A stretch of 64,000 bases of DNA. Origin: Alphaproteobacteria bacterium (GTDB taxonomy: Bacteria; Pseudomonadota; Alphaproteobacteria; RF32; CAG-239). Positions 1 through 64,000 of the stretch are shown piece after piece. A model generated the notes under the pieces. The model searched no databases. It saw only the letters and a program-made list of their open reading frames with translations, and was not told the origin of the DNA. The stretch is from NCBI GenBank assembly GCA_015062285.1, contig SUUY01000003.1:1-64000 (forward strand), read 5' to 3'. Each line of letters begins with the position of its first letter. Position 1 is the first letter of the stretch. The translations under genes were made by a program, and so were the position numbers.

Positions 1-68
1 TTCATGCGGTGGGCAACAGAAGCTGCAGCTTCGTTACCATCCATCATTTTCATCTTAACGTCAGACAT
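1..68 (-). CDS. nifJ: Pyruvate:ferredoxin/flavodoxin oxidoreductase, N-terminus only (runs off the left edge)
   Basis: Only the first 22 codons are in the window. They read MSDVKMKMMDGNEAAASVAH followed by RM, which matches the conserved opening of the homodimeric pyruvate:ferredoxin oxidoreductase family (MDGN-AAA-VA). The enzyme oxidatively decarboxylates pyruvate to acetyl-CoA with reduction of ferredoxin or flavodoxin and is typical of anaerobes. The ATG is preceded by a GGAAAG ribosome binding site. The call rests on a short N-terminal signature, so a related 2-oxoacid oxidoreductase cannot be excluded. Confidence 0.72.
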   Translation of the reverse strand, partial: MSDVKMKMMDGNEAAASVAHRM

Positions 69-285
69 ATATATCTTTCCTTATTAGTTAGAGAAACACC
101 AACTTCGGGATTCGTAACAATCCCGTCATCGGCAATTAAAAAATTTCACGAAGTTTATAGCACCCCATATCCAAAAAATCAACACTTATATAGCAGTTAG
201 TCATTAGTGATTAATCATTAGGGATTTTTCCCTATTATTTCGAGCACTATTATTTTCCTTATCATCCCAATCAACATCATTTTCC
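69..285. other. Intergenic region upstream of nifJ
   Basis: AT-rich non-coding DNA that must hold the nifJ promoter. Near 198-224 it contains loose copies of the heptad ATTAGTN, the same word that flanks the ORF in the tmRNA spacer near 42.7-43.1 kb. I see no gene here. Confidence 0.5.
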
Positions 286-780
286 TGTCATTCCGAGCAA
301 CCAAACACTGTCATCCCGAGCCTGTCGAGGGATCTCATGTCACTCTGAGCCTGCCGAAGAGTCTCAATAGATGTTTCGACTACGCTACCGCTCCGCTCAA
401 CATGACAAAGTAGGAAATGTCATCCCGAGCAACCAACTACTGTCATCCCGAGCTTGTCGAGGGATCCCCTGTCACTCTGAGCCTGCCGAAGAGTCTCAAT
501 AGATGTTTCGACTACGCTACCGCTCCGCTCAACATGACAAAGTAGGAAATGTCATCCCGAGCTTGTCGAGGGATCTTATGTCACTCTGATCCTGTCGAAG
601 AGTCTCAATAGATGTTTTGACTACGCTACCGCTCCGCTCAACATGACAAAGTAGGAAATGTCATCCCGAGCAACTAACCAATGTCATCCCGAGCTTGTCG
701 AGGGATCTCATGTCACTCTGAGCCTGTCGAAGAGTCTCAATAGATGTTTCGACTACGCTATCGCTTCGCTCAACATGACA
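286..780. repeat. Array of palindromic REP-like repeats (family 1), four long units
   Basis: Four diverged copies of a unit of about 110-120 bp follow one another. Each joins a left arm TGTCATCCCGAGC-TGTCGAGGGATCT to a second half-arm TGTCACTCTGAGCCTGYCGA and a right arm AGATGTTTCGACTACGCT, then CCGCTCAACATGACA. The right arm is the approximate reverse complement of the left, so each unit can fold as a long hairpin. The same family recurs near 45.4 kb and 52.3-53.0 kb. It does not code for protein and lacks the unique spacers of a CRISPR array. Confidence 0.85.
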
Positions 781-786
781 AAAAAA

Positions 787-812
787 AGAGGCTTAGTTTC
801 CCAAGCCTCTTT
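787..812. terminator. Rho-independent terminator, probably bidirectional
   Basis: The stem AGAGGCTT / AAGCCTCT is flanked by A7 on the left and a short T-run on the right. No plus-strand gene is visible just upstream, so it may insulate the repeat array from the following transcription unit. Confidence 0.55.
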
Positions 813-870
813 CTAATTCCTAAAGACTAATAACTTTTCATCTTTTTTGTCTAGATATGTCTTTTTGTTA

Positions 871-1127
871 TTGACCAGTGCTTAAAAGTGTGATATATTT
901 AACTTGTTAAGTCGATTAATTAATTATTAAAAAAAAGTTTGTAACGAGCTTTAGTAGCTAATGATTGGACGTTATTTATTAAATTTTGAAAGAGCTTTCG
1001 CTAAGCCGCCCACTGTTTTTTGCAGAGAACTACGTGTTCGGGGGATCAGAATTAAAAAATTTAGTTTATAAAACAAGATCAGGAAATATTAAAGAAACGC
1101 CAAACTTATATAAAATTCAATAACACT
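871..1127 (+). promoter_or_regulatory. Promoter and long structured leader of the SPFH gene
   Basis: TTGACC (871-876), a 17-bp spacer and TATATT (894-899) form a good promoter; the same bases also read TTG-N20-TATATTTA. Transcription from about 906 would give a leader of some 220 nt before the ATG at 1128. The block at about 985-1045 is clearly less AT-rich than its surroundings, and a CTTGTT near 902 could pair with AACAAG near 1074. This might be a separate small RNA of about 175 nt or a cis-regulatory leader. I recognise no Rfam family. Confidence 0.45.
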
Positions 1128-1994
1128 ATGGCAGACAAAAGTTATAGCGAAAACAAATCCGGAAAGGTGGCACGTATTATTGCCCTTTCGGTAGCAGGTG
1201 TTCTTTTGCTGATTGCAGCACTTGGCTCATTCAAGGTTATAGGTGCTGAAGAGGTAGGAGTTCCTGTAACACTCGGTAAGATCGGAGATAACTCAGCATA
1301 TGGGTTTACTTTTAAGGCTCCGCTGATAACCAAGTTCGTTAAGTTTGACAAAACCACTCAGCGAATTGAGGCATCAGATGCCACATATACTAAGGATATC
1401 CAGCCGGCAGACATTAATTATGTATTTACATACAGAATTGTGTCTGAGAATGCACCGGAATTGTATAAACTTTCAGGAAAAGGATATGAGGCAAAGCTTG
1501 TTTATCCTGTTCTAAAGTCTGTACTTAAGGATGTAATTGGTAAATGGACAGCTCAGGAGCTTGTTTCTAACCGAGATAAGGCTGCGAATGAAGTAACCGA
1601 GAAACTCATTTCAGAGCTTGATAGTCGTTATTTTACCGACATCTCATTCCAGATGTCTAATATTGACTATTCAGATGCTTTTGAAAAGGGAATTGAGGAG
1701 AAAGTTCTTGCTGAACAGGCCGCTCAGAAATCTAAGAACATGACAGTTCAGATTGAAGAGGAGGGTAAGCAGAAAGTTATCAAGGCACAGGCTGATGCTG
1801 ATGCTGCAGTAGCAGTGGCAGAGGGTAATGCGAAGGCTATGGACATTGAAGGAGCTGCTGTTCGTCGCAATTCTCAAGTTTTAGCTCTTAAACAGCTTGA
1901 GGTTCAGCAGACATTTGCCGAGAATATCGGTAACGTTTCAGGTACCGTTATCTTTGGCGAAGGTCAGACCAACACCTTTCTTCCACTGAAGTAA
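1128..1994 (+). CDS. SPFH/prohibitin-family membrane protein
   Basis: A 288-residue protein with one N-terminal transmembrane helix (about residues 15-37) and a band-7/SPFH domain (about 38-200: [20 protein letters not shown], then [17 protein letters not shown]). An Ala/Glu/Gln-rich coiled coil (about 190-265) with repeated [12 protein letters not shown] motifs follows. SPFH proteins oligomerise on membranes, often as scaffolds for proteases or lipid domains; the partner here is unknown. There is no Shine-Dalgarno before the ATG, and codon choice (GAG, AAG and CTT frequent) differs from neighbouring genes. It is monocistronic with its own promoter and terminator, one of a set of such units in this window. 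Confidence 0.8.
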
Positions 1995-1998
1995 AGAA

Positions 1999-2026
1999 AA
2001 CGCTTCCACAAGGAAGCGTTTTTTTT
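1999..2026 (+). terminator. Terminator of the SPFH gene
   Basis: The stem AACGCTTCC / GGAAGCGTT with a four-base loop is followed by T8, starting four bases after the stop codon. Confidence 0.85.
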
Positions 2027-2108
2027 GTGCAAAAATATATTTTAGCTTGCTTAATGAGCCGTGAGGGATTTATATTCTAAACAGTTTGACTACTATAGGA
2101 GAAAAATT

Positions 2109-2432
2109 ATGAAAAAACTTTTAGCCCTTTTAAGTGTAACAATGTTTGCAACTTCAGCTAATGCTTTGGATATCGCAAGTTTAGCCAATAAAGTGCAGTC
2201 AGCAGCAGATAAAGCCAATGCTAAAATAGAAGAAGTTCAAACTAAACAAGAAACAGAAAAAGCAAAATCTATTTCAAAAATCGAAGAAAAGATTGCTGTG
2301 CTAAAAGAAAAAATTGCTAAGTGGCAATCGTCTGACAGCGCAGATACCGAAAAAACAAAAACAGCAATAGCTGACGCTAAAGCCAGTATTGAAAAATTGC
2401 TTGCACAATTAAAAGCTTTGCGCGGTGAATAA
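2109..2432 (+). CDS. Small secreted coiled-coil protein
   Basis: A 107-residue protein with a clear Sec signal peptide (MKKLLALLSVTMFATSANA, cleavage near residue 19). A Lys/Glu/Ala-rich segment (about 30-105) predicted to be continuous coiled coil follows, with no cysteines. The ATG at 2109 is chosen because AGGAG lies seven to eight bases upstream; a longer open frame from 2061 lacks both a site and a plausible signal sequence. Function unknown; a periplasmic or surface structural peptide is possible. A possible stem (GCTAAAG / CTTTAGC) lies downstream, before the tRNA gene. Confidence 0.65.
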   Translation: MKKLLALLSVTMFATSANALDIASLANKVQSAADKANAKIEEVQTKQETEKAKSISKIEEKIAVLKEKIAKWQSSDSADTEKTKTAIADAKASIEKLLAQLKALRGE

Positions 2433-2486
2433 ATTAATACAAATAGCTTGCTAAAGAATGATTTTTGATTTATTAAACTTTAGCAT

Positions 2487-2560
2487 GCAGGTATAGTTCA
2501 ATGGTAGAACGTGAGCTTCCCAAGCTTAGGACACGGGTTCGATCCCCGTTACCTGCTCCA
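2487..2560 (+). tRNA. tRNA-Gly(CCC)
   Basis: Complete cloverleaf: acceptor GCAGGTA / TACCTGC, D-arm GTTC-GAAC, anticodon loop TTCCCAA giving anticodon CCC, T-arm ACGGG-TTCGATC-CCCGT, and encoded CCA. The last 17 bp (2544-2560) recur at 24698-24714 and 24874-24890. This marks the tRNA as the integration site of the island that starts immediately downstream. Confidence 0.95.
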
Positions 2561-2693
2561 TTTTTAAGCCTTGTTTTTCAAGGCTTTTTTATTTGCCTAA
2601 AACACATAAGGTTCAAGCTTTGAGTGTGCAAAAACACATTAAAAACAATGCATTACACTAATGTGCTAAATCTAATAACTGATAGGAGTTATC

Positions 2694-4253
2694 ATGATTA
2701 AAAAGTGTGATGCAAAATGTGGTGCAGACTGTGATGCAAATTTATCTCATTTGTGGTTGCGAAATAACATATTTTATTATAGAGTCGAATTACCACGAAA
2801 AAATAATAAACGAAGATATAAACGCATATCGTTGCGTACTAGTAATTTTTATGAAGCAAGAGAGATTTTAAGGCAAATGACAACAGATATTAAAGAACTT
2901 TTTGATAGAATTCGTTTTCTTTACAATGGGTTAATATTCGAAATAGCAAATTCATATCCGACAGGTGGTGGTATGGGTTATGGTATGATGACAATCTTCC
3001 AAATTCAAAGAAGGCTATCTAAACACAATAAACCTAAAAATATCAAAGAGTTAATGGATTTATCATTCCGAGCAGAACAAATTAATCCGATAGGCCTAAA
3101 TCAAGAAGATAAAGATTTGCTCAAAGAGGTGGTTGCCATGCGTCCATTGTTGCAAAAATTTATTGATACCTTAGATCCTATATCATCACTTGAATTATCT
3201 ATATTGTCTTCATCAAATTCACAACCACCATCTGTTTCTAAGCGTTCAATTAAAGAGGTTTTAGACGCAATGTTACTAAAAGCTAACAATTGCAAAGCTG
3301 AAGAAACTAGAAAAAACAACAACATAACTGACATTTTAAAAGCAGTTGATTTAAGTTTAGAAGATGATTACTCCTGTTTCCATAATGTAGAAACCTTAGA
3401 TAAAATAACCAAATACATTTCTTCGCTCACTAATGTCAAAGGTGATACTAGGCGTAGATATTTGCGCTACATAAAAGAATTAGCAATTTGTGGAAGTAAT
3501 ATCGATCCAGATAATTATAAGGCAAATGTTACTGCCAATTTACCCAATCTTGATAAAACAAAAAAATCAGAGAAAACACAACATAAACCGTATAGTAAAG
3601 AGCAATTACTTGAAATATTTGACCCCAAACATAATTATTTTAAGGAAAATCCTGATGCTTTTTGGGCTTGCATGATTGCTTTGTTTACCGGAGCAAGAGC
3701 TAATAGTGCAATAACACTTCAATATGATGATGTTTTTCAACAAGATGGTATAGATTGCATCCAATTTATTGAAAATCATAATATAAAACAGCTAAAAAAC
3801 GAAGCATCAGAACGGATAGTACCAATCCATAAACAACTTTTGGAGCTTGGTTTTGTTGATTATGTACGTAATCGTCAAAAAAAATTACAAGCCAAAGGTA
3901 GCGAGTTTATTTTTCCGAGATGTCAAACCTCAAGCGGTAAATATAATAATAAGTATACGGTGCGTCATATTATTGGATTTTTTATCAAAATAGGTGTAAA
4001 ATCAAAGAGTAAAGACGGATACAACTTTCACTCTTTTCGTAAAAACATTAGTATGGCAATGCAAGATGCTCATATTCCAGCATCATATATCAACGATACA
4101 ATAGGATGGGAAGGGAAAACCACAATGGAACAATCTTATTCCAACCATACCTTACAACAAATATCTGAACAACTGAATAAATTTAGTTATGATTATCTAG
4201 TGCCTCACTTTGAAAAATGGCGAGATATTTTAAAGAAGATTAAGATATCATAA
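2694..4253 (+). CDS. int: Tyrosine recombinase / integrase of the island
   Basis: A 519-residue phage-integrase-family protein. The C-terminal catalytic domain (about 310-510) shows Arg335 in FTGARANS, His446-x-x-Arg449 in HSFRKN, and nucleophile Tyr482 in MEQSYSNH. The N-terminal half (about 15-300) should hold the arm-binding and core-binding domains. The ATG at 2694 follows AGGAG. It presumably catalyses integration and excision at tRNA-Gly. The first codons encode an odd Cys/Asp/Ala repeat (KCDAKCGADCDAN) because the DNA contains three direct repeats of TGTGATGCA-like words at a 12-bp period. These words recur near attR and may be integrase arm sites. Its 3' end overlaps the convergent invertase gene by 6 bp. 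Confidence 0.9.
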   Translation: MIKKCDAKCGADCDANLSHLWLRNNIFYYRVELPRKNNKRRYKRISLRTSNFYEAREILRQMTTDIKELFDRIRFLYNGLIFEIANSYPTGGGMGYGMMTIFQIQRRLSKHNKPKNIKELMDLSFRAEQINPIGLNQEDKDLLKEVVAMRPLLQKFIDTLDPISSLELSILSSSNSQPPSVSKRSIKEVLDAMLLKANNCKAEETRKNNNITDILKAVDLSLEDDYSCFHNVETLDKITKYISSLTNVKGDTRRRYLRYIKELAICGSNIDPDNYKANVTANLPNLDKTKKSEKTQHKPYSKEQLLEIFDPKHNYFKENPDAFWACMIALFTGARANSAITLQYDDVFQQDGIDCIQFIENHNIKQLKNEASERIVPIHKQLLELGFVDYVRNRQKKLQAKGSEFIFPRCQTSSGKYNNKYTVRHIIGFFIKIGVKSKSKDGYNFHSFRKNISMAMQDAHIPASYINDTIGWEGKTTMEQSYSNHTLQQISEQLNKFSYDYLVPHFEKWRDILKKIKIS

Positions 4254-4835
4254 TTTATCTTTTATATATCTATGCAACGTTTGCCAGGTACAGCCCATTA
4301 ATCTGGCTATTTCTGATTTTGAAACATTTTTATCCAGCAATTCTTTTATTTTATCATGCCTTTTTTGTAGCTTTTTATATGAAAAACCATAAGGTCGTCC
4401 CAGATGTTTTCCTTCATCTTTTAAGCGTTGCAATGAATTTTTCGTACGTTCGGATATTAGTTGGCGCTCTATTTCACTTGCCAAACCAAAAGCAAAAGCC
4501 AAAACTTTTGATTGAATATCTGCTCCCAAGCGATAATTTTCTTTCAAAGTCCAAATCTGACAGTCTTTTTCAAGGCATTGTTGCAAGATACCCATTACTT
4601 CAAGTAAGTTTCTACCTAAACGGGATAACTCAGAAGCGATTAAAATATCACCTTTTTTGAGCTTTTTCAGTATTTTTCCTAATTTTCTTTCATCAAGGTG
4701 TTTTCTGGAAGAAATTACTTCATCAACCCATTTATCAATTTTTATATTATTTTTATCAGCAAATGTTTGAATTTCATGTCTTTGATTAAGAACAGTTTGG
4801 TGTGATGTACTTATTCTACAATATCCATAAATCAT
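4248..4835 (-). CDS. mpi: Mpi-family serine DNA invertase
   Basis: A 195-residue small serine recombinase. The catalytic domain (1-125) carries the nucleophile Ser9 in YCRIS, Arg7, and the S71-R-L-G-R75 motif, then the long E helix (SEIERQLISERTK). A C-terminal helix-turn-helix (about 150-195) follows (KSEIARLMGCTWQTLHRYI). The sequence closely recalls the Bacteroides master DNA invertase Mpi family, which flips capsule promoters. It starts 88 bp from a 15-bp inverted repeat (4923-4937 / 5055-5069) around a promoter, its natural candidate substrate. If that segment inverted, the promoter would point at this gene. Confidence 0.9.
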   Translation of the reverse strand: MIYGYCRISTSHQTVLNQRHEIQTFADKNNIKIDKWVDEVISSRKHLDERKLGKILKKLKKGDILIASELSRLGRNLLEVMGILQQCLEKDCQIWTLKENYRLGADIQSKVLAFAFGLASEIERQLISERTKNSLQRLKDEGKHLGRPYGFSYKKLQKRHDKIKELLDKNVSKSEIARLMGCTWQTLHRYIKDKL

Positions 4836-4922
4836 ATCAAATCCTTACAAATAGTTACATAACTATTTATAAGAACTATCAATTTTCAAAAGGGAAAGCC
4901 TATATAAAATAGACACTCTACA

Positions 4923-5069
4923 TATATCACCGTTTATTTTATATAGTACAACTTCATACTCCAATAAAATTGATAATGCAAGGAAATTTTTAACAAATCC
5001 AAGCTTTTTATTATAATTCATACCTTTTTGAAAAATAACAAAAAACACCTCCTCATAAACGGTGATATA
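4923..5069. promoter_or_regulatory. Putative invertible promoter (15-bp inverted repeats around a sigma-70 promoter)
   Basis: TATATCACCGTTTAT at 4923-4937 is the exact reverse complement of 5055-5069, leaving 117 bp between them. Inside, TTAACA (4990-4995), a 16-bp spacer and TATAAT (5012-5017) form a strong promoter directed rightwards into the polysaccharide operon. A serine invertase gene adjoins the left repeat. The layout is that of a phase switch, in the ON orientation for the operon as sequenced. Inversion has not been observed; it is inferred from the repeats and the neighbouring invertase. Confidence 0.7.
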
Positions 5070-5103
5070 CGGATATTTTGCGTGCCATTGTGAAGGAAGT
5101 ATT

Positions 5104-5706
5104 GTGATTATTGGATATTTAGATAACAGTCAAAAAAACATAAGCACAGAGTCTCAGCGAGATATTATAAATCAATATGCTCAAGACAATGCTTGTCCAA
5201 TAGATATATTCTTGACTGAGCCCGATATAAAAAATATCAAAGACAACATAAATTCCAAAGAAAACACGATAATTATAGCCAACATTGCTTGTTTGGGAAG
5301 CAAATTAGCAACGGTAACCGAAAATATAGAGTCCATGATTTTTGATGGATTTACCTTAATAACTGTCAAAGAAAATCTTAAATTCGAGTCTTCAGAAGAA
5401 ACAAAGCAACTGCTCAATGGTATTAAATTATCCATAGATATCAGAAATTCTATGGTTTCAGTTATTACCAGAAAAGCCTTAGATGATAAAAGAGCACAAG
5501 GTTTCAAGCTTGGTCGTGATTTTGGATTTAAGAATAAAAGGTATTGTTGGAACGGTAAGGAAGAAGATATCAAAAACAAGCTTCTATCCGGTATGACACG
5601 TCAACAAACTGCTGATGAAGTTGGAATATCTATTGTTTCACTCTATAACTATCTGAAACTAAATCCTGAACTCAAAACTATGACAAACGGAGGTCAAAAT
5701 GCCTAA
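5104..5706 (+). CDS. Catalytically degenerate serine-recombinase paralogue
   Basis: About 200 residues, collinear with the Mpi-like protein next door: N-terminal resolvase fold, E-helix region and C-terminal helix-turn-helix (TRQQTADEVGISIVSLYNYL). The active site is eroded. YCRIS becomes YLDNS (Ser9 kept, Arg7 lost) and SRLGR becomes ACLGS (both arginines lost). It is therefore unlikely to recombine DNA and may act as a DNA-binding regulator or as a partner of the active invertase. The GTG at 5104 is chosen because AAGGAAG precedes it and the N-terminus then aligns with Mpi; an upstream in-frame GTG at 5062 lies inside the inverted repeat. It overlaps the next gene by 8 bp, so it is the first gene of the glycan operon. 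Confidence 0.75.
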   Translation: MIIGYLDNSQKNISTESQRDIINQYAQDNACPIDIFLTEPDIKNIKDNINSKENTIIIANIACLGSKLATVTENIESMIFDGFTLITVKENLKFESSEETKQLLNGIKLSIDIRNSMVSVITRKALDDKRAQGFKLGRDFGFKNKRYCWNGKEEDIKNKLLSGMTRQQTADEVGISIVSLYNYLKLNPELKTMTNGGQNA

Positions 5707-6652
5707 AATCTCCGTAATTGTGCCGGTTTATAATGTCGAACAATATCTTTCTCAATGCCTGGACAGTATCATTAATCAGACATTCCGAGACGTTGAGATT
5801 ATCTGCATTAATGACGGTTCAACAGATAATAGTAGTAAGATTTTAGAAGAATATGCTCGAAAAGATAGTCGGATTAAGGTTTTAACTCAAGAAAATCAAG
5901 GAGCTTCTATCGCTCGTAATAGAGGTCTTGACTTTGCTAAGGGCGAATGGATTTGTTTTGTAGATAGCGATGATATTACCCACCCGCAGATGTTGGAGGT
6001 TGTTTATAATAAAGCAATTTCAAATGATGTAGATTTTGTGCAATACAAATATAAAGAATTTAAGACCAATGATGTTAAATGCAATATAATGAATGCGAAT
6101 GACGTTAAAGGAAAAGTTTATAATAATTCAGTCTTGGTCAGTTGCAAAAAACAAAAATATCAAAATACATTCGGTCCGGTAGGCAAACTCATAAAAAAAT
6201 CCATTATCGGAAAAATCAGATTTATTCCGCATCTCCAATTTGAAGATTATCCTTTTGTTTATGAAGTGCTATCTAAAAAGCCGAAAGGCATATATTTAGA
6301 TGCTGAATTATATTTTTACCGCATTCGCGAAGTGTCATTATCTCATATAAAGGCAGACCCACAACAAATAAAAGATTATCATACCGGTATAAATCATATC
6401 CTTAATATATATGAAAAACCGGAACTCATAAAAGAGAAAAAGTTTTTAATCAGAGATTTTCTTCCAATCATATTGAAACACCAATTGGGACGTTGTCGCC
6501 GTGCCGATGAGGTCACGAAATCATTAATGTTTGCGGAGTTTAGCAAAGAACTCAGAGATTTAGACAATAAAGGTTTGCTTTCTTGGCGAGGACATAAACT
6601 AAGCCGGTATCTTACATACAAAAAACTAATCAAGGAGAACCGCAATGCCTAA
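5699..6652 (+). CDS. GT2-family glycosyltransferase
   Basis: A 317-residue GT-A fold transferase. The N-terminus ISVIVPVYNVEQYLSQCLDS is the canonical nucleotide-sugar entry, followed by INDGSTDNS and the metal-binding FVDSDD (about 85-95). An ED motif near residue 180 (LQFEDYPFVYE) could supply the base. There is no transmembrane segment, so it acts at the cytoplasmic face on a lipid-linked glycan. Donor and acceptor are unknown. Its start overlaps the pseudo-recombinase gene, and the next gene begins inside its 3' end, indicating tight coupling. Confidence 0.88.
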   Translation: MPKISVIVPVYNVEQYLSQCLDSIINQTFRDVEIICINDGSTDNSSKILEEYARKDSRIKVLTQENQGASIARNRGLDFAKGEWICFVDSDDITHPQMLEVVYNKAISNDVDFVQYKYKEFKTNDVKCNIMNANDVKGKVYNNSVLVSCKKQKYQNTFGPVGKLIKKSIIGKIRFIPHLQFEDYPFVYEVLSKKPKGIYLDAELYFYRIREVSLSHIKADPQQIKDYHTGINHILNIYEKPELIKEKKFLIRDFLPIILKHQLGRCRRADEVTKSLMFAEFSKELRDLDNKGLLSWRGHKLSRYLTYKKLIKENRNA

Positions 6653-7607
6653 AATTTCGGTGATATCTCCTATTTATAACACAGATCCATATTTGGCAGA
6701 TTGTCTTGATCATTTGGTAAAGCAAACTCTTCAAGACATGGAATTTATATGGATTGATAATGCTGCTAATAATAAATGCCGTGAGATTATTAACAAGTAC
6801 AAGGATCTACGAGAAAATATAAGAGTTATATCTCTGACTGAAAACATCGGATATAGCGGAGCAATGAACCTTGGCTTAGAAAAAGCCACCGGAGACTTTA
6901 TCGGCTTTTGTGATACAGATGATTGGGTTGATTATGATTATTATGAGCGACTTTATAACGCAGTAACAGACAACACAGACATTGTATATTGTAGCCATAT
7001 AATAGAAGAGCCGAACAAAAGTAATATAGTTGATCTTTTATCGCCATCTCAAAAAGCTAATTCACTTGATGTTTTAACCTGCGGATCGATATGGAATGGT
7101 ATCTATAAAGCAGAATTAATTAAAGGCAATGCTGTGTCTTTTAACAAAAATGGCAAAAGTATCTATCGAGATACGGTTTTTGCCGCTCAAGTCGGCTGTT
7201 TTTCTCAAAATTGTAAAGCCATAAAAGACTTATACTATCATTGTATGCAAAGAAAAGGATCTACAACCAACGGGTTATCCTTATTGCAAAGAAAAACTGC
7301 CACATATGAAATTTTAGAAGAAATCTTTGCTAATCCGAATATGTCAACCTTAGCTAAAGATAAACTGGAATCATTGTCAGATCTTTTGATGCGTTCTCTT
7401 CCTATAACTGCCTTAGAAAAATTCCCCAAAGAGGCAGAAGCTCTGACATCTCTTGCACATTTTAAGAAGATGTACAATCAGACAAAAGCATTTTCTCATC
7501 CGACATTTTTACAGCGTTTATTTTCGGTTTCGCAACATTTTTCAAAACCGATTAAGAAAATTCGTTTTCTTGGACTTAGTTTTAAAATCAAACAAAAGAA
7601 AGGGTAG
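6645..7607 (+). CDS. GT2-family glycosyltransferase
   Basis: A 320-residue transferase related to its upstream neighbour: ISVISPIYNTDPYLADCLDH at the N-terminus, a diverged WIDNAANN in place of NDGSTD, and FCDTDDW as the D-x-D region near residue 88-95. AAGGAG lies before the ATG, which overlaps the previous gene by 8 bp. It contributes another linkage of the island glycan; specificity cannot be read from the sequence. The C-terminal 40 residues are basic and may contact the membrane. Confidence 0.86.
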   Translation: MPKISVISPIYNTDPYLADCLDHLVKQTLQDMEFIWIDNAANNKCREIINKYKDLRENIRVISLTENIGYSGAMNLGLEKATGDFIGFCDTDDWVDYDYYERLYNAVTDNTDIVYCSHIIEEPNKSNIVDLLSPSQKANSLDVLTCGSIWNGIYKAELIKGNAVSFNKNGKSIYRDTVFAAQVGCFSQNCKAIKDLYYHCMQRKGSTTNGLSLLQRKTATYEILEEIFANPNMSTLAKDKLESLSDLLMRSLPITALEKFPKEAEALTSLAHFKKMYNQTKAFSHPTFLQRLFSVSQHFSKPIKKIRFLGLSFKIKQKKG

Positions 7608-7609
7608 TC

Positions 7610-8389
7610 ATGAAAGTACTAATATTAGCCGGTGGCTTAGGAACAAGATTAGGTGAAGAAACAGGCGTTCGTCCCAAACCTATGGTGGGAATAGGGGGCT
7701 ATCCGATACTTTGGCATATTATGAAAATCTATTCTCACTATGGGTTTAATGATTTTGTGGTTTTAACCGGCTACAAACAAGAAGTAATCAAAGACTACTT
7801 TGTAAACTACTACATGAATAATTCTGATGTGACTGTTGATTTATCTACTAATGATGTGACTGTTCATCAAAATTCTTGCGAACCTTGGAAAGTTACCATG
7901 CTTTATACCGGTCGCAACACCAAAACAGCTGGACGAATTAAAAAGGCACAAAAATACATTGGCAATGAACCGTTTATGCTCACCTATGGCGATGGTGTGG
8001 GAGATGTTGCTATTCCTGCTCTGATTGAAAATCATAAAAAATCCGGCAAGCTTTGCACGTTGACCGCTTATCAACCGGAAGGCCGTTGGGGTGCATTGGG
8101 CATTAATGACGAAGGCACAATCACCAATTTCTCGGAAAAACCTAAAGAAAGTGGATCTTGGATTAATGCCGGTTTCTTTGTTTGCCAGCCGGAGATTTTT
8201 GATTATATCCCCGAAGATTGCGAAGAAATGATGTGGGAACAAGATCCTTTAAAGAATTTAGCCAAAGACGGCAAACTCAATGCCTATAAGCACACAGGTT
8301 TTTGGCACGCAATGGATATGCTCAAAGACAAAGAAGACTTGAACAAGATGTGGGCCGAAAAGAAAGCTCCTTGGAAGATTTGGGACTAA
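7610..8389 (+). CDS. rfbF: Glucose-1-phosphate cytidylyltransferase
   Basis: A 259-residue enzyme of the length usual for RfbF/DdhA. It has the nucleotidyltransferase signature LILAGGLGTRLGEETGVRPK at the N-terminus and the family motifs LTYGDGVGD and GFWHAMDMLKDKEDL. It makes CDP-glucose from CTP and glucose 1-phosphate, the first step to CDP-4-keto-6-deoxyglucose. The dehydratase for the second step is two genes downstream. AAAGGG precedes the ATG, which lies two bases after the previous stop. Confidence 0.93.
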   Translation: MKVLILAGGLGTRLGEETGVRPKPMVGIGGYPILWHIMKIYSHYGFNDFVVLTGYKQEVIKDYFVNYYMNNSDVTVDLSTNDVTVHQNSCEPWKVTMLYTGRNTKTAGRIKKAQKYIGNEPFMLTYGDGVGDVAIPALIENHKKSGKLCTLTAYQPEGRWGALGINDEGTITNFSEKPKESGSWINAGFFVCQPEIFDYIPEDCEEMMWEQDPLKNLAKDGKLNAYKHTGFWHAMDMLKDKEDLNKMWAEKKAPWKIWD

Positions 8390-8392
8390 GAT

Positions 8393-9292
8393 ATGAAAAA
8401 AGTACTACTCACCGGCTCCACCGGATTTATTGGCTCCCAAGTGACGGCAGAATTGTTGCGTCGCGGATATGAAGTTCACGCTTTGGTTTATCCGCCATTC
8501 GCACCGGAACAATCCAATCTTGTACAACATGAGATGAATTTACTTGATAGCAAAGCAGTTGATGAATTTTTGTCACAGCACAATTTTGAGAGCCTAATTC
8601 ATCTTGCATGGTATGTCGGCCCCAAGTGCCAAACTTCACCTTTAAATTTAGATTGGTTAACTGCTTCAATAAATTTAATTAAAAGTTTTCAAAAAAATGG
8701 CGGTAAAAAGGTAGTTGCAACAGGTTCTATGAGTGAATATGATTTTTCTTATGGCTGGTGCAAAGAAAATGATACTCCTCTAAAATCATTGTCTTTATAT
8801 GGGCAAAGTAAAGCTGCATTATATGAAGTTATTACAAAATTTGCAGCTTACAATGACATGTCTTTTACATGGCTTAGATTGTTTAACTTATATGGTCCGA
8901 ATGAAAAATCGGCTCGTTTAATGCCGTATGTGATTAATACAATGCTTAAAAATGAGGATGTTAAAGTAAGTCCGTGTACTCAAATTCAGAATTATTTACA
9001 TGTAAAAGATGCCGCAAAGGCAATAGTTCAATGTTTTGAGAGTGATATCACAGGAGCCATAAACATCTGTTCAGATCAAGCTATAAGACTAAGTGATATA
9101 GTAGAAAAAATTGCCGAATATACTGATTTCAAAGGACAAATTATGTGGGGAGCTATTCCTGCCAGTTTTGAACAGCAATTTGTTAGCGGAGATAATACCC
9201 GACTAACTAAAGAAGTCGGATGGAAACAAGAAATTTCTTTAGCAGAAGGATTGAAAGATACAATAAATTGGTGGAGAAATAATAATGTTTAA
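8393..9292 (+). CDS. NAD(P)-dependent sugar epimerase/reductase (SDR family)
   Basis: A 299-residue extended short-chain dehydrogenase with GSTGFIGSQV as the dinucleotide-binding loop (residues 8-17) and a Tyr-x-x-x-Lys pair in LYGQSKAAL. It sits between the CDP-glucose synthase and the CDP-glucose 4,6-dehydratase. It therefore probably reduces or epimerises CDP-4-keto-6-deoxyglucose, as Abe- or Prt-like enzymes do. No DdhC-type 3-dehydratase is present, so a 3,6-dideoxyhexose is not obviously the product. The exact reaction is inferred only. Confidence 0.8.
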   Translation: MKKVLLTGSTGFIGSQVTAELLRRGYEVHALVYPPFAPEQSNLVQHEMNLLDSKAVDEFLSQHNFESLIHLAWYVGPKCQTSPLNLDWLTASINLIKSFQKNGGKKVVATGSMSEYDFSYGWCKENDTPLKSLSLYGQSKAALYEVITKFAAYNDMSFTWLRLFNLYGPNEKSARLMPYVINTMLKNEDVKVSPCTQIQNYLHVKDAAKAIVQCFESDITGAINICSDQAIRLSDIVEKIAEYTDFKGQIMWGAIPASFEQQFVSGDNTRLTKEVGWKQEISLAEGLKDTINWWRNNNV

Positions 9293-10346
9293 AGATTTTT
9301 ATAAAGGAAAAAAAGTATTAGTTACCGGGCATACTGGATTTAAGGGAACATGGTTAACACTTTGGCTTAAGTCTTTAGGAGCCGAAATTTGTGGCTATAG
9401 TTTAGCCCCCAATACATCTCCATCAATGTTTGAAGAATTAAAAGTATCTGAAGGAATAAAGTCAGTTATTGGAAATATATTAGATCAAGACTTATTAAAT
9501 CGTACTTTTGAAGAGTTTAAGCCGGAAATAGTGTTTCATTTAGCAGCTCAACCAATTGTTCGTTTATCATACAAAGAGCCGGTATCTACTTACGAAACAA
9601 ATGTTATAGGCTCATTAAAAGTTTTGGAAGCTGCTCGCAAATGTGGTACTGTCAAGGCCTTTGTTAATGTAACAACTGACAAAGTCTATGAAAATAACGA
9701 AAGCGGAAGAAATTTTGAAGAAACAGACCCATTTGGTGGATATGATCCATATTCATCGTCTAAAGGTTGTGTCGAAGTTATGTCCGCATCTTATAGAAAT
9801 TCATTCCTGCAAGAAGACGGCAGTTATGCAATGGCAACCGCTCGTGCCGGAAACGTAATTGGCGGAGGCGATTGGGCTTTAGATAGACTAGTTCCTGATT
9901 GTGTCAGATCAATTAATAAAGATGTTAAAATTGAAATTCGTAATCCGGTAGCTGTTAGACCATGGCAACATGTTTTAGAGCCGTTATCCGGTTATATGCT
10001 GTTGGCTGAAAAATTGTTTACAGAGGGAAAAAAATATGCAGAAGGTTTTAATTTTGGCCCCAAAGAAGATAGTGTTTTAACTGTTGCGAATGTATCACAA
10101 AAAATAACTGAATATTATGGTAAAGGGGAAGTTGTAGTTCATAAAGTAGATAATCTGCATGAAGCAAAACTCCTAATGTTATCTATAAAAAAATCTAAAC
10201 AAGTTCTTAATTGGGAACCGGTACTCAGCGCAGATGAGGCAATTAAAAATACTGTTTTATGGTACAAAAAGTTTTATGCCAATGAAAATATGCAAAATTT
10301 TACACTTGAGCAAATTAACAATTTTCAAGAAAAGGCAGGTCTATAA
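9285..10346 (+). CDS. rfbG: CDP-glucose 4,6-dehydratase
   Basis: A 353-residue SDR enzyme of the RfbG/DdhB family: KVLVTGHTGFKGTWLTLWLK is diagnostic, with YDPYSSSKG holding the catalytic Tyr-x-x-x-Lys and ARAGNVIGGGDWALDRLVPD as the CDP-sugar binding block. It converts CDP-glucose to CDP-4-keto-6-deoxyglucose using bound NAD+. It overlaps the preceding epimerase gene by 8 bp and the following glf by 1 bp. Confidence 0.93.
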   Translation: MFKDFYKGKKVLVTGHTGFKGTWLTLWLKSLGAEICGYSLAPNTSPSMFEELKVSEGIKSVIGNILDQDLLNRTFEEFKPEIVFHLAAQPIVRLSYKEPVSTYETNVIGSLKVLEAARKCGTVKAFVNVTTDKVYENNESGRNFEETDPFGGYDPYSSSKGCVEVMSASYRNSFLQEDGSYAMATARAGNVIGGGDWALDRLVPDCVRSINKDVKIEIRNPVAVRPWQHVLEPLSGYMLLAEKLFTEGKKYAEGFNFGPKEDSVLTVANVSQKITEYYGKGEVVVHKVDNLHEAKLLMLSIKKSKQVLNWEPVLSADEAIKNTVLWYKKFYANENMQNFTLEQINNFQEKAGL

Positions 10347-11479
10347 TGACAATTGCAATTGTTGGATGCGGAATAACCGGTTGTGTTATAGCCAGAGAAT
10401 ATGCCGAAAAAGGCGAGCAAGTTATTGTTTTTGACCGCCGCAACCATATTGGTGGAAATTTATATGATTATGTAGATGAACATGGAATAAATGTTCATCA
10501 ATACGGCCCTCATATTTTTCATACCAATAGTGAAAAAGTTTGGAACTTTGTAAACAAATATGGAAAATGGCAAGATTTTTCTCTTATATGCGGAGCTGTA
10601 ATTGACGGGGTATGCGTTCCTACTGCATTTGATTTTACTACCATAGACACTTTTTTTGCCAAAGAAAAAGCCGAAATAATAAAATCTAAATTACTATCAA
10701 AATATAAAAATCAAACAACTGCCACGGTTTTAGAGTTGTTAGAATGTGACGATGCAGATATTAGAGAATATGCCGAGTTTTTATATGAAAAAGATTATAA
10801 GCCATACACAGCTAAGCAATGGGGTATTAGTCCGGAGAAAATAGACAAGAGTATATTTAAGCGAGTTCCGGTTAGAATTGGATATAAAAAAGCTTATTTT
10901 GATGATAAATATCAAGCTATGCCCCAAGGTGGATATACAGAATTTCTCCGCAATATTTTGGATCATAAAAATATTACCGTGCAATTAAATGTAGATGTGA
11001 TTAACATTTTAAGTATAAATGACGACCAAATATCACTAAAAAACTATCCTGAAGTTAACACCATTTTTTATACCGGTGCATTAGATGAGTTATTCGGATA
11101 TAGATTTGGGCATTTGCCATATCGTTCATTACGTTTTGATTGGAAATATGAAGACCAAGAAAGTTTTCAAGACATGCCGGTTGTCGCATATCCGCAAGCG
11201 GAAGGATATACCCGAATTACAGAATATAAAAAATTACCAAACCAAAATGTAAAAGGCACAACATATGCCGTTGAATATCCGTTGCCGGTTTCAGACAATG
11301 ATGATGTTGAGCCATATTATCCGGTTTTAACTGACGATAGTCAAAAAGCTTTTTCTCAATATAGAGAGCTAGCATCAACTATCAAAAATTTGGTTTGTTG
11401 TGGCAGACTGGCTGATTTTAAATATTACAACATCGACCAAGCTATCGAAAACGCATTAAATGTTCTGGAAGGAAAGTAG
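10346..11479 (+). CDS. glf: UDP-galactopyranose mutase
   Basis: A 377-residue flavoenzyme. The FAD-binding motif IAIVGCGITGCVIAREYAEK opens the protein, then NHIGGNLYDY and QYGPHIFHTN. Conserved RIGY and PQGGYTEF are present, with RLADFKYYNIDQ near the C-terminus. It interconverts UDP-galactopyranose and UDP-galactofuranose, so the island glycan very likely contains galactofuranose. It is part of the continuous operon and has a TAATG stop-start junction with rfbG. Confidence 0.95.
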   Translation: MTIAIVGCGITGCVIAREYAEKGEQVIVFDRRNHIGGNLYDYVDEHGINVHQYGPHIFHTNSEKVWNFVNKYGKWQDFSLICGAVIDGVCVPTAFDFTTIDTFFAKEKAEIIKSKLLSKYKNQTTATVLELLECDDADIREYAEFLYEKDYKPYTAKQWGISPEKIDKSIFKRVPVRIGYKKAYFDDKYQAMPQGGYTEFLRNILDHKNITVQLNVDVINILSINDDQISLKNYPEVNTIFYTGALDELFGYRFGHLPYRSLRFDWKYEDQESFQDMPVVAYPQAEGYTRITEYKKLPNQNVKGTTYAVEYPLPVSDNDDVEPYYPVLTDDSQKAFSQYRELASTIKNLVCCGRLADFKYYNIDQAIENALNVLEGK

Positions 11480-11482
11480 AAG

Positions 11483-13444
11483 ATGAACACTCCCAAAGTT
11501 TCAATTTTAACACCGATTTACAACCACAAAGTTGAATATGTTGAACAATGTCTTGAAAGCTTAAAAAATCAAACCATGCAAGATATAGAATTTATTTTAA
11601 TTGATAATGGTGCAACGTATGAATCAAAAGATTTAATAGAAAAGTATGTGAATCTTGATTCTAGATTTAGAGCAATTCATATCGAAGAAAACAAGGGATA
11701 TGGTTATGCAATGAATCTTGGCATAGACGAAGCAAGAGGAGAGTATGTCGGAGTTGTTGAATCAGACGATTGGATTGAACCGCAAATGTACCAAGACATA
11801 TATACTTTAGCCAAACAAAATAATGTAGATATCGTTAAGGGCACATTCAATCCATATTACGATGAAAATGAAAATAATGCAACATATGACAAAGTTGCAG
11901 TTCCAAGATATCCAGCCAATATGTACAACCGAATACTAAATAAAGAAGAATCAGTACTAGTTCCAACTTTTAATCCTGCATACTGGAGTGGCTTATATCG
12001 AAAAAATATGTTAATTGAAAAAGATTGTTATTTTTCTCTTAATCTTGGTGCTGTTTGCCAAGATGCAACATTTAATTTAAAAACATGGCTTGCTGCAGAA
12101 ACCATATATTTATATAGAGAATTATATTATCATTATCGTTTATCTAACCCAAACTCTTCAAGATATAATAGATTAACAACAGCATTTGGTGATAACAAAG
12201 AATGCGAGTTTTTATTCAATTGGATGATAAAAAATAAAAATAGATTTACACCGCTCGAATGGAGTTATAGCGGAAAACATATCTATGCTAGATCTTTCGG
12301 GCAATTAAGAGGTCGACTAAACCCAAAAGAAATTTCTCTGTTATCCAAATTAAAATATATATCCTTTGCATTATCGCCATTATTTAAAAAAATGTTAAAT
12401 TGCAAAGAAATACCTTTTTTCAATGTATTAAAAAAAGAAGAGTTCAAGTCTGTAAAATTAATAGCACAACAACCATTATTATTCTTTATAAAAGAATTTA
12501 AACTCCTGCAAAAAATTTTTTCTTGCGTAAATTCTCAAGATAAAAAAAGAAAAATAATAACTATTTTAGGCATAAAAATTAAATTAAAAAGAAAAACAAA
12601 ACCTGAAGAAATCTTTTTAACTGAAATTATAGCCTGCAGAAATTATATCAAACAAAAAAATTATTTAAATGAAATGAATTTATCAGCAAGTAAATTACAT
12701 CCTAAAACATTTGCAAATTATAAAAATATATATAACGATAAAGAATTAGTTCTTTTTGCAACAGGTCCAACAGCAAAACACTTTAGCAATATTAAAAATT
12801 CTGTCACAATAGGTGTAAATCGTGCATACTTAAGAAATGACATTAAATTAGATTATCTTTTTGTTGCATCAGCCCATGATTATGATGATATAGAAGATAT
12901 TTCTAAAATTAACTACCCGTTAGAAAAATTTTATGCAATTTTGCCAAATGACATGCTAAGGAGCAGGGAAAATTTTAGATCTGGTTTTATACCCGAGTCA
13001 ACAACAATTCGCCACCAGGCAAAAAGATTTTATGTAAAAGACATTGCTGATAGAAATATATCGCGCGAAGACTTAACAATGACATACGATATTGAAACAC
13101 TACCTTTGACTTGCTGGGGCTCAATTGTTTCACTTGCACTTCAATTTATGTTTTATACAAATCCCAAAAAAATATATTTAGTTGGTTGCGATTGTACACT
13201 AGAGCCACATTTTTATGACGAAACCAAAAAATCAAATTTAAATCTGCCAGGCATAATGCAGGGATGGAGAGAAGTGCAAAAATTTGCAAAGGATTTTCAT
13301 CCAGAAACAGAAGTTATCTCAATCAACCCAGTTGGCTTAAAAGGCATGTTTAGAGATGTCTATACAGAAAGTTTTTTGGCTGAACATCCAGAAATAGATA
13401 GAAAAATGGTTGAAATATTAAATGAAAAAGGAGAAATAAAATGA
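11483..13444 (+). CDS. Two-domain protein: GT2 glycosyltransferase fused to a DUF115/GT42-like domain
   Basis: 653 residues. The first about 230 are a GT2 domain (VSILTPIYNHKVEYVEQCLE, VESDDW). A basic linker follows. The last about 220 form a second domain with ATGPTAKHF, GVNRAYLRND, a CWGSIVSLALQFMF helix and KKIYLVGCDCT. That pattern recalls DUF115-type and GT42 sialyltransferase-like folds (small Gly-rich loop, N-R, then a hydrophobic strand ending G-x-D). Because neuB and neuA follow directly (the neuB ATG overlaps this stop), the second domain is a candidate nonulosonate transferase. That assignment is inference; the GT2 half is secure. Confidence 0.75.
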   Translation: MNTPKVSILTPIYNHKVEYVEQCLESLKNQTMQDIEFILIDNGATYESKDLIEKYVNLDSRFRAIHIEENKGYGYAMNLGIDEARGEYVGVVESDDWIEPQMYQDIYTLAKQNNVDIVKGTFNPYYDENENNATYDKVAVPRYPANMYNRILNKEESVLVPTFNPAYWSGLYRKNMLIEKDCYFSLNLGAVCQDATFNLKTWLAAETIYLYRELYYHYRLSNPNSSRYNRLTTAFGDNKECEFLFNWMIKNKNRFTPLEWSYSGKHIYARSFGQLRGRLNPKEISLLSKLKYISFALSPLFKKMLNCKEIPFFNVLKKEEFKSVKLIAQQPLLFFIKEFKLLQKIFSCVNSQDKKRKIITILGIKIKLKRKTKPEEIFLTEIIACRNYIKQKNYLNEMNLSASKLHPKTFANYKNIYNDKELVLFATGPTAKHFSNIKNSVTIGVNRAYLRNDIKLDYLFVASAHDYDDIEDISKINYPLEKFYAILPNDMLRSRENFRSGFIPESTTIRHQAKRFYVKDIADRNISREDLTMTYDIETLPLTCWGSIVSLALQFMFYTNPKKIYLVGCDCTLEPHFYDETKKSNLNLPGIMQGWREVQKFAKDFHPETEVISINPVGLKGMFRDVYTESFLAEHPEIDRKMVEILNEKGEIK

Positions 13445-14328
13445 CAAGACCTATAATTGTAGCAGAAATTGGTTGTAATCATAAAGGCGATATGGAGATA
13501 GCCCATCGTATGATAAAATTATTAGGAGTATTCAAAACGTTGAATCCTGATAGTGCTATTGATATTGTAAAATTTCAAAAAAGAACCAATAAAGAATTAC
13601 TTACACCTGAAGAATATAATGCTCCACACCCAAATCCTGTTAATAGTTATGGTGCAACTTATGGAGAGCATCGTGAATTTTTAGAGTTTAATCAAGAACA
13701 AAATGCACAGTTAAAAAAATGGTGTGAGGAAGAAGGGCTTGTTTATTCTACTTCGACATGGGATCTGACAGCGGCAAAGGAGATTGTAGCTTTAAATCCT
13801 AAGTTGATAAAAGTGCCTTCAGCATGCAATTTAGATTTTGATATGTTGGCATATTTAAGAGACAGTTATACAGGTGAAATACATTTATCTTTTGGAATGA
13901 CAACTAAGGAAGAAGAAAAGAAAATTATTGATTTCTTTAAGGAAAAAAATAGAGCTAAGGATTTGGTTATTTATGCCTGTACCTCTGGTTATCCTGTTCC
14001 GTTTGAAGATATTTGTCTTAATGAAATTGTTAGATTAAAAGAAACTTACGGTAAAGACGTAAAAGCTATCGGATTTTCCGGACACCATTTAGGTATAGCA
14101 GTTGATGTTGCAGCATTAGCCTTAGGTGCAGAATATTTTGAACGCCATTTTACCTTAGACAGAACTTGGAAAGGAACAGATCATGCAGCATCTTTAGAAC
14201 CGGTAGGTTTGCAAAAATTAGCTCGTGATTTACGTAATGCATCTAAAGCATTGTCTTCAAAATCAGAAGATATTCTAGACATTGAAAAAGTTCAAAGAAA
14301 GAAACTAAAGAGAAAAGTAAATGACTAA
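13441..14328 (+). CDS. neuB: Nonulosonic acid synthase (NeuB-like) lacking the antifreeze domain
   Basis: A 295-residue NeuB-family aldolase with PIIVAEIGCNHKGDMEIAHR at the N-terminus, KFQKR, STSTWDL, KVPSACN, ASGY-equivalent CTSGYPVP, GFSGHHLG and ERHFTLDR. It condenses phosphoenolpyruvate with a hexose or hexosamine derivative to give a nine-carbon acid. Usual NeuB proteins are about 345 residues with a C-terminal antifreeze-like (SAF) domain. This one stops just after the TIM barrel (VQRKKLKRKV), so the SAF domain is absent. That absence, with a KdsC-like phosphatase nearby and no UDP-sugar epimerase, makes a Kdn-9-phosphate type synthase plausible. Confidence 0.85.
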   Translation: MTRPIIVAEIGCNHKGDMEIAHRMIKLLGVFKTLNPDSAIDIVKFQKRTNKELLTPEEYNAPHPNPVNSYGATYGEHREFLEFNQEQNAQLKKWCEEEGLVYSTSTWDLTAAKEIVALNPKLIKVPSACNLDFDMLAYLRDSYTGEIHLSFGMTTKEEEKKIIDFFKEKNRAKDLVIYACTSGYPVPFEDICLNEIVRLKETYGKDVKAIGFSGHHLGIAVDVAALALGAEYFERHFTLDRTWKGTDHAASLEPVGLQKLARDLRNASKALSSKSEDILDIEKVQRKKLKRKVND

Positions 14329-14995
14329 TATTGCATTTATTCCTGTTCGGGGGGGATCTAAATCAATCCCCTTAAAGAACATTAAGTTACTAAACGGCAA
14401 GCCGTTAGTTTATTGGACAGCAAAAGCAGCAAATGATGCTCAATGTATAGATAAGGTTGTTATTGCAACTGATAATGATGATATTCGTTCAGTTGTAAAA
14501 AGCTTTAATTTGCCTAAGGTTTCTTTATATGATAGAGATGCAGAAAATGCTAGTGACACAGCATCAACAGAAAGTGTAATGCTTGAATATATAAATAAAT
14601 CAAATTTAAATGATGAAGATAATTTCTTTTTGATACAAGCAACATCACCATTATTAAAAAGCAATCATATTGAGGAAATGTTCGTAAAATTAAAATCAGA
14701 TAATGCGGACTCAGCCCTTTCTTGCGTTAGAAACAAGCGTTTTTATTGGTCTGAAGATGGTAGGCCTTTAAATTACGATTATCGTGCTCGTCCACGTCGT
14801 CAAGATTTTGCAGGATTGATGATGGAAAATGGGGCTTGCTACATTAATTCAATCGGTAATATTAAACGGGATAAAAATCGTCTTTCTGGAAAAATTTCTG
14901 TTTATGAGATGCCTGAGTATACAGCCGTTGAAATTGATGAACCTGATGATTTTTTATTAATCGAAAAATTAATGGAGAAACATCAAAATGATTAA
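14321..14995 (+). CDS. neuA: Acylneuraminate (nonulosonate) cytidylyltransferase
   Basis: A 224-residue CMP-sugar synthetase. IPVRGGSKSIPLKNIKLLNG is the CTP-binding signature, QATSPLL is the conserved acid-binding block and IDEPDDFLLIE lies near the C-terminus. It activates a nonulosonic acid as its CMP ester for transfer. It is coupled to neuB upstream (8-bp overlap) and to the phosphatase downstream (8-bp overlap). Confidence 0.9.
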   Translation: MTNIAFIPVRGGSKSIPLKNIKLLNGKPLVYWTAKAANDAQCIDKVVIATDNDDIRSVVKSFNLPKVSLYDRDAENASDTASTESVMLEYINKSNLNDEDNFFLIQATSPLLKSNHIEEMFVKLKSDNADSALSCVRNKRFYWSEDGRPLNYDYRARPRRQDFAGLMMENGACYINSIGNIKRDKNRLSGKISVYEMPEYTAVEIDEPDDFLLIEKLMEKHQND

Positions 14996-15449
14996 ACTTT
15001 TTGCGACAGATGTAGATGGAACGCTTACTGATGGATGTATGTGGTATGCGGATAATGGTTTAGAGTTAAAGAAGTTTAACTTTCGTGATGGACATGGATT
15101 TCAATTATTAAGAGAAGCAGGCATAAAAACAGCAATTATAACATCTGAAAACACACCAATTGTTCAAAAACGTGCAGATAAATTAAAGGTAGATTATTTA
15201 TCCATGGGTAATCATGATAAGTTATCTTATATGAAAACTTTATGTGCAGATTTAGGCATTGATTTATCGGAAGTTGCTTATATTGGAGATGATGTTAATG
15301 ATGCGAAATTATTAGCTGCAGTAGGATATGCTGCTTGTCCAAATGATGCTCATCCTGATATAAAAAAAATAAAAAATATAAAAATATTATCACAAAATGG
15401 CGGCAATGGTGCTGTAAGAGAATTTGTGGATAAGTTATTAAAATTATAA
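14988..15449 (+). CDS. KdsC-like HAD phosphatase
   Basis: A 153-residue C0-type HAD phosphatase with FATDVDGTLTDG (nucleophile Asp and general-acid Asp), ITSEN as motif II, a lysine in NHDKLSYM and IGDDVNDAKLL as motif IV. This subfamily includes 3-deoxy-D-manno-octulosonate 8-phosphate phosphatase and the phosphatase of Kdn synthesis. Its position after a NeuB-like synthase and NeuA suggests it dephosphorylates the nonulosonate 9-phosphate before CMP activation. A KdsC role in Kdo synthesis is the alternative. Confidence 0.82.
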   Translation: MIKLFATDVDGTLTDGCMWYADNGLELKKFNFRDGHGFQLLREAGIKTAIITSENTPIVQKRADKLKVDYLSMGNHDKLSYMKTLCADLGIDLSEVAYIGDDVNDAKLLAAVGYAACPNDAHPDIKKIKNIKILSQNGGNGAVREFVDKLLKL

Positions 15450-15460
15450 ACGGAGGCAAT

Positions 15461-17338
15461 TTGATTAAAATATTTATAACACATAAGGATAAGCATAATA
15501 ACTTAGTATCAGACATAATAACGTCCATACAAACAGGACGTGTTTTTGCAGCAGAGAATTTTGATAATATGCTTGGGGACGATACTGGAGATAATATTTC
15601 TTTTTTAAATCCAACATTTTGTGAATTATCTGCAATTTATTGGGTATGGAAAAACCAAGATAAAATAAATCTTCCTGATTATATAGGTTTTATGCATTAT
15701 CGCCGTCATTTTTTGTTTGGAAATAAAGAATATAATCCAAATTACTTTGGATTGGTGAAGTTTAGTGAATTAAACTCAGATTATTTAGAAAATGATTTAA
15801 CTTCGGACAAGAATATTACAAAAATTTGTACTGCTTATGATGCTATAATTCCTCAAAAAATAGATGTTACAACTCTTGGTAAAGATATAAATAATTATGA
15901 CCACTATAAAAATCATCATAATATAAAAGATTATGATAAAGTTATTGAAATTATATCAGATAAATATCCCGAATATTTGCCTTTTGTAGAAAAATATAAT
16001 ATTTCAAAATATGGCTATTTCTTAAATATGTTTATTTTTAAGAAAGAAATATTTAATGAATATTGTACATGGTTATTTGATATATTATTTGAATTATATA
16101 ATAATATTCAAATATCTCAAACTGATAGCTATCAGCAGCGGACGATAGGTTTTATTTCTGAACGGCTAACTGCAATTTATATATATAAATTACTAAGCAA
16201 AGATTACAAAACGTTGGAGTTACCGGTTAGTTTCATAGAACATGAAACTATTATTAAACCTGTATCTGATAATGTTATTCCTATAGTGGTATCATCCAGT
16301 AATCTATACGTTCCTTTCTTATCTGTACTATTAGAAAGTATTAAGGATACCGCAAATTCTAAATATATATATGAAATCAACGTTTTAGAGCAGAACATAT
16401 CTACAGAAAATAAATTAAAAATAAAAAAACAATATCTAAATTCTAATATAAAAATAAAGTTTATTAATTTAGGAAAAAGCTTAGACGAGCTAAAAAAAAT
16501 TGTAGAAAGTAAACACTATTCAGAGGACACATTTTCAAGATTGTTTATTCCTAAATTAATAGAACATGATAAGTGTATTTATTTGGATATAGATACTATC
16601 GTGTTAAAGGATTTAAAAGATTTATACGATACAGATTTAGAAGACTATTATGTTGCTGCCTGTAAAGATCCTCTTTTTACAGGAATGACTTCAGGTGACA
16701 AAAATTTAAAAAAATATGTTGATAATGTTTTAAGGCTTGATGATTATAGGCACTATTTTCAGGCAGGTGTAATGGTCATGAATCTAAAAAAAATGCGAGA
16801 AAATGATATAACTAATTTGTGTTTAGATACTTTAATGTCAGTAAATTTTAGATACGCAGACCAATGTTGCTTAAATTATTTGTTGAAAAACAATGTAAAG
16901 TATATCGACATTAGTTGGAATTATCAGGTATATTTTCAACAGCGTCAATTTACGAATTTAAAGTTTCATTTATCTGTAAATGATTTACAAAAATACTATA
17001 ATGCATATTTGAATCCTAGAATAATCCACTACTCAGGTAAAGAGAAACCATGGTTTTATCCTGATGCAGAATATGCTGATATATGGTGGAAATACGCCCG
17101 CAATACTCCATTTTATGAAGTAATAATTGCTAGAATGATTGATGCTGTAAGCCAATATAATACGCAGCTTGTTTATATCATAAACAACCTTTTATATTTC
17201 AGAATTAAAAAATTTTGGTCTCAGTTGAAGAAAAATTTGACATTCGGCAAACGGCGACAAAGATATAAAGATAAATATGAAAGAATAAAGCAATTAATCA
17301 AAGATGCTAAGAAATTCAAAAAGCAAATATTAAAATAG
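15461..17338 (+). CDS. Two-domain protein: DUF4422 plus GT8 glycosyltransferase
   Basis: 625 residues starting at a TTG preceded by CGGAGG. The N-terminal about 250 residues match the DUF4422 pattern (ELSAIYWVWKN, IGFMHYRRHF). The C-terminal part is a GT8 domain (about 270-530) with the D-x-D metal site in CIYLDIDTIVLKDLKDLY, then FQAGVMVMNL and IIHYSGKEKPW. GT8 enzymes are retaining galactosyl- or glucosyltransferases. The tail (about 560-625) is strongly basic. It is the last gene of the glycan operon and is followed by a terminator. AT content is higher than in the first genes of the operon. Confidence 0.85.
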   Translation: MIKIFITHKDKHNNLVSDIITSIQTGRVFAAENFDNMLGDDTGDNISFLNPTFCELSAIYWVWKNQDKINLPDYIGFMHYRRHFLFGNKEYNPNYFGLVKFSELNSDYLENDLTSDKNITKICTAYDAIIPQKIDVTTLGKDINNYDHYKNHHNIKDYDKVIEIISDKYPEYLPFVEKYNISKYGYFLNMFIFKKEIFNEYCTWLFDILFELYNNIQISQTDSYQQRTIGFISERLTAIYIYKLLSKDYKTLELPVSFIEHETIIKPVSDNVIPIVVSSSNLYVPFLSVLLESIKDTANSKYIYEINVLEQNISTENKLKIKKQYLNSNIKIKFINLGKSLDELKKIVESKHYSEDTFSRLFIPKLIEHDKCIYLDIDTIVLKDLKDLYDTDLEDYYVAACKDPLFTGMTSGDKNLKKYVDNVLRLDDYRHYFQAGVMVMNLKKMRENDITNLCLDTLMSVNFRYADQCCLNYLLKNNVKYIDISWNYQVYFQQRQFTNLKFHLSVNDLQKYYNAYLNPRIIHYSGKEKPWFYPDAEYADIWWKYARNTPFYEVIIARMIDAVSQYNTQLVYIINNLLYFRIKKFWSQLKKNLTFGKRRQRYKDKYERIKQLIKDAKKFKKQILK

Positions 17339-17363
17339 CAATGCTTTTATAAATTATCCATCT

Positions 17364-17398
17364 TCCCTCAATGTCTTTACACTGAGGGGATTTTTTTG
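17364..17398 (+). terminator. Terminator of the island polysaccharide operon
   Basis: The stem CCCTCA / TGAGGG (17365-17370 / 17383-17388) is followed by a run of seven T, 26 bp after the last glycosyltransferase gene. Confidence 0.82.
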
Positions 17399-17539
17399 TC
17401 TGTATATTAGCAATCCCGTCTAAATTGTAGCAAAATGTCATTGAATCTGTGAGTTTTAGGGGCTCCCGGATGGGTTTATTCACGATATAATATAAATAGT
17501 TAATGAGTAATAACACTATTTATGAAAGGAGCTAACACC

Positions 17540-17677
17540 ATGTATTATCTAGAATTACGTTATACAAATGGTCAAGTTGTCAGATTACCTGAACCTTATT
17601 TTCTTTGGCAAGAAGCTTATACAGCATCCTTAAAGCGTTTTTGTTCGCAATATACTGTAACAATTGTTCAAGATTAA
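17540..17677 (+). CDS. Small protein of 45 residues, function unknown
   Basis: A short frame reading MYYLELRYTNGQVVRLPEPY and ending YTVTIVQD. GAAAGGA precedes the ATG at good spacing, and the gene lies 25 bp upstream of the next well-marked gene. The Tyr/Leu-rich N-terminal beta-like pattern is not diagnostic. The ribosome binding site and the conserved spacing with its neighbours support expression, but no function can be assigned. Confidence 0.5.
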   Translation: MYYLELRYTNGQVVRLPEPYFLWQEAYTASLKRFCSQYTVTIVQD

Positions 17678-17702
17678 TCCATTTATTAAAAGGAGACTTG
17701 CT

Positions 17703-17972
17703 ATGTTAAATGAATTCAAAAATTGGTTGTTAAATAGAAATTATAAACCTTCCACCGCTTTAGATTATCAAGGTAGAATAGAAAGATTATGCAGAAAAGA
17801 AGCAATAACTTTAGATTTTCTTGCTAAAAATATTGCAACTATACTTCCTAAATATGAAATTGCAGGAGCTAAATCATCATATGGAAAAAGAAGTCATACA
17901 TCAGTTAGACAAGCTTTAAGAAACTTCAAAATGTTTGTATCTATGGTAAATTTACAAGAAAGTGCTAACTAA
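17703..17972 (+). CDS. Integrase-type SAM-like (core-binding) domain, stand-alone
   Basis: An 89-residue protein starting at an ATG with AAAGGAG upstream. LNEFKNWLLNRNYKPSTALD, then a helix ending SVRQALRNFKMFV, resembles the N-terminal core-binding domain of tyrosine recombinases (the K-P-S-T/Y pattern). No catalytic domain follows. It may be a DNA-binding accessory of the island, for example excisionase-like or regulatory, or a truncated relic; the intact start and tight junction with the next gene favour a functional gene. Confidence 0.55.
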   Translation: MLNEFKNWLLNRNYKPSTALDYQGRIERLCRKEAITLDFLAKNIATILPKYEIAGAKSSYGKRSHTSVRQALRNFKMFVSMVNLQESAN

Positions 17973-18289
17973 TGACTGATATTAAGACACTAAATGATAA
18001 CTTTAGACATAGTTTACAAGGTGGTAGAGTTATGTTAACCTGTGGTATAAAAGCTAAAACACATAATGAAATAGTAGAAATACTAGAAAAAGTAAGAAGT
18101 TTTGATAATTTTACCACCGCTAACGATCCTTATGGTGAACATGATTTTGGGAGTTTTGATTATAAAGGTCAAAAAATATTCTTCAAAATTGACTATTATG
18201 ATCTTAATTACGAATATATGTCAGAAAATCCGGCAGATCCTACTATTACCAACCAAGTTTTAATAATTATGTTGGCAAGTGAATATTAG
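17972..18289 (+). CDS. DUF3768-family protein
   Basis: A 105-residue protein matching the DUF3768 pattern: LNDNFRHSLQGGRVMLTCGI, then NDPYGEHDFGSFDYKGQKI and FFKIDYYDLNYEYMSENPAD ending LIIMLASEY. The family is common on alphaproteobacterial plasmids and integrative elements; I know of no established function. It overlaps the preceding small gene by one base, so the two are translationally coupled. Confidence 0.8.
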   Translation: MTDIKTLNDNFRHSLQGGRVMLTCGIKAKTHNEIVEILEKVRSFDNFTTANDPYGEHDFGSFDYKGQKIFFKIDYYDLNYEYMSENPADPTITNQVLIIMLASEY

Positions 18290-18391
18290 GTTCATAGTTT
18301 TGAAATATACAAAGTATAAACTATATATTGACATTTTAATATTTAAAGTTTATAGTTATGAAATATAAAAACTATGAAGCATGAGGTTGAT

Positions 18392-19312
18392 ATGCAAGAA
18401 ATTATGAAAAAAATTGAAGAAAACAAAGCTATTTTGCAAAATCTTTTGAAAAATAAAGATAATCAAAAGACTTTGAATAAATGGCTAAAGACAGAACTTG
18501 CATATACATCTAATGCAATAGAAGGTAATACATTAACCAGACAAGAAACAGAACTTGCTATTGAAGAAAATTTAACTTCAGGCTCAAAACCTATAAATGA
18601 TTACCTGGAAGCAATAAATCATGCGAAAGCTTTTGAGTTTATATTGAGAGCAAGTAAGCAGCATGTAAAAATTGATGAAAGTTTTGTTTTACAGATACAT
18701 AAAATAATTTTATCAGGTATAGATGATTCAAATGCCGGATTTTATCGTTCGGTTAGAGTTAGGATATCCGGATCACAAACAGTTTTGCCTAATCCGATTA
18801 AAGTACCTGATTTAATGAAAGAATTTGGGCAATGGTTAATACAAAAAGATAATGATATTTTAATTAAAGCAATAGAGGCACATTATCGTTTGGTTACTAT
18901 TCACCCATTTACAGATGGTAATGGTCGAACAGCAAGGTTATTATTAAATGCTATTTTACTACAAAATGGCTATGCACCAATAATTATTCGCACCATTGAT
19001 AGAAAAAGATATTTAACAGCACTTGAAACATACCAAGTCAGAGAAAATAATGAGCCTTATTATAATTTTATGCTTTCATCTCTTAATCGCTCACTAAAAA
19101 TGATGATTGCATTACTTGATGTAAATCAAAAAGAACCAAGCAAAGATATGCTAACAATAGCTAAGTTTGCAAAGTTAGTTGGAGTTCCTGTTTCAACAAT
19201 TAGATATTGGATGAAGGAAGGCAAAATCAAACCGGTTGCATATACTGCTTCAGGCTATGCTTTGTTTGAAGAAAGCCAAAAGAGTGATGTTATGGATTTA
19301 GTAAAAAAATAA
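18392..19312 (+). CDS. Fic-domain protein with C-terminal MerR-like helix-turn-helix
   Basis: About 306 residues. The Fic motif HPFTDGNGR (about residues 171-179) is intact, so AMP- or other NMP-transfer to a hydroxyl target is possible. An N-terminal TSNAIEGNTLT helix precedes the fold, as in the Fic-family group with a conserved N-terminal region. The last about 55 residues form a MerR/excisionase-like helix-turn-helix (FAKLVGVPVSTIRYWMKEGK), suggesting autoregulation. The ATG at 18392 has GAGG five bases upstream; an ATG at 18374 is an alternative. It could be a toxin, a regulator, or a defence component of the island. Confidence 0.82.
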   Translation: MQEIMKKIEENKAILQNLLKNKDNQKTLNKWLKTELAYTSNAIEGNTLTRQETELAIEENLTSGSKPINDYLEAINHAKAFEFILRASKQHVKIDESFVLQIHKIILSGIDDSNAGFYRSVRVRISGSQTVLPNPIKVPDLMKEFGQWLIQKDNDILIKAIEAHYRLVTIHPFTDGNGRTARLLLNAILLQNGYAPIIIRTIDRKRYLTALETYQVRENNEPYYNFMLSSLNRSLKMMIALLDVNQKEPSKDMLTIAKFAKLVGVPVSTIRYWMKEGKIKPVAYTASGYALFEESQKSDVMDLVKK

Positions 19313-19501
19313 ACTATTCCAAAGATAAAGTTCAAAATTTAGCCCGTTTTGATTGAATTCTTGTTTAGCTTATATTTTACTATAATAACTAAATCCACTT
19401 GTTTATGGGCTGTTTATTGAGACATATGATATAAAAAAGTTTAATATAATAAAAAGACATAATATTTTATATGAAGTTAATTATAAAGTGAAAGGTAAAA
19501 A

Positions 19502-19915
19502 ATGAAAGAAGAAAGTATAAAACTTATGGAGTGTCAGTATTCTGAAGCAAATTTAATGTTAGATGTGATAGCTCAATATGCAAAATCTGCTATCCAAAGT
19601 GTAATTATAATTAATGGTATGGCGATAATTTCAATTTTAACATTTATTGGAAATACTATTGAAAGAGGCTTTGTATATAATAAGTGGCTTATAGGATTTA
19701 CGATCTTCTGTTTTTGTGTCGGTATTATTGGAGGAATGTTAGGTTATTGTTTTGCTTATTTATCTCAACAAAGTTTTCGTCGGATATATGAAAATAATAA
19801 TTCAGCTGATGAAAAGGGTGTTTTGTATAGGAATATTGGTTTTGGAGTAGTAATTGCATCAATAGTATTTTTTTTCATTGGTTGTATTTTAGGTGTTTTT
19901 TCTATAGTACCATAG
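19502..19915 (+). CDS. Membrane protein of unknown function
   Basis: 137 residues with three hydrophobic segments (about 28-55, 65-92 and 108-133) after an amphipathic N-terminal helix rich in Glu. GAAAGG precedes the ATG. It stands alone between the Fic gene and a terminator, with a long AT-rich upstream region. No recognisable family; the topology would suit a small accessory or holin-like protein, but nothing supports a specific role. Confidence 0.6.
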   Translation: MKEESIKLMECQYSEANLMLDVIAQYAKSAIQSVIIINGMAIISILTFIGNTIERGFVYNKWLIGFTIFCFCVGIIGGMLGYCFAYLSQQSFRRIYENNNSADEKGVLYRNIGFGVVIASIVFFFIGCILGVFSIVP

Positions 19916-19923
19916 TTCAAAAA

Positions 19924-19966
19924 ACAAGCCGGAATGATAACTTTACACTCCGGCTTATATTTTATT
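19924..19966. terminator. Terminator between the membrane-protein gene and the convergent rep gene
   Basis: The stem AAGCCGGA / TCCGGCTT lies between two convergent genes. A T-rich stretch follows on the plus strand and A-rich sequence precedes the stem, so it may act in both directions. Confidence 0.7.
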
Positions 19967-19998
19967 TAGTTGTATTAATCTGATTATCTACGGGTTGT

Positions 19999-20658
19999 TT
20001 ATTGAGCTTTGGGGAGTGCATTTTCTGTGAAGCCAAACAAGTCAGTAGATGGAATAATACGAGAGCTATCAAAAGTTCCATAATCTTTAATCCTTAGTTC
20101 TTTAGTGCAGTAGGAAGTAACTTTATTCGGATATTTGCTTATCTGATCAAGTTTTAAGCAATATAAAGGCATATGTAACGCAGACATGGTTCTAAACATC
20201 GCAATTTCAAGTTGCTGGTTAGTATATTTACCATGATTAAACAAAACGTGATAATGCCATCTGTCACTTTTTCCTAATTCTGCAAAAGCTATAAAAAATA
20301 AGTGTTTTTTGTTCCAATGTCTTCCAATTAACCGATATTCAAATGCTGCCATTATTTTTCTTAAATGTTCTTTGGAGCGTTCGAAAAGGGCAGTTTTCTT
20401 GTTTTCCGGTAGTTGAACAGTTAGAAAATGTGTTGGCTTAAATGATGAAATCCAAGTGTTAACATCTTTTTTATGTTTGAATAAAAGCTTGTTACTAACA
20501 CTGTCTTTCAAATTTTCATAGCATTTGTGGGTAAATAAGGCCGTGTTAACTATTTCTTTCATACGGTTAATGGAGCTATTGGCATTATTTTCAAGTATAG
20601 ACAGATCTTCTTTTGGTATATTCTTAGGTTCTTTTATGTATGTTATTTTATTAATCAT
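19999..20658 (-). CDS. HUH-endonuclease Rep-like protein
   Basis: 219 residues with the three motifs of rolling-circle Rep proteins: THFLTVQLP (motif 1, about 77-84), WHYHVLF with His135-Tyr136-His137 as the metal-binding HUH, and SYCTKEL with Tyr183 as the likely nucleophile. Such proteins nick one strand at a replication origin. In the island it suggests an autonomously replicating circular stage or replicative transfer. The family resembles the short, single-tyrosine Reps found in plasmid- or phage-like elements. The ATG is preceded by AGGAAAA. Confidence 0.72.
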   Translation of the reverse strand: MINKITYIKEPKNIPKEDLSILENNANSSINRMKEIVNTALFTHKCYENLKDSVSNKLLFKHKKDVNTWISSFKPTHFLTVQLPENKKTALFERSKEHLRKIMAAFEYRLIGRHWNKKHLFFIAFAELGKSDRWHYHVLFNHGKYTNQQLEIAMFRTMSALHMPLYCLKLDQISKYPNKVTSYCTKELRIKDYGTFDSSRIIPSTDLFGFTENALPKAQ

Positions 20659-20999
20659 ATTTTATTTTTCCTATTTATAATAAGTTTTAACAAAGGAGCC
20701 ATCTTAAAATGTCCTTTGCAATTTCAAGACTAGGTTCTACGATTAGCAACGAAGTCACATTTTCTTGAACTACTTTTTTTTAAGATTTTGTCTGTGTTGG
20801 ATTTTAAACATTAAATTTTTTGCGTACTGAATTTGAAATGGCCAATTTTTGAGCTCGCACGTAAAGGCTTTTGTGTTTTTTAGTATTATAGACCATGCTG
20901 GGATGGGGGGGATGGTATACTTATGGGATGGATGTATGGCCGGAGAGGTGGTGTATCCGGTATGGCATGCACCACATGGCAAAATAAAACATCACCGAC
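20659..20999. other. Non-coding region upstream of the HUH Rep gene
   Basis: About 340 bp without a convincing gene. It includes an unusually G-rich plus-strand stretch (about 20900-20955) in otherwise AT-rich DNA. As the region upstream of a Rep gene it is the best place to look for a double-strand origin (a nick site in a hairpin). I did not identify one with confidence. A 70-codon minus-strand frame here lacks a ribosome binding site. Confidence 0.4.
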
Positions 21000-21030
21000 A
21001 TCCGAAGACATCGGTGATAATTTATTAAAT
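21000..21030 (-). terminator. Terminator of the DNA methyltransferase gene
   Basis: The stem ATCACCGA / TCGGTGAT is followed on the minus strand by GTTTTATTTTG, seven bases past the methyltransferase stop codon. Confidence 0.7.
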
Positions 21031-21036
21031 TTTATT

Positions 21037-22164
21037 TTAAATGATTTGCCTTAGACAGGCAAGAGCATGTTTGGGCACCCAACATTCGCCCATCATTTGG
21101 CGAATGAGATTATCACTTGCCCAATTAGGTATTGGATAGTCATCAGGCAAGCCTGTAACTCGTAGAAGTTCTAAGATTGTTAGAGGTCTTGCCGAATCAT
21201 ATACTGGAAGTCCACTGGAATCATAACCAATAAAGTTACCAGGATGACAAGTTCTAAATCCAGAAATTGACTTAGAATCTTGCAAAATTGCGTTACAAGC
21301 ATCATCCCAGTTCCTTCGTTGGAAACTGCAGCGAAATTTAGCTCCACTTGGATTTCCATCTGCATTAACAGGTGTCCAAGGTGCTGGATTATCATGTGCA
21401 GACTTACCACTAGGTGTGTGTGACATAACTGCAATTTGTGATGCAGTCCATTTAAACATACTAGCGTCATGCCATTTGATGCTTGATTTTTGACCACATT
21501 CTAAGATTGGTAAATTACCTATTGCATCACGCAATGTAATAATTTTATTGCTTGGTATAGGTAAAGATACCTCTTTTGTTTTGTGGGCAATAATCACTGT
21601 ACGACGACGATGTTGTGGAGTTTCAAATCCACAGCTGTCTTGTACACCATAGGCAACATTGTAGCCCATAGCTTTTAATGCATCTACGATTTTTAGAGCA
21701 ACTATTTTGCCATTAACTTTGACTTTTAACATTTGGTCTGAATTTTCAATAACAACCCAAATAGGATTGGTCCTGCGTACAAATTTTAGTACATATTTAT
21801 ATAAATTTGCGCGCTTACTATTCGGATCTCGTTTATAATTAGCGAGAGTAAAATCCCTACAAACAGGGGATGCCATTACTCCGCAACATCCTTTTTCAAG
21901 ATGTAGTTTTACTAATTTTTCGAAAACTTCTTTTTCGGTTATATCTCCACAAACCATTTCCGTCTGAGGATTCAACTCTTTATACCATTTAGCTCTGTTA
22001 GCGACAATTTCGCACGAAACTGTAGAAACTAAACCTAATTCTTTTTCCAAGTAATACTCACCAATACCAGCTGATGTAAAAATGCTAGTATAAAGATTAT
22101 TTTTAAAATTAAATTCTTGAGTGCTTTTAGCACTTTTTTGAAGAATGACGCCGAACTGTTGCAT
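21037..22164 (-). CDS. Orphan DNA (cytosine-5) methyltransferase
   Basis: 375 residues of the C5-methyltransferase family. Motif I is SIFTSAGIGEYYLEKELGL, motif IV is ASPVCRDFT with the catalytic Cys102, and motif VI is VVIENSDQM. Motif VIII is FETPQHRRRTVII, and the C-terminal LTILELLRVTGLPDDYPIPN corresponds to motifs IX-X. Motif IV is PVC instead of the near-universal PPC, and Q is replaced by R. No restriction endonuclease gene is adjacent, so it may protect the element or modify host DNA. It has a divergent, long AT-rich upstream region. Confidence 0.88.
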   Translation of the reverse strand: MQQFGVILQKSAKSTQEFNFKNNLYTSIFTSAGIGEYYLEKELGLVSTVSCEIVANRAKWYKELNPQTEMVCGDITEKEVFEKLVKLHLEKGCCGVMASPVCRDFTLANYKRDPNSKRANLYKYVLKFVRRTNPIWVVIENSDQMLKVKVNGKIVALKIVDALKAMGYNVAYGVQDSCGFETPQHRRRTVIIAHKTKEVSLPIPSNKIITLRDAIGNLPILECGQKSSIKWHDASMFKWTASQIAVMSHTPSGKSAHDNPAPWTPVNADGNPSGAKFRCSFQRRNWDDACNAILQDSKSISGFRTCHPGNFIGYDSSGLPVYDSARPLTILELLRVTGLPDDYPIPNWASDNLIRQMMGECWVPKHALACLRQII

Positions 22165-22566
22165 ATTATTATTCCTTAAATAAAATTATTCCAGCCGGGC
22201 GAAAAGTCGCTCGACAGAGCAGTTTTTTCGTTGCTCATGTTTTTAAAGAACTGTTAATTTTTTTGTGGATCCGAAAAAAATTAAATTTTTTTTGTAATAA
22301 GGCGATGATGGCGATTTAACATGTTGATTTTAGGAATAAAAATTTTTGGTTTCAGGTCTAAAAAAATAAACCTTGGGGAGAATTAATGAAAAAAACTAAA
22401 GTGTTGGTTGTGTTTCTGCATTTAATAGCAAAAATAATTGGGGATTTTTAAAGGACCGTTATATATTTTTTAAAATGATAAAAATTTGTTTTACATATTT
22501 TAAGAAGTGATCTACCTGTATGACAGTAACAAGAGAATCCAACATTTAATAAAAAAGGAAAAAATA
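22165..22566. other. Intergenic region with a possible micropeptide
   Basis: About 400 bp of AT-rich DNA between two divergent genes. The main content is a 21-codon frame at 22386-22451 with a good ribosome binding site, listed separately. A weak hairpin (GAGCA / TGCTC) lies near 22218-22237, on the methyltransferase side. No other gene is seen. Confidence 0.4.
22386..22451 (+). CDS. Possible hydrophobic micropeptide (21 residues)
   Basis: ATG preceded by GGGGAG, encoding MKKTKVLVVFLHLIAKIIGDF. The peptide is a short basic-hydrophobic helix with a Lys-rich start, the style of type I toxins or of leader peptides. It lies alone in a 400-bp intergenic region of the island. With only 21 codons, chance is a real possibility. 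Confidence 0.3.
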   Translation: MKKTKVLVVFLHLIAKIIGDF

Positions 22567-22971
22567 ATGAAATATGTAAAAAAACAAGACTCAGACAAAT
22601 TTTATGGATGTATTTCTACTCAGGTAAGTAATTCTGATCCTGATATCAAGGTTGGAAAAAAAGAACTGATGGATATTGCAAATGGAGATTTTACTTTTAC
22701 TATAGATGCAGTAGAAAAACATAGCTTTTACGATCGCTATGACGGTATTAAAGAAGTAGTTAGAATTGATAAAAAAAGCATTGGGATATTAGAAATTAAC
22801 GGTCAAGCCATACATTGCTTGGAAAGAGAATTTAACAAGAATTGGCCAAATATTATTAAAAAAATAGGCAAGCAATTTGAATTTTCCAATGCTGATATTG
22901 ATGAAATGCTATCAAAACAACCCAAGCCTTGCGTTATTATTAAGGAACGAAAAGTCTATAAAAACCATTAA
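22567..22971 (+). CDS. Hypothetical protein, 134 residues
   Basis: The ATG at 22567 is chosen because AAAAAGG lies eight bases upstream; the longer frame from 22507 has no such site. The protein is charged and soluble, with Lys/Glu/Asp-rich segments, a DRYDGIKEVVRIDKKSIGIL beta-like stretch in the middle and PKPCVIIKERKVYKN at the end. No domain is recognised. It converges on the hipA gene with a gap of only four bases, so it may be cargo linked to HipBA. Confidence 0.6.
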   Translation: MKYVKKQDSDKFYGCISTQVSNSDPDIKVGKKELMDIANGDFTFTIDAVEKHSFYDRYDGIKEVVRIDKKSIGILEINGQAIHCLEREFNKNWPNIIKKIGKQFEFSNADIDEMLSKQPKPCVIIKERKVYKNH

Positions 22972-22975
22972 AGTT

Positions 22976-24145
22976 TTAATTTTTGTGTTCTTTTATCAAT
23001 TTTTCATAATCAGCTAATGATGAGGTAATTTCTTCAATCATTTCTTTTGTCTTGGTTGGTGAAATGTCAACACTTTGTGCTTCTTCAATCAAATCATTGT
23101 CGGTAATGTCTGTTCCTTTACTGTTAACCATGGCTGTTTGTTCACCATTAATACCAGCTGATTTGGTTAAGTCATAAGCCGGAGCAAGTTTCCATTTATT
23201 GTTTTTATCTAGCATAAAACTAAAGTTTTTACTATGGTCGTCTTTATTTTCCGCTTTTATATTGAATATCATCAAACGGGCCATTTGTTCAACATCTTGC
23301 TTATTTTTGGTTAAAAGCAATGTAAGTTTTAATAAATTTTTATAGTCCAAGCTAGACGTTCTGAAGTCTGCATGGAGCAAACCACAAGCAGAGTGAATAT
23401 GTATTTTTTTGCTACCATCTCTATCAAAACGTTTAACTCCAAAATGACCATAACTTGTTTTTGATGGAAAGAGGTGTGTTTCAGGCATTATTATGCCGGA
23501 TTTTTTAGCAATTAGTGAATATACATATTCATGTAATCCTATATCTTTTCTATCTTTTTTATTAGAAAATTTTATCAACCATGAAGAAAAACCTAAGGGA
23601 ATTTCTTTGCTACCATGAATTATTTTAGATTTATCATCAGAAACAAGTGCGGTTATCTTTGGACGAGCACCTCCTGATGAGCCATTTAATTTTAATAAAT
23701 CGTCTAACATCTTTCCGCTGTGACCTTCCAAAATAGCATCTGCATCATCAGCTAATGAATCTAAATGTACCGAAAAATCTTCGGAATTGTTATCATCAGA
23801 TGGTTCATATTCCAGCGCTCCAAAGGGATTTGAGCCAATAAGAGAAAGTCTATCAAGTGAACGGATTGTGTCATAAGAAAGACCTTTTTCTTGTAGTTTT
23901 CTATCTAATAACAAACAACCCCAACCATCAGGAAGACTATCATTAAAAATCCCGAACAAACCATCAAAAAGATATTGAGGACCTTCCGATACTCCAGATT
24001 TTAAGGGGAGTTTAAATGGCGAAACCTCTATTCCTTCATTGATAAATTCAGGAGCATATTCAAAAAAGATTCGTCTGTTTTCTTCGGCTAAAATTCCCAT
24101 GAATAAACGTTTGCCATAAGCATTATAAAATACCTTTAATTTCAT
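22976..24145 (-). CDS. hipA: HipA-family serine/threonine kinase toxin
   Basis: 389 residues. It has an N-terminal HipA subdomain (VFYNAYGKRLFMGILAEEN), the Gly-rich loop in LKLNGSSGGARPKI, KDDHSKNFSFML as the catalytic Asp/His/Asn segment (about 300-312) and AYDLTKSAG as the second Asp motif. HipA kinases phosphorylate aminoacyl-tRNA synthetases in known cases and induce dormancy. The partner antitoxin gene hipB lies upstream with an overlapping ATGA-type junction, giving a complete type II toxin-antitoxin pair next to the right end of the island, where it could stabilise it. Confidence 0.92.
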   Translation of the reverse strand: MKLKVFYNAYGKRLFMGILAEENRRIFFEYAPEFINEGIEVSPFKLPLKSGVSEGPQYLFDGLFGIFNDSLPDGWGCLLLDRKLQEKGLSYDTIRSLDRLSLIGSNPFGALEYEPSDDNNSEDFSVHLDSLADDADAILEGHSGKMLDDLLKLNGSSGGARPKITALVSDDKSKIIHGSKEIPLGFSSWLIKFSNKKDRKDIGLHEYVYSLIAKKSGIIMPETHLFPSKTSYGHFGVKRFDRDGSKKIHIHSACGLLHADFRTSSLDYKNLLKLTLLLTKNKQDVEQMARLMIFNIKAENKDDHSKNFSFMLDKNNKWKLAPAYDLTKSAGINGEQTAMVNSKGTDITDNDLIEEAQSVDISPTKTKEMIEEITSSLADYEKLIKEHKN

Positions 24146-24438
24146 TTGATTGTACCTCTTTTCTTTGTTTTTGGTTCATCAGTAAATAATGATGTCGGTT
24201 TTGGATTATTGGCAAACAGGCGTTCGCACTCATCTAAGCAATCTAATACTAAGGCTATGTTTAATAGTGAAACAAAAGAAATCTCACCAGTTTTTTCAAA
24301 TCTTTTCAAAGAAGGAATACTCATTCCAGCTCTTAAAGCAAGACCTACTTGAGTTAGATTTTGCGATAATCGTCTAGCTTTAAGGCGAGTTGCAATTTCT
24401 ATTGAAATTTCTTTAGGTGTTTTTAATGATAAAGGCAT
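24142..24438 (-). CDS. hipB: HipB-like XRE antitoxin/repressor
   Basis: 98 residues with a helix-turn-helix (about 14-68: RLKARRLSQNLTQVGLALRA, SIPSLKRFEKTGEISF) and a short basic tail. It should neutralise HipA and repress the hipBA promoter. It overlaps hipA by four bases. The AT-rich upstream segment (24439-24600) presumably contains the operator; I see no clear palindrome there by eye. Confidence 0.87.
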   Translation of the reverse strand: MPLSLKTPKEISIEIATRLKARRLSQNLTQVGLALRAGMSIPSLKRFEKTGEISFVSLLNIALVLDCLDECERLFANNPKPTSLFTDEPKTKKRGTIK

Positions 24439-24697
24439 TATATTATCCCTTGATGTTTATTTTAACTATATAAGTATAATATATTATCTTTTATTTAAAG
24501 TAAAGTGATGTTTTTTTATCAAATAAACGTTATTTTGCAATAAAACAGTGTACGAATGAATAAAATCACGTTATTATTAAATTAAATAAAAGTGTGATGC
24601 ATTTTGTGTGTTTATTGTGATGCATTAACCATAAAAACAATGTGCTTAAAATATAAAATTAAAGGAAAACAATGGGTTCACACAAAAATGGTGCAGA
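24439..24697. other. Island right-end region with candidate integrase arm sites
   Basis: Non-coding DNA between hipB and attR. TGTGATGCA occurs at 24593-24601 and 24616-24624. The same 9-mer appears at 2706-2714 and 2730-2738 at the left end of the island, with a one-base variant at 2718-2726. Such repeats at both ends are what arm-type integrase sites would look like; this is inference. Confidence 0.45.
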
Positions 24698-24714
24698 CCC
24701 CGTTACCTGCTCCA
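24698..24714. repeat. attR: 17-bp copy of the tRNA-Gly 3' end
   Basis: CCCCGTTACCTGCTCCA is identical to 2544-2560 in tRNA-Gly(CCC). The bases upstream (GTGCAGA) do not continue the tRNA, so this is the far junction of the integrated island. A hairpin terminator (arms ATCAAAAAAATCACC and GGTGGTTTTTTTGAT, 24714-24749) follows directly and was probably the original tRNA terminator. Confidence 0.85.
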
Positions 24715-24890
24715 TCAAAAAAATCACCCTTGCGGTGGTTTTTTTGATGGAATAAATAATAATGTGGATCGAACCCGTGAAAAAAGGGTTTGACTACAAG
24801 CGAGAGGCAGACGTAAGTATGCCGGTGAGGCCCTGTGCCGAACGAGCGCAGTGAATGAAGCGAAGCGGAATATCCCCGTTACCTGCTCCA
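24715..24890 (+). repeat. Short tRNA-linked element A (at the tRNA-Gly site)
   Basis: Order: tRNA terminator; GGATCGAACCCGTG (24766-24779), an exact inverted copy of the tRNA-Gly T-arm (2532-2545); a short hairpin GAACCC / GGGTTT; a core with ACTACAAGCGAGAGGC and the GGCA / TGCC hairpin; then 24872-24890, a 19-bp direct copy of the tRNA 3' end including CCA; then another terminator. A second element of the same plan lies at tRNA-Pro (54039-54222). The core is GC-rich compared with the genome. No protein gene is credible here. Confidence 0.7.
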
Positions 24891-24892
24891 AC

Positions 24893-24920
24893 AAAACCCC
24901 GCATTCGCGGGGTTTTGTTA
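24893..24920. terminator. Terminator after element A / kinase-like gene
   Basis: The stem AAAACCCCGC / GCGGGGTTTT has a loop of four bases and A/T tracts on both sides. It can serve the tRNA-linked element (plus) and the convergent minus-strand gene that ends at 24950. Confidence 0.85.
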
Positions 24921-24949
24921 TTGGATTTGACACGGTAAACAATAAAGCT

Positions 24950-25894
24950 TTATGAGCACATTCCTTTGCCGGCAACACGGATAAACGGAACCTTATTTTT
25001 GAGTAGAGGATATCGAGATTCATGTTCTATGGAGCATACGTCTTTGATGAAACTATTGCAGTATTTTTCAGGAATTCGTAATTTCCTTAATTGCACCTCC
25101 CAAAACTTGGGGATCTTGGCAAGATCTTTTCCTAAATAGCCTCCAACATCGTTGTAGTTGGCTCTTTTTGCTCCTTCAATTACCTTGTTAACAATAGCTG
25201 TTCTATATTCAATGAGTTCGGGATCTTTTGCGTGTTCATCCGCATAACAATATGCACCTGGTAGCAAACCTCTTGCTAAATACAATGGCATGTTTAAACC
25301 TTTTGTATGGTGTGGTATGCCGACACGTTCGCCGTGTTTTATAAAGGGTTGCAAATCAATAATAAAAGCTTTGTTATCTACTGCAGAATACAAAATATTG
25401 CCAGTATTACAAAATAATCCCCCTCCCACATCTATTGAATATTCGCGAGAATTTAAAAAATGCATATCATCATATAACTTATCAATTACGGTATCTGGCA
25501 TATTAGCAATGGTTTCTGACAAGACTTTAGTCCGAATTAAGGCATCTTCATTATCTGGTTTAGGGCGCCCTGGTTTGTGCACTTCAAGAGAAAAACCCGG
25601 AGAATATAAATTGATGGTAATAAGTGCGCTTCCGTCAATTCTTTTATCTTTACCCCACCATGCTATCGGTTGGGCAAAGTTACGATCTTCAAAAATATTT
25701 TCTTGAAGACTAAAGCTACCTTCAGTCAATAGGTTTCGCAATTCTTTTAATGGTGGAGCGTTATGACTTACACGGACTGTATATTTAGGTTTAGTGTGAA
25801 CTTTATAAACAGTAGCTTCCTCTCCTTGTCCCAGAGGATGCTCGCTCATAGAAAATAAAATTTCGTCAATATCCGGTAAATCATGATCAGTCAT
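24950..25894 (-). CDS. Kinase-like protein of unknown role
   Basis: 314 residues from the ATG at 25894, which has AGGAG upstream. The N-terminal part has a protein-kinase-like glycine-rich loop, HPLGQGEEATVYKVHTKPKY, followed by YTVRVSH in the position of the ATP-anchoring strand. Later, YSIDVGGGLFCNTGNILYS and KAFIIDLQPF could correspond to the catalytic loop and the metal-binding Asp of a diverged kinase fold. There is no membrane segment. No neighbour shares its operon. It could be a small-molecule kinase, a toxin, or a translocated effector; the sequence alone does not decide. Confidence 0.5.
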   Translation of the reverse strand: MTDHDLPDIDEILFSMSEHPLGQGEEATVYKVHTKPKYTVRVSHNAPPLKELRNLLTEGSFSLQENIFEDRNFAQPIAWWGKDKRIDGSALITINLYSPGFSLEVHKPGRPKPDNEDALIRTKVLSETIANMPDTVIDKLYDDMHFLNSREYSIDVGGGLFCNTGNILYSAVDNKAFIIDLQPFIKHGERVGIPHHTKGLNMPLYLARGLLPGAYCYADEHAKDPELIEYRTAIVNKVIEGAKRANYNDVGGYLGKDLAKIPKFWEVQLRKLRIPEKYCNSFIKDVCSIEHESRYPLLKNKVPFIRVAGKGMCS

Positions 25895-26132
25895 TAATTT
25901 TCTCCTGAAAATTTTGATCAAATATAAGTCATTTTCAGAATATTGTCAAACATTTTGTCAATTTAGTTTATTTTTTTGTGGCATAAGGTAATTTAACTTA
26001 AATTATATCTTGTTTTGCTTTAAAAATACTGTGCTTTTTTTTAATAAATGTGGTTGCAAATAAAATATATATAAAGTATAAAATATAAAAATAACGTACG
26101 TTTAATTTTATGTTTTGTTTGTAGAGACTGCG
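25895..26132. other. Divergent promoter region
   Basis: About 240 bp of AT-rich DNA between the kinase-like gene and the second sugar locus, presumably holding both promoters. I do not see a distinct operator or repeat. Confidence 0.4.
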
Positions 26133-26990
26133 ATGCCTAAAGTTTCAGTGTTAATGCCCGTGTATAAAACTGAAGAGTCTTATTTGCGAGAAGCAATTGA
26201 GAGTATTCTAAACCAAACATTTAGCGATTTTGAATTTTTGATTCTAGATGATTGCCCTGATGACGATAGAGAAAAAATTGTAAAATCATACAAAGACAAA
26301 CGTATAAAATATACTAAAAACGAACGTAATCTAGGTATTACCCCCAGTAGAAACAAGCTCATTGATATGGCTAAGGGCGAATACTTAGCAATTTTTGATC
26401 ATGATGATATATCTCTTCCTACTCGTTTGGAAAAAGAAGTAAAATTTCTTGACGAAAATATTGAATATGGAGTTGTTTCTTCGTGGACAAAGCACTCTAA
26501 CAAAGACAAGATTATCAAACACCCGATAACAGACCACGATATTAAAGTTGCATTGATTCAAAATTGCGAACTTGCTCATTCTGCCGCTATGGTCAGAAAA
26601 TCCATACTTGATGATAACAATATCAGATACGAAGCCGATTTTTCGCCAAGTGAAGACTACCGTTTGTGGTTTAGGTTGGCAAAATTAACCAAATTTCATA
26701 ATATTCCGGAAGTTTTATTTATTTATCGGTGGCATGATAACAATACTTCTATATCGCAAGCAAACAAAATGATGAACATGACATGGAGAATCAGGGCATT
26801 ATTTAAAGCTGAATTTGCTGCAGACTATCAGGAGTTTATTTCTAAAGCTAAACATACGGCCAATATAACTCTGTTTGGATTTATTCCCTTTTTAAAAATC
26901 ATAAAACAAGAAAACAAAACAAAAGTTTATTTGTTTGAAAAAATATTATTGGCCAAAATCAAGACCAGTAGTCGATTGGGAGAAAAATAA
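26133..26990 (+). CDS. GT2-family glycosyltransferase
   Basis: 285 residues from the ATG at 26133 (an upstream TTG frame is less likely). VSVLMPVYKTEESYLREAIE opens the GT-A fold. ILDDCPDDD replaces NDGSTD, IFDHDDIS supplies the D-x-D and SEDYRLWFRLAK contains the ED motif of the inverting base. RYRW-type IYRWHDNNTSIS near residue 210 is common in O-antigen transferases. It is the first gene of the locus leading into rmlACDB, outside the tRNA island. Confidence 0.87.
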   Translation: MPKVSVLMPVYKTEESYLREAIESILNQTFSDFEFLILDDCPDDDREKIVKSYKDKRIKYTKNERNLGITPSRNKLIDMAKGEYLAIFDHDDISLPTRLEKEVKFLDENIEYGVVSSWTKHSNKDKIIKHPITDHDIKVALIQNCELAHSAAMVRKSILDDNNIRYEADFSPSEDYRLWFRLAKLTKFHNIPEVLFIYRWHDNNTSISQANKMMNMTWRIRALFKAEFAADYQEFISKAKHTANITLFGFIPFLKIIKQENKTKVYLFEKILLAKIKTSSRLGEK

Positions 26991-26991
26991 T

Positions 26992-27879
26992 ATGAAAGGT
27001 ATTATATTAGCCGGAGGCAGTGGAACAAGACTTTATCCTCTAACCAAAACAACATCAAAACAATTGTTGCCGGTTTATGACAAACCGATGATCTATTATC
27101 CGCTTTCTACTTTGATGCTGTTTGGCATTAAAGACATTTTGATTATCTCTACACCGCAGGATACGCCAAATATTGAGCGTTTGTTCGGAAATGGATATAA
27201 GCTCGGTCTCAATATTCACTATGCCATTCAAAATGAGCCAAAAGGAATTGCCCAAGCTTTTACCATTGGAGCGGACTTCATCGGTGATGATGATGTTTGT
27301 TTGATTTTGGGTGATAATATCTTCTATATGGGCGAACAATTTCATACCTTTAGGGACGCAGTTAAGAACAATGAAGGTAAATGTGCTACCATATTTGCCT
27401 ATCATGTTTCTGATCCGGAACGTTTTGGTGTGGTTGAATTTGATGAAAACCATAATGCTGTTTCCATTGAAGAAAAACCAAAACAGCCAAAATCCAACTA
27501 TGCCTCTGTAGGTTTGTATTTTTATCCCTCCGATGTAGTGGAAAAGGCTCGTAATTTAAAGCCTTCTGCTCGTGGTGAGTTAGAAATTACCGATCTTAAT
27601 AATCTATATTTGCAAGAAAAACGTATGTCTGTGGTACCAATGCGCAGAGGCAATGCTTGGCTTGATGCCGGAACACCGGAAAGCTTAATGGAATCTGGTG
27701 CTTTTGTGCAGATTATTGAAAAACGCCAAGGCCTAAAAATAGCCTGTATTGAAGAAATAGCGTATCGTCGCGGATTTATTAATGATGAACAAATGTTGTC
27801 TCTAATTAACGAACTCAAAGACGGAAACTATAAGACATATTTGAAAAAAGTATATGAGGAATACCATGAATTTTATTAA
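26992..27879 (+). CDS. rmlA: Glucose-1-phosphate thymidylyltransferase
   Basis: 295 residues, the family's usual length, starting two bases after the previous stop. MKGIILAGGSGTRLYPLTKT is the RmlA signature; ILGDNIFYM and GNAWLDAGTPESLMES are further family motifs. It makes dTDP-glucose, the shared precursor of dTDP-L-rhamnose and of the dTDP-3-amino sugars suggested by genes downstream. Confidence 0.97.
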   Translation: MKGIILAGGSGTRLYPLTKTTSKQLLPVYDKPMIYYPLSTLMLFGIKDILIISTPQDTPNIERLFGNGYKLGLNIHYAIQNEPKGIAQAFTIGADFIGDDDVCLILGDNIFYMGEQFHTFRDAVKNNEGKCATIFAYHVSDPERFGVVEFDENHNAVSIEEKPKQPKSNYASVGLYFYPSDVVEKARNLKPSARGELEITDLNNLYLQEKRMSVVPMRRGNAWLDAGTPESLMESGAFVQIIEKRQGLKIACIEEIAYRRGFINDEQMLSLINELKDGNYKTYLKKVYEEYHEFY

Positions 27880-28414
27880 GACTGAGATTGAGGGCGTTGT
27901 TATTCTTGAGCCTCGAGTATTTGAAGATGAACGCGGATATTTCTTTGAAAGCTATAATGAAGCAGATTTTGCAAAAAATGGGATTCCTAATCATTTTGTA
28001 CAAGATAATCAGTCAAAGTCAGGTTATGGCGTCATCAGAGGTTTGCATTGTCAGTTAGGCGAACATTCACAAGCCAAATTGGTAAGAGTGCTCAAAGGTA
28101 AAGTTTTAGATGTAGCTGTTGACATTCGTAAGGGCTCACCGACTTTTGGGAAGTATATTGCCGTTGAATTATCGGCCGAAAACAAGCGTCAATTGTTTAT
28201 TCCTCGTCATTTTTTGCATGGTTTTGCTGTTTTGAGTGAAGAGGCCGTTTTTGCCTATAAGTGCGATAATGCTTATTGCAAAGAATCTGAATTTGCCGTT
28301 CGTTATGATGATCCGAAAATCGGCATTGATTGGCAACTTCCCGATAATGATATAATCGTATCGGAAAAAGATCGTTTAGCAAATCGCTTGGAGGACATTC
28401 CCAGTGAGCGATAA
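27866..28414 (+). CDS. rmlC: dTDP-4-dehydrorhamnose 3,5-epimerase
   Basis: 182 residues from the ATG at 27866, which overlaps rmlA by 14 bp and has GAGGA upstream. Cupin enzyme with FEDERGYFFESYNEADF, VIRGLHCQ holding the catalytic His, RVLKGKVLDVAVDIRKGSPT and FIPRHFLHGFAVLSE. It epimerises C3 and C5 of dTDP-4-keto-6-deoxyglucose. Confidence 0.97.
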   Translation: MNFIKTEIEGVVILEPRVFEDERGYFFESYNEADFAKNGIPNHFVQDNQSKSGYGVIRGLHCQLGEHSQAKLVRVLKGKVLDVAVDIRKGSPTFGKYIAVELSAENKRQLFIPRHFLHGFAVLSEEAVFAYKCDNAYCKESEFAVRYDDPKIGIDWQLPDNDIIVSEKDRLANRLEDIPSER

Positions 28415-29234
28415 GATATTGGTTACCGGAGCTAATGGCCAGCTTGGCACCGAATTACAAAAACTGCTACCGAATGCAATGTTTGCCGATGTTGATGTAT
28501 TGGATATTACTGACTTAGAAGCAGTTAGGAAATTTGTAAACGATAATCAAATTGATGTTATTGTGAACTGTGCTGCATATACTGCGGTTGACAAGGCCGA
28601 AGATGATGTTGAGTTAGCTCAAAAAATTAATGAAGATGGCCCACGCAATTTAGCCTTATCGGGAGCAAAAATTGTTCATATTTCAACAGATTATGTTTTT
28701 AGTGGCACCAACCACAAACCATACTTGCCGGAAGATGAGGCTAATCCGGTTTCTGTTTATGGCAAAACCAAACGTGCCGGAGAATTGGCGGTATTAGATA
28801 ATGCCAAAGTAGCAGTTGTTATTCGCACTGCTTGGCTATATTCGGCTCATGGCAATAATTTTGTAAAGACTATGCGTAGGCTTGGAGCAGAAAAAGAAAG
28901 TTTGAATGTTGTGGCAGATCAAATCGGCAGCCCAACATATGCCGGAGATTTGGCTCAAGCTATTGTCACCATTTTGCCGCAAATAAATGAAGTTAATAAA
29001 GGAATTTATCACTATACCAACGAAGGTGTTTGTTCTTGGTATGACTTTGCAACCGAGATTATGAATTTATCGGGTTTGGCTTGCAAGGTTAAACCGATTT
29101 CGTCTTCAGCATATCCGACCAAGGCGACTCGCCCGTTTTATAGTGTGCTTAGCAAAGAAAAGATTAAAAACGTATTCAACATTGAAATTCCTCATTGGAA
29201 GGAGAGTTTAGTAAAATGTCTAAAACAATTTTAG
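28404..29234 (+). CDS. rmlD: dTDP-4-dehydrorhamnose reductase
   Basis: 276 residues, GTG start overlapping rmlC by 11 bp and preceded by GGAGG. ILVTGANGQLGTELQKLLPN is the nucleotide-binding loop, HISTDYVFSG and VYGKTKRAGE give the catalytic Tyr-x-x-x-Lys. It performs the last step to dTDP-L-rhamnose. Confidence 0.96.
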   Translation: MSDKILVTGANGQLGTELQKLLPNAMFADVDVLDITDLEAVRKFVNDNQIDVIVNCAAYTAVDKAEDDVELAQKINEDGPRNLALSGAKIVHISTDYVFSGTNHKPYLPEDEANPVSVYGKTKRAGELAVLDNAKVAVVIRTAWLYSAHGNNFVKTMRRLGAEKESLNVVADQIGSPTYAGDLAQAIVTILPQINEVNKGIYHYTNEGVCSWYDFATEIMNLSGLACKVKPISSSAYPTKATRPFYSVLSKEKIKNVFNIEIPHWKESLVKCLKQF

Positions 29235-30223
29235 TTACCGGCGGTGCCGGATTTATCGGTTCTAACTTTGTACCATATTTCTGCGAAAAATATCCGGAAT
29301 ATAAAGTTATTAACTTAGATAAGCTGACTTATGCCGGCAATTTGGATAATGTCAAAGAATGTGAAGCCATGCCAAACTATGAGTTTGTGCAAGGCGATAT
29401 TTGTGATGCCGAGTTCATTGAAAATTTGTTTGTTAAAAATGACATCAGGGGTGTAATCCACTTTGCGGCTGAAAGCCATGTTGACAACTCAATATCCGGT
29501 CCGAGAGCGTTTATTAATACCAATATTTTAGGCACGTTTAATCTTTTGGAAGCTGCGCGTAAACTTTGGATGAGCGCTCCCAACCAATATAAAACCGGTT
29601 ATGAAAATTGCCGTTTTCACCATATCTCAACTGATGAAGTTTATGGCACTTTGGGCAATGAAGGAATGTTTGAAGAAACAACACCTTATGCTCCCAACAG
29701 CCCTTATTCTGCCTCTAAAGCAAGTTCTGACTTTTTGGTAAGAGCATTTCATCATACATTTGGTATGAATGTGACAACTTCTAACTGTTCAAACAATTAT
29801 GGACCCAAGCAGCACAATGAAAAGCTGATACCGAAGATTATCAGCAACTGTTTGAACGAGAAACCTCTGCCAATTTATGGCAAAGGCGAGAATATTCGTG
29901 ATTGGCTGTATGTTTTGGATCACTGCAAAGCAATTGATTTGATTTATCACACCGGAAAAGCTGGCGAAACATATAATGTCGGTGGCAGAAACGAGCGCAA
30001 TAATATTACGATTGTAAAAACAATTTGTGCGATTTTGGATGCTAAACATCCACGTGCCAACGGCAAAAAATATGAAGAATTGATTACCTATGTGCAAGAT
30101 AGAGCCGGACACGACTTCCGCTATGCCATAGATGCCACCAAGCTTGAAACCGAGCTTGGCTGGAAAGCTGACGAAAACTTTGATACCGGAATTGTTAAAA
30201 CCGTGGAGTGGTATTTGAGATGA
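29216..30223 (+). CDS. rmlB: dTDP-glucose 4,6-dehydratase
   Basis: 335 residues from the ATG at 29216 (GGAGAG upstream), overlapping rmlD by 19 bp. ILVTGGAGFIGSNFVPYFCE, HISTDEVYGTL and PYSASKASSDFLVRAFHHTF with SNNYGPKQHNEKLIP are diagnostic. It supplies dTDP-4-keto-6-deoxyglucose both for rhamnose and for the ketoisomerase encoded next. Confidence 0.97.
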   Translation: MSKTILVTGGAGFIGSNFVPYFCEKYPEYKVINLDKLTYAGNLDNVKECEAMPNYEFVQGDICDAEFIENLFVKNDIRGVIHFAAESHVDNSISGPRAFINTNILGTFNLLEAARKLWMSAPNQYKTGYENCRFHHISTDEVYGTLGNEGMFEETTPYAPNSPYSASKASSDFLVRAFHHTFGMNVTTSNCSNNYGPKQHNEKLIPKIISNCLNEKPLPIYGKGENIRDWLYVLDHCKAIDLIYHTGKAGETYNVGGRNERNNITIVKTICAILDAKHPRANGKKYEELITYVQDRAGHDFRYAIDATKLETELGWKADENFDTGIVKTVEWYLR

Positions 30224-30621
30224 TATATGAAATTTATGATTTTAAAGTCAGAGGTGACCATTCAGGTAAGTTAGTCGCTCTTGAAAAAGGGCATGATTTA
30301 CCATTTGATGTAAAGAGAGTATACTATATTTGGGATACAGATGCAGGAGTTATTAGAGGTAAGCATGCACACAAAAAACTTGAGCAGATGATTGTTTGTA
30401 CTTCAGGTAGCTGTGATTTCATACTTGATGACGGCAAAAGCAGAGAAACCGTACATTTGAATAATCCCGCACAAGGATTATACATCAAACACAATATTTG
30501 GCGTGAATTCACCAACTTTTCTAAGGATTGTGTAGTAATGGTTTTAGCTTCTGAACACTATGATGAGGCTGATTATATAAGAAATTATGATGATTTTTTG
30601 AGAGAGGTCGATAATGATTAA
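30220..30621 (+). CDS. fdtA: dTDP-4-keto-6-deoxyglucose 3,4-ketoisomerase (FdtA/QdtA-like)
   Basis: 133 residues beginning in an ATGA overlap with rmlB. It is a cupin of the WxcM/FdtA family: VKRVYYIWDTDAGVIRGKHA contains the conserved R-G-x-H-A-H motif, with FILDDGKS and GLYIKHNIWREFTNFSKDCV following. It moves the keto group from C4 to C3, the first committed step to dTDP-3-amino-3,6-dideoxyhexoses. The aminotransferase for the next step is encoded three genes downstream. Which epimer is made (Fuc3N or Qui3N series) cannot be read reliably. Confidence 0.87.
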   Translation: MIYEIYDFKVRGDHSGKLVALEKGHDLPFDVKRVYYIWDTDAGVIRGKHAHKKLEQMIVCTSGSCDFILDDGKSRETVHLNNPAQGLYIKHNIWREFTNFSKDCVVMVLASEHYDEADYIRNYDDFLREVDND

Positions 30622-32131
30622 ATTATTACTTCTTTCTTGTGGCACAAATGCTTGTTATCATTGCGCTAAAACCTTGAAAGAAAAGTTTGAAAAAGATTTT
30701 TATATTATTGGTGCAGATATTAATGAAATCTATCTAACACCAACTTGTAATTATTTAGATGCTTTTTATAAGGTTCCGTATTCATCTTCTCCTAATTATT
30801 ATGAAATAATTTTAGAAATATGCAAAAAAGAAAAAATTGATTATATTTTACCAAGTTTTGATTCTGATCAAAAACTTTTTTACCCTGAAAATGAAGATTT
30901 AATTAAACTTAACGTAAAGTCACTAGCGGTTAATTTAGAAACTCTTAAAATATATGATAACAAAGAAAAGATGAATTCTTTTTTGAATTCTAACGGAATT
31001 TTAACTCCTAAAATTTTTAGCCAAGATGAAATTGAAAACAATAAAGATTATTTTGTTAAACCTAAAAATGGTGTTGGTTCAATTGGTGCAAAAATTGAAA
31101 CAGGCTTCAATATTAGAAACATTAAAAATGCTCAAGATTTATTAATTCAAGAAATATGTTTAGAGCCCGAATATACAGTTGAATGTTTTAATTTCAATGG
31201 AATTATTCGCACAATTACAAGAGAAAGAATTGCCTCAAAAGCAGGAGTTTGCACCAAAACAAAAATATTTAATCATCCAAAGCTTGAAAAAATTGTCAGC
31301 GATTTTGCAAAAAAAGTCAAATGTCCACATTGTTTTAACTTGCAATTTATGAAAAATTCTAACAATGAATTTGTTATAACAGATGTCAATTTAAGGCTAG
31401 CTGGTGGAATGAGCTTATCGACTGCTGCTGGTTGGGATGAAATTTCTGCTTTAGCTAAAATAATGCTAGATAAAGAGGAAGATGAAATTTTTGAAACTCT
31501 CCCAGAAAAAATTCAACCTCAATATGTAGTTAGAGCATATACAGACATAGTAACAAAAATCGAAAAACCAATTGTTGCTTTTGATTTTGATGGAACACTT
31601 TTAGATAGTAGAAAACGCCATAGTGTTTTGTTGAATGATATTTTAAAAGAATACGATATTAATGTAGATTTATCAGATTTAATTGAATTTAAAAGAAATA
31701 ATAAAAATAATGTGGATTATTTAATTTCGAAAAAAATTAATGAAAATCTTGCTAAAGAAATTCAATCAAAATGGATTGATAAAATTGAAAGTGAAAAATA
31801 TTTGGAATTAGATATTTTATATCCTGAAACAATTGAAATACTTGAAAAATATTCTAGTGAATTTGATTTAATCTTAGTTACCGCAAGAAATAATGAGCTT
31901 GGTTTACAAAATCAAATTGATAAATTTGATTTAAGAAAATATTTTAAAGAAATTTATGTTGTAAATTCTGGAAAAAATACAATAGAGGATAAAGCTGAAG
32001 TTTTAAACAAGAAAAATGTAGTTGAATTTATAGGGGATACATTGAGTGATAAAAAAGCTGCAGAGATAGCAAAAATTGAATTCAAGCATTTTAATGATGG
32101 ATTTCATTCTAAAACAATTCTGGAGGATTAA
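30614..32131 (+). CDS. ATP-grasp / HAD fusion protein
   Basis: 505 residues. The first about 310 form an ATP-grasp ligase resembling the carbamoyl-phosphate-synthase large-subunit type (LLLSCGTNACYHCAKTLKEK, DYFVKPKNGVGSIGAKIE, VTDVNLRLAGGMSLS). The last about 190 are a HAD hydrolase (VAFDFDGTLLDSRKRH, LVTARNN, FIGDTLSDKKAAEIAK). Such pairs occur in surface-glycan loci, where the ATP-grasp domain may attach an amino acid or other acyl group to a sugar; that is inference. It overlaps fdtA by 8 bp and abuts the next gene. Confidence 0.75.
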   Translation: MIKLLLLSCGTNACYHCAKTLKEKFEKDFYIIGADINEIYLTPTCNYLDAFYKVPYSSSPNYYEIILEICKKEKIDYILPSFDSDQKLFYPENEDLIKLNVKSLAVNLETLKIYDNKEKMNSFLNSNGILTPKIFSQDEIENNKDYFVKPKNGVGSIGAKIETGFNIRNIKNAQDLLIQEICLEPEYTVECFNFNGIIRTITRERIASKAGVCTKTKIFNHPKLEKIVSDFAKKVKCPHCFNLQFMKNSNNEFVITDVNLRLAGGMSLSTAAGWDEISALAKIMLDKEEDEIFETLPEKIQPQYVVRAYTDIVTKIEKPIVAFDFDGTLLDSRKRHSVLLNDILKEYDINVDLSDLIEFKRNNKNNVDYLISKKINENLAKEIQSKWIDKIESEKYLELDILYPETIEILEKYSSEFDLILVTARNNELGLQNQIDKFDLRKYFKEIYVVNSGKNTIEDKAEVLNKKNVVEFIGDTLSDKKAAEIAKIEFKHFNDGFHSKTILED

Positions 32132-33526
32132 ATGGCAAAAATCTTAATTTCCTATTTTTCTGATTACGGCGAAGCAATGTACGATGCGACAACTAAAATA
32201 TTGCGGGAAAATGGTAATGATATATTTAGGTTAAATATAAATAATTCTAAGGTTTATATAACTAAATGGGGTGGAGTTAGTAAAATTGTTGACGGTGAAT
32301 TGCTTAAACAAATTGAAAAATTTTCTGCAGATATTGTTTTTAATTTCAATAACTCTTTACCTCAAAATTGTTATAAAATTTTACAGCCACATTGCAAAAT
32401 ATGCGTTATAGATGCTGATGCACCTGAAGTAGCATTTTGGAATAAAGAAATGTTTGAGAAATACTATGATAAATTTCTTATGCTTGGATTGCAATCTTAT
32501 TCCAAAACAATGTATGAAAGATATTTGAATAAAAAGATACCAGCTAATAAATATTTATACTTTCCACCAGCAACAATAGTGCAAAAAGAAAATCTAGCAT
32601 TAGATAAAAATATTTCATTTATTGGTTCCAATTTTTATCCAGAGATGATTCCAGAGGATGAATATTTTTATTCAAAAAATGCATTAAAACTGCATGATGA
32701 AATTGAAAAAAACTATTTTTATCCTTTTGCAGAAGCTGAAAAAAGATATAATTGTACTAATAAAATGTTTGAATATATTAGAGGGTATAATGCAGGACAA
32801 GAGCGCCTTAAATATTTACAACAACTAACAAATCTAGGGTTAATTTTATATAGTGTAAGAAATTGGAATAGAGTTGCGTACTACGACTTCGAGCTTGCAA
32901 AATGTTTTGATAATACAAAAATTACCACAATAGAAGAAAATGCTTGGGTATATAATACATCAAAAATATCTGTAAATATTTCACATCCTTTAGCTAAATC
33001 TTCTTTTTCTTGGCGTGTTATGGATATTATGGCATCAAATTCTTGCTTATTAATGGAAGACAAGCCAGATTGGCGAGATTTATTCGAAAAATATCTATCA
33101 AAAGAAACTCTCGAAGCTGTTATTTATAAAGATAGATTCGATATGAGAAAAAAAGCTATTAAACTTCTTAATGACGAAGAGTTAAGACTACGTTGTGTTA
33201 CAGATTTAAATAATGCAATTGAACAAAATGGAAGATGGGAAAACCGTTTCAAGGAACTTGAAAAATTTACAAATATAAAACTTCTTAATATAGATAATAA
33301 AAATAATGAAGTTATTTTTATTCAATGCGAAGAAAAAAGCACTGTTGAAATAGAAAATAATATAAAAAATAGAAATTTAACCCAACGACTCAAAATAAAA
33401 AATAGATTTAAAATCTTTTTCTACTCTTTAAGTTTAGCTCTTGCTCAAATTCCTATTTTAGATTTATTTCAAAGAAGAAAAACAAGAGATAAACTACGTA
33501 GCAAAATCAATAAATACTGGAGATAG
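32132..33526 (+). CDS. CgeB-like glycosyltransferase
   Basis: 464 residues, starting immediately after the previous stop with GGAGG upstream. The N-terminal half is a Rossmann-like GT-B domain (ISYFSDYGEAMYDATTKILR). The C-terminal half has the conserved SVNISHPLAKSSFSWRVMDI pattern, then SCLLMEDKPDWRDLF, resembling CgeB/DUF3880-type transferases. The last 60 residues are basic. It probably adds a sugar of this locus; donor unknown. High AT content and AAA/GAA-rich codon use match its neighbours from 30.6 to 35.7 kb but not rmlACDB. Confidence 0.68.
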   Translation: MAKILISYFSDYGEAMYDATTKILRENGNDIFRLNINNSKVYITKWGGVSKIVDGELLKQIEKFSADIVFNFNNSLPQNCYKILQPHCKICVIDADAPEVAFWNKEMFEKYYDKFLMLGLQSYSKTMYERYLNKKIPANKYLYFPPATIVQKENLALDKNISFIGSNFYPEMIPEDEYFYSKNALKLHDEIEKNYFYPFAEAEKRYNCTNKMFEYIRGYNAGQERLKYLQQLTNLGLILYSVRNWNRVAYYDFELAKCFDNTKITTIEENAWVYNTSKISVNISHPLAKSSFSWRVMDIMASNSCLLMEDKPDWRDLFEKYLSKETLEAVIYKDRFDMRKKAIKLLNDEELRLRCVTDLNNAIEQNGRWENRFKELEKFTNIKLLNIDNKNNEVIFIQCEEKSTVEIENNIKNRNLTQRLKIKNRFKIFFYSLSLALAQIPILDLFQRRKTRDKLRSKINKYWR

Positions 33527-33668
33527 ATATAAAATACTTTGCGTTTTATCAAAACAAAGCAAGCCTCAACAAAACATTCCCAATTATCATAATTATAAAA
33601 ATTGTTGCAACATAAGCACAATTTTAGTAGATATGATAGAATAAAATCAAAAACTAGAAGGAATTAAG

Positions 33669-34757
33669 ATGATTAAATTTTTAGATTTACATAAAATTAA
33701 TGAACGTTTTAGAGATGAAATTAATTCTAGAATTAAACAAGTTTTAGATTCTGGTTGGTATTTGTTAGGCAATCAAGATAAAACTTTTGAAGATAACTTT
33801 GCGAAATATTGCGGTGTAAAACACTGCATTGGTTGTGCTAATGGTTTAGATGCGCTAAATTTAATCATCAGAGCTTATGGATTTGGTGCAGGAGATGAAA
33901 TAATTGTTCCTGCTAATACTTATATAGCTTCAATTTTAGCAATTTCACAAAATGGTTGCACTCCTGTTTTGGTTGAGCCAGACATAAACACATACAACAT
34001 TAATCCCGATTTAATTGAAGAAAAAATTACCGATAAAACAAAAGCAATTATGGTTGTCCACCTTTATGGTCAAGCTGTTGAAATGGAAAAAATTTGGGCA
34101 TTAGCCAAAAAATATAATCTTAAAGTTATAGAAGATTCAGCACAAGCACACGGTGCAATCTATCAAGGCAAAAGAACTGGGTCTTTAGGAGATGCTTCAG
34201 GATTTTCTTTTTACCCAGGTAAAAATTTAGGTTGCATGGGAGATGGTGGGGCAGTTACCACAAACGATGATGAATTGGCAAAAAAAATTAGAGCTATTGC
34301 AAATTACGGCTCTGACTATAAATACCATCATATTTATAAAGGCATAAATTCCAGATTAGATGAAATTCAAGCTGGAATTTTAGATGTAAAATTACCTCAT
34401 CTTGATAAAGACAATGAACGCAGAAGAGAAATTGCCAAATATTATAGAAATAACATCAAAAACGAAAAAATTTCACTTCCAAAAACATACAATGAAAACG
34501 CTCATGTTTGGCATGTTTTTGTTGTGAGATGTGATAATAGAGATTTATTGCAAAAACATTTAGAAACAAATGATATTCAAACAAATATTCACTATCCAAC
34601 AGCACCACATAAACAACTTTGCTATAGCGAATATGCACATCTTTCACTTCCAATAACTGAAAAAATCCATAATGAGATTATTTCTTTACCTATTTCACCT
34701 GTTATGACAGACGAAGAAGTTAAAAAAGTGGTAGAGGTTGTAAATGCATTCAAATAA
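33669..34757 (+). CDS. fdtB: Sugar 3-aminotransferase, DegT/DnrJ/EryC1 family (FdtB-like)
   Basis: 362 residues, PLP-dependent. [20 protein letters not shown] is the usual N-terminus. [31 protein letters not shown] and [20 protein letters not shown] follow, the last carrying the PLP-binding Lys, then [16 protein letters not shown]. With the FdtA-like ketoisomerase it should make a dTDP-3-amino-3,6-dideoxyhexose. No N-acetyltransferase (FdtC-like) is seen in the window. GAAGGA precedes the ATG. Confidence 0.87.
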
Positions 34758-35688
34758 TAATCCTTTAGTTTCGGTTATTATTCCTGCATATAATCATGAA
34801 CAATTTGTTCAAGATACAATTCATTCTATTGTTGCTCAAACTTATCAAAATATTGAACTTATTATCATTAATGATGGTTCAAAAGATAATACGTGGAACA
34901 AGATAAATGAATTAAAAGAAGTTTGTGAAAAACGTTTTGTGAGAATTTGTTTTGAAACTCAAGAGAATTTAGGTGTTTGTTTAACACTAAATAACTTAAT
35001 ACAACGAGCCCAAGGTGATTATATTTATATAATTGCTTCAGATGATGTTGCCAAACCTTATGCTATTTCTACATTGCTTGAAAATATACAAAAAAAACAG
35101 GCAGTTGTTGCTGTGGGTGATAACGAAATTATTGATTATGATGGCAAACGTATTGGTTGGAACAAAAAAAGAAAGTCATGTGATCTAAAGCATGCCAAAT
35201 ATAAAACCTTTGGAGATTTTCTTAAATTAAAAAATAAACAGCAGACGTTTGGAACATACGAGGAGTTACTTAAAGGAAATCATATTCCTAATGGTTGTTT
35301 GATTGAAAAAAAATCTTTATTGCAGATACCAAAATTTACAACAGAAGCTCCTTTAGAAGACTATTTTATGCATTTGCAATTAGCAAAAATAGGGACATAT
35401 TGTTTTATTGATGAAGTATTGTTTTCATATAGATGGCATGCAAACAATACAATAAAAAAAACAGAGTTGATGAAAATAATATCTGATAAGACCTTGCAAT
35501 ATGAAGAAAAATTAGTTGCAACAATGTCAAACAAATCATGGAACAATATTTTAAGAAAAGAAAAATATAAAATTATTACTTTGTTTTCTTTTGGAAAAAA
35601 AATAAAATTATACAAAACTAGAGAATTGTTTAGAAAAAAAACTATTCTGGAAATATTAGGGCGAAAATACATAATAAAGTCAAATTAA
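34744..35688 (+). CDS. GT2-family glycosyltransferase
   Basis: 314 residues, overlapping fdtB by 14 bp. [37 protein letters not shown] and [12 protein letters not shown] are classic GT2 motifs, with [16 protein letters not shown] and [10 protein letters not shown] further on. The C-terminal about 40 residues are strongly basic. It is the last gene of the second sugar locus. Confidence 0.87.
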
Positions 35689-35807
35689 TATAAGGTTCAT
35701 ATTTTCTTTTACTTGCAAAATTATAAAAAAACATTGACATATTTTGATATCGCAATATAGTAAGACCACTTTATTACAAGTTTTACTATAATTAAAAAAA
35801 TACTATT

Positions 35808-36296
35808 ATGAACAGTGAGGAAAAAAACTATCTGCTTAATAGCAGTTTGACCGAAGTTGTTGTTTATATATACAACAACAGGGACTTGAAATCTGCCAGT
35901 GTTGAAGCATTGTTGCAGCGCATGTATGGAGACCTTTCTGAAGAAAGTTTCAAAGAAAAAACCACGCGTATCGAATACGTTGCTGTGCTGTGGTGCATCG
36001 TAAACAACGGCTTGCCTGTCGACATCCAATCCGGTATTTTGCAGGCAATTAAGGCCGGCGAAGGATTTGAGGCTTTGGTTTCAAAACCGAATTATCTCAA
36101 TGATTTCATAAGGGTTTATGCAAACATAAAAGGCTTTGATGCCAGTCTGAACCCTCTTATTGCCGAGCTTGAGCAATCAGGAAAGATCGATAAGATTGTG
36201 ACTATGACTGATAGTTATCGTCACGAATTCGTAAAAGGATGCAAGAGGTTGTTCAAGGAAATGACCTACTTGATAGGCATATCCATGATTGAATAA
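35808..36296 (+). CDS. Hypothetical protein, 162 residues (isolated no-SD unit)
   Basis: A soluble, mostly helical protein (SLTEVVVYIYNNRDLKSASV near the start). No domain is recognised. Upstream, TTGACA (35734-35739), 16 bp and TATAGT (35756-35761) make a strong promoter. There is no Shine-Dalgarno, only A/T-rich sequence before the ATG. A strong terminator follows at once. Codon choice (more GAG, AAG, GGC) differs from the flanking genes. It is one of a set of monocistronic units in this window with the same build. Confidence 0.65.
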   Translation: MNSEEKNYLLNSSLTEVVVYIYNNRDLKSASVEALLQRMYGDLSEESFKEKTTRIEYVAVLWCIVNNGLPVDIQSGILQAIKAGEGFEALVSKPNYLNDFIRVYANIKGFDASLNPLIAELEQSGKIDKIVTMTDSYRHEFVKGCKRLFKEMTYLIGISMIE

Positions 36297-36301
36297 AAAA
36301 A

Positions 36302-36338
36302 AACGTTGTTTGCAAAAAGCAAACAACGTTTTTTTTAT
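36302..36338. terminator. Terminator between convergent genes
   Basis: A 12-bp stem AACGTTGTTTGC / GCAAACAACGTT with A- and T-tracts on either side; it serves the 162-residue gene and probably gcrA from the other side. Confidence 0.9.
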
Positions 36339-36348
36339 TCTATATAAA

Positions 36349-36885
36349 CTATTTTTTGCTTGGTTTTACATATGCAATTGCAGAATGCTCATCACAATAT
36401 GTTTGGCCGATACGAACTTTTTTGCCACAAAAATGGAAGTTGTCATCTTTAGGATCACCAATTGGCCAACGACAAGTGTGATTGTCTAATTCAACTAAAG
36501 AAACATTTTGTCCTGCTTTTGACGGCGTTTTTTCTTTGATTGGTGCCGGAATAAATTTCAAATCAATCTCATCAGCCTTAGCAACATTCTCTGTTTTGGC
36601 TATATTTTTTGCATCTTTTTTAGGTTTTTCTGTAACTGTTTTGGTCTCCGGAGCAACAGATTTGGCTTTTTCTTTGGGAGCTGATTGTTTTTTTTCTGAT
36701 TTTGGAGTTTCTGAAGTTTGATCTTTTTTCTTAATTGGAGATGGACGACCGGATAACCCCAAACGGTGAACTTTTCCGACAATGGAGTTTTTAGACACAT
36801 TTAGTCTTCTACCTATTTCACCGGTAGTTAAACCCTCATCCCACATTTTTTTTAGTTGTTCAATCATTTCATCGGTCCAAGCCAT
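36349..36885 (-). CDS. gcrA: Cell-cycle regulator GcrA
   Basis: 178 residues. The N-terminal helix-turn-helix (2-45: WTDEMIEQLKKMWDEGLTTG, then SIVGKVHRLGLSGRPSP) and the C-terminal CRWPIGDPKDDNFHFCGKK with TYCDEHSAIAY are the two conserved GcrA segments, joined by a Lys/Pro-rich linker. GcrA is an alphaproteobacterial sigma-70 partner that activates promoters at GANTC sites methylated by CcrM. AAGGAG precedes the ATG. Confidence 0.95.
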   Translation of the reverse strand: MAWTDEMIEQLKKMWDEGLTTGEIGRRLNVSKNSIVGKVHRLGLSGRPSPIKKKDQTSETPKSEKKQSAPKEKAKSVAPETKTVTEKPKKDAKNIAKTENVAKADEIDLKFIPAPIKEKTPSKAGQNVSLVELDNHTCRWPIGDPKDDNFHFCGKKVRIGQTYCDEHSAIAYVKPSKK

Positions 36886-37038
36886 TACACATCTCCTTAA
36901 TAGGTTTAGTTCATATCTGTATCTGATATTAGGGCAATATTTTTCACGAGTCTAGAGTATTTTTATATTATTTATTCTTTTTTAGGGTTTGGTGTTCTAT
37001 AATAAATAAAATATAGGTTTTTGTGAGAGGTCTTGCAA

Positions 37039-38280
37039 ATGCGCATCATATTGTTTTTGTTGGTGTTTTTCAGCTTGGCGCCGCTTCGCCAAGCCAATGC
37101 TGTTTCCATGGCCGATTATCAAAAGACATTTGAAATAGATTTAGAAAACGATAAACTTCCTTCAGAAGAAGAATTACTAAAAATATTCATGCAGGAAAAT
37201 CGCTATTACGACAGAAAATATAATTCTGTATGGGAGCTTTTGGGGGATTTTGATGCTGATTTTTATGCCAAAGCAACCACCTACGGAATAAATGAAAAAC
37301 GTCTCAAATGGGAAGAAGAGGAGATGATGTTAGATATAATCAATTCTCTTCCTAAGGATATGTATCCATATATCGGGCCTATGTTATTTAAAATTCCCAA
37401 TATGTCGGAAAAGATATTAAATTTGCCGGGAATAAAAGAAACTAAAAATAAGTTTCCGGATCGTATAGCCGATGAATTAAAAAATATTGATGAAATTGAA
37501 TTTATGTCTCCTTTCTTATACTATGTTTTAATGCCGGAAATATGGCCTGATTATCAAAATAATATAGAGCGCCCTCAAACCACACAATACTATCCGAAGG
37601 TAGCGTATAATCCTGATTTTTATGCCACAATAAAACAACTTGTACCTCCTGAAGACTTTATGCAGGAAGCCAAAGAAAAGACATTGGGAAAAAGCGATTT
37701 GCGAACAGTTAAACCTGATCGCAAAAACCTTTTGACAGCAGCAGATGTTGCTGCAGTGGCGCGCACTTTGCCCGAGGTTGAAAAATGGTATCAGGATAAA
37801 GAAAACCGCTACCAATTAAGTACTATCTCAACCATGCTGTGGAGCCATGAATACAGGCAAGATCCGACGGTGGTTGCCGGTATGAGAGATTTGGTAAACC
37901 CTTGCGCCAGATTAGTTCAAAAAGCAAAACTGATTGGCAAAGAAAGGTCGTTGGCTCAAAGAGTGGTAAAGGAAGGTTTTTCACTTAATGAGTGGGCATA
38001 TACTTGTGACAAAACCATAAAAGCCTACCGTATATCAAGAATAAATAAAAATTTAATGCAGGCATTGCGTATGTACAAACAAGGTCTGTTGAATGATGAA
38101 ATAGATAAACTTAGCCTGCAAAATAGGGCTACGCGCTATTCAACAATGCAAGCACTTGTTTCTGCTTACTCGGCTCCGTTGTCAGATGTGATTGAAGTTC
38201 GTAAAAAAAGACAACTTTTAGAGCAGAGCTTAGATGCCAGTAATTATAGAATCGGAGATGTAAAAATAAGAATCGAATAG
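37039..38280 (+). CDS. Exported protein of unknown function
   Basis: 413 residues from the ATG at 37039 (GAGAGG upstream). A Sec signal peptide covers about 1-22 (MRIILFLLVFFSLAPLRQAN, then A-V-S), giving a periplasmic or outer-membrane-associated protein. The mature part is charged and mostly helical, with several aromatic-rich segments, and lacks a lipobox or further membrane helices. It stands between gcrA (divergent) and rpoZ. No family recognised. Confidence 0.65.
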   Translation: MRIILFLLVFFSLAPLRQANAVSMADYQKTFEIDLENDKLPSEEELLKIFMQENRYYDRKYNSVWELLGDFDADFYAKATTYGINEKRLKWEEEEMMLDIINSLPKDMYPYIGPMLFKIPNMSEKILNLPGIKETKNKFPDRIADELKNIDEIEFMSPFLYYVLMPEIWPDYQNNIERPQTTQYYPKVAYNPDFYATIKQLVPPEDFMQEAKEKTLGKSDLRTVKPDRKNLLTAADVAAVARTLPEVEKWYQDKENRYQLSTISTMLWSHEYRQDPTVVAGMRDLVNPCARLVQKAKLIGKERSLAQRVVKEGFSLNEWAYTCDKTIKAYRISRINKNLMQALRMYKQGLLNDEIDKLSLQNRATRYSTMQALVSAYSAPLSDVIEVRKKRQLLEQSLDASNYRIGDVKIRIE

Positions 38281-38395
38281 ATTTGCGTGTAACCAATTGA
38301 ATAACATTGTTTTTTTAATTTTTTTGTTGCTTTTTTAATTACATGTGGTGTATATCAAAAAAGAATTTGTTTTTTTAGTAGAAAAGGTAATAACT

Positions 38396-38872
38396 ATGGC
38401 TCGTGTTACAGTAGAAGATTGTATTGATAAGATCCCCAATCGTTATGAATTGCTTATGGTCGCCGCACAAAGGGCAAGAGATATATCTTCAGGCTCTATT
38501 TTAATGGTTCCCAGAGATAATGATAAAAATTCGGTTGTTGCTTTGCGTGAAATTGCCGAAGAACGTGTTAGTATCGAAGAATTGCAACGTTCTTTGGTTA
38601 TGGGTCTGCAAAAATATGTTGAAGTTGAAGAGCCTGAAGAAGAAGAGCTCGAGATTTTGGCTGCAGAAAAAGAACTTTCTGAGCTTGATGAGCAGTTTTC
38701 AGGTTTGTTGCCTCAGGCAGAACTGGAAGATGGCATGCAAATTCATGGTGGTGATGATGACGAAGCCATGGATTTTGATGCCGAAGAAGATGTTTTAGAT
38801 GATAGCGATTTTGGCGATGAAGAATTTGTCGGAGACGATGGATTTGATGCTGGTGATGACTTTGACGAATAG
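38396..38872 (+). CDS. rpoZ: RNA polymerase omega subunit with acidic tail
   Basis: 158 residues from the ATG at 38396 (AAAGG upstream). The omega fold is clear: [32 protein letters not shown] and [19 protein letters not shown]. Beyond residue 80 comes a long, almost purely acidic extension (runs of Asp and Glu to the C-terminus). Omega aids assembly of RNA polymerase and links it to ppGpp in many bacteria. The ppGpp synthetase gene follows at 39633, separated only by a foreign-looking single gene, consistent with the usual alphaproteobacterial rpoZ-rsh order. Confidence 0.95.
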
Positions 38873-38894
38873 TCACATCTATTACTAACTGAAA

Positions 38895-38926
38895 AACTCC
38901 TCAAGATTGATTGAGGAGTTTTTTTT
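38895..38926 (+). terminator. Terminator of rpoZ
   Basis: A 10-bp stem AACTCCTCAA / TTGAGGAGTT with a six-base loop, followed by a run of T. Confidence 0.9.
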
Positions 38927-39018
38927 ATTATATTTTGTTTGACATTTTTATTATCATAAAGTATCTTTTTGACAAAATTGATAATTATGTCAAATTAATT
39001 AAATTAAAATTAAATATT

Positions 39019-39477
39019 ATGCAAACAATTTCTATTTCCGGCCTTAGTAAAAATAAGGTTGTCACCAATGAAATGATAAATTTGGTGAAGAAATTAACAG
39101 AACAGTTTGAAGTCGGACAATATGATCTTGCAAACGGTGCTTTTGCTGTTGCAGAAACATTCAATGCAAAACCGGCTGACACAGTGAACTATCAGACCCA
39201 CAAGAAATACATACGTGTTCATATTATTTTGAGTGGATTTGAGATGTTTTTGTCATCGCAGATGAGGTCAAAAACTTTCCTGGAGGTCGCTCCGTATGAT
39301 ACAGAAACAGACGTATTGTACCTCAAAGGTGAGACGGCTTACGAGCCTGTTCTGCTTCAGAGTGAAGAGTTTATGGTGGTCTATCCCGGAGAAGTCTACA
39401 AGTCTGGCGTTGCAATCCCGAAAGCGATTTCGTGTACTGTCAAGAAGTTGACAATATACGTTCCCAAAGAGCAATAA
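39019..39477 (+). CDS. YhcH/YjgK/YiaL-family protein (NanQ-like)
   Basis: 152 residues from the ATG at 39019. The core fits the YhcH family: YQTHKKYIRVHIILSGFEMF in the place of H-R-K-Y-I-D-I-Q, then VAPYDTETDVLYLKGE, FMVVYPGEVYKSGVA and KKLTIYVPK. E. coli members act as sialic acid anomerases or in sugar catabolism. TTGACA (38939-38944), 17 bp and TATCTT (38962-38967) form the promoter; there is no Shine-Dalgarno. It sits alone between rpoZ and rsh with its own terminator and foreign codon use, so insertion into a conserved neighbourhood is likely. Confidence 0.7.
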   Translation: MQTISISGLSKNKVVTNEMINLVKKLTEQFEVGQYDLANGAFAVAETFNAKPADTVNYQTHKKYIRVHIILSGFEMFLSSQMRSKTFLEVAPYDTETDVLYLKGETAYEPVLLQSEEFMVVYPGEVYKSGVAIPKAISCTVKKLTIYVPKEQ

Positions 39478-39497
39478 TTAGGCGCAAAATGGCAAAA

Positions 39498-39533
39498 GGC
39501 GTAAATCTGATTAAAGATTTGCGCCTTTTTTTG
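39498..39533 (+). terminator. Terminator of the YhcH-like gene
   Basis: AGGCGTAAATCT / AGATTTGCGCCT (one mismatch) followed by T7. Confidence 0.85.
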
Positions 39534-39632
39534 TTGCAATTTTTATGGCCTGTATTTAGACTTAATTAAACAATATGGTGCTATAAAGTAAAATAGCTTA
39601 AAATTTTGTTTGTTTAAATATGGTCAAAGAAG

Positions 39633-41771
39633 ATGCTTAGACAATATGAACTTGTAGACTTAGTGAAATCATATGATCCAAATGCCGATGAAGATGCTTT
39701 GAATCGTGCCTATGTGTTTGCGATGAAAAAACATGGAGCTCAGCTTAGAACATCTGGAGACCCATATTATTCTCATCCGGTTGAAGTTGCCGGTATATTG
39801 ACCAAGTTTAAACTTGATTCCACTTCTATCATTGCCGGACTTTTGCATGATACGGTAGAAGATACGGACACCTCGGTAGAAGAAATCAGAAAATTGTTTG
39901 GTGATCAGGTTGCCCAAATTGTAGATGGACTCACCAAGTTGGCTATGATTGAACAAAAATCAGCCAACAACAAACAGGCCGAAAATTTTCGTAAACTCCT
40001 TTTGGCTATGTCTGAGGATATTCGAGTTCTTCTCATCAAATTGGCAGATCGTTTGCACAATATGCGAACATTGCACTATTGTGCAGCAGACAAAAGAGCC
40101 CGAATTTCTAAAGAAACATTAGACATATATGCTCCTTTAGCCGAACGTATCGGTATGCAGGAAGTTAAAAGCGAATTAGAAGAAATTGCTTTTAGAGAGC
40201 TTCATAAAGAAGCTCACGATTCTATTCAGGCACGTCTCAGTTTCTTAAGAGAGCAGGGGAGTAACCTAGTGCCCAAGATTATTTCTCGTTTGGAAAAAGA
40301 TATGAAAGAAAACGGTATTAAGGCTGATATATCTGGACGAGAAAAATCTCCATATTCAATCTGGCGTAAAATGCAGCAGAAGAATGCCTCTTTCGAACAA
40401 TTGTCCGATATTATGGCATTTCGTATCATTGTTGACGATGTGGCATCATGCTACCAATCACTTGGTATTGTTCACAGTAAATACCACATGGTGCCGCGTC
40501 GTTTCAAGGATTATATATCCACTCCTAAGCCCAACGGATACAAATCTATTCATACCGGTGTAATCGGACCGGAAAATACTCGTATCGAAATTCAGATCCG
40601 CACTCACGAAATGCATGAGGTTAATGAAAAAGGTGTGGCGGCACACTGGGCATATAAGCAAGGTGAGAGAGTTGTCGGCAAGAACTTCCGCTGGATTAGG
40701 GAATTGTTGGAAATTTTAGAACAAGCATCAAATCCGGAAGAGTTTTTGGAGAATACCAAGCTCGAAATGTATAATGATCAGGTGTTTTGTTTTACTCCCA
40801 AAGGAGATCTTATCGGCCTACCTGTAAGTTCGACGCCTGTTGATTTTGCTTATGCTGTTCACTCTTCGGTTGGTGATACTTGTGTGGGGGCCAAAATTAA
40901 TGGTGAAATTCGCCCCTTGCGTACGGTTCTGCAAAATGGAGATCAGGTAGAGATTTTAACCTCAAAAGCTCAACATCCGTCTCCTGAATGGGATAGATTT
41001 GTTGTTACCGGAAAAGCCAAAGCGGCTATAAGACGTTATGTCAGAGCACACAAAAGGGATCAATTTATTGTTTTGGGTCAACAATTGCTGGAGCGTACAT
41101 TTAAGGGTGAAAATCTAGAATTTACCGAAAAAGGAATAGTCAATGTTTTGCCTAACTTTGAGGCAGAATCAATTGACGATATATATGCAAAAGTAGGCGA
41201 AGGTCTAATAACTGCTTGGGATGTAATGAAAGCAGTTTACCCCGGATATAAGCAATCTAAAATCGGCAAAGTTGTAAAATCATTTATCGGCAAATCACCT
41301 AAAAAAGAAAAGGGTAAAGGAGAACCCTTAAAGATAAAAGGTTTAATCCCCGGAATGGCAGTGCATTTTGCCGGTTGTTGTCACCCGTTACCCGGAGATA
41401 GAATTGTAGGAATTGTGACTACCGGAAAAGGTGTTGCCGTTCATACCATCGATTGTAAATTGTTAGAGAAATTTGCTGACGAACCGGAGAGATGGCTTGA
41501 TATTTCATGGGGTGAGGATGCTGACGATGGACCACACGTAGGCAGGGTAAAACTCATGCTGAGCAATGAACCCGGATCATTAGCTGAGCTTTCTAATTTG
41601 GTTGCCAGAAATAATGGTAATATATGCAATTTAAACATTGTTAATCGGAATGTCGGATATTTTGAATTGTTGGTAGATATTGAGGTTAAGGATCTTAAAC
41701 ACTTAACAGATATTATTGCCGCGCTAAAAGCATCAAAGGTTGTATCTTATGTTTCAAGATCAATGCAATAA
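39633..41771 (+). CDS. rsh: Bifunctional (p)ppGpp synthetase/hydrolase
   Basis: 712 residues of the RelA/SpoT (Rsh) family. The HD hydrolase domain is intact (YSHPVEVAGIL, LLHDTVEDTD, RLHNMRTL). The synthetase domain follows (about 235-350; IMAFRIIVDDVASCYQSLGI, PKPNGYKSIHTGVIGP). A TGS domain (VFCFTPKGDLIGLPVSSTPV), a zinc-finger-like GCCHPLPGDRIVG and a C-terminal ACT domain complete it. It makes and degrades the stringent-response alarmone and is the only such gene in the window. The first ATG of the conserved frame is used. Confidence 0.95.
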   Translation: MLRQYELVDLVKSYDPNADEDALNRAYVFAMKKHGAQLRTSGDPYYSHPVEVAGILTKFKLDSTSIIAGLLHDTVEDTDTSVEEIRKLFGDQVAQIVDGLTKLAMIEQKSANNKQAENFRKLLLAMSEDIRVLLIKLADRLHNMRTLHYCAADKRARISKETLDIYAPLAERIGMQEVKSELEEIAFRELHKEAHDSIQARLSFLREQGSNLVPKIISRLEKDMKENGIKADISGREKSPYSIWRKMQQKNASFEQLSDIMAFRIIVDDVASCYQSLGIVHSKYHMVPRRFKDYISTPKPNGYKSIHTGVIGPENTRIEIQIRTHEMHEVNEKGVAAHWAYKQGERVVGKNFRWIRELLEILEQASNPEEFLENTKLEMYNDQVFCFTPKGDLIGLPVSSTPVDFAYAVHSSVGDTCVGAKINGEIRPLRTVLQNGDQVEILTSKAQHPSPEWDRFVVTGKAKAAIRRYVRAHKRDQFIVLGQQLLERTFKGENLEFTEKGIVNVLPNFEAESIDDIYAKVGEGLITAWDVMKAVYPGYKQSKIGKVVKSFIGKSPKKEKGKGEPLKIKGLIPGMAVHFAGCCHPLPGDRIVGIVTTGKGVAVHTIDCKLLEKFADEPERWLDISWGEDADDGPHVGRVKLMLSNEPGSLAELSNLVARNNGNICNLNIVNRNVGYFELLVDIEVKDLKHLTDIIAALKASKVVSYVSRSMQ

Positions 41772-41784
41772 TATTGGCAGTATT

Positions 41785-41994
41785 TTACTCGTTGTTTTGT
41801 AAATGTTTTAGAATATAAACTCTTATTGCACTTGATAAGTTATCGTCTGTTCTACTTGCATCGATTTCAGTGACCAATGCATTGACGCTTAATCCTTTTT
41901 GTTTGGCAATATTTTTTAGAGCATCATAAAATTCTTCTTCCAAGCATATGCTTGTTGAGTGCCGGTTAGCAATAATAACAGATATCTTACGCAT
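41785..41994 (-). CDS. Ribbon-helix-helix domain protein
   Basis: 69 residues: RKISVIIANRHSTSICLEEE, then FYDALKNIAKQKGLSVNALV, matching the alphaproteobacterial RHH_4-type family that often sits next to sspB. It should be a small dimeric DNA-binding protein. Its ATG lies 8 bp inside the end of sspB, so it is co-translated with it. Confidence 0.82.
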   Translation of the reverse strand: MRKISVIIANRHSTSICLEEEFYDALKNIAKQKGLSVNALVTEIDASRTDDNLSSAIRVYILKHLQNNE

Positions 41995-42445
41995 GTTTCT
42001 TTCTATATTCTTCTAAAGATATAACCGGAGCCGGTGTAGGCTTATTTTCAAGTGTTTTAGTTGTATCTTCGTTAATTGTAGAGATTGATTCTGCCACATT
42101 AAAGCTAAGAGCAAATTTAGCATGCGGATCGGCAAAATAGGTGATTGCATCATAAGGAATGCGTAATGTATGCGGAATACCGCTAAAACTGAGATCAACT
42201 TCAAAATAAGTTGATCCGATCATAAGGTTGGCAAACTGATGTTGCAAAACAATAGTCATATCATCAGGATATTGGTCTAGTAACATTGATGAAACTCTGG
42301 CTGCCGGATGATTGGTTTTAAAGGTAATATAATAATGATGTTCTCCCGGTAAACCATCTTCTGCGGCAATTTTCAAAGCCTCAATAACCACATGTTTCAA
42401 TGATTGCTCAACCAGTTTATCATAATTAATTTCCATATCCGTCAT
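41987..42445 (-). CDS. sspB: ClpXP adaptor SspB (alpha type)
   Basis: 152 residues. MEINYDKLVEQSLKHVVIEA, HHYYITFKTNHPAARVSSML, MTIVLQHQFANLMI and YFEVDLSFSGIPHTLRIPYD fit the alpha-type SspB fold. The tail ending VISLEEYRKK is the expected short ClpX-binding peptide. SspB tethers ssrA-tagged proteins to ClpXP. AAAGG lies seven bases before the ATG at 42445. The gene starts only about 7-10 bases after the 3' end of the tmRNA coding piece, so adaptor and tag are probably made from one transcript. Confidence 0.9.
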   Translation of the reverse strand: MTDMEINYDKLVEQSLKHVVIEALKIAAEDGLPGEHHYYITFKTNHPAARVSSMLLDQYPDDMTIVLQHQFANLMIGSTYFEVDLSFSGIPHTLRIPYDAITYFADPHAKFALSFNVAESISTINEDTTKTLENKPTPAPVISLEEYRKKHA

Positions 42446-42694
42446 TACTTAACCTTTCATCAAAAAGGGGGACTTTCCTGTTGCTGGGCAAGTCCCGATA
42501 GCCCCACTTTAAGCTAACCAAAGCCCAAAGAATTTGAATTTGTTGCGACTACAATTAAGCAGCCATTGCAACTGGTGCTACGTTATTATCGTTAGCATTC
42601 ATTTTAATTTGAACCGATAACGGTGGTATCTCACCGAACACAGCATTCCCATCTTTACTGATACCTGTCAATCCTATGTCACCCCCGTAAAGTT

Positions 42695-42737
42695 ATTAGT
42701 CATTAGTCATTAGTGATTAGTGATTAGTGATTAGATT
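42695..42737. repeat. Heptad repeat, coding-piece side of the tmRNA spacer
   Basis: Five to six tandem copies of ATTAGTS (plus-strand reading ATTAGTC / ATTAGTG). They are the reverse complement of the tandem heptads at 43095-43125. In the spacer RNA the two blocks can pair into a long stem continuing from the tmRNA acceptor stem. The stop codon of the spacer ORF lies inside this block. Confidence 0.8.
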
Positions 42738-43074
42738 TGTTTAATAGACCTGATAACATTTTTAATATTTCTTCAATCTCAGCATCAATAATATTATAAT
42801 TATCAGAATCTAAATATTTCAAATCTTTTGATAATAATATTTGATATCTTAGTTCAGCGGCAGAACCTCTGGCGATAGTAACAAAATGCCTAAATTCAGA
42901 GATTCCTTTACGAGCAGCCCCTTCAACAAGGTTTGAATTTATTGATATAGCTGCACGCCGTATTTGTGATATCAAACCATAAACTTCATCTTTGGGAAAC
43001 ATTGATGTTAACTCATAAAGTTTAAGCGTTAATAAATGAGCTTTTTTATAAACTTTTAAATTAGTAACTACCAA
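42724..43074 (-). CDS. Four-helix-bundle 'intervening sequence protein' (S23 family) inside the tmRNA spacer
   Basis: 116 residues of the family whose members are encoded in 23S rRNA intervening sequences: VTNLKVYKKAHLLTLKLYEL, FPKDEVYGLISQIRRAAISI, NSNLVEGAARKG and FVTIARGSAAELRYQIL are its hallmarks. The TTG start has AGAGGGG upstream at good spacing. The gene fills the spacer between the two mature pieces of the tmRNA, on the same strand, and is bracketed by complementary heptad repeats. Its role is unknown, as for the family. The site is analogous to the excised RNA segments in rRNA where relatives occur. Confidence 0.88.
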   Translation of the reverse strand: MVVTNLKVYKKAHLLTLKLYELTSMFPKDEVYGLISQIRRAAISINSNLVEGAARKGISEFRHFVTIARGSAAELRYQILLSKDLKYLDSDNYNIIDAEIEEILKMLSGLLNKSNH

Positions 43075-43094
43075 TTAACATCCCCTCTAATACC

Positions 43095-43125
43095 TAATGA
43101 CTAATGACTAATGACTAATGACTAA
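43095..43125. repeat. Heptad repeat, acceptor-piece side of the tmRNA spacer
   Basis: Four tandem copies of TAATGAC (plus strand), directly after the tmRNA CCA end (43127). Complementary to the block at 42695-42737. Confidence 0.8.
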
Positions 43126-43214
43126 TTGGTGGAGGTGCCGGGTACTGCCCCCGGGTCCAAATATCCTATTCCACAGAGCCTCTAGTGTTATATCCGGATT
43201 GCTCCGGCCAAAAT

Positions 43215-43243
43215 AATATATACATTGTTTATGACTTTTGCAA
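43215..43243 (-). promoter_or_regulatory. ssrA promoter
   Basis: On the minus strand, TTGCAA (43243-43238), a 17-bp spacer and TATATT (43220-43215) lie seven bases before the presumed 5' end of the acceptor piece. The promoter is nearly back to back with that of the rightward gene at 43317. Confidence 0.75.
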
Positions 43244-43316
43244 GATGGAAAATGCTTGACAAAATTTTGTTATATGTTATTTTTGTCTATATTTTAAATT
43301 ATTAAATTATATTAGT

Positions 43317-43844
43317 ATGAAACACGGAGAAATACTTAGTATAAGAGATCAAGAAAAAGTTCTCTTTACTATCTTAGCCTCACCATCTTATGATGCAGTG
43401 AAGACATTTCAAACAGCATTAAATGCCGGATGTACATTTACGGGACCTATTGCGTTATATGTACTGTGTTCCGAAAAATGGAAACCCACTGAGGTTTTTG
43501 TCGGATGTATTCATAACTTCACCACTGAAGCTTTGGACGTTATCAGGGAGTATGAAAAAGGACGTAATCCGCAATTTCAGCACTTCTGGATCTGCTGTGT
43601 GGGAAGTAATGGAACTTATGCCCCAAATGCGCTACTTGCATACGAGCTGTATCCGGAACAGACCATGAAACGTTTTTGTGAAAGGAAGCAGTGGGACGCC
43701 ATAAAAAAACTCCTTGCTTACTACAAAGATGGAATGTCCGGTGATGAAGATACCGAAAGTCATGAGGCAAACCAGTTTTACCACATCTATTCGTACATAG
43801 ATTCTTATGTTCCTCAAGACATAAAATCAAAGTACGAATGGTAA
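43317..43844 (+). CDS. Hypothetical protein, 175 residues (isolated no-SD unit)
   Basis: A soluble protein rich in aromatic residues and Cys (HFWICCVGSNGTYAPNALLA, EWKPTEVF-like WKPTEVFVGCIHNFTTEAL), with an acidic segment near residue 145. No domain recognised. TTGACA (43256-43261), 16 bp, then TATTTTTG (43278-43285) fits both a sigma-70 promoter and the Bacteroidota TTTG-N19-TANNTTTG type. No Shine-Dalgarno precedes the ATG. A terminator follows at once. Confidence 0.65.
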   Translation: MKHGEILSIRDQEKVLFTILASPSYDAVKTFQTALNAGCTFTGPIALYVLCSEKWKPTEVFVGCIHNFTTEALDVIREYEKGRNPQFQHFWICCVGSNGTYAPNALLAYELYPEQTMKRFCERKQWDAIKKLLAYYKDGMSGDEDTESHEANQFYHIYSYIDSYVPQDIKSKYEW

Positions 43845-43848
43845 ATAA

Positions 43849-43882
43849 AAACAAGCTGTGGAAATATCCACAGCTTGTTTTG
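43849..43882 (+). terminator. Terminator of the 175-residue gene
   Basis: AACAAGCTGTGGA / TCCACAGCTTGTT hairpin followed by a short T-run. Confidence 0.85.
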
Positions 43883-43942
43883 CAATTTAGGCATTAAGTA
43901 AATATAATCCTAACAACGGAAAAATCAGGAGACAAGGTTATC

Positions 43943-44512
43943 ATGACCAAAATTGCAATATGGTGCAGGCACAACGGCGATAATGTCATAGGAATCGGCC
44001 CTAAAATTCCTTGGCATATACCTTCTGATTTTAGGCGTTTTCGTAAAATTACCGAAGGCGAAAAACTGGTCGTGGGTGAAACAACATACGAGAGTTTTCC
44101 TAATCGTACCTTGCCTAACCGAGATATTCATATTTTGACACTCACACCGGAATATGAGGTTAGCGATAAAGAACACCATTTTGTTCACCATAACATCAAA
44201 GATTTTAAGGAATTTGAAGGAAATTTATATATTTGTGGCGGAGCAACAATATACAAGCTGTTCATGACATCAGGAGCCAAACTCATGCCCGATGTTATTG
44301 TCGATTGTAAATATATGGGAGAATTAGATAATTTAGAAGGTCCGAAGGTGGATATTAGCATTAGTATAGAAGCAATGGAAAAACACTACAAAAAAGCCAC
44401 TCCGGACTATGAGCAAGAAAACGTTTTAACCTCGCTTTGGGTCAAAAAAGGCGAGTTTGTCGATCAAGAAGTTTTAAAAAAACTTATTAAGATAATTAGT
44501 ATTAACAATTAA
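43943..44512 (+). CDS. folA: Dihydrofolate reductase
   Basis: 189 residues. The N-terminal WCRHNGDNVIGIGPKIPWHI with PSDFRRFRKITEG gives the folate site (Trp, then Asp in place of the catalytic acid). VVGETTYESF and LYICGGATIYKLFM are the NADPH-binding motifs. A C-terminal extension of about 25 residues follows the fold. It regenerates tetrahydrofolate consumed by thymidylate synthase, whose gene starts 16 bp downstream. AGGAG precedes the ATG. Confidence 0.9.
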   Translation: MTKIAIWCRHNGDNVIGIGPKIPWHIPSDFRRFRKITEGEKLVVGETTYESFPNRTLPNRDIHILTLTPEYEVSDKEHHFVHHNIKDFKEFEGNLYICGGATIYKLFMTSGAKLMPDVIVDCKYMGELDNLEGPKVDISISIEAMEKHYKKATPDYEQENVLTSLWVKKGEFVDQEVLKKLIKIISINN

Positions 44513-44527
44513 AAAAAGAGAAAAGTC

Positions 44528-45316
44528 ATGAAACAGTATTTAGACATTCTGCAAGACATTATGGACAACGGACAAGATGCTAATAACCGTACCGGTATAT
44601 ATGCCCGTAAGGTTTTTGGACGTCAGATGCATTTTGATTTACGCAAAGGTTTTCCTTTGGTAACCACCAAAAAAGTATTTCTCAAAGGAATTATTCATGA
44701 GTTGATTTGGTTGTTGTCGGGAAATACCAACATCAAATATCTGCTTGATAATAATGTTCATATTTGGGACGAATGGGCAGACAAAGACGGAAACTTAGGT
44801 CCGGTCTATGGAGCTCAATGGCGAAACTTCAACGGCGAGGGAATAGATCAAATAAAAGATGTGATTGAACGCATCAAGACCAATCCGCAAGATCGTCGTC
44901 TGATTGTGACAGCTTGGAATCCGGCTCAAATAGAGCAAATGGCCTTGCCTCCATGTCACGCTTTTTTCCAGTTTGATGTTACTCCGGACGGATACCTTAA
45001 TTGCCAGCTATATCAACGTAGCTGTGATATGTTTTTGGGTGTTCCGTTCAATATTGCATCTTACTCGTTGCTGACAATGATGATTGCTCAAGTATGTGGG
45101 CTCAAAGCCGGTGAATTTGTACATACTTTAGGCAATGCACACATTTACAGCAACCACTTTGAGCAAGTGAAAACACAGCTGGAAAGAGAGCCGTATCCTC
45201 TACCGCAAATGAAACTCAATTCTAATGTAAAGGATATTTTTGAGTTCAAGTATGAGGATTTTGAACTGGTAGATTATCAGTGTCATGGAACTCTAAAAGG
45301 AGCAGTTGCTGTTTAA
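44528..45316 (+). CDS. thyA: Thymidylate synthase
   Basis: 262 residues, the usual length. [33 protein letters not shown]-equivalent [23 protein letters not shown] with the catalytic Cys, and [16 protein letters not shown] are all present. It methylates dUMP to dTMP using methylene-tetrahydrofolate. It forms an operon with folA; dut, which makes dUMP, follows after a repeat cluster. Confidence 0.97.
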
Positions 45317-45370
45317 GGCAATGAAGATTATGGAAGGAAGGTAACATAATTGCGATGCTTGTTCTCGCGA

Positions 45371-45458
45371 TGTCATTCCGAGCCCCTAACTGTCATTCCG
45401 AGCCCCTAACTGTCATTCCGAGCCCCTAACTGTCATTCCGAGCTTGTCGAGGAATCTC
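45371..45458. repeat. Tandem half-units of repeat family 1
   Basis: Three 20-bp units TGTCATTCCGAGCCCCTAAC in tandem, then TGTCATTCCGAGCTTGTCGA as the start of a full left arm. This is a simple tandem amplification of the left-arm sequence of the palindromic family seen at 286-780. Confidence 0.85.
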
Positions 45459-45524
45459 AAAAAATATTTCAGCTATGCTTACATTCCTTAATTCATAATC
45501 ACTAACAAACCCCGAGGTATCAAA

Positions 45525-46001
45525 ATGCAAATTATCAAAACCAATGTAAGATTCACCAAATTGCCCCATTATGTAGAAAATCCGGCCAACCTGACTTATG
45601 CAACAGAGGGCTCGGCATGTTTTGATATTTGTGCAGCTATTGACAAACCCCTAACTATCAAATGCGGCGAACATATAGGCGTTCCTACCGGTGTAAAAAT
45701 AGCCGCAGAAGCACCACTTTGGTTTAGAATTAATTCGCGTAGCGGTTTAGCTATTAAACACGGCATAATCACTATTGCCGGCATTATCGATACAGATTAT
45801 CGAGGTGAGTGGATTGTCGGTCTTTTGAATACTAATGCTGAAAGCTCTGGTAAGAGTTATACCATTAATCCCGGAGATAAAATAGCTCAAGTGGAGCTTC
45901 CTTTTCCCTACAAGGCAGAATTTAGCGAAATAAGTCCTGAAGAATTTGCCACGCTCTCAACCGTTAGAGGTGAGGGCGGTTTCGGTTCATCTGGAAGATA
46001 A
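45525..46001 (+). CDS. dut: dUTP diphosphatase
   Basis: 158 residues with the five trimeric dUTPase motifs in order: SACFDICAA, INSRSGLAI, GIIDTDYRGEW, PGDKIAQVEL and the C-terminal RGEGGFGSSGR. It hydrolyses dUTP to dUMP, keeping uracil out of DNA and feeding ThyA. GAGG precedes the ATG. Confidence 0.95.
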   Translation: MQIIKTNVRFTKLPHYVENPANLTYATEGSACFDICAAIDKPLTIKCGEHIGVPTGVKIAAEAPLWFRINSRSGLAIKHGIITIAGIIDTDYRGEWIVGLLNTNAESSGKSYTINPGDKIAQVELPFPYKAEFSEISPEEFATLSTVRGEGGFGSSGR

Positions 46002-46004
46002 TAA

Positions 46005-46042
46005 AAAAGCTGTGTGCCTTTTGGGCAACACAGCTAAAATTT
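46005..46042. terminator. Bidirectional terminator between dut and a convergent gene
   Basis: The stem AAAAGCTGTGTGCC / GGGCAACACAGCT (with a small mismatch) has A- and T-tracts on both sides. Confidence 0.85.
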
Positions 46043-46043
46043 T

Positions 46044-46412
46044 TTACCAATCGTACCTTGTCGGTGTCGGATATTCTCTATCCGGAGAGTATCTCGGATC
46101 GAAATCCTGATCCTCGTTGAGCGGTGGAACGTATTCCGGCTTGTGGTGACCTTCTTTCTGGAGATCTGAATAAGACCCCTTATAAGGAGCAACAACAATC
46201 TGCTTGTTGTCGTAGAACTTCACTCCCTCCGGCATGAAGACAAGCCAACCGGTTTTTTCCTTTTTGGTCGCTTTAACAGCCTCATGCTGAGACTTATTTT
46301 TAGCGATTACGGTTGTGTAAATATCGAGGGTATCCTCGTAGATTACACACTTAAATTTCCTTGCAAGTGCCTTAAGATCTCTGGATCCTTCAGCTCTATT
46401 ATACTTTTTCAT
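46044..46412 (-). CDS. Hypothetical protein, 122 residues (isolated no-SD unit)
   Basis: A basic, soluble N-terminal part (KKYNRAEGSRDLKALARKFK) and a beta-rich middle (TGWLVFMPEGVKFYDNKQIV) are followed by a Pro/Asp/Arg/Tyr-rich tail (RYSPDREYPTPTRYDW) that looks disordered. No domain recognised. On the minus strand TTGCGT, 17 bp and TATATG (46482-46454) form a promoter; no Shine-Dalgarno. Codon use (AAG, GAG, CTC) is unlike that of dut. One of the foreign-looking single-gene units. Confidence 0.62.
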   Translation of the reverse strand: MKKYNRAEGSRDLKALARKFKCVIYEDTLDIYTTVIAKNKSQHEAVKATKKEKTGWLVFMPEGVKFYDNKQIVVAPYKGSYSDLQKEGHHKPEYVPPLNEDQDFDPRYSPDREYPTPTRYDW

Positions 46413-46529
46413 AAGACAAAATTATAATGTTAAACTTAGTGTATTGGTCTATACATATAACACAAAATTGTCCTCAACGCAAGCCTAAAATGACAAAATT
46501 TCCAAAAAACATAAAATATTTAAAAATAA

Positions 46530-46840
46530 AAAAGCATGAGGACCTCACAGCCGTCATGCTTTTGAATAATGTCAAACGTAGCAAAAGAAATCCGCAGGAA
46601 AAGCGGTAATCTGTTAACAGAACAACACCAAAGGCGAACGCCGGTGACTGTTTTAGTTAGTGTTAGTGTTAGTGTAGTTAGATAGGTGTTGTTCTGTTGT
46701 ATTAAGAAAGCAGGGAAGTGATTGATTGCCGGTTTATTCACTCTATAAAAAATGTGATTCAACCCCAACCCTGCTTATATATCTATATCTAAATAATCAT
46801 CTTGTAGCAATACATATATCTTATTTGACAAATTTTGTCA
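46530..46840 (-). ncRNA. Candidate structured RNA or leader with its own terminator
   Basis: On the minus strand, a TTG-N20-TATATGTA promoter-like site lies near 46840-46810. Further on is a perfect 14-bp stem AACAGAACAACACC / GGTGTTGTTCTGTT (arms 46685-46698 and 46616-46629) around ACTAAC hexamer repeats and a small hairpin. The stretch ends in a hairpin with AAAGCATGA arms and a T-run (46563-46530). The last element is a convincing terminator. No matching gene lies between promoter and terminator. The Thr/Leu-codon-like repeats recall an attenuator leader peptide, but no good start or stop supports that. Confidence 0.45.
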
Positions 46841-46950
46841 ATGGTTTTTTTTATGTAATTATTGTTACGTTTTTGTTACAAAACAGTTGTTTTAAAGCTC
46901 AAAATATGCTATATTATAAGTATAAACAAAACCTCACAAGGGAGGATATT

Positions 46951-47325
46951 ATGATGCAGAATAAAACTAAACAAAACACAGATTTTTTAAGCAGAATTTC
47001 TTCTCCGAATATTAATAAAGAAGAGTTGTTTGAAATCTTATTTGATACTCGCGGAGCTGGTGATGATATCAATACCAAACATGTGTTTTTTCAAGAAGTG
47101 ATAATTAAATTTAACGCTTCAAAAGCTGAAAACGTAATCAAAAAACATCTTCCTTATGAGACTGATAGCCACTATGTTGATATTGCATTATATCGCTATA
47201 TGCAAATAGGTGGCAATATCAAAGAATTTGATGCAGATCTCCAAAAGTATAAAACCAAATATCGCAAAACTCACAACTTTATACAAGCGGCAAAACTTAT
47301 AGATGTAAGTATTGCCAGAGCCTAA
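46951..47325 (+). CDS. Hypothetical protein, 124 residues
   Basis: The ATG at 46951 follows GGGAGG; an in-frame extension upstream has no such site. A Lys-rich, mainly helical soluble protein (MMQNKTKQNTDFLSRISSPN, DFDADLQKYKTKYRK-like segment near residue 95). No domain recognised. Unlike the nearby no-SD genes it has a strong ribosome binding site and host-like codon use, so it is probably native. Confidence 0.65.
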   Translation: MMQNKTKQNTDFLSRISSPNINKEELFEILFDTRGAGDDINTKHVFFQEVIIKFNASKAENVIKKHLPYETDSHYVDIALYRYMQIGGNIKEFDADLQKYKTKYRKTHNFIQAAKLIDVSIARA

Positions 47326-47328
47326 AAA

Positions 47329-47360
47329 AAATCCCCACTAATTAAGGTGGGGATTTTTTC
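47329..47360. terminator. Terminator between convergent genes
   Basis: The stem ATCCCCAC / GTGGGGAT has A8 before and T6 after; it serves the 124-residue gene and possibly ppiD. Confidence 0.85.
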
Positions 47361-47374
47361 TGCTATAAAAAATT

Positions 47375-49249
47375 TTATAAGCCAAGATACTTATATTTCA
47401 CTCTTACCTTATAGTTAGATGCATATGCATCAATCAAATCATTAGCCAGTTCTTGAGAAATTTCGGCCTTTGCTTTGGCGCGAAGTGCGTCAATTTTTTC
47501 GGCTGATACACTTGATTTTCCTCGCACAATTTTGCTTGGCATCACAATTATAATTTTTTTATCCGTAGCAATTATTCTGGGGTTGCCGATTTTTTCATGA
47601 TAAATATCGTTTAATTGTGAAGGGTTAAGCTTTGCAAAGGCTTCTCCACGTTTAAGCGGAGATGTTGTTTTAAGGGACAATTCAAATCTTCTTGCAACAT
47701 CTGCAAATTTATCACCTTCTTCCAAATCATGTGAAACATCATTTACGATTTCTTGGGCTATGGCGCTTTTTTCGCTTTCTGCCCACATTTTTTCTATTTC
47801 ATTTCTAACCTTAGAAATATCTTTTTGATGAGCGTCATTGATTTTTTCAATTTTTAAAATCGCAAACCCCATATCTGTCTCCATTACTTGACTTACTTCA
47901 CCTTGGTTATAAGAAAATGCAGTTTCTACAAAATCAGAAGAAGACACCAAATTTTTAAATGTAGGAGTAACCGATTTTGCACTTCCGTCTTCCTTAAGGC
48001 CTGCAACTTTACTTATATTAGCATTATATTCTTTTGCGATTTCCTCAAAGGTAGCGCCGGCACCGATTTTATCTTCGATTTCAGCCATCACTTCTTGTGC
48101 CTGATCATATGCTAATTCTTTTTGAATATCAGCAATTATTTTTGCTTTGGCAGCAGCAAGAGTTGTCTCTTTTTTGGGAGTAATAGTTATCACTTTCATA
48201 ATGTGCCAACCCATTCCGGTTTTGATTGGAGAAGTATAATCACCTTTTTTAAGCGCAAATACTGCTTCAGCCAAGTCTCCGATTAACATATCTTGCGATA
48301 CATTACCCAAATCGGTAGATGTTCTATCTTGCTTTGCAATATCCTTTGCAACCTTAAAGAAATCCCCCCCTGCATTGAGAGCAGCTTCTGCTTTATCGGC
48401 AGTATCTTTATCCTGGAATACCATTTGCAAAATATAACGATTCTCAGGAACAACAAAAGAATCTATGTTTTCTTGATAGTAAGCTGCGATATCCTCATCA
48501 GAAGGGGAAATTTTTTGTGATAGTTTATCAATAGAAAACTCCACAAAAGAAATATCTCTGCTTTCTGCTTCTTCAAATTGAGGGGCAAAGTCCTGATAAT
48601 ACTGTTGCAATTCTTCTTCGGATATTTTGCGATCAATTTTGAGATTATTTGGGTCAATCACGACATATTCAAAAATTTTACGTTGAGAATCAACTTGTGC
48701 CAAATACGGATCCATTACTGTTGCAAGTGGCATATTCATTACCGGAGTCTGAACCAAATGTTGTTTAATAATATCTCTTTTAAGAGCTGCAATATATTTT
48801 GCTTCGCTATTGCCGGACAAGCTTAATATTCTGCGCATCTTGTCCAAATCAAATTGTCCTGATGCATTCATAAATTCGGGTTGAGAATAAATGATTTTAC
48901 GGATTAGTTCATTACTGATTACTACACTGTTATCCTCGGCAGTTTTTTGCATAATTGCATTAACCAAATTGTTTTGAACAATTTCTTGCAACATAGCATT
49001 ACGAGTAGTGTCAGAAATTTCGGTTTCATCGCCTAAAAACTTACGAGCCAAACTTATTTGTTCATTTAGTTGGTGGTTGATTTCGTCTTGTGTAATCTCA
49101 ATATTATCTACTCTGACAATCGGTCTGTTTGCACCGCTCTGGCTGATGTAGCCCGAAATTCCGAATAAAGACATAAAGCTCAAGGCGGTAAGAAGTAATA
49201 TTCCCTTAACCAACCAAGTATCTTGAAAACTTCTGATTTTACTGATCAT
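47375..49249 (-). CDS. ppiD: Peptidyl-prolyl isomerase PpiD (SurA-like periplasmic folding factor)
   Basis: 624 residues from the ATG at 49249. An N-terminal membrane anchor (about 12-34: WLVKGILLLTALSFMSLFGI) is followed by a SurA-N-like chaperone domain, then a parvulin domain (about 250-360: RYILQMVFQDKDTADKAEAA, TGMGWHIMKV) and a diverged second parvulin-like repeat (TDMGFAILKIEKI). It assists folding of envelope proteins. It is divergent from tpiA, as in many alphaproteobacteria. Confidence 0.92.
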   Translation of the reverse strand: MISKIRSFQDTWLVKGILLLTALSFMSLFGISGYISQSGANRPIVRVDNIEITQDEINHQLNEQISLARKFLGDETEISDTTRNAMLQEIVQNNLVNAIMQKTAEDNSVVISNELIRKIIYSQPEFMNASGQFDLDKMRRILSLSGNSEAKYIAALKRDIIKQHLVQTPVMNMPLATVMDPYLAQVDSQRKIFEYVVIDPNNLKIDRKISEEELQQYYQDFAPQFEEAESRDISFVEFSIDKLSQKISPSDEDIAAYYQENIDSFVVPENRYILQMVFQDKDTADKAEAALNAGGDFFKVAKDIAKQDRTSTDLGNVSQDMLIGDLAEAVFALKKGDYTSPIKTGMGWHIMKVITITPKKETTLAAAKAKIIADIQKELAYDQAQEVMAEIEDKIGAGATFEEIAKEYNANISKVAGLKEDGSAKSVTPTFKNLVSSSDFVETAFSYNQGEVSQVMETDMGFAILKIEKINDAHQKDISKVRNEIEKMWAESEKSAIAQEIVNDVSHDLEEGDKFADVARRFELSLKTTSPLKRGEAFAKLNPSQLNDIYHEKIGNPRIIATDKKIIIVMPSKIVRGKSSVSAEKIDALRAKAKAEISQELANDLIDAYASNYKVRVKYKYLGL

Positions 49250-49395
49250 AACGATTATATCCTTAACAATTTGATTATATTTTACGGGGATTATAACAAG
49301 ATTCACAATTTATACAACTCATAAATATTGATGTTGAAAAGTTTTTTTGACTGTGCTAAAAAAAAATAAATTTAATTAGAAAAAGGATAAGATTA

Positions 49396-50157
49396 ATGGC
49401 TCGTAAAAAACTTATTGCCGGCAACTGGAAAATGAACGGATTGTTGGCAGACGGTGTAGAATTGGCTAAGAATGTGGTTTTGCAAGTAAAAGCTATGGGC
49501 AAGCCTCAATGCGAATTTTTGGTATGTCCGCCTTTCACATTGCTTACATCTGTTAAAAAAGCTTTGAGGGGGGCAAAGGTTGCACTTGGAGCTCAAGATT
49601 GTCATATGGCCGAAAAAGGTGCTCATACCGGCGACATCAGCCCTCTGATGCTCAAAGATTTGGGTTGTACATACGTTATTTTGGGTCACTCTGAACGCAG
49701 AGCCGACCATGGCGAAACCGATGAATTAGTACGTGCTAAGGCCGAAGCCGCTCACAAGGTAGGGCTCAAAACCGTTATTTGTATTGGCGAAACTCTGGCT
49801 CAAAGAGATGCCGGCAAAGCTGTTGAAGTATGTCGTAATCAAATTTTGGGTTCTGTTCCTGCCGATTCGAATGCTACAGATACAGTTATTGCTTATGAGC
49901 CGGTTTGGGCAATTGGCACCGGAAAAGTTCCGACCACAGCCGACGTTGAAGAAGTTCACGCCGCAGTTCGTAAGGTATTAGCTCAAAAATTAGGCAAATC
50001 TGTGGCTAACAAAATGCGTATCTTGTACGGCGGATCCGTAAAGCCGGGAAATGCTAAAGAATTGTTGTCTTTGCCCGATGTTGATGGTGCATTGATTGGT
50101 GGAGCAAGCCTCAAAGCTGAAGATTTTGTTGCAATAGCCAAGAACGGCACTTGCTAA
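49396..50157 (+). CDS. tpiA: Triosephosphate isomerase
   Basis: 253 residues. KKLIAGNWKMNG holds the active-site Asn and Lys, VILGHSERR the electrophilic His, VIAYEPVWAIGTGK the catalytic Glu, and ILYGGSVKPGN and GALIGGASL the phosphate-binding loops. It interconverts dihydroxyacetone phosphate and glyceraldehyde 3-phosphate. AAAGG precedes the ATG; secG follows after 30 bp. Confidence 0.97.
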   Translation: MARKKLIAGNWKMNGLLADGVELAKNVVLQVKAMGKPQCEFLVCPPFTLLTSVKKALRGAKVALGAQDCHMAEKGAHTGDISPLMLKDLGCTYVILGHSERRADHGETDELVRAKAEAAHKVGLKTVICIGETLAQRDAGKAVEVCRNQILGSVPADSNATDTVIAYEPVWAIGTGKVPTTADVEEVHAAVRKVLAQKLGKSVANKMRILYGGSVKPGNAKELLSLPDVDGALIGGASLKAEDFVAIAKNGTC

Positions 50158-50187
50158 GTTTATTAAGGTTATTAGAAGGAAAAAGAA

Positions 50188-50514
50188 ATGGGATCAGTTT
50201 TATTAGTAATTCACTTGTTAGCCTGCATATTCTTGGTTGCAGTAATTTTGTTACAACGCTCTTCCGGTGGAGCATTAGATGGTTTGGGTGGCGGATCCGG
50301 TGCATCTAGCTTCTTAAACGCAAGAGGAACCGGCAACCTCCTTACTCGCACAACTGCAATTTTGGCTGTTATCTTGTTTGTTACCAGTATTTCGCTTTCT
50401 TTGTATTACAAAGGTCAGCACCGTGCAAGCGGATCTATATTGGAAAATGTTCCTGTCGCCGAAAACCAACCGGCAACCCCGTCAGCTCCGGAAGCACCGG
50501 TTGCAGGTAAGTAG
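50188..50514 (+). CDS. secG: Protein translocase subunit SecG
   Basis: 108 residues with two membrane helices (about 3-22 and 55-76) joined by the conserved ILLQRSSGGALDGLGGGSGA loop. The C-terminal tail is rich in Pro and Ala. It is part of the SecYEG channel. AGAAGGA precedes the ATG; the tpiA-secG-pyrG order is the standard alphaproteobacterial arrangement. Confidence 0.95.
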   Translation: MGSVLLVIHLLACIFLVAVILLQRSSGGALDGLGGGSGASSFLNARGTGNLLTRTTAILAVILFVTSISLSLYYKGQHRASGSILENVPVAENQPATPSAPEAPVAGK

Positions 50515-50537
50515 ATGATAAGCAATCAACAACATAT

Positions 50538-50566
50538 AAGGCACCTTTCCTAAGGTGCCTTTGTCA
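50538..50566 (+). terminator. Hairpin between secG and pyrG
   Basis: AAGGCACCTT / AAGGTGCCTT with a four-base loop. The T-run after it is weak, so it may attenuate rather than stop transcription into pyrG. Confidence 0.65.
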
Positions 50567-50596
50567 CTTTAAAATACAACAAAAAAAGGTATAAAA

Positions 50597-52234
50597 ATGT
50601 CAGAACAAACTAAATTTATTTTCATAACCGGCGGTGTGGTTTCTTCATTAGGAAAGGGTCTTGCTTCGGCATCTTTGGCCTCTATTTTGCAGGCCAGAGG
50701 CTTCAAGGTTCGCATGCGTAAACTTGACCCTTATTTAAATGTTGACCCCGGAACAATGAGCCCATATCAACATGGCGAAGTTTTTGTTACTGACGATGGT
50801 GCCGAAACAGATTTGGATTTGGGGCACTACGAACGTTTTTCCGGTGTTGCCTGCAAAAAGAATGACAGTATAACCACCGGTAAAATTTATCAACGTGTAA
50901 TAGATAAAGAACGCCACGGAGATTATTTGGGAGCCACTATTCAGGTTATTCCTCATGTTACCAATGAAATTAAAGATTTTATTGTTTCAGATATTGCCGA
51001 TGAAGACTTTGTTTTGTGTGAAATCGGCGGTACGGTAGGCGATATTGAGGGGCAACCGTATTTAGAGGCGATTCGTCAAGTTGCATATGACTTGGGCCGA
51101 GATCGAGCTATGTTTATTCATGTAACTTTATTGCCTTATATTCCAACTGCCGGAGAGCTAAAGACCAAACCGACTCAACACTCAGTAAAGAAACTTCAGG
51201 AATATGGTATTCAGCCCGATATGTTGCTGTGCCGTTCACAAATGCCAATTCCTCAAAACGAAAAACGCAAAATAGCTCTGTTTTGCAATATCAGAGAAGA
51301 AAATGTTATTGCCGCACTTGATGTTAGCAATATATATCAAGTTCCCGTTGCTTATTCTCACGAGGGTATGGACAAGCAAGTTTGCAAGCACTTTGGTATA
51401 CCATACGAAGGCGAGCCCGATTTAAGCAAGTGGCAACATATTGTGGAGACATTGCGTCATCCGGAAGGTGAGGTTAGAATAGCAGTTGTCGGCAAATATA
51501 CCCAACTGTTAGAAGCTTATAAATCTCTCAACGAGGCTCTTACCCATGGCGGAATTGCTAATCGCTATAAGGTAAAGATCAAATGGATAGATTCCGAACT
51601 TTTGGAAAAAGAAGAGCCGGCATCTCATCTCAACGATGTTAGTGCCATATTGGTTCCGGGCGGATTTGGTCAAAGAGGAACAGAAGGAAAAATCAATGCT
51701 ATTCGTTTTGCCCGTGAACACAAAATTCCTTATTTGGGTATTTGTCTGGGTATGCAAATGGCGGTGATTGAAACCATGCGAAACGTTGCCGGTATCAAAA
51801 ATGCCGGAACAACCGAGTTTGATCCTAATTGTGAGCCTGTTGTCGGACTAATGACCGAATGGGACAAGGAAGGAGCTAAAGAAATCCGCTCTAAAGACGG
51901 AGATTTAGGAGGAACAATGCGTTTGGGTGCTTATAAATGCGTTTTAACTCCTAATAGCAAGGCGGCTCAGGCTTATAATTGTGATGAAATTTCAGAACGT
52001 CATCGTCATCGTTATGAAGTAAATATGAAATATGAGCCGCAGCTTCGCATGGCAGGCATGAGCATTACCGGAAGATCTCCGGACGGTAAGTTGCCGGAGA
52101 TTGTGGAGATACCGGATCATCCTTGGTTTGTGGCAGTACAGTTCCACCCCGAGCTTAAGTCTAAGCCTTTTGCTCCATCACCTTTGTTTGTGAGTTTTGT
52201 GAAGGCAGCCATAGATAAGAGCCGCTTGCTTTAG
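50597..52234 (+). CDS. pyrG: CTP synthase
   Basis: 545 residues. The synthetase domain starts [20 protein letters not shown] and contains [20 protein letters not shown] and [11 protein letters not shown]. The C-terminal glutaminase domain has [17 protein letters not shown] with the catalytic Cys, and FHPELKSKP. It aminates UTP to CTP, which also feeds the CDP- and CMP-sugar routes in this window. Confidence 0.97.
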
Positions 52235-52319
52235 GCGTTGACTTGTCATACGCCTAATGACTAATAACTGTCATCCCAGGCCCTTTCTTTCCCTGTCATC
52301 CCGAGCTCCTTTCTTTCCC

Positions 52320-52360
52320 TGTCATCCCGAGCGGAGCGATAGCGTAGTCGAGGGATCTCC
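52320..52360. repeat. Left arm of a family 1 palindrome upstream of the GIY-YIG gene
   Basis: TGTCATCCCGAGCGGAGCGA and TAGCGTAGTCGAGGGATCT in succession. This is the approximate reverse complement of the right arm at 52667-52705, with the GIY-YIG frame between. Confidence 0.85.
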
Positions 52361-52378
52361 TAAAAACAAAGGTGAAAA

Positions 52379-52666
52379 ATGAAATCATATTATGTTTATA
52401 TAATGAGTAATCAAAGCAATTCTGTATTATACATAGGCGTTACTAACGATTTAATTAGAAGAGTATATGAACATAAAAATAAATTGATTGATGGCTTTAC
52501 CAAGCGATATAATTTAAATAAATTAGTGTATTTTGAATGTGTAGAAAATGTTAATGTTGCAATAGCTAGAGAAAAACAATTAAAAGGATGGCGAAGAAGT
52601 AAAAAAGATGCATTAATACGGCAGATTAATTCTCAGTTAGAAGATTTATCTGAACAAATACAGTAG
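52379..52666 (+). CDS. Small GIY-YIG nuclease-family protein
   Basis: 95 residues, a single GIY-YIG domain: YYVYIMSNQSNSVLYIGVTN carries both tyrosine motifs, RRVYEHKNK the conserved Arg, and AIAREKQLKGWRRSKKDALI follows. Members of this group resemble UvrC/SLX1-type nuclease domains; roles are largely unknown. The frame fills the space between the two arms of a family 1 palindrome, and its TAG stop touches the right arm. A weak GGTG site precedes the ATG. It may process or spread the repeat (inference). Confidence 0.85.
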   Translation: MKSYYVYIMSNQSNSVLYIGVTNDLIRRVYEHKNKLIDGFTKRYNLNKLVYFECVENVNVAIAREKQLKGWRRSKKDALIRQINSQLEDLSEQIQ

Positions 52667-53029
52667 AGATGTTTCGACTACGCATACGCTCCGCTCAACA
52701 TGACAAAGTAGGAAGTGTCATCCCGAGCCTGTCGAGGGATCTCAATATAGATGTTTCGACTACGCATACGCTTCGCTCAACATGACAAAGTAGGAAATGT
52801 CATCCTGAGCTTGTCGAGGGATCTCAATATAGATGTTTCGACTACGCATACGCTCCGCTCAACATGACAAAGTAGGAAGTGTCATCCCGAGCCTGTCGAA
52901 GGATCTCCTTAGATGTTTCGACTACGCATACGCTCCGCTCAACATGACATTACCACACTTGTCATCCTGAGCTTGTCGAATGATCTCCTTAGATGTTTCG
53001 ACTACGCTTATGCTCCACTCAACATGACA
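52667..53029. repeat. Cluster of family 1 palindromic repeats downstream of the GIY-YIG gene
   Basis: Five right arms (AGATGTTTCGACTACGC, then CCGCTCAACATGACA) alternate with short left half-arms (TGTCATCC-GAGC-TGTCGA) at a period of about 75-85 bp. Same family as 286-780 and 45371-45458. Confidence 0.85.
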
Positions 53030-53060
53030 TTACGCCTAATGACTAAAAAACGGCAAACAA

Positions 53061-53092
53061 AAAAGCGTTTTCCTTTTTATGGGAAAACGCTT
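53061..53092. terminator. Terminator of the minus-strand gene ending at 53103
   Basis: A 12-bp stem AAAGCGTTTTCC / GGAAAACGCTTT followed on the minus strand by a T-run. Confidence 0.9.
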
Positions 53093-53102
53093 TAATGCTT
53101 TA

Positions 53103-53474
53103 TTATGCAAGGACCAAACACCTCTCTCGTTTAACCTTGCCCGCAAAGCCAAACAGTCTAAGCTGTTCGTTGACAAATTTGAGCTCTTCAGGTGAGATGT
53201 TACACTGGTGTCCGGGCTTGTTTGCCAAGTTAGCAATACGACATACCTCGTCCTTGAATTTCTCGTTTTGAACGGTTGCATGTCCAGAAAGAACGCGACG
53301 TCTCTTCTGAGCCAAATATTGTCCAATACCGGACATATCAGATGTGTTAACATAGATTACATCCAAGGTGTCAACGATATTGCCGTTTTCATCTTTTGAT
53401 GTGAGTCTGATAGCTCCATCAACAGCAAAAGGGGAAGCCTTGTCCTCCTTTGCGATTAAAAGAAATCTTTTCAT
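53103..53474 (-). CDS. Hypothetical protein, 123 residues (isolated no-SD unit)
   Basis: From the ATG at 53474: KRFLLIAKEDKASPFAVDGA, then VIYVNTSDMSGIGQYLAQKR and a basic C-terminal part ending KRERCLVLA. Soluble, no domain recognised. A longer frame exists, but the promoter lies inside it: TTGACA (53552-53547), 16 bp and TATTTTTG on the minus strand, also a perfect TTTG-N19-TANNTTTG. No Shine-Dalgarno. It lies directly behind the terminator of another unit of the same kind. Confidence 0.65.
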   Translation of the reverse strand: MKRFLLIAKEDKASPFAVDGAIRLTSKDENGNIVDTLDVIYVNTSDMSGIGQYLAQKRRRVLSGHATVQNEKFKDEVCRIANLANKPGHQCNISPEELKFVNEQLRLFGFAGKVKRERCLVLA

Positions 53475-53555
53475 ATAATTTAATTTGTTAATAGATAATT
53501 TATTGCTTCCCTTTATACCATACAAAAATAGTTTTGGCAAGTTTTTTGTCAAAAA

Positions 53556-53584
53556 AAGTGCCTGTTATTTAAAACAAGCACTTT
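53556..53584 (-). terminator. Terminator of the minus-strand gene ending at 53595
   Basis: The stem AGTGCTTGTT / AACAGGCACT (minus-strand reading, one G-T pair) followed by T7. The promoter of the next gene begins within the T-run. Confidence 0.85.
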
Positions 53585-53594
53585 TCCTAATAAG

Positions 53595-53933
53595 TTACTT
53601 CTTCTTTTTCTTGTTTTCAGAAGAGTTAAAGTTAATAATCAGGCAATTGTTCAGCTCTGGTGTTGTTGCGTTTGTGCCGGCAGCAGTTTGGTTTGAATTT
53701 TTGTTTCGGCTAAAGTTTATTATCCGTTTGAAGAAACCGGAGAAGAAGCCCATAAAAATACCAATCTGCCACATGGTGTATCCCTCAATGCCGAATTTTG
53801 CCAAGATGTCGAGGATGCTGTCTCCAAAAAACAATCCTGCAATCCAACCAAAGATACCACAGGTAAACAAGTGCCAAAAAAACGTCAGAAACGGTGTTGC
53901 AATAATTACAAACAGTCTGCTAAGTGCGTTCAT
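53595..53933 (-). CDS. Small membrane protein, 112 residues (isolated no-SD unit)
   Basis: Two to three hydrophobic helices (about 5-40 and 52-70: TFFWHLFTCGIFGWIAGLFF, MWQIGIFMGFFSGFFKRIIN) and a hydrophilic tail ending in Lys6. No family recognised. On the minus strand TTTG, 19 bp and TATATCTT (53990-53960) form a promoter-like element; no Shine-Dalgarno. It is followed by a terminator and a second unit of the same style in the same direction. Confidence 0.6.
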   Translation of the reverse strand: MNALSRLFVIIATPFLTFFWHLFTCGIFGWIAGLFFGDSILDILAKFGIEGYTMWQIGIFMGFFSGFFKRIINFSRNKNSNQTAAGTNATTPELNNCLIINFNSSENKKKKK

Positions 53934-54038
53934 ACAAAATAATTTTAATGGTTTATAATAAGATATATCTGATCAAGCATATAAACCAAAACTAAAGATA
54001 TTGCAACACTGAAAATCGTCGATAAATTGCTAGATTAT

Positions 54039-54222
54039 AAATACACCAAAACCCTACCGTAAGGGTAGGGTTTTATTGTATCTGGTCGGGACGAGAGGAT
54101 TTGATTTTCGTTTCACTTAATCGCACGGGCACTCATCGCCTTTGGGCGACCGGCGTTCTCTCGCCCGCCTTTCGTTTGTAGTGAACCTCCTTTTCCGGAG
54201 GTTCAAATCCTTATCCCAATCC
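54039..54222 (-). repeat. Short tRNA-linked element B (at tRNA-Pro)
   Basis: A 66-bp direct repeat (54039-54104 and 54223-54288, one mismatch) carries the tRNA-Pro 3' end and its terminator. Between the copies lies a 118-bp core. Read on the minus strand, it opens with GGATTTGAACCTCCGG (54210-54195), an exact inverted copy of the tRNA-Pro T-arm, forms a GAACCTCC / GGAGGTTC hairpin, continues CACTACAAACGAAAGGC and has GGCG / CGCC and TCGCC / GGCGA hairpins. It then runs into the direct tRNA 3' copy. Plan and core words match element A at tRNA-Gly. Confidence 0.72.
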
Positions 54223-54266
54223 AAATACACCAAAACCCTACCGTAAGGGTAGGGTTTTATTATATC

Positions 54267-54343
54267 TGGTCGGGACGAGAGGATTTGAACCTCCGGCTTC
54301 ATGCACCCCATGCATGCGCTCTACCAGGCTGAACTACGTCCCG
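54267..54343 (-). tRNA. tRNA-Pro(GGG)
   Basis: Minus strand: acceptor CGGGACG / CGTCCCG, D-arm with CCTGGTAG, anticodon stem CATGC / GCATG around loop ATGGGGT (anticodon GGG), T-arm GAGG-TTCAAAT-CCTC and encoded CCA. A terminator with CCCTACC / GGTAGGG arms (54233-54256) follows. Confidence 0.95.
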
Positions 54344-54545
54344 ATAATAATAAAATTTTCTTATTCTAAAGCCTCCGGCTTCATGTCTTGCTTCGTAACA
54401 AGCAGAACATATCACAACCAAAAAAATATGCAATATCTTTTTTTTAGTATAATTTTATAAATGGATATGCCATCGTTACTAATTATTTTTTCCACACAAA
54501 ATAACATAATTAGATATATATATAAATAAATTTTAGAGAATATAA

Positions 54546-54574
54546 AAAAGGGCGAGAGTAAGAACTCCGCCCTT
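54546..54574 (-). terminator. Terminator of the minus-strand gene ending at 54609
   Basis: The stem GGGCGGAGT / ACTCTCGCCC (imperfect) followed on the minus strand by T6. Confidence 0.75.
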
Positions 54575-54608
54575 GTTTGGTTAGTAGTTTTGTGTTAATT
54601 TAGGCTAG

Positions 54609-55034
54609 CTACTTCTTCATAGCAGCCTGTAAGGTATACTTGGTTCTCCAGTGGAAGAATATCGCCAACAGAGCGACTGTTTCGTCGAAGAGAATAATCT
54701 CTCTGAACGTAGATGCTGTCAGTGATAACCAAGTACAAAGTACAAGGCCTGCCAACAGGATAACTACGTATCCGAGCAAACGCCATATCGGACGGATGTT
54801 CTTGAACGTGGCATCATGGTTTGTCTGTGCGTGGATAATCAGATACGACTTCTTCGAATACGCTACAACGAAGAACGCCGTGCCGGTCAGCATCGCTCCA
54901 TACACGAAGTAGTTTGCGATGTTCATCTTAGAGAGATCGGCTCCTTCCATGAATCCGACATAAATTGTCCAGATAACTGCCGCTACAAACAACGCTATTG
55001 TTGCCCAGCGAAAAATTTTAAGAAACTGTTTCAT
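54609..55034 (-). CDS. Membrane protein, 141 residues (isolated no-SD unit)
   Basis: Four predicted membrane helices (about 9-28, 40-58, 84-104 and 110-130). It starts MKQFLKIFRWATIALFVAAV and ends with a short basic tail. No family recognised; it could be a small inner-membrane protein of the YiaA/B kind, but nothing specific supports that. Only a weak AAAGG lies just before the ATG. Codon use is GC-richer than that of its neighbours. A TTGACA-type element (55111-55106) is present upstream, but I could not place a matching -10 box. Confidence 0.6.
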   Translation of the reverse strand: MKQFLKIFRWATIALFVAAVIWTIYVGFMEGADLSKMNIANYFVYGAMLTGTAFFVVAYSKKSYLIIHAQTNHDATFKNIRPIWRLLGYVVILLAGLVLCTWLSLTASTFREIILFDETVALLAIFFHWRTKYTLQAAMKK

Positions 55035-55138
55035 ACCTTTAGGGTTTTAGAGGGTTAATAATTGTTATACTTGTAAGATGTTGACTCACACTTACATCTA
55101 TTTTTTGTCAAAATCAAGCATTTTTTTTACAATTCGGC

Positions 55139-55171
55139 AAAAAAAGAGAGGCAGTAAGCCTCTCTTTTTTT
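55139..55171. terminator. Terminator of aaxC
   Basis: A 10-bp stem AAAGAGAGGC / GCCTCTCTTT with T-runs on both strands, just past the aaxC stop. Confidence 0.88.
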
Positions 55172-55184
55172 GTAAGTATTTGAT

Positions 55185-56666
55185 TTATATAGATATTAGC
55201 CCACGAACAAAAGCATATATTGCCACAATAGAAATAAGCACTAAAACTGAGGCAAAAACTTTTTCACCACAACTAAATGCTTCTATATTGCGGTTTTGTT
55301 CCTTGCGAGCACATATATAAACCGGAATACCAAGCGTAATAATGACAACTGCCATTAATAAATAATTCAATCCGGCAGCATAAATCAGCCATAAGGCATA
55401 AATAGAGCCGATAATTGATGTTATAAGTGCGGCGGATCTTTTATAAAAGATATTGCTTGGATATTCGCCGTCTTCGCAAATTTTCCACAAATAAGCACAA
55501 GATGCAAAATATGCCGGTAACACCATTACACTGGTAATAGACAGCATAGTGTTCCATGCGTTGTTAGAAAAATATACCAAAAGCAAGAACAATTGCATTG
55601 CCATACTGGTTACGTTTAGCGATACCGAAGGCGAATCATTGGCATTTTCTTTAGCAAAGATTTTAGGGAAAGTTCCGTCTTCTGCCGCCGCTTGTGGAAT
55701 TTGAGCCGTAACCATGGTCCAAGCTAACCAACTGGTCAAAACCGAAACCAACAAACCGATATTCATGAGCCAAGCTCCCCAGGGTCCGACTATGTTTTCT
55801 AAAATTCCGGCCGTAGATGGGTTAGCAACTCCGGCAAGCTGTTCTTGATTCATATATCCGAAAGGCAACAATGATAACAAGATGTATATTACCAAGCACC
55901 CTATAAAGCCTAAGATTGTTGCTTTTCCGACATCAGCACTGCTTTTGGCACGGTTAGACATTACAACTGCACCCTCAATACCGATAAATGCCCAAAGTGT
56001 TACCAACATTGTACTTTTAATTTGGGTGCTAAGACCTCCGATTTTGGCTTTGGTAGCAATAGCATCGCCCCAAAAATCCAAGTCAAATTTATCTAAGTGA
56101 AATATCGACATCATCACCAATATAAACAGCAGTAGCGGAACAATTTTAACCACGGTTCCGATAGTGTTGACAATACTGGCTTGCCTTACTCCTCTTAATA
56201 CCAAATAATTGAATCCCCAAATAATGATCGATCCGCCAATAATTGATGCAAGAGTGTTTCCTCCTTCAAAATAGGGTGGAAAGAAATAATTTAGAGCGTC
56301 CATTGTAATTACGGCATATCCAACATTTCCGCATACTTGACACAACCAATAAGACCAACCGATTGTAAAGCCGGCATATGGGCCAAATCCGGCTCGACTA
56401 TACGAATATATACCGGTTGTCAAATCTGGTTTAGCCATTGATAGAATAGAAAAGGTTTTGGCAATAAAATATATTCCAAAACCGGTTATTAACCACGCCA
56501 ATAATATAGCACCGGCAGATGCACCGGCTGCCATGTTTTGCGGCAGACTGTAAATTCCTCCACCAATCATCGAACTCACAACAATAGCCGCCAAAGCCAT
56601 AACATCAAGCTTTTTAGAATTAGCTGTTGTTTGGGGTGGTGATTTTGTTTCTTTTGTTGCTTTCAT
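55185..56666 (-). CDS. aaxC: Arginine/agmatine antiporter (APC family)
   Basis: 493 residues with about 12 membrane helices. The first helix has the APC signature VVSSMIGGGIYSLPQNMAAG, and TTGIYSYSRAGFGPYAGFTI and LWAFIGIEGAVVMSNRAKSS follow. Together with the upstream arginine decarboxylase gene this matches the Chlamydia AaxB-AaxC pair, in which the antiporter exchanges external arginine for internal agmatine. The pair would consume a proton and export agmatine, giving acid resistance or arginine use. An AGGGA site precedes the ATG. Confidence 0.88.
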   Translation of the reverse strand: MKATKETKSPPQTTANSKKLDVMALAAIVVSSMIGGGIYSLPQNMAAGASAGAILLAWLITGFGIYFIAKTFSILSMAKPDLTTGIYSYSRAGFGPYAGFTIGWSYWLCQVCGNVGYAVITMDALNYFFPPYFEGGNTLASIIGGSIIIWGFNYLVLRGVRQASIVNTIGTVVKIVPLLLFILVMMSIFHLDKFDLDFWGDAIATKAKIGGLSTQIKSTMLVTLWAFIGIEGAVVMSNRAKSSADVGKATILGFIGCLVIYILLSLLPFGYMNQEQLAGVANPSTAGILENIVGPWGAWLMNIGLLVSVLTSWLAWTMVTAQIPQAAAEDGTFPKIFAKENANDSPSVSLNVTSMAMQLFLLLVYFSNNAWNTMLSITSVMVLPAYFASCAYLWKICEDGEYPSNIFYKRSAALITSIIGSIYALWLIYAAGLNYLLMAVVIITLGIPVYICARKEQNRNIEAFSCGEKVFASVLVLISIVAIYAFVRGLISI

Positions 56667-56697
56667 AATTTCAAATCCCTAATATATCAAATTAATA

Positions 56698-56736
56698 AAG
56701 TCCTCGGAATGTTTTTAGATTTCACTCCGAGGACGG
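56698..56736 (-). terminator. Hairpin between aaxB and aaxC
   Basis: GTCCTCGGA / TCCGAGGAC with a 17-base loop; the following T-rich stretch is interrupted, so partial readthrough into aaxC is likely. Confidence 0.65.
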
Positions 56737-56746
56737 ATTTTATTTT

Positions 56747-57331
56747 TTAGGCTTGAGCCGGAGCGGCATAATCAAAATTCAAAAATCCCAAAGCTGTCAA
56801 GCAATAACCGAATTCTTGGGTAATATTGATATAGTTATGCCACATCTGAAATTCAGAGTGTTTTTCTACTCCTCTAAGCATAAGTTCATGATTCAGAGAT
56901 TTGTTCAGCCACATTCTTGCATGGCCTTCAGCAATTTCATCGTTGATAAATGTGTCAAAATATTCCACATATTCGGCAGCCCAACCGCCGATAAGCTCAC
57001 CTTTTTCATTTTTGCCCCAGCAAACACCGACACCGGTTGCAATTGCTTTGTGTTCGCTTCTTCTTGCCCCGTTTCCGGCCATAATCACTTCTAAAACTGC
57101 ACCATGCTTAAATTGGCTGACAATTTTGTCATTGATAGGGATAATTTTGCCATGCAATTCTTTGGGCAAAACAGAAGTATAAGGAACAATATTAAAGTTC
57201 TCGATTCTTGCTTCAAGCAAAGCCGAATCATAGCAAAAAGTTTCAAACGGTTGCGGTGGAATACCATCATCAGATTGACCTGTTCCACCGGTAATAAATG
57301 CAAAAGTAGGATAACGAACACCTTGAGTCAT
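56747..57331 (-). CDS. aaxB: Pyruvoyl-dependent arginine decarboxylase
   Basis: 194 residues from the ATG at 57331 (GGGAG upstream). [36 protein letters not shown] and [20 protein letters not shown] closely recall chlamydial AaxB. The serine that becomes the pyruvoyl group is Ser53, after Thr52, in YTSVLP; self-cleavage there yields the two chains. It converts arginine to agmatine and CO2. [20 protein letters not shown] and [20 protein letters not shown] further support the family. No aaxA-like porin gene is adjacent. Confidence 0.92.
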
Positions 57332-57431
57332 TGAAAATCTCCCATAATAAATTTGATAACCAATAGTCACAGCTAATACGCAGCTGATAATTAACTAATC
57401 AGTTGTTGTGAGTTTTCAATAATACCATTTA

Positions 57432-58694
57432 TTAAAAAGGAGAAGATACTACCGGTGTAACAGTTTCTGTTTTGGAAACAACTGCTACAGACTCATTTCC
57501 TTTTGTTATGGTGTCTATTTCTTTTTTTATGGGAATAGGGTGCTCTTCTACCGTAGTCTTCACCTCAACAACAGCCGCTGACATAGGTGCTGTTTGTTCT
57601 TGCGAGGTTGTCGTAGCTACAGGTTGAGATACAGGCTGATTGGGAGTAAGCACAACAGGTTTAGGGTCTTTATTGATACCTAAATATTTTTCAATCTGTT
57701 TTTTCTCAGCAGCTTTTTCCGCGGATGTAATCAAATTCATATCATACAAAACTTCAAGCTTTCTAAGATCTTTAGCGGCCCCTAAAATATCTTTTGAAGG
57801 AGCTTTAGGTTTCAACCTTGCTCTGGGGTTTGGCTGCATCAAGGCTTCAATTATAATATCTCTTTCTGCTGAAAACTCACGAGGAGTAATAGCTCTGTCT
57901 TCAACACCTTGTTTCAAAATACTGATTCTGTCAACAATCAGTTCCGGAGCCGGTACGGGTTGATCGATTCCTACGCCGGGAGCCTTTTTGGTTAAAGGCA
58001 ATAAAGCGCCGATATTTGCATTTCTGCGTGTAATAAATTCCTCTTTACTGATATAGTCATTTTCCGCCATTTCCTTTAACACCAAAAATCTTGAAATTGC
58101 ATTTTGTTCGCTGGCTGTAAATAAGGAACTTGCAGAAGTATTTGTACTTTTATTTGGAGATTTTTTATTAAGCGCTCTGCTGATATTCTTTTTGTTCTGA
58201 TCTTTTGCCGCATCTTCCGAAATATTAAAATTACGATTCTCAATTACCAATTTGCTTTGTTTGAGAGTAATATTACGTAAACGTCTTTTGGCAATTTGGG
58301 TTATTTTTTCCGGTACGGTAGAATTTGCGCCTAAAATAGATGTTTCTACACCGTCAATCACAATTAAGTCTTCATAATATTGGCGAGCTCTGTTTTCTCT
58401 GCCTAACTTTTCGGCAGTTAGGGCACCAACCAAAAGAGCCTGCTGATTGCGAGGATTGGCTTTTATTGCTTCCAAAGAAAATTCTTGAGCGGCATGAAAA
58501 TCTCCTTGAGAATATGCAACCGTAGCTTCTGCAGCCTCTGCATTTCCGTCTTTTTCAAATTGGCGAATAAACCAATTAGATTCTTTACCAGTGTCTTTCT
58601 TGTCTAAGATTGCACAGCCGGAAATCATTGAAACGGCAACAGTGCAAAGCAATAAGCTCTTAAAACCTGCAAAATTCAAGGGTTTTCTCCTCAA
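57432..58694 (-). CDS. Lipoprotein with TPR-like region
   Basis: 420 residues. A lipoprotein signal (about 1-27) ends in the lipobox MISGC, so it should be lipid-anchored. Residues 50-110 look like TPR repeats (AAEATVAYSQGDFHAAQEFS, NPRNQQALLVGALTAEKLGR). The middle is charged and helical with two similar segments (AENDYISKEEFITRR and VEDRAITPREFSAER), and the tail (about 330-420) is a Pro/Thr/Val-rich low-complexity linker. A role in envelope assembly is plausible but unproven. Confidence 0.72.
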   Translation of the reverse strand: MRRKPLNFAGFKSLLLCTVAVSMISGCAILDKKDTGKESNWFIRQFEKDGNAEAAEATVAYSQGDFHAAQEFSLEAIKANPRNQQALLVGALTAEKLGRENRARQYYEDLIVIDGVETSILGANSTVPEKITQIAKRRLRNITLKQSKLVIENRNFNISEDAAKDQNKKNISRALNKKSPNKSTNTSASSLFTASEQNAISRFLVLKEMAENDYISKEEFITRRNANIGALLPLTKKAPGVGIDQPVPAPELIVDRISILKQGVEDRAITPREFSAERDIIIEALMQPNPRARLKPKAPSKDILGAAKDLRKLEVLYDMNLITSAEKAAEKKQIEKYLGINKDPKPVVLTPNQPVSQPVATTTSQEQTAPMSAAVVEVKTTVEEHPIPIKKEIDTITKGNESVAVVSKTETVTPVVSSPF

Positions 58695-58840
58695 AAAAAC
58701 ATAAACTATAACTAATTTATCGTCATATTATAAAATATTCGTTTACATTACAATAATTTTGTTTGCATTGTTAATTTATGCTTGATTTATTTTAATTATT
58801 ATGTAGTATGCAAGGCAATTAACCGAATTTTAAGACATTT

Positions 58841-58925
<85 letters not shown>

Positions 58926-58982
58926 TTTTGTTTTTAAGATTCAAGACTTCCAAATATATTGTTCAAAAAAGAGAATATCATA

Positions 58983-60338
58983 ATGAAAATAACCGAACTT
59001 AAGTCCGAGGGACTGAAAAAAGAGTATAAAGCAGTTGTTTCTGCTGCTGACTTTGCTTCAAAAGTAGAAGAAAAAATCAAACAAATTGCCAAAACAGCAA
59101 AATTGCCTGGTTTTCGTGCCGGCAAAGCACCATTCGAAATGCTAAAGAAAAAATATCATGACAGCGTTATCGGTGAGGTTTTGGATAATGCCGTACGTGA
59201 GGGAACAGCTGAGGTTATCAGTTCTAAAAAACTCCGTCCCGCTATGCAACCGGAAGTAAAAATCACTTCCTTTGCTGATGGCAAGGATCTTGAATTTGAA
59301 GTTGTATTAGAAAATCTTCCTGAAATTAAAATCGGTGATTTCTCTAATATAAATTTAGATAAATATATGGCAGAAGTTCCGGCCGAAGAAGTTGAAAAAG
59401 CATTGGGTTATATTGCACAATCTCACAAAGAAACTGTTTTGGTTGAAGGCAAAGAAGCTGCCAAAGGTGATGTTGTTGTAATTGACTTTGTCGGCTCTGT
59501 TGATGGTGTTGAGTTCCAAGGCGGAAAAGGTTCTAACTATCCGTTAGAGCTTGGTTCCGGTTCTTTTATTCCAGGCTTTGAAGATCAATTGATTGGTGCT
59601 AAAGCCGGTTCTAAGGTAGATGTTAAGGTTAAATTCCCAGAAAATTATCATGCTAAAGACTTAGCAGGTAAAGATTCTGTGTTTGCCGTAGAAGTAAAAG
59701 AAGTTCGCGAGCCTAAGGCTGTTGAGTTTAACGACGAGTTTGCAAAGTCTGTTGGTGCAAAAGATATGGAAACTTTGAGAGAAGACATCAAAAATCGCAT
59801 CAAAGGCGACTATGAAAATGCATCTCGCATGAAGTTGAAACGTCAACTTTTAGACGCTTTGGATAAGGAATATTCTTTTGAATCACCTGCTTCATTGGTA
59901 GATGCTGAGTATAAGGCTATTGTAGAGCAATATGAACAAGCTAAAAAATACAATCAATTAGACGCTTCTGAAAAAGAAAAGTCTGAAGAAGAGTTGCTCA
60001 AAGAATATAAAGATATTGCTCTTCGTCGTGTTAAGTTGGGCTTGTTGCTTTCAGAAGTTGGACAAGATGCAAAAATCAGCATCAAACCGGAAGATATCAA
60101 TGCTGCAATTATGAATGAGGCTAAAAAATATCCGGGACAAGAAAAAATGGTTTTGGATTACTACCTCAAAAACAAAGCAGCTGTTGATGGTTTGAAAGCT
60201 CCTATCTTTGAGGAAAAGATTGTAGATTATATTTTGAGCAAAGCTAAGGTTGAAGAAAAAATTGTTAGCGTAGAAGAGCTATACAACTTTAACGAAGACA
60301 CAAAGTCAGCTAAAAAATCTGCAAAGAAATCAGCTTAG
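58983..60338 (+). CDS. tig: Trigger factor
   Basis: 451 residues from the ATG at 58983. The N-terminal ribosome-binding domain holds KTAKLPGFRAGKAPFEMLKK, close to the G-F-R-x-G-K-x-P signature. The FKBP-type domain (about 150-240) has VVVIDFVGSVDGVEFQGGKG, and the C-terminal chaperone domain is helical. The last 15 residues are a Lys/Ser/Ala-rich tail. It acts on nascent chains and is followed by clpP and clpX in the standard order. Confidence 0.96.
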   Translation: MKITELKSEGLKKEYKAVVSAADFASKVEEKIKQIAKTAKLPGFRAGKAPFEMLKKKYHDSVIGEVLDNAVREGTAEVISSKKLRPAMQPEVKITSFADGKDLEFEVVLENLPEIKIGDFSNINLDKYMAEVPAEEVEKALGYIAQSHKETVLVEGKEAAKGDVVVIDFVGSVDGVEFQGGKGSNYPLELGSGSFIPGFEDQLIGAKAGSKVDVKVKFPENYHAKDLAGKDSVFAVEVKEVREPKAVEFNDEFAKSVGAKDMETLREDIKNRIKGDYENASRMKLKRQLLDALDKEYSFESPASLVDAEYKAIVEQYEQAKKYNQLDASEKEKSEEELLKEYKDIALRRVKLGLLLSEVGQDAKISIKPEDINAAIMNEAKKYPGQEKMVLDYYLKNKAAVDGLKAPIFEEKIVDYILSKAKVEEKIVSVEELYNFNEDTKSAKKSAKKSA

Positions 60339-60354
60339 TATTTTAATCTTTTAG

Positions 60355-60395
60355 AATAGCGCCGTTTCCCAATCATTTGAAACGGCGTTATTTTT
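60355..60395 (+). terminator. Terminator of tig
   Basis: GCGCCGTTTC / GAAACGGCGT hairpin followed by TATTTTT. Confidence 0.85.
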
Positions 60396-60497
60396 ATGCA
60401 TATGTGGTCAATTTTATTTTTAAGAATGATTTTAACTGTTTGTGAATATATTATGTTTTATAATAACAAAAGTTAAATTAATATAAGGATTAAAATA

Positions 60498-61127
60498 ATG
60501 GTGAATTACAGAGAGCACGAAATTTATGATGGTACTTTGGTGCCGATGGTAATTGAGCAAACCTCTAAAGGTGAGCGCTCATTTGATATATATTCTCGTC
60601 TTTTGAAAGAGCGTATTATCTTTTTAACCGGTGAAGTTAATGATGAGGTTTCATCTTTGGTTTGTGCTCAGCTGTTGTTTTTGGAATCTGAAAATCCGAA
60701 AAAAGACATTTATTTGTACATTAATTCTCCCGGAGGTTCCGTAACAGCCGGTATGGCAATGTTTGATACAATGCAATACATAAGTTGTGATGTAAATACC
60801 TTGTGTATAGGTCAGGCATGTTCTATGGGGTCGTTGCTTTTGACTGCCGGAGCAAAAGGTAAGAGATTTGCTCTGCCCAATTCTCAAATTATGATTCACC
60901 AGCCTTCAGGCGGTTTCCAAGGGCAAGCAACAGACATGGAAATTCGTACTCGTCTTATCTTAAATATGAAAAAGAGACTAAATAAAATATATGCCGATAA
61001 AACCGGTCAAAAATTATCTGTTATTGAAAAGGCTATGGAAAGAGATAATTTCATGACACCGGAAGAAGCCAAGAAGTTTGGTTTGATAGACCATATTGTA
61101 ACTTCGCGTGAAGAGATTTTGAAATAG
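60498..61127 (+). CDS. clpP: ClpP protease subunit
   Basis: 209 residues. [20 protein letters not shown] is the usual N-terminus. The catalytic Ser109 is in [11 protein letters not shown] and His134 in IMIHQPSGG; the Asp lies in the following helix region. Forms the tetradecameric protease used with ClpX. AAGGA lies before the ATG, and clpX follows after 7 bp. Confidence 0.97.
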
Positions 61128-61134
61128 GGGTTAG

Positions 61135-62406
61135 ATGATGAGTGATAATCAAGAAAATAAGGGTGAGTTGCTACATTGTTCATTTTGTGGCAAAAGCCAA
61201 GATGAAGTAAAAAAACTTATTGCAGGCAGAGGGGTTTATATCTGCGACGAGTGTATTGAGGTATGCATCAACATCGTTGCTGACGAAATGGAAGAGCAAA
61301 AGACTCAAGAAACCGGATCTACCGGTGAATCTTTGCCTTCACCGTCAAAAATCAAAGAGTTTTTAGATCAATATGTTATTGGTCAGGATTTTGCCAAAAA
61401 AGTATTGTCTGTGGCTGTATACAATCACTATAAGCGTCTTAACTCAAAGAAAAATAATAAAGATATTGAGATTTCTAAGTCAAATGTGATTCTCATCGGT
61501 TCTACCGGAAGCGGAAAAACATTGCTTGCTCAAACACTGGCTAAAATATTAGATGTTCCTTTTGCAATTGCTGATGCTACCACGCTGACAGAAGCCGGAT
61601 ATGTTGGTGAGGACGTCGAAAATATTGTTCTCAAGTTAGTACAAAATGCTAATTATGATATCGAAAAAGCTCAACGAGGAATTGTTTATATTGATGAGAT
61701 CGACAAAATTACTCGCAAAACAGATGGTCCGTCTATTACCCGTGATGTTTCAGGCGAGGGCGTGCAACAAGCATTACTGAAAATTATCGAAGGTACAATT
61801 GCCAATGTTCCGCCTCAAGGCGGACGCAAACATCCGCAACAAGAATTTTTGCATGTAGACACAACCAATATTTTGTTTATTTGTGGTGGTGCATTTGCCG
61901 GGTTAGAAAAAATTGTCAGCCGTCGCGGCAAAGAAACCTCAATCGGCTTTGGTGCAAAAGTTGCAGCGAAAGAAGAGCGTGGCATTGGTGAAATAATCAA
62001 AGATGTTCAGCCTGAAGATTTGCTCAAATTCGGTCTTATACCGGAATTTGTTGGCCGTTTACCGATTATCGCTACTCTTGGCGATTTGAACGAGGATGCT
62101 TTGGTTAAGGTTTTGACTGAGCCCAAAAATGCTCTTGTTAAGCAATATACATGCATGTTCGATATGGAAGGTGTAAAACTAACTTTGACTGAGGGGGCTT
62201 TGCGAGCAGTAGCCAAAAAGGCCATTGAACGCAAAACAGGAGCTCGCGGATTGCGTGCAATCATGGAAGATACATTGCTGGAGCTTATGTATGAAATTCC
62301 GGATAAGAAAGATGTTGTTGAAATTATCATTGATGAAAATGTTATCAACGATAAAAAAGCGCCTAAGTTTGTGCTAAACAAAAAAACAAGCAAAAAAGCA
62401 TCATAG
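61135..62406 (+). CDS. clpX: ClpX ATPase
   Basis: 423 residues. The zinc-binding domain ([19 protein letters not shown]) recognises adaptors such as SspB. The AAA+ domain has [20 protein letters not shown] (Walker A), [10 protein letters not shown] (Walker B), [19 protein letters not shown] and the pore loop in [11 protein letters not shown]. With ClpP it degrades ssrA-tagged proteins; the tmRNA and SspB genes lie 18-19 kb upstream. Confidence 0.97.
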
Positions 62407-62423
62407 ATTATGAATTTGTTATA

Positions 62424-62456
62424 AACCGCTTTGGTGCAAATCAGGGCGGTTTTCTC
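62424..62456 (+). terminator. Terminator of clpX
   Basis: AACCGC / GCGGTT stem followed by a short T-rich run. Confidence 0.65.
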
Positions 62457-62537
62457 ATTTGAATATGGAAAGTTGATTGTTGAATATTATATAATTATTA
62501 TAATAGAAAAATTGTATATATAAGAAGTTTAAAAGAC

Positions 62538-63095
62538 ATGAAGAAGTATCTCATCACAATATTAGCATCATTCATTTTTGCCGCACCATCCAAAGCCGGC
62601 ATACAAGAATATTGGCAACAGTTAAAACAAGATATTGCTCAAACATGGAAATCTGATAATTATGATTTGTATGTTCCTTTATACGCATGGCACAACCGCC
62701 TTACATATGATCAAGAACATATCGATAAATACAATGAAAATCCATGGGGACTTGGTTTTGGTAAGTCAGTACAAGGGGGTAATAATACCTGGCATAGTTT
62801 GTATGCTATGGTATTTAAGGATTCAAATGATCACCCGGAAACTTTTATTGGTTATGCATGGCTGAAAAATTGGGACATCAATGATAATCCGGACTTAAAA
62901 GTCGGTTTAGGATACACATTGGGCGTTACTCAGAGAGTGGAATGGTATTTTCTTCCTGTTCCGGCTCCTCTGCCGATTGCCAGTGTTTCATACAAAGATA
63001 TTGCTTTACAGGCAGCCTATGTTCCGGGAGTAAAAAATGATGGTAACGTGTTGTTTGTTTGGACGAAAATACCATTAAATCACTTGAATGATTGA
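62538..63095 (+). CDS. pagP: Lipid A palmitoyltransferase PagP
   Basis: 185 residues with a Sec signal peptide (about 1-20, ending PSKAG). YDLYVPLYAWHNRLTYDQEH, then NENPWGLGFGKS, contains the catalytic His of PagP. LPVPAPLPIASVSYKDIALQ and PGVKNDGNVLFVWTKIPL match the beta-barrel and its C-terminal strand. PagP transfers palmitate from phospholipid to lipid A at the outer membrane and alters recognition by host receptors. It is next to kdsA, another lipopolysaccharide gene, though each seems separately transcribed. Confidence 0.93.
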   Translation: MKKYLITILASFIFAAPSKAGIQEYWQQLKQDIAQTWKSDNYDLYVPLYAWHNRLTYDQEHIDKYNENPWGLGFGKSVQGGNNTWHSLYAMVFKDSNDHPETFIGYAWLKNWDINDNPDLKVGLGYTLGVTQRVEWYFLPVPAPLPIASVSYKDIALQAAYVPGVKNDGNVLFVWTKIPLNHLND

Positions 63096-63103
63096 CAAAA
63101 AAG

Positions 63104-63145
63104 TGCAAAAAAACCCAAAAAAACACTTGCTTTTTTTAAAAAATC
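63104..63145 (+). terminator. Terminator of pagP
   Basis: A weak AAGTG / CACTT stem followed by GC and T7. Confidence 0.55.
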
Positions 63146-63188
63146 TGTTAATCAGTAGGTCTAATTTAAATTTTAGTTAGAGGAAAAA

Positions 63189-64000
63189 ATGGCTGAAATT
63201 AAAACTTTTTATCCGCAAAAAACAGTCAAAATCGGCAATTTTGAAATAGGAAATGAATTGCCGTTGTCTCTTTTGTGTGGTCCATGTCAGATAGAAAGTC
63301 GCCAACATGCAATAGATATATGTGGTGCTATGTCTGAACTTACAAACAAACTTGGTATGAACTATGTATTTAAGGCTTCTTTCGATAAGGCTAATCGTAC
63401 CTCTATTAACGGAGCACGTGGTGTCGGTATGGAAGAAGGCATGCGTACCTTTGATGAAATTAAAAAACTTTATAACAATATTCCAATTGTAACCGATATT
63501 CACGAAGTTTGGCAGTGTGAAGAAGTTGCTAAACATGTTGATATGTTACAAATTCCGGCCTTTTTGTGTCGCCAAACAGATTTGGTGGTTGCAGCTGCCA
63601 AAACCGGCAAAATTGTAAATGTAAAAAAAGGCCAATTTTTGGCTCCTTGGGATGTTACTAATATTGTTAAGAAGGTAACCGACAGCGGCAACGAAAATGT
63701 ATGCATTACCGAGCGTGGAACATCGTTTGGCTACAATACATTGGTTGTAGATATGCGTGGTTTTCCGCAAATGGCTCAAGCAACAGGTTGTCCGGTTATT
63801 TTTGATGCTACTCACTCTGTACAGCAACCGGGAGGCCACGGTTCTTCTACCGGTGGTCAACGTGAATTTGCTCCGGTTTTGGCTCGTGCAGCCGTTGCTG
63901 TTGGTGTTGCATCTGTGTTTATCGAAACTCACGAAAATCCAGACAAAGCATTGTCTGATGGCCCGAATACCATAGCTCTAAGCGATATGGAAGGCGTATT
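63189..64000 (+). CDS. kdsA: 3-deoxy-8-phosphooctulonate synthase, 5' part (runs off the right edge)
   Basis: About 270 residues are visible without a stop. SLLCGPCQIESRQHAIDICG, YVFKASFDKANRTSINGARG, VTDIHEVWQCEEVAKHVDML, QIPAFLCRQTDLVVAAAKTG and VIFDATHSVQQPGG are KdsA signatures. It condenses phosphoenolpyruvate with arabinose 5-phosphate to make Kdo 8-phosphate for lipid A-core synthesis. GAGGAAA precedes the ATG at 63189. The pyrG...kdsA neighbourhood is typical of alphaproteobacteria, here interrupted by about 11 kb of other genes. Confidence 0.96.
   Translation, partial: MAEIKTFYPQKTVKIGNFEIGNELPLSLLCGPCQIESRQHAIDICGAMSELTNKLGMNYVFKASFDKANRTSINGARGVGMEEGMRTFDEIKKLYNNIPIVTDIHEVWQCEEVAKHVDMLQIPAFLCRQTDLVVAAAKTGKIVNVKKGQFLAPWDVTNIVKKVTDSGNENVCITERGTSFGYNTLVVDMRGFPQMAQATGCPVIFDATHSVQQPGGHGSSTGGQREFAPVLARAAVAVGVASVFIETHENPDKALSDGPNTIALSDMEGV

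What the first reader, a model, noticed from the sequence alone, without database searches (positions are those of the whole stretch)
42452..43208. A four-helix-bundle 'intervening sequence protein' gene inside the excised spacer of a split tmRNA
Seen: the minus strand shows a tmRNA acceptor piece ending in CCA (43127) and a coding piece beginning GGGGGTG (42686). Between them is a 440-nt spacer with a 116-codon S23-family ORF in the same direction (TTG start with AGAGGGG). The ORF is bracketed by heptads ATTAGTC and GACTAAT that can pair and extend the acceptor stem. Known: S23-family genes are found in intervening sequences of 23S rRNA, excised to leave fragmented rRNA; alphaproteobacterial tmRNA is permuted and loses a spacer during maturation. 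Inference: the same protein family has colonised a second kind of excised RNA segment, which suggests a general link to RNA insertions that are cut out without ligation, whether as a parasite or as a processing factor.
Basis: partly seen in the sequence, partly recalled or inferred. Interest (0 to 1): 0.95.

Follow-up and report, generated by a model that had tools for sequence, protein, structure and literature searches.

The report
Heptad-framed S23 gene inside tmRNA spacer
[quoted passage not shown] most sampled relatives of this gene have such a frame, and those tested mostly stand just behind ordinary genes, so it is likely a little-known mobile element.

Summary
The genome's single detected ssrA gene is permuted, and its 440-nt spacer (42687-43126, minus strand) encodes a 116-aa PF05635/TIGR02436 (S23) protein between inverted arrays of the heptad ATTAGTC. 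Folding predicts that the arms pair and keep the acceptor stem closed. Three congeners have 15-nt spacers; no other of 152 family genomes has a strong S23 gene. What they share is the frame: inverted 7-bp arrays (96 of 145 loci; 7 of 497 control ORFs), a heptad that differs between lineages, and a place just behind the stop of a co-directional ORF. The heptad is also dispersed without an ORF: 14 hits at 8 sites here, 0-3 hits in each of 34 congeners, 20-505 hits in 10 of 13 genomes with matching arms. Best reading: S23 genes are the coding members of a family of heptad-hairpin elements (REP/RAYT-like); one landed in a tmRNA spacer that tRNA-processing enzymes would remove. Mobility, excision and protein function are inferred.

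The parts
43127..43189 (-). tmRNA acceptor piece (T arm, CACCTCC acceptor strand, CCA at 43129-43127)
43087..43126 (-). upstream heptad array, ATTAGTC x4 + ATTAGG + TATTAG, starting at the base after CCA
43082..43088 (-). Shine-Dalgarno-like AGAGGGG at the inner edge of the array
42724..43074 (-). S23 / PF05635 / TIGR02436 ORF, 116 aa, TTG start; its TAA stop lies in the downstream array
42695..42734 (-). downstream heptad array (CTAATCA/CTAATGA units), inverted relative to the upstream array
42687..43126 (-). 440-nt spacer, predicted to be removed during tmRNA maturation (15 nt in three congeners)
42466..42686 (-). tmRNA coding piece (GGGGGTG acceptor strand onwards)
42555..42596 (-). tag reading frame ANDNNVAPVAMAA*
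52252..52265 (-). ORF-less ATTAGTCATTAGGC array elsewhere in the window (one of 8 dispersed sites in the genome)

Best explanation
The spacer of this single, otherwise intact permuted tmRNA gene holds an S23 gene framed by inverted 7-bp repeat arrays, likely a mobile heptad-hairpin element that would be transcribed with the tmRNA and removed with the spacer by tRNA-processing enzymes. Shown: the parts, the single copies, the 15-nt spacers of three congeners, the heptad frame of most sampled S23 genes, their sense placement behind ORFs, and the dispersal of the same heptad without an ORF in S23-bearing genomes. Predicted by folding: the arms pair and hold the two acceptor strands together, so that a 440-nt insert does not spoil the tRNA-like fold. 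Inferred: RNase P and 3' trimming cut it out as they do in other two-piece tmRNAs; the S23 protein is translated from the precursor, recognises its own heptad hairpin, and helps the element and ORF-less heptad arrays to spread, as RAYT proteins do for REP sequences. The step that copies or moves the element is not known; help from a reverse transcriptase is a guess, prompted by the fold that S23 shares with Avd of the reverse-transcriptase complex of diversity-generating retroelements.
For: Parts and folding: (acceptor-stem pair probability 0.984; arms shuffled mean 0.55, 3 of 40 as high; congeners' 15-nt spacers 0.96-0.99). New to this species: strong PF05635 in 1 of 152 family genomes; congeners' spacers. 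Frame: inverted-repeat score >=12 in 57 of 79 and 39 of 66 (35 of 61 without duplicates) S23 loci, versus 7 of 497 control ORFs of the first set and 1 of 790 mononucleotide shuffles; period 7 on either flank in 52 of 79 versus 42 of 497, no other period from 4 to 13 comparable. The heptad travels with the protein: mean heptad distance 3.4 at 30-50% identity, 2.2 at 60-70%, 1.8 at 70-80% (17 pairs), 0 at 100% (2 pairs). Placement: nearest upstream neighbour is a co-directional stop in 44 of 46 and 34 of 41 loci with an upstream array, within 40 nt in 39 and 26, versus 412 and 109 of 618 control ORFs; without asking for an array 137 of 155. Dispersal: 19 hits here (5 in the S23 arms, 14 at 8 other sites) versus 0 in 30 and 1-3 in 4 of 34 congeners; genomes with matching arms median 48 hits versus 0.5, p = 0.005; ORF-less hairpins and S23-bearing elements with the same arms in one genome. 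Fold: 2gsc and 2rld (S23), then Avd alone and in the DGR reverse-transcriptase complex (4dwl, 8ube, 8ub7; TM 0.74-0.80, E 0.016 and weaker).
Against: No movement was observed; empty sites are known only for the tmRNA. In this genome the dispersed arrays look one-armed by eye, not like hairpins, and the five stretches read in G903 are mostly long or one-sided arrays too. The variable positions of ORF-less hairpin arms hardly covary (43 of 1000 shuffles reach the observed pairing). 2 of 13 genomes chosen as matching had no dispersed hits and 1 had 3, while 6 of 14 non-matching ones had 3 or more. 20 of 145 S23 loci show neither an inverted repeat of score 12 nor a period-7 array of score 9. Control ORFs of the same genomes also favour period 7 over other periods (42 of 497), so heptads are not confined to S23 genes. 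No transposase, reverse transcriptase or target duplication was sought genome-wide or identified. Excision and expression are untested.
Confidence: 0.6

Rival explanations
1. A passive intervening sequence: the S23 element is an RNA-level parasite tolerated wherever a stable RNA has a removable loop; the heptads are only a slippage-prone way of keeping a stem for RNase III, with no part in mobility.
For: The four 23S copies lie in one loop, between E. coli positions 1150 and 1177; the Coxiella IVS has paired ends, heptameric repeats and RNase III cleavage (PMC4990558, passages); the arms restore acceptor-stem pairing in the model.
Against: 220 of 224 other loci matched neither 23S rRNA nor permuted tmRNA; the same heptad is dispersed without ORF in S23-bearing genomes; the protein is under purifying selection.
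Confidence: 0.25
2. Host repeats first: heptad arrays are spread in a genome by another mechanism, and S23 genes were captured by, or inserted into, pre-existing arrays.
For: In this genome 6 of 8 ORF-less sites sit at a TAG stop codon on the sense strand, and the S23 upstream array shares TTAGAGGGG with two of them; control ORFs also favour period 7; heptamer repeats were described in other genomes without mention of S23 (PMC4679880, passages).
Against: The 34 congeners, none with a strong S23 gene, have 0-3 scattered hits of this heptad pair; heptad sequence tracks S23 protein similarity.
Confidence: 0.2
3. Processing or regulatory factor: the S23 protein helps tmRNA maturation or trans-translation in this species.
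For: It lies within the tmRNA precursor and has an SD-like site.
Against: 55 of 58 sampled genomes, its own included, have alpha-type ssrA, while congeners have no strong S23 gene and only 20 of 385 genomes of the class have any PF05635 match.
Confidence: 0.05
4. Assembly artefact or misjoined contig.
For: The genome is a draft of 10 contigs.
Against: The protein cluster (90% identity) has 3 member sequences on 9 contigs, the longest 416,864 bases, while the window's contig is 268,572; arms, ORF and tmRNA halves join without disruption.
Confidence: 0.03

Closest known systems
23S rRNA intervening sequence of Coxiella burnetii (PMC4990558, passages read)
   Same: S23 ORF between paired ends; heptameric repeats upstream of the ORF; about 430-440 nt; insertion in a loop of a stable RNA
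   Different: 23S helix 45 and RNase III; here the loop of the tmRNA acceptor stem, where tRNA-processing enzymes would act; the passages I read mention the upstream heptads only
Permuted (two-piece) alphaproteobacterial tmRNA (PMC11915505, passages read)
   Same: gene order, Rfam models, tag, acceptor stem; that paper notes one intervening sequence with a tRNA-Ala gene and one with a repetitive element
   Different: a protein gene in the spacer; not mentioned in the passages read
rRNA insertions of CPR bacteria encoding 23S_rRNA_IVP (PMC11270868, one passage read)
   Same: same protein family in inserts of 16S and 23S genes
   Different: rRNA, not tmRNA; no heptad arms described in that passage
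REP sequences and their RAYT transposases (recalled)
   Same: a gene bracketed by the repeat that is also dispersed through the genome
   Different: the protein is a helix-bundle family, not a Y1 transposase; no mobilisation shown
Heptamer repeats: TAACTGA in Beggiatoaceae, cyanobacteria, Bacteroidetes (PMC4679880); 7-nt motifs of the Nostoc trnL P6b stem (PMC4476775) (passages read)
   Same: tandem 7-nt repeats, dispersed or paired in a stem; PMC4476775 says that their origins are not known
   Different: no S23 gene is linked to them in the passages read
Avd of diversity-generating retroelements (PMC10053308, passages read; 4dwl, 8ube, 8ub7)
   Same: same fold (TM 0.74-0.80); PF05635 and Avd held to be homologous in that paper
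   Different: window protein is below the curated cut-offs for Avd and bAvd; no retroelement seen beside it

Membership tests
Permuted two-piece tmRNA | acceptor piece upstream of coding piece, Rfam model over cut-off | tested here: met
   RF01849 145 bits, RF04321 93.3 bits
Permuted two-piece tmRNA | third acceptor pair G-U and intact tag frame | tested here: met
   CACCTCC/GGGGGTG; ANDNNVAPVAMAA*
Permuted two-piece tmRNA | partner protein SmpB in the genome | tested here: met
   one match, 172.7 bits
Permuted two-piece tmRNA | mature RNA in two pieces, spacer removed | not testable with these tools
   needs RNA
S23 / PF05635 / TIGR02436 protein | curated cut-offs | tested here: met
   126.7 over 33.8; 115.6 over 24
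S23 / PF05635 / TIGR02436 protein | four-helix-bundle fold of solved S23 proteins | tested here: met
   predicted model, pLDDT 95.7; 2gsc TM 0.90-0.93, 2rld TM 0.79-0.83
23S rRNA intervening sequence | located in 23S rRNA | tested here: not met
   lies in ssrA
23S rRNA intervening sequence | S23 ORF between complementary ends that form a stem | tested here: met
   predicted fold z -5.5, 20-bp arm helix
23S rRNA intervening sequence | excised without ligation | not testable with these tools
   needs RNA
REP/RAYT-type system | gene bracketed by repeats that are also dispersed without the gene | tested here: met
REP/RAYT-type system | Y1 (HUH) transposase gene | tested here: not met
   the ORF matches only PF05635 and, weakly, bAvd
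REP/RAYT-type system | mobilisation of the repeat by the protein | not testable with these tools
   needs an experiment
DGR Avd | curated cut-off of the Avd models | tested here: not met
   36.6 of 80 (NF033474), 28 of 40 (PF22296)
Group I intron in tmRNA | intron RNA family match | tested here: not met
   no intron family among the 5 gathering-level matches in the window

The most novel reading that the evidence does not exclude
S23 (four-helix-bundle) proteins drive a widespread, unrecognised class of mobile elements: hairpins built of tandem heptads, each lineage with its own heptad recognised by its own S23 protein, spreading in the sense direction to the 3' ends of genes, leaving ORF-less heptad arrays across genomes and now and then landing in 23S rRNA or, here, in tmRNA. 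This would explain orphan heptamer repeats of bacteria.
Probability: 0.4. Interest if true: 0.93.

Novelty: new variant of a known kind. Interest (0 to 1): 0.86.

Why it matters
S23 proteins are known best from 23S rRNA intervening sequences, and the papers seen here call their function unclear (PMC4990558, PMC11270868, passages). A copy in tmRNA shows that they are not tied to the ribosome. The frame found on most sampled S23 genes (inverted heptads, sense placement behind genes, dispersed ORF-less copies) gives the family a testable role, and gives dispersed heptamer repeats a candidate source. It also shows how a mobile element could live in a quality-control RNA: by entering a segment that the host already discards and bringing its own stem to keep the host fold.

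Tried and rejected
Rejected: (1) S23 belongs to excised RNAs as a rule: 4 of 224 other PF05635 loci in 23S, 0 in permuted tmRNA. The 224 include 25 weak matches and a few duplicates; rRNA was sought by blastn with 23S pieces, tmRNA by profiles of permuted ssrA. One-piece tmRNA was covered only by Rfam on 60 of the loci and ARAGORN on 110; neither found a tmRNA. The weak matches look like Avd: 6 of 6 tested score higher with the Avd model (49-61 bits, cut-off 80) than with TIGR02436, which two of them still pass. (2) The heptad as a fixed recognition word: it differs between elements. (3) Fully covarying hairpin arms: not shown; one search was run with a structure one column out of register, its slide -1 row is the right one. 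(4) The first control set lay too close to the S23 genes and was replaced.

Dropped rows: L146 (short flank); L246; viral loci L208-L210 left out, where L067 was misplaced (4 stops) and L071 has one stop; duplicates, 23S copies, weak matches and loci without an upstream array (46 of 84 and 41 of 80 kept). Matching and non-matching genomes were picked by eye; hits there are overlapping words, so one long array counts several times. In one search (146 genomes, 111 with TAGGCAG arrays) S23 status is known for 8 only: matching heptad 15-69 hits in 5, other heptad 0-4 in 3. dN/dS: 3 of 11 pairs saturated, 1 failed. Gene neighbours are ORFs of 100 codons or more, not curated genes. Promoter and terminator scan of the locus: nothing above chance.

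Literature: searches (open-licence PMC only) listed no report of an S23 gene in tmRNA or of a link between S23 genes and dispersed heptad arrays; I saw listings and passages of eight papers, no whole text.

Full report
WHAT IS THERE. On the minus strand the window holds a permuted alphaproteobacterial tmRNA gene (RF01849 145 bits, RF04321 93.3 bits). The acceptor piece ends in CCA at 43127, the coding piece starts GGGGGTG at 42686, and the tag reads ANDNNVAPVAMAA*. The 440-nt spacer holds a 116-codon ORF (42724-43074, TTG start, AGAGGGG seven bases before it). It is a clear S23 protein: PF05635 126.7 bits, TIGR02436 115.6 bits; in a 22-sequence alignment that includes it, 19 columns are invariant. 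The predicted structure is a bundle of four helices (pLDDT 95.7) that matches the solved S23 proteins 2gsc and 2rld (by sequence; by fold) and, more weakly, Avd of diversity-generating retroelements, alone and in the reverse-transcriptase complex (4dwl, 8ube, 8ub7). The ORF is bracketed by ATTAGTC arrays (43087-43126) and their inverse (42695-42734). The genome (1.416 Mb, 10 contigs, 100% complete) has one PF05635 match, one ssrA and one SmpB.

IT IS AN INSERT. ssrA was found in 55 of 58 genomes, its own included. Of 50 relatives' loci read for their spacer, 49 gave one; three congeners with near-identical junctions have 15 nt (L052, L055, L056), and the 49 run from 6 to 168 nt. In the family, 21 of 152 genomes have some PF05635 match; this one has 126.2 bits, the next 40.4, and four in all pass the Pfam cut-off. 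The weak ones look like Avd (6 of 6 tested). The protein's cluster has 3 member sequences on 9 contigs, which argues against an assembly artefact.

FOLDING. Stretch 42640-43189 folds at -150.3 kcal/mol (z -5.5); the arms form a 20-bp helix above the acceptor stem. The acceptor stem pairs with probability 0.984; with the spacer shuffled the mean is 0.57 (5 of 40 as high), with only the arms shuffled 0.55 (3 of 40); with congeners' 15-nt spacers it is 0.96-0.99. So the arms would offset the cost of the insert.

THE FRAME IS COMMON. An inverted repeat of score >=12 joins the two flanks in 57 of 79, versus 7 of 497 ORFs of the same loci whose flanks lie at least 600 nt away and 1 of 790 mononucleotide shuffles; period 7 appears on at least one flank in 52 of 79 (versus 42 of 497), and no other period from 4 to 13 is comparable. 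A second set, from Pseudomonadota, gave 39 of 66 (35 of 61 without duplicates). In 20 of the 145 neither sign was seen. The heptad differs between elements; 79 of 99 consensus heptads contain AG on the upstream arm; heptad similarity rises with protein similarity. Heptameric repeats in one such element were noted before, in Coxiella (PMC4990558).

WHERE S23 GENES SIT. Of 224 other PF05635 loci, four are in 23S rRNA (L006, L072, L267, L268), each between E. coli positions 1150 and 1177 (the loop that PMC4990558 calls helix 45, by position recalled), and none matches permuted tmRNA. Among loci with an upstream array, the nearest upstream feature is the stop codon of a co-directional ORF in 44 of 46 (Pseudomonadota) and 34 of 41 (many phyla), and that stop is within 40 nt in 39 and 26; for control ORFs the figures are 412 and 109 of 618; without asking for an array it is 137 of 155. 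The tmRNA copy fits this rule in its way: its array begins at the base after the CCA end of the acceptor piece.

DISPERSED HEPTADS. The word ATTAGTCATTAGTC (one mismatch allowed) has 19 hits in this genome, none in 30 of 34 congeners and 1, 1, 1 and 3 in the other four. Five hits lie in the S23 arms; the other 14 form eight sites without an S23 ORF. In six of the eight, a TAG stop of an open frame lies inside the array or 5 nt before it on the same strand; since 7 is not a multiple of 3, a TAG-bearing heptad array stops all three frames. In 27 other S23-bearing genomes the pattern TCAGCNNTCAGCNNTCAGC has a median of 48 hits where the S23 arms are of that type (13 genomes; 20-505 in ten, 3 in one, none in two) and 0.5 where they are not (14 genomes, six with 3 or more) (p = 0.005). 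In one of them (G894) I read 15 sites: two carry an S23 gene and 13 do not, among these seven hairpins about 90-130 nt long with 31-nt arms; of five stretches in a second genome (G903), one has a strong and one a weak S23 match, and the arrays there are mostly long or one-sided. Across eight G894 hairpins the TCAGC cores are nearly invariant and pair, while the two variable bases hardly covary, which points to a core word more than to selection for a perfect stem.

READING. The simplest account of the frame, the tracking of heptad by protein, and the dispersed copies is a two-part system: an S23 gene inside a heptad hairpin, and ORF-less heptad arrays that depend on it. That works like REP/RAYT but is not a member: the protein is no Y1 transposase. 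The mechanism of movement is unknown; the shared fold with Avd makes an RNA step conceivable. In tmRNA the element would be removed by the enzymes that make other two-piece tmRNAs (PMC11915505 speaks of tRNA processing enzymes, passage); this was not tested here.

STATUS OF CLAIMS. Shown here: anatomy, uniqueness at the sensitivity used, spacers of congeners, frame, placement, dispersal correlation. Predicted: folding effect, protein fold. Inferred: excision, translation, mobility, recognition. The novelty statement rests on nine literature searches in an open-licence library.

Noticed in passing
L042, L043, L060 (tmRNA loci of congeners G008, G026, G007): Their tmRNA spacers hold other repeat-like sequence, with the word CGCTTGTATAGCGC in the 166- and 168-nt spacers and a variant in the 47-nt one; the ssrA spacer may be a landing site for several kinds of element.
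   Followed up: partly
L287, L288, L289, L291, L292, L293 (own genome): ORF-less ATTAGTC arrays sit at TAG stop codons on the sense strand, several followed by a terminator-like hairpin by eye; L288 and L292 share a 47-nt stretch of array plus GGGGCTTGG hairpin (91% identical).
   Followed up: yes
window 46620-46700: A hairpin (ACAGAACAACACC / GGTGTTGTTCTGT) encloses a short array GTTAGTGTTAGTGTTAGTGT of period 6; not explained.
   Followed up: no
G402 (L071, L081, L083-L086, L275-L277): A 1.5-Mb alphaproteobacterial genome has 11 S23 matches; six compared have at most about 55% protein identity and the four with a clear array have different heptads.
   Followed up: partly
G919 C120:31478-31941: In one Pseudomonadota genus TAGGCAG arrays occur in 111 of 146 genomes; at this place they form an inverted pair about 400 nt apart, the size of an S23 element.
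   Followed up: partly
L007-L010, L087-L103: Weak PF05635 matches (20-40 bits) in the same family of genomes; six weak matches tested score best with the Avd model. A link to diversity-generating retroelements was not checked.
   Followed up: partly
L106, L107: A CRISPR repeat (CRISPR-DR7) lies about 1.3 kb behind the S23 gene in two Nitrospirae contigs.
   Followed up: no
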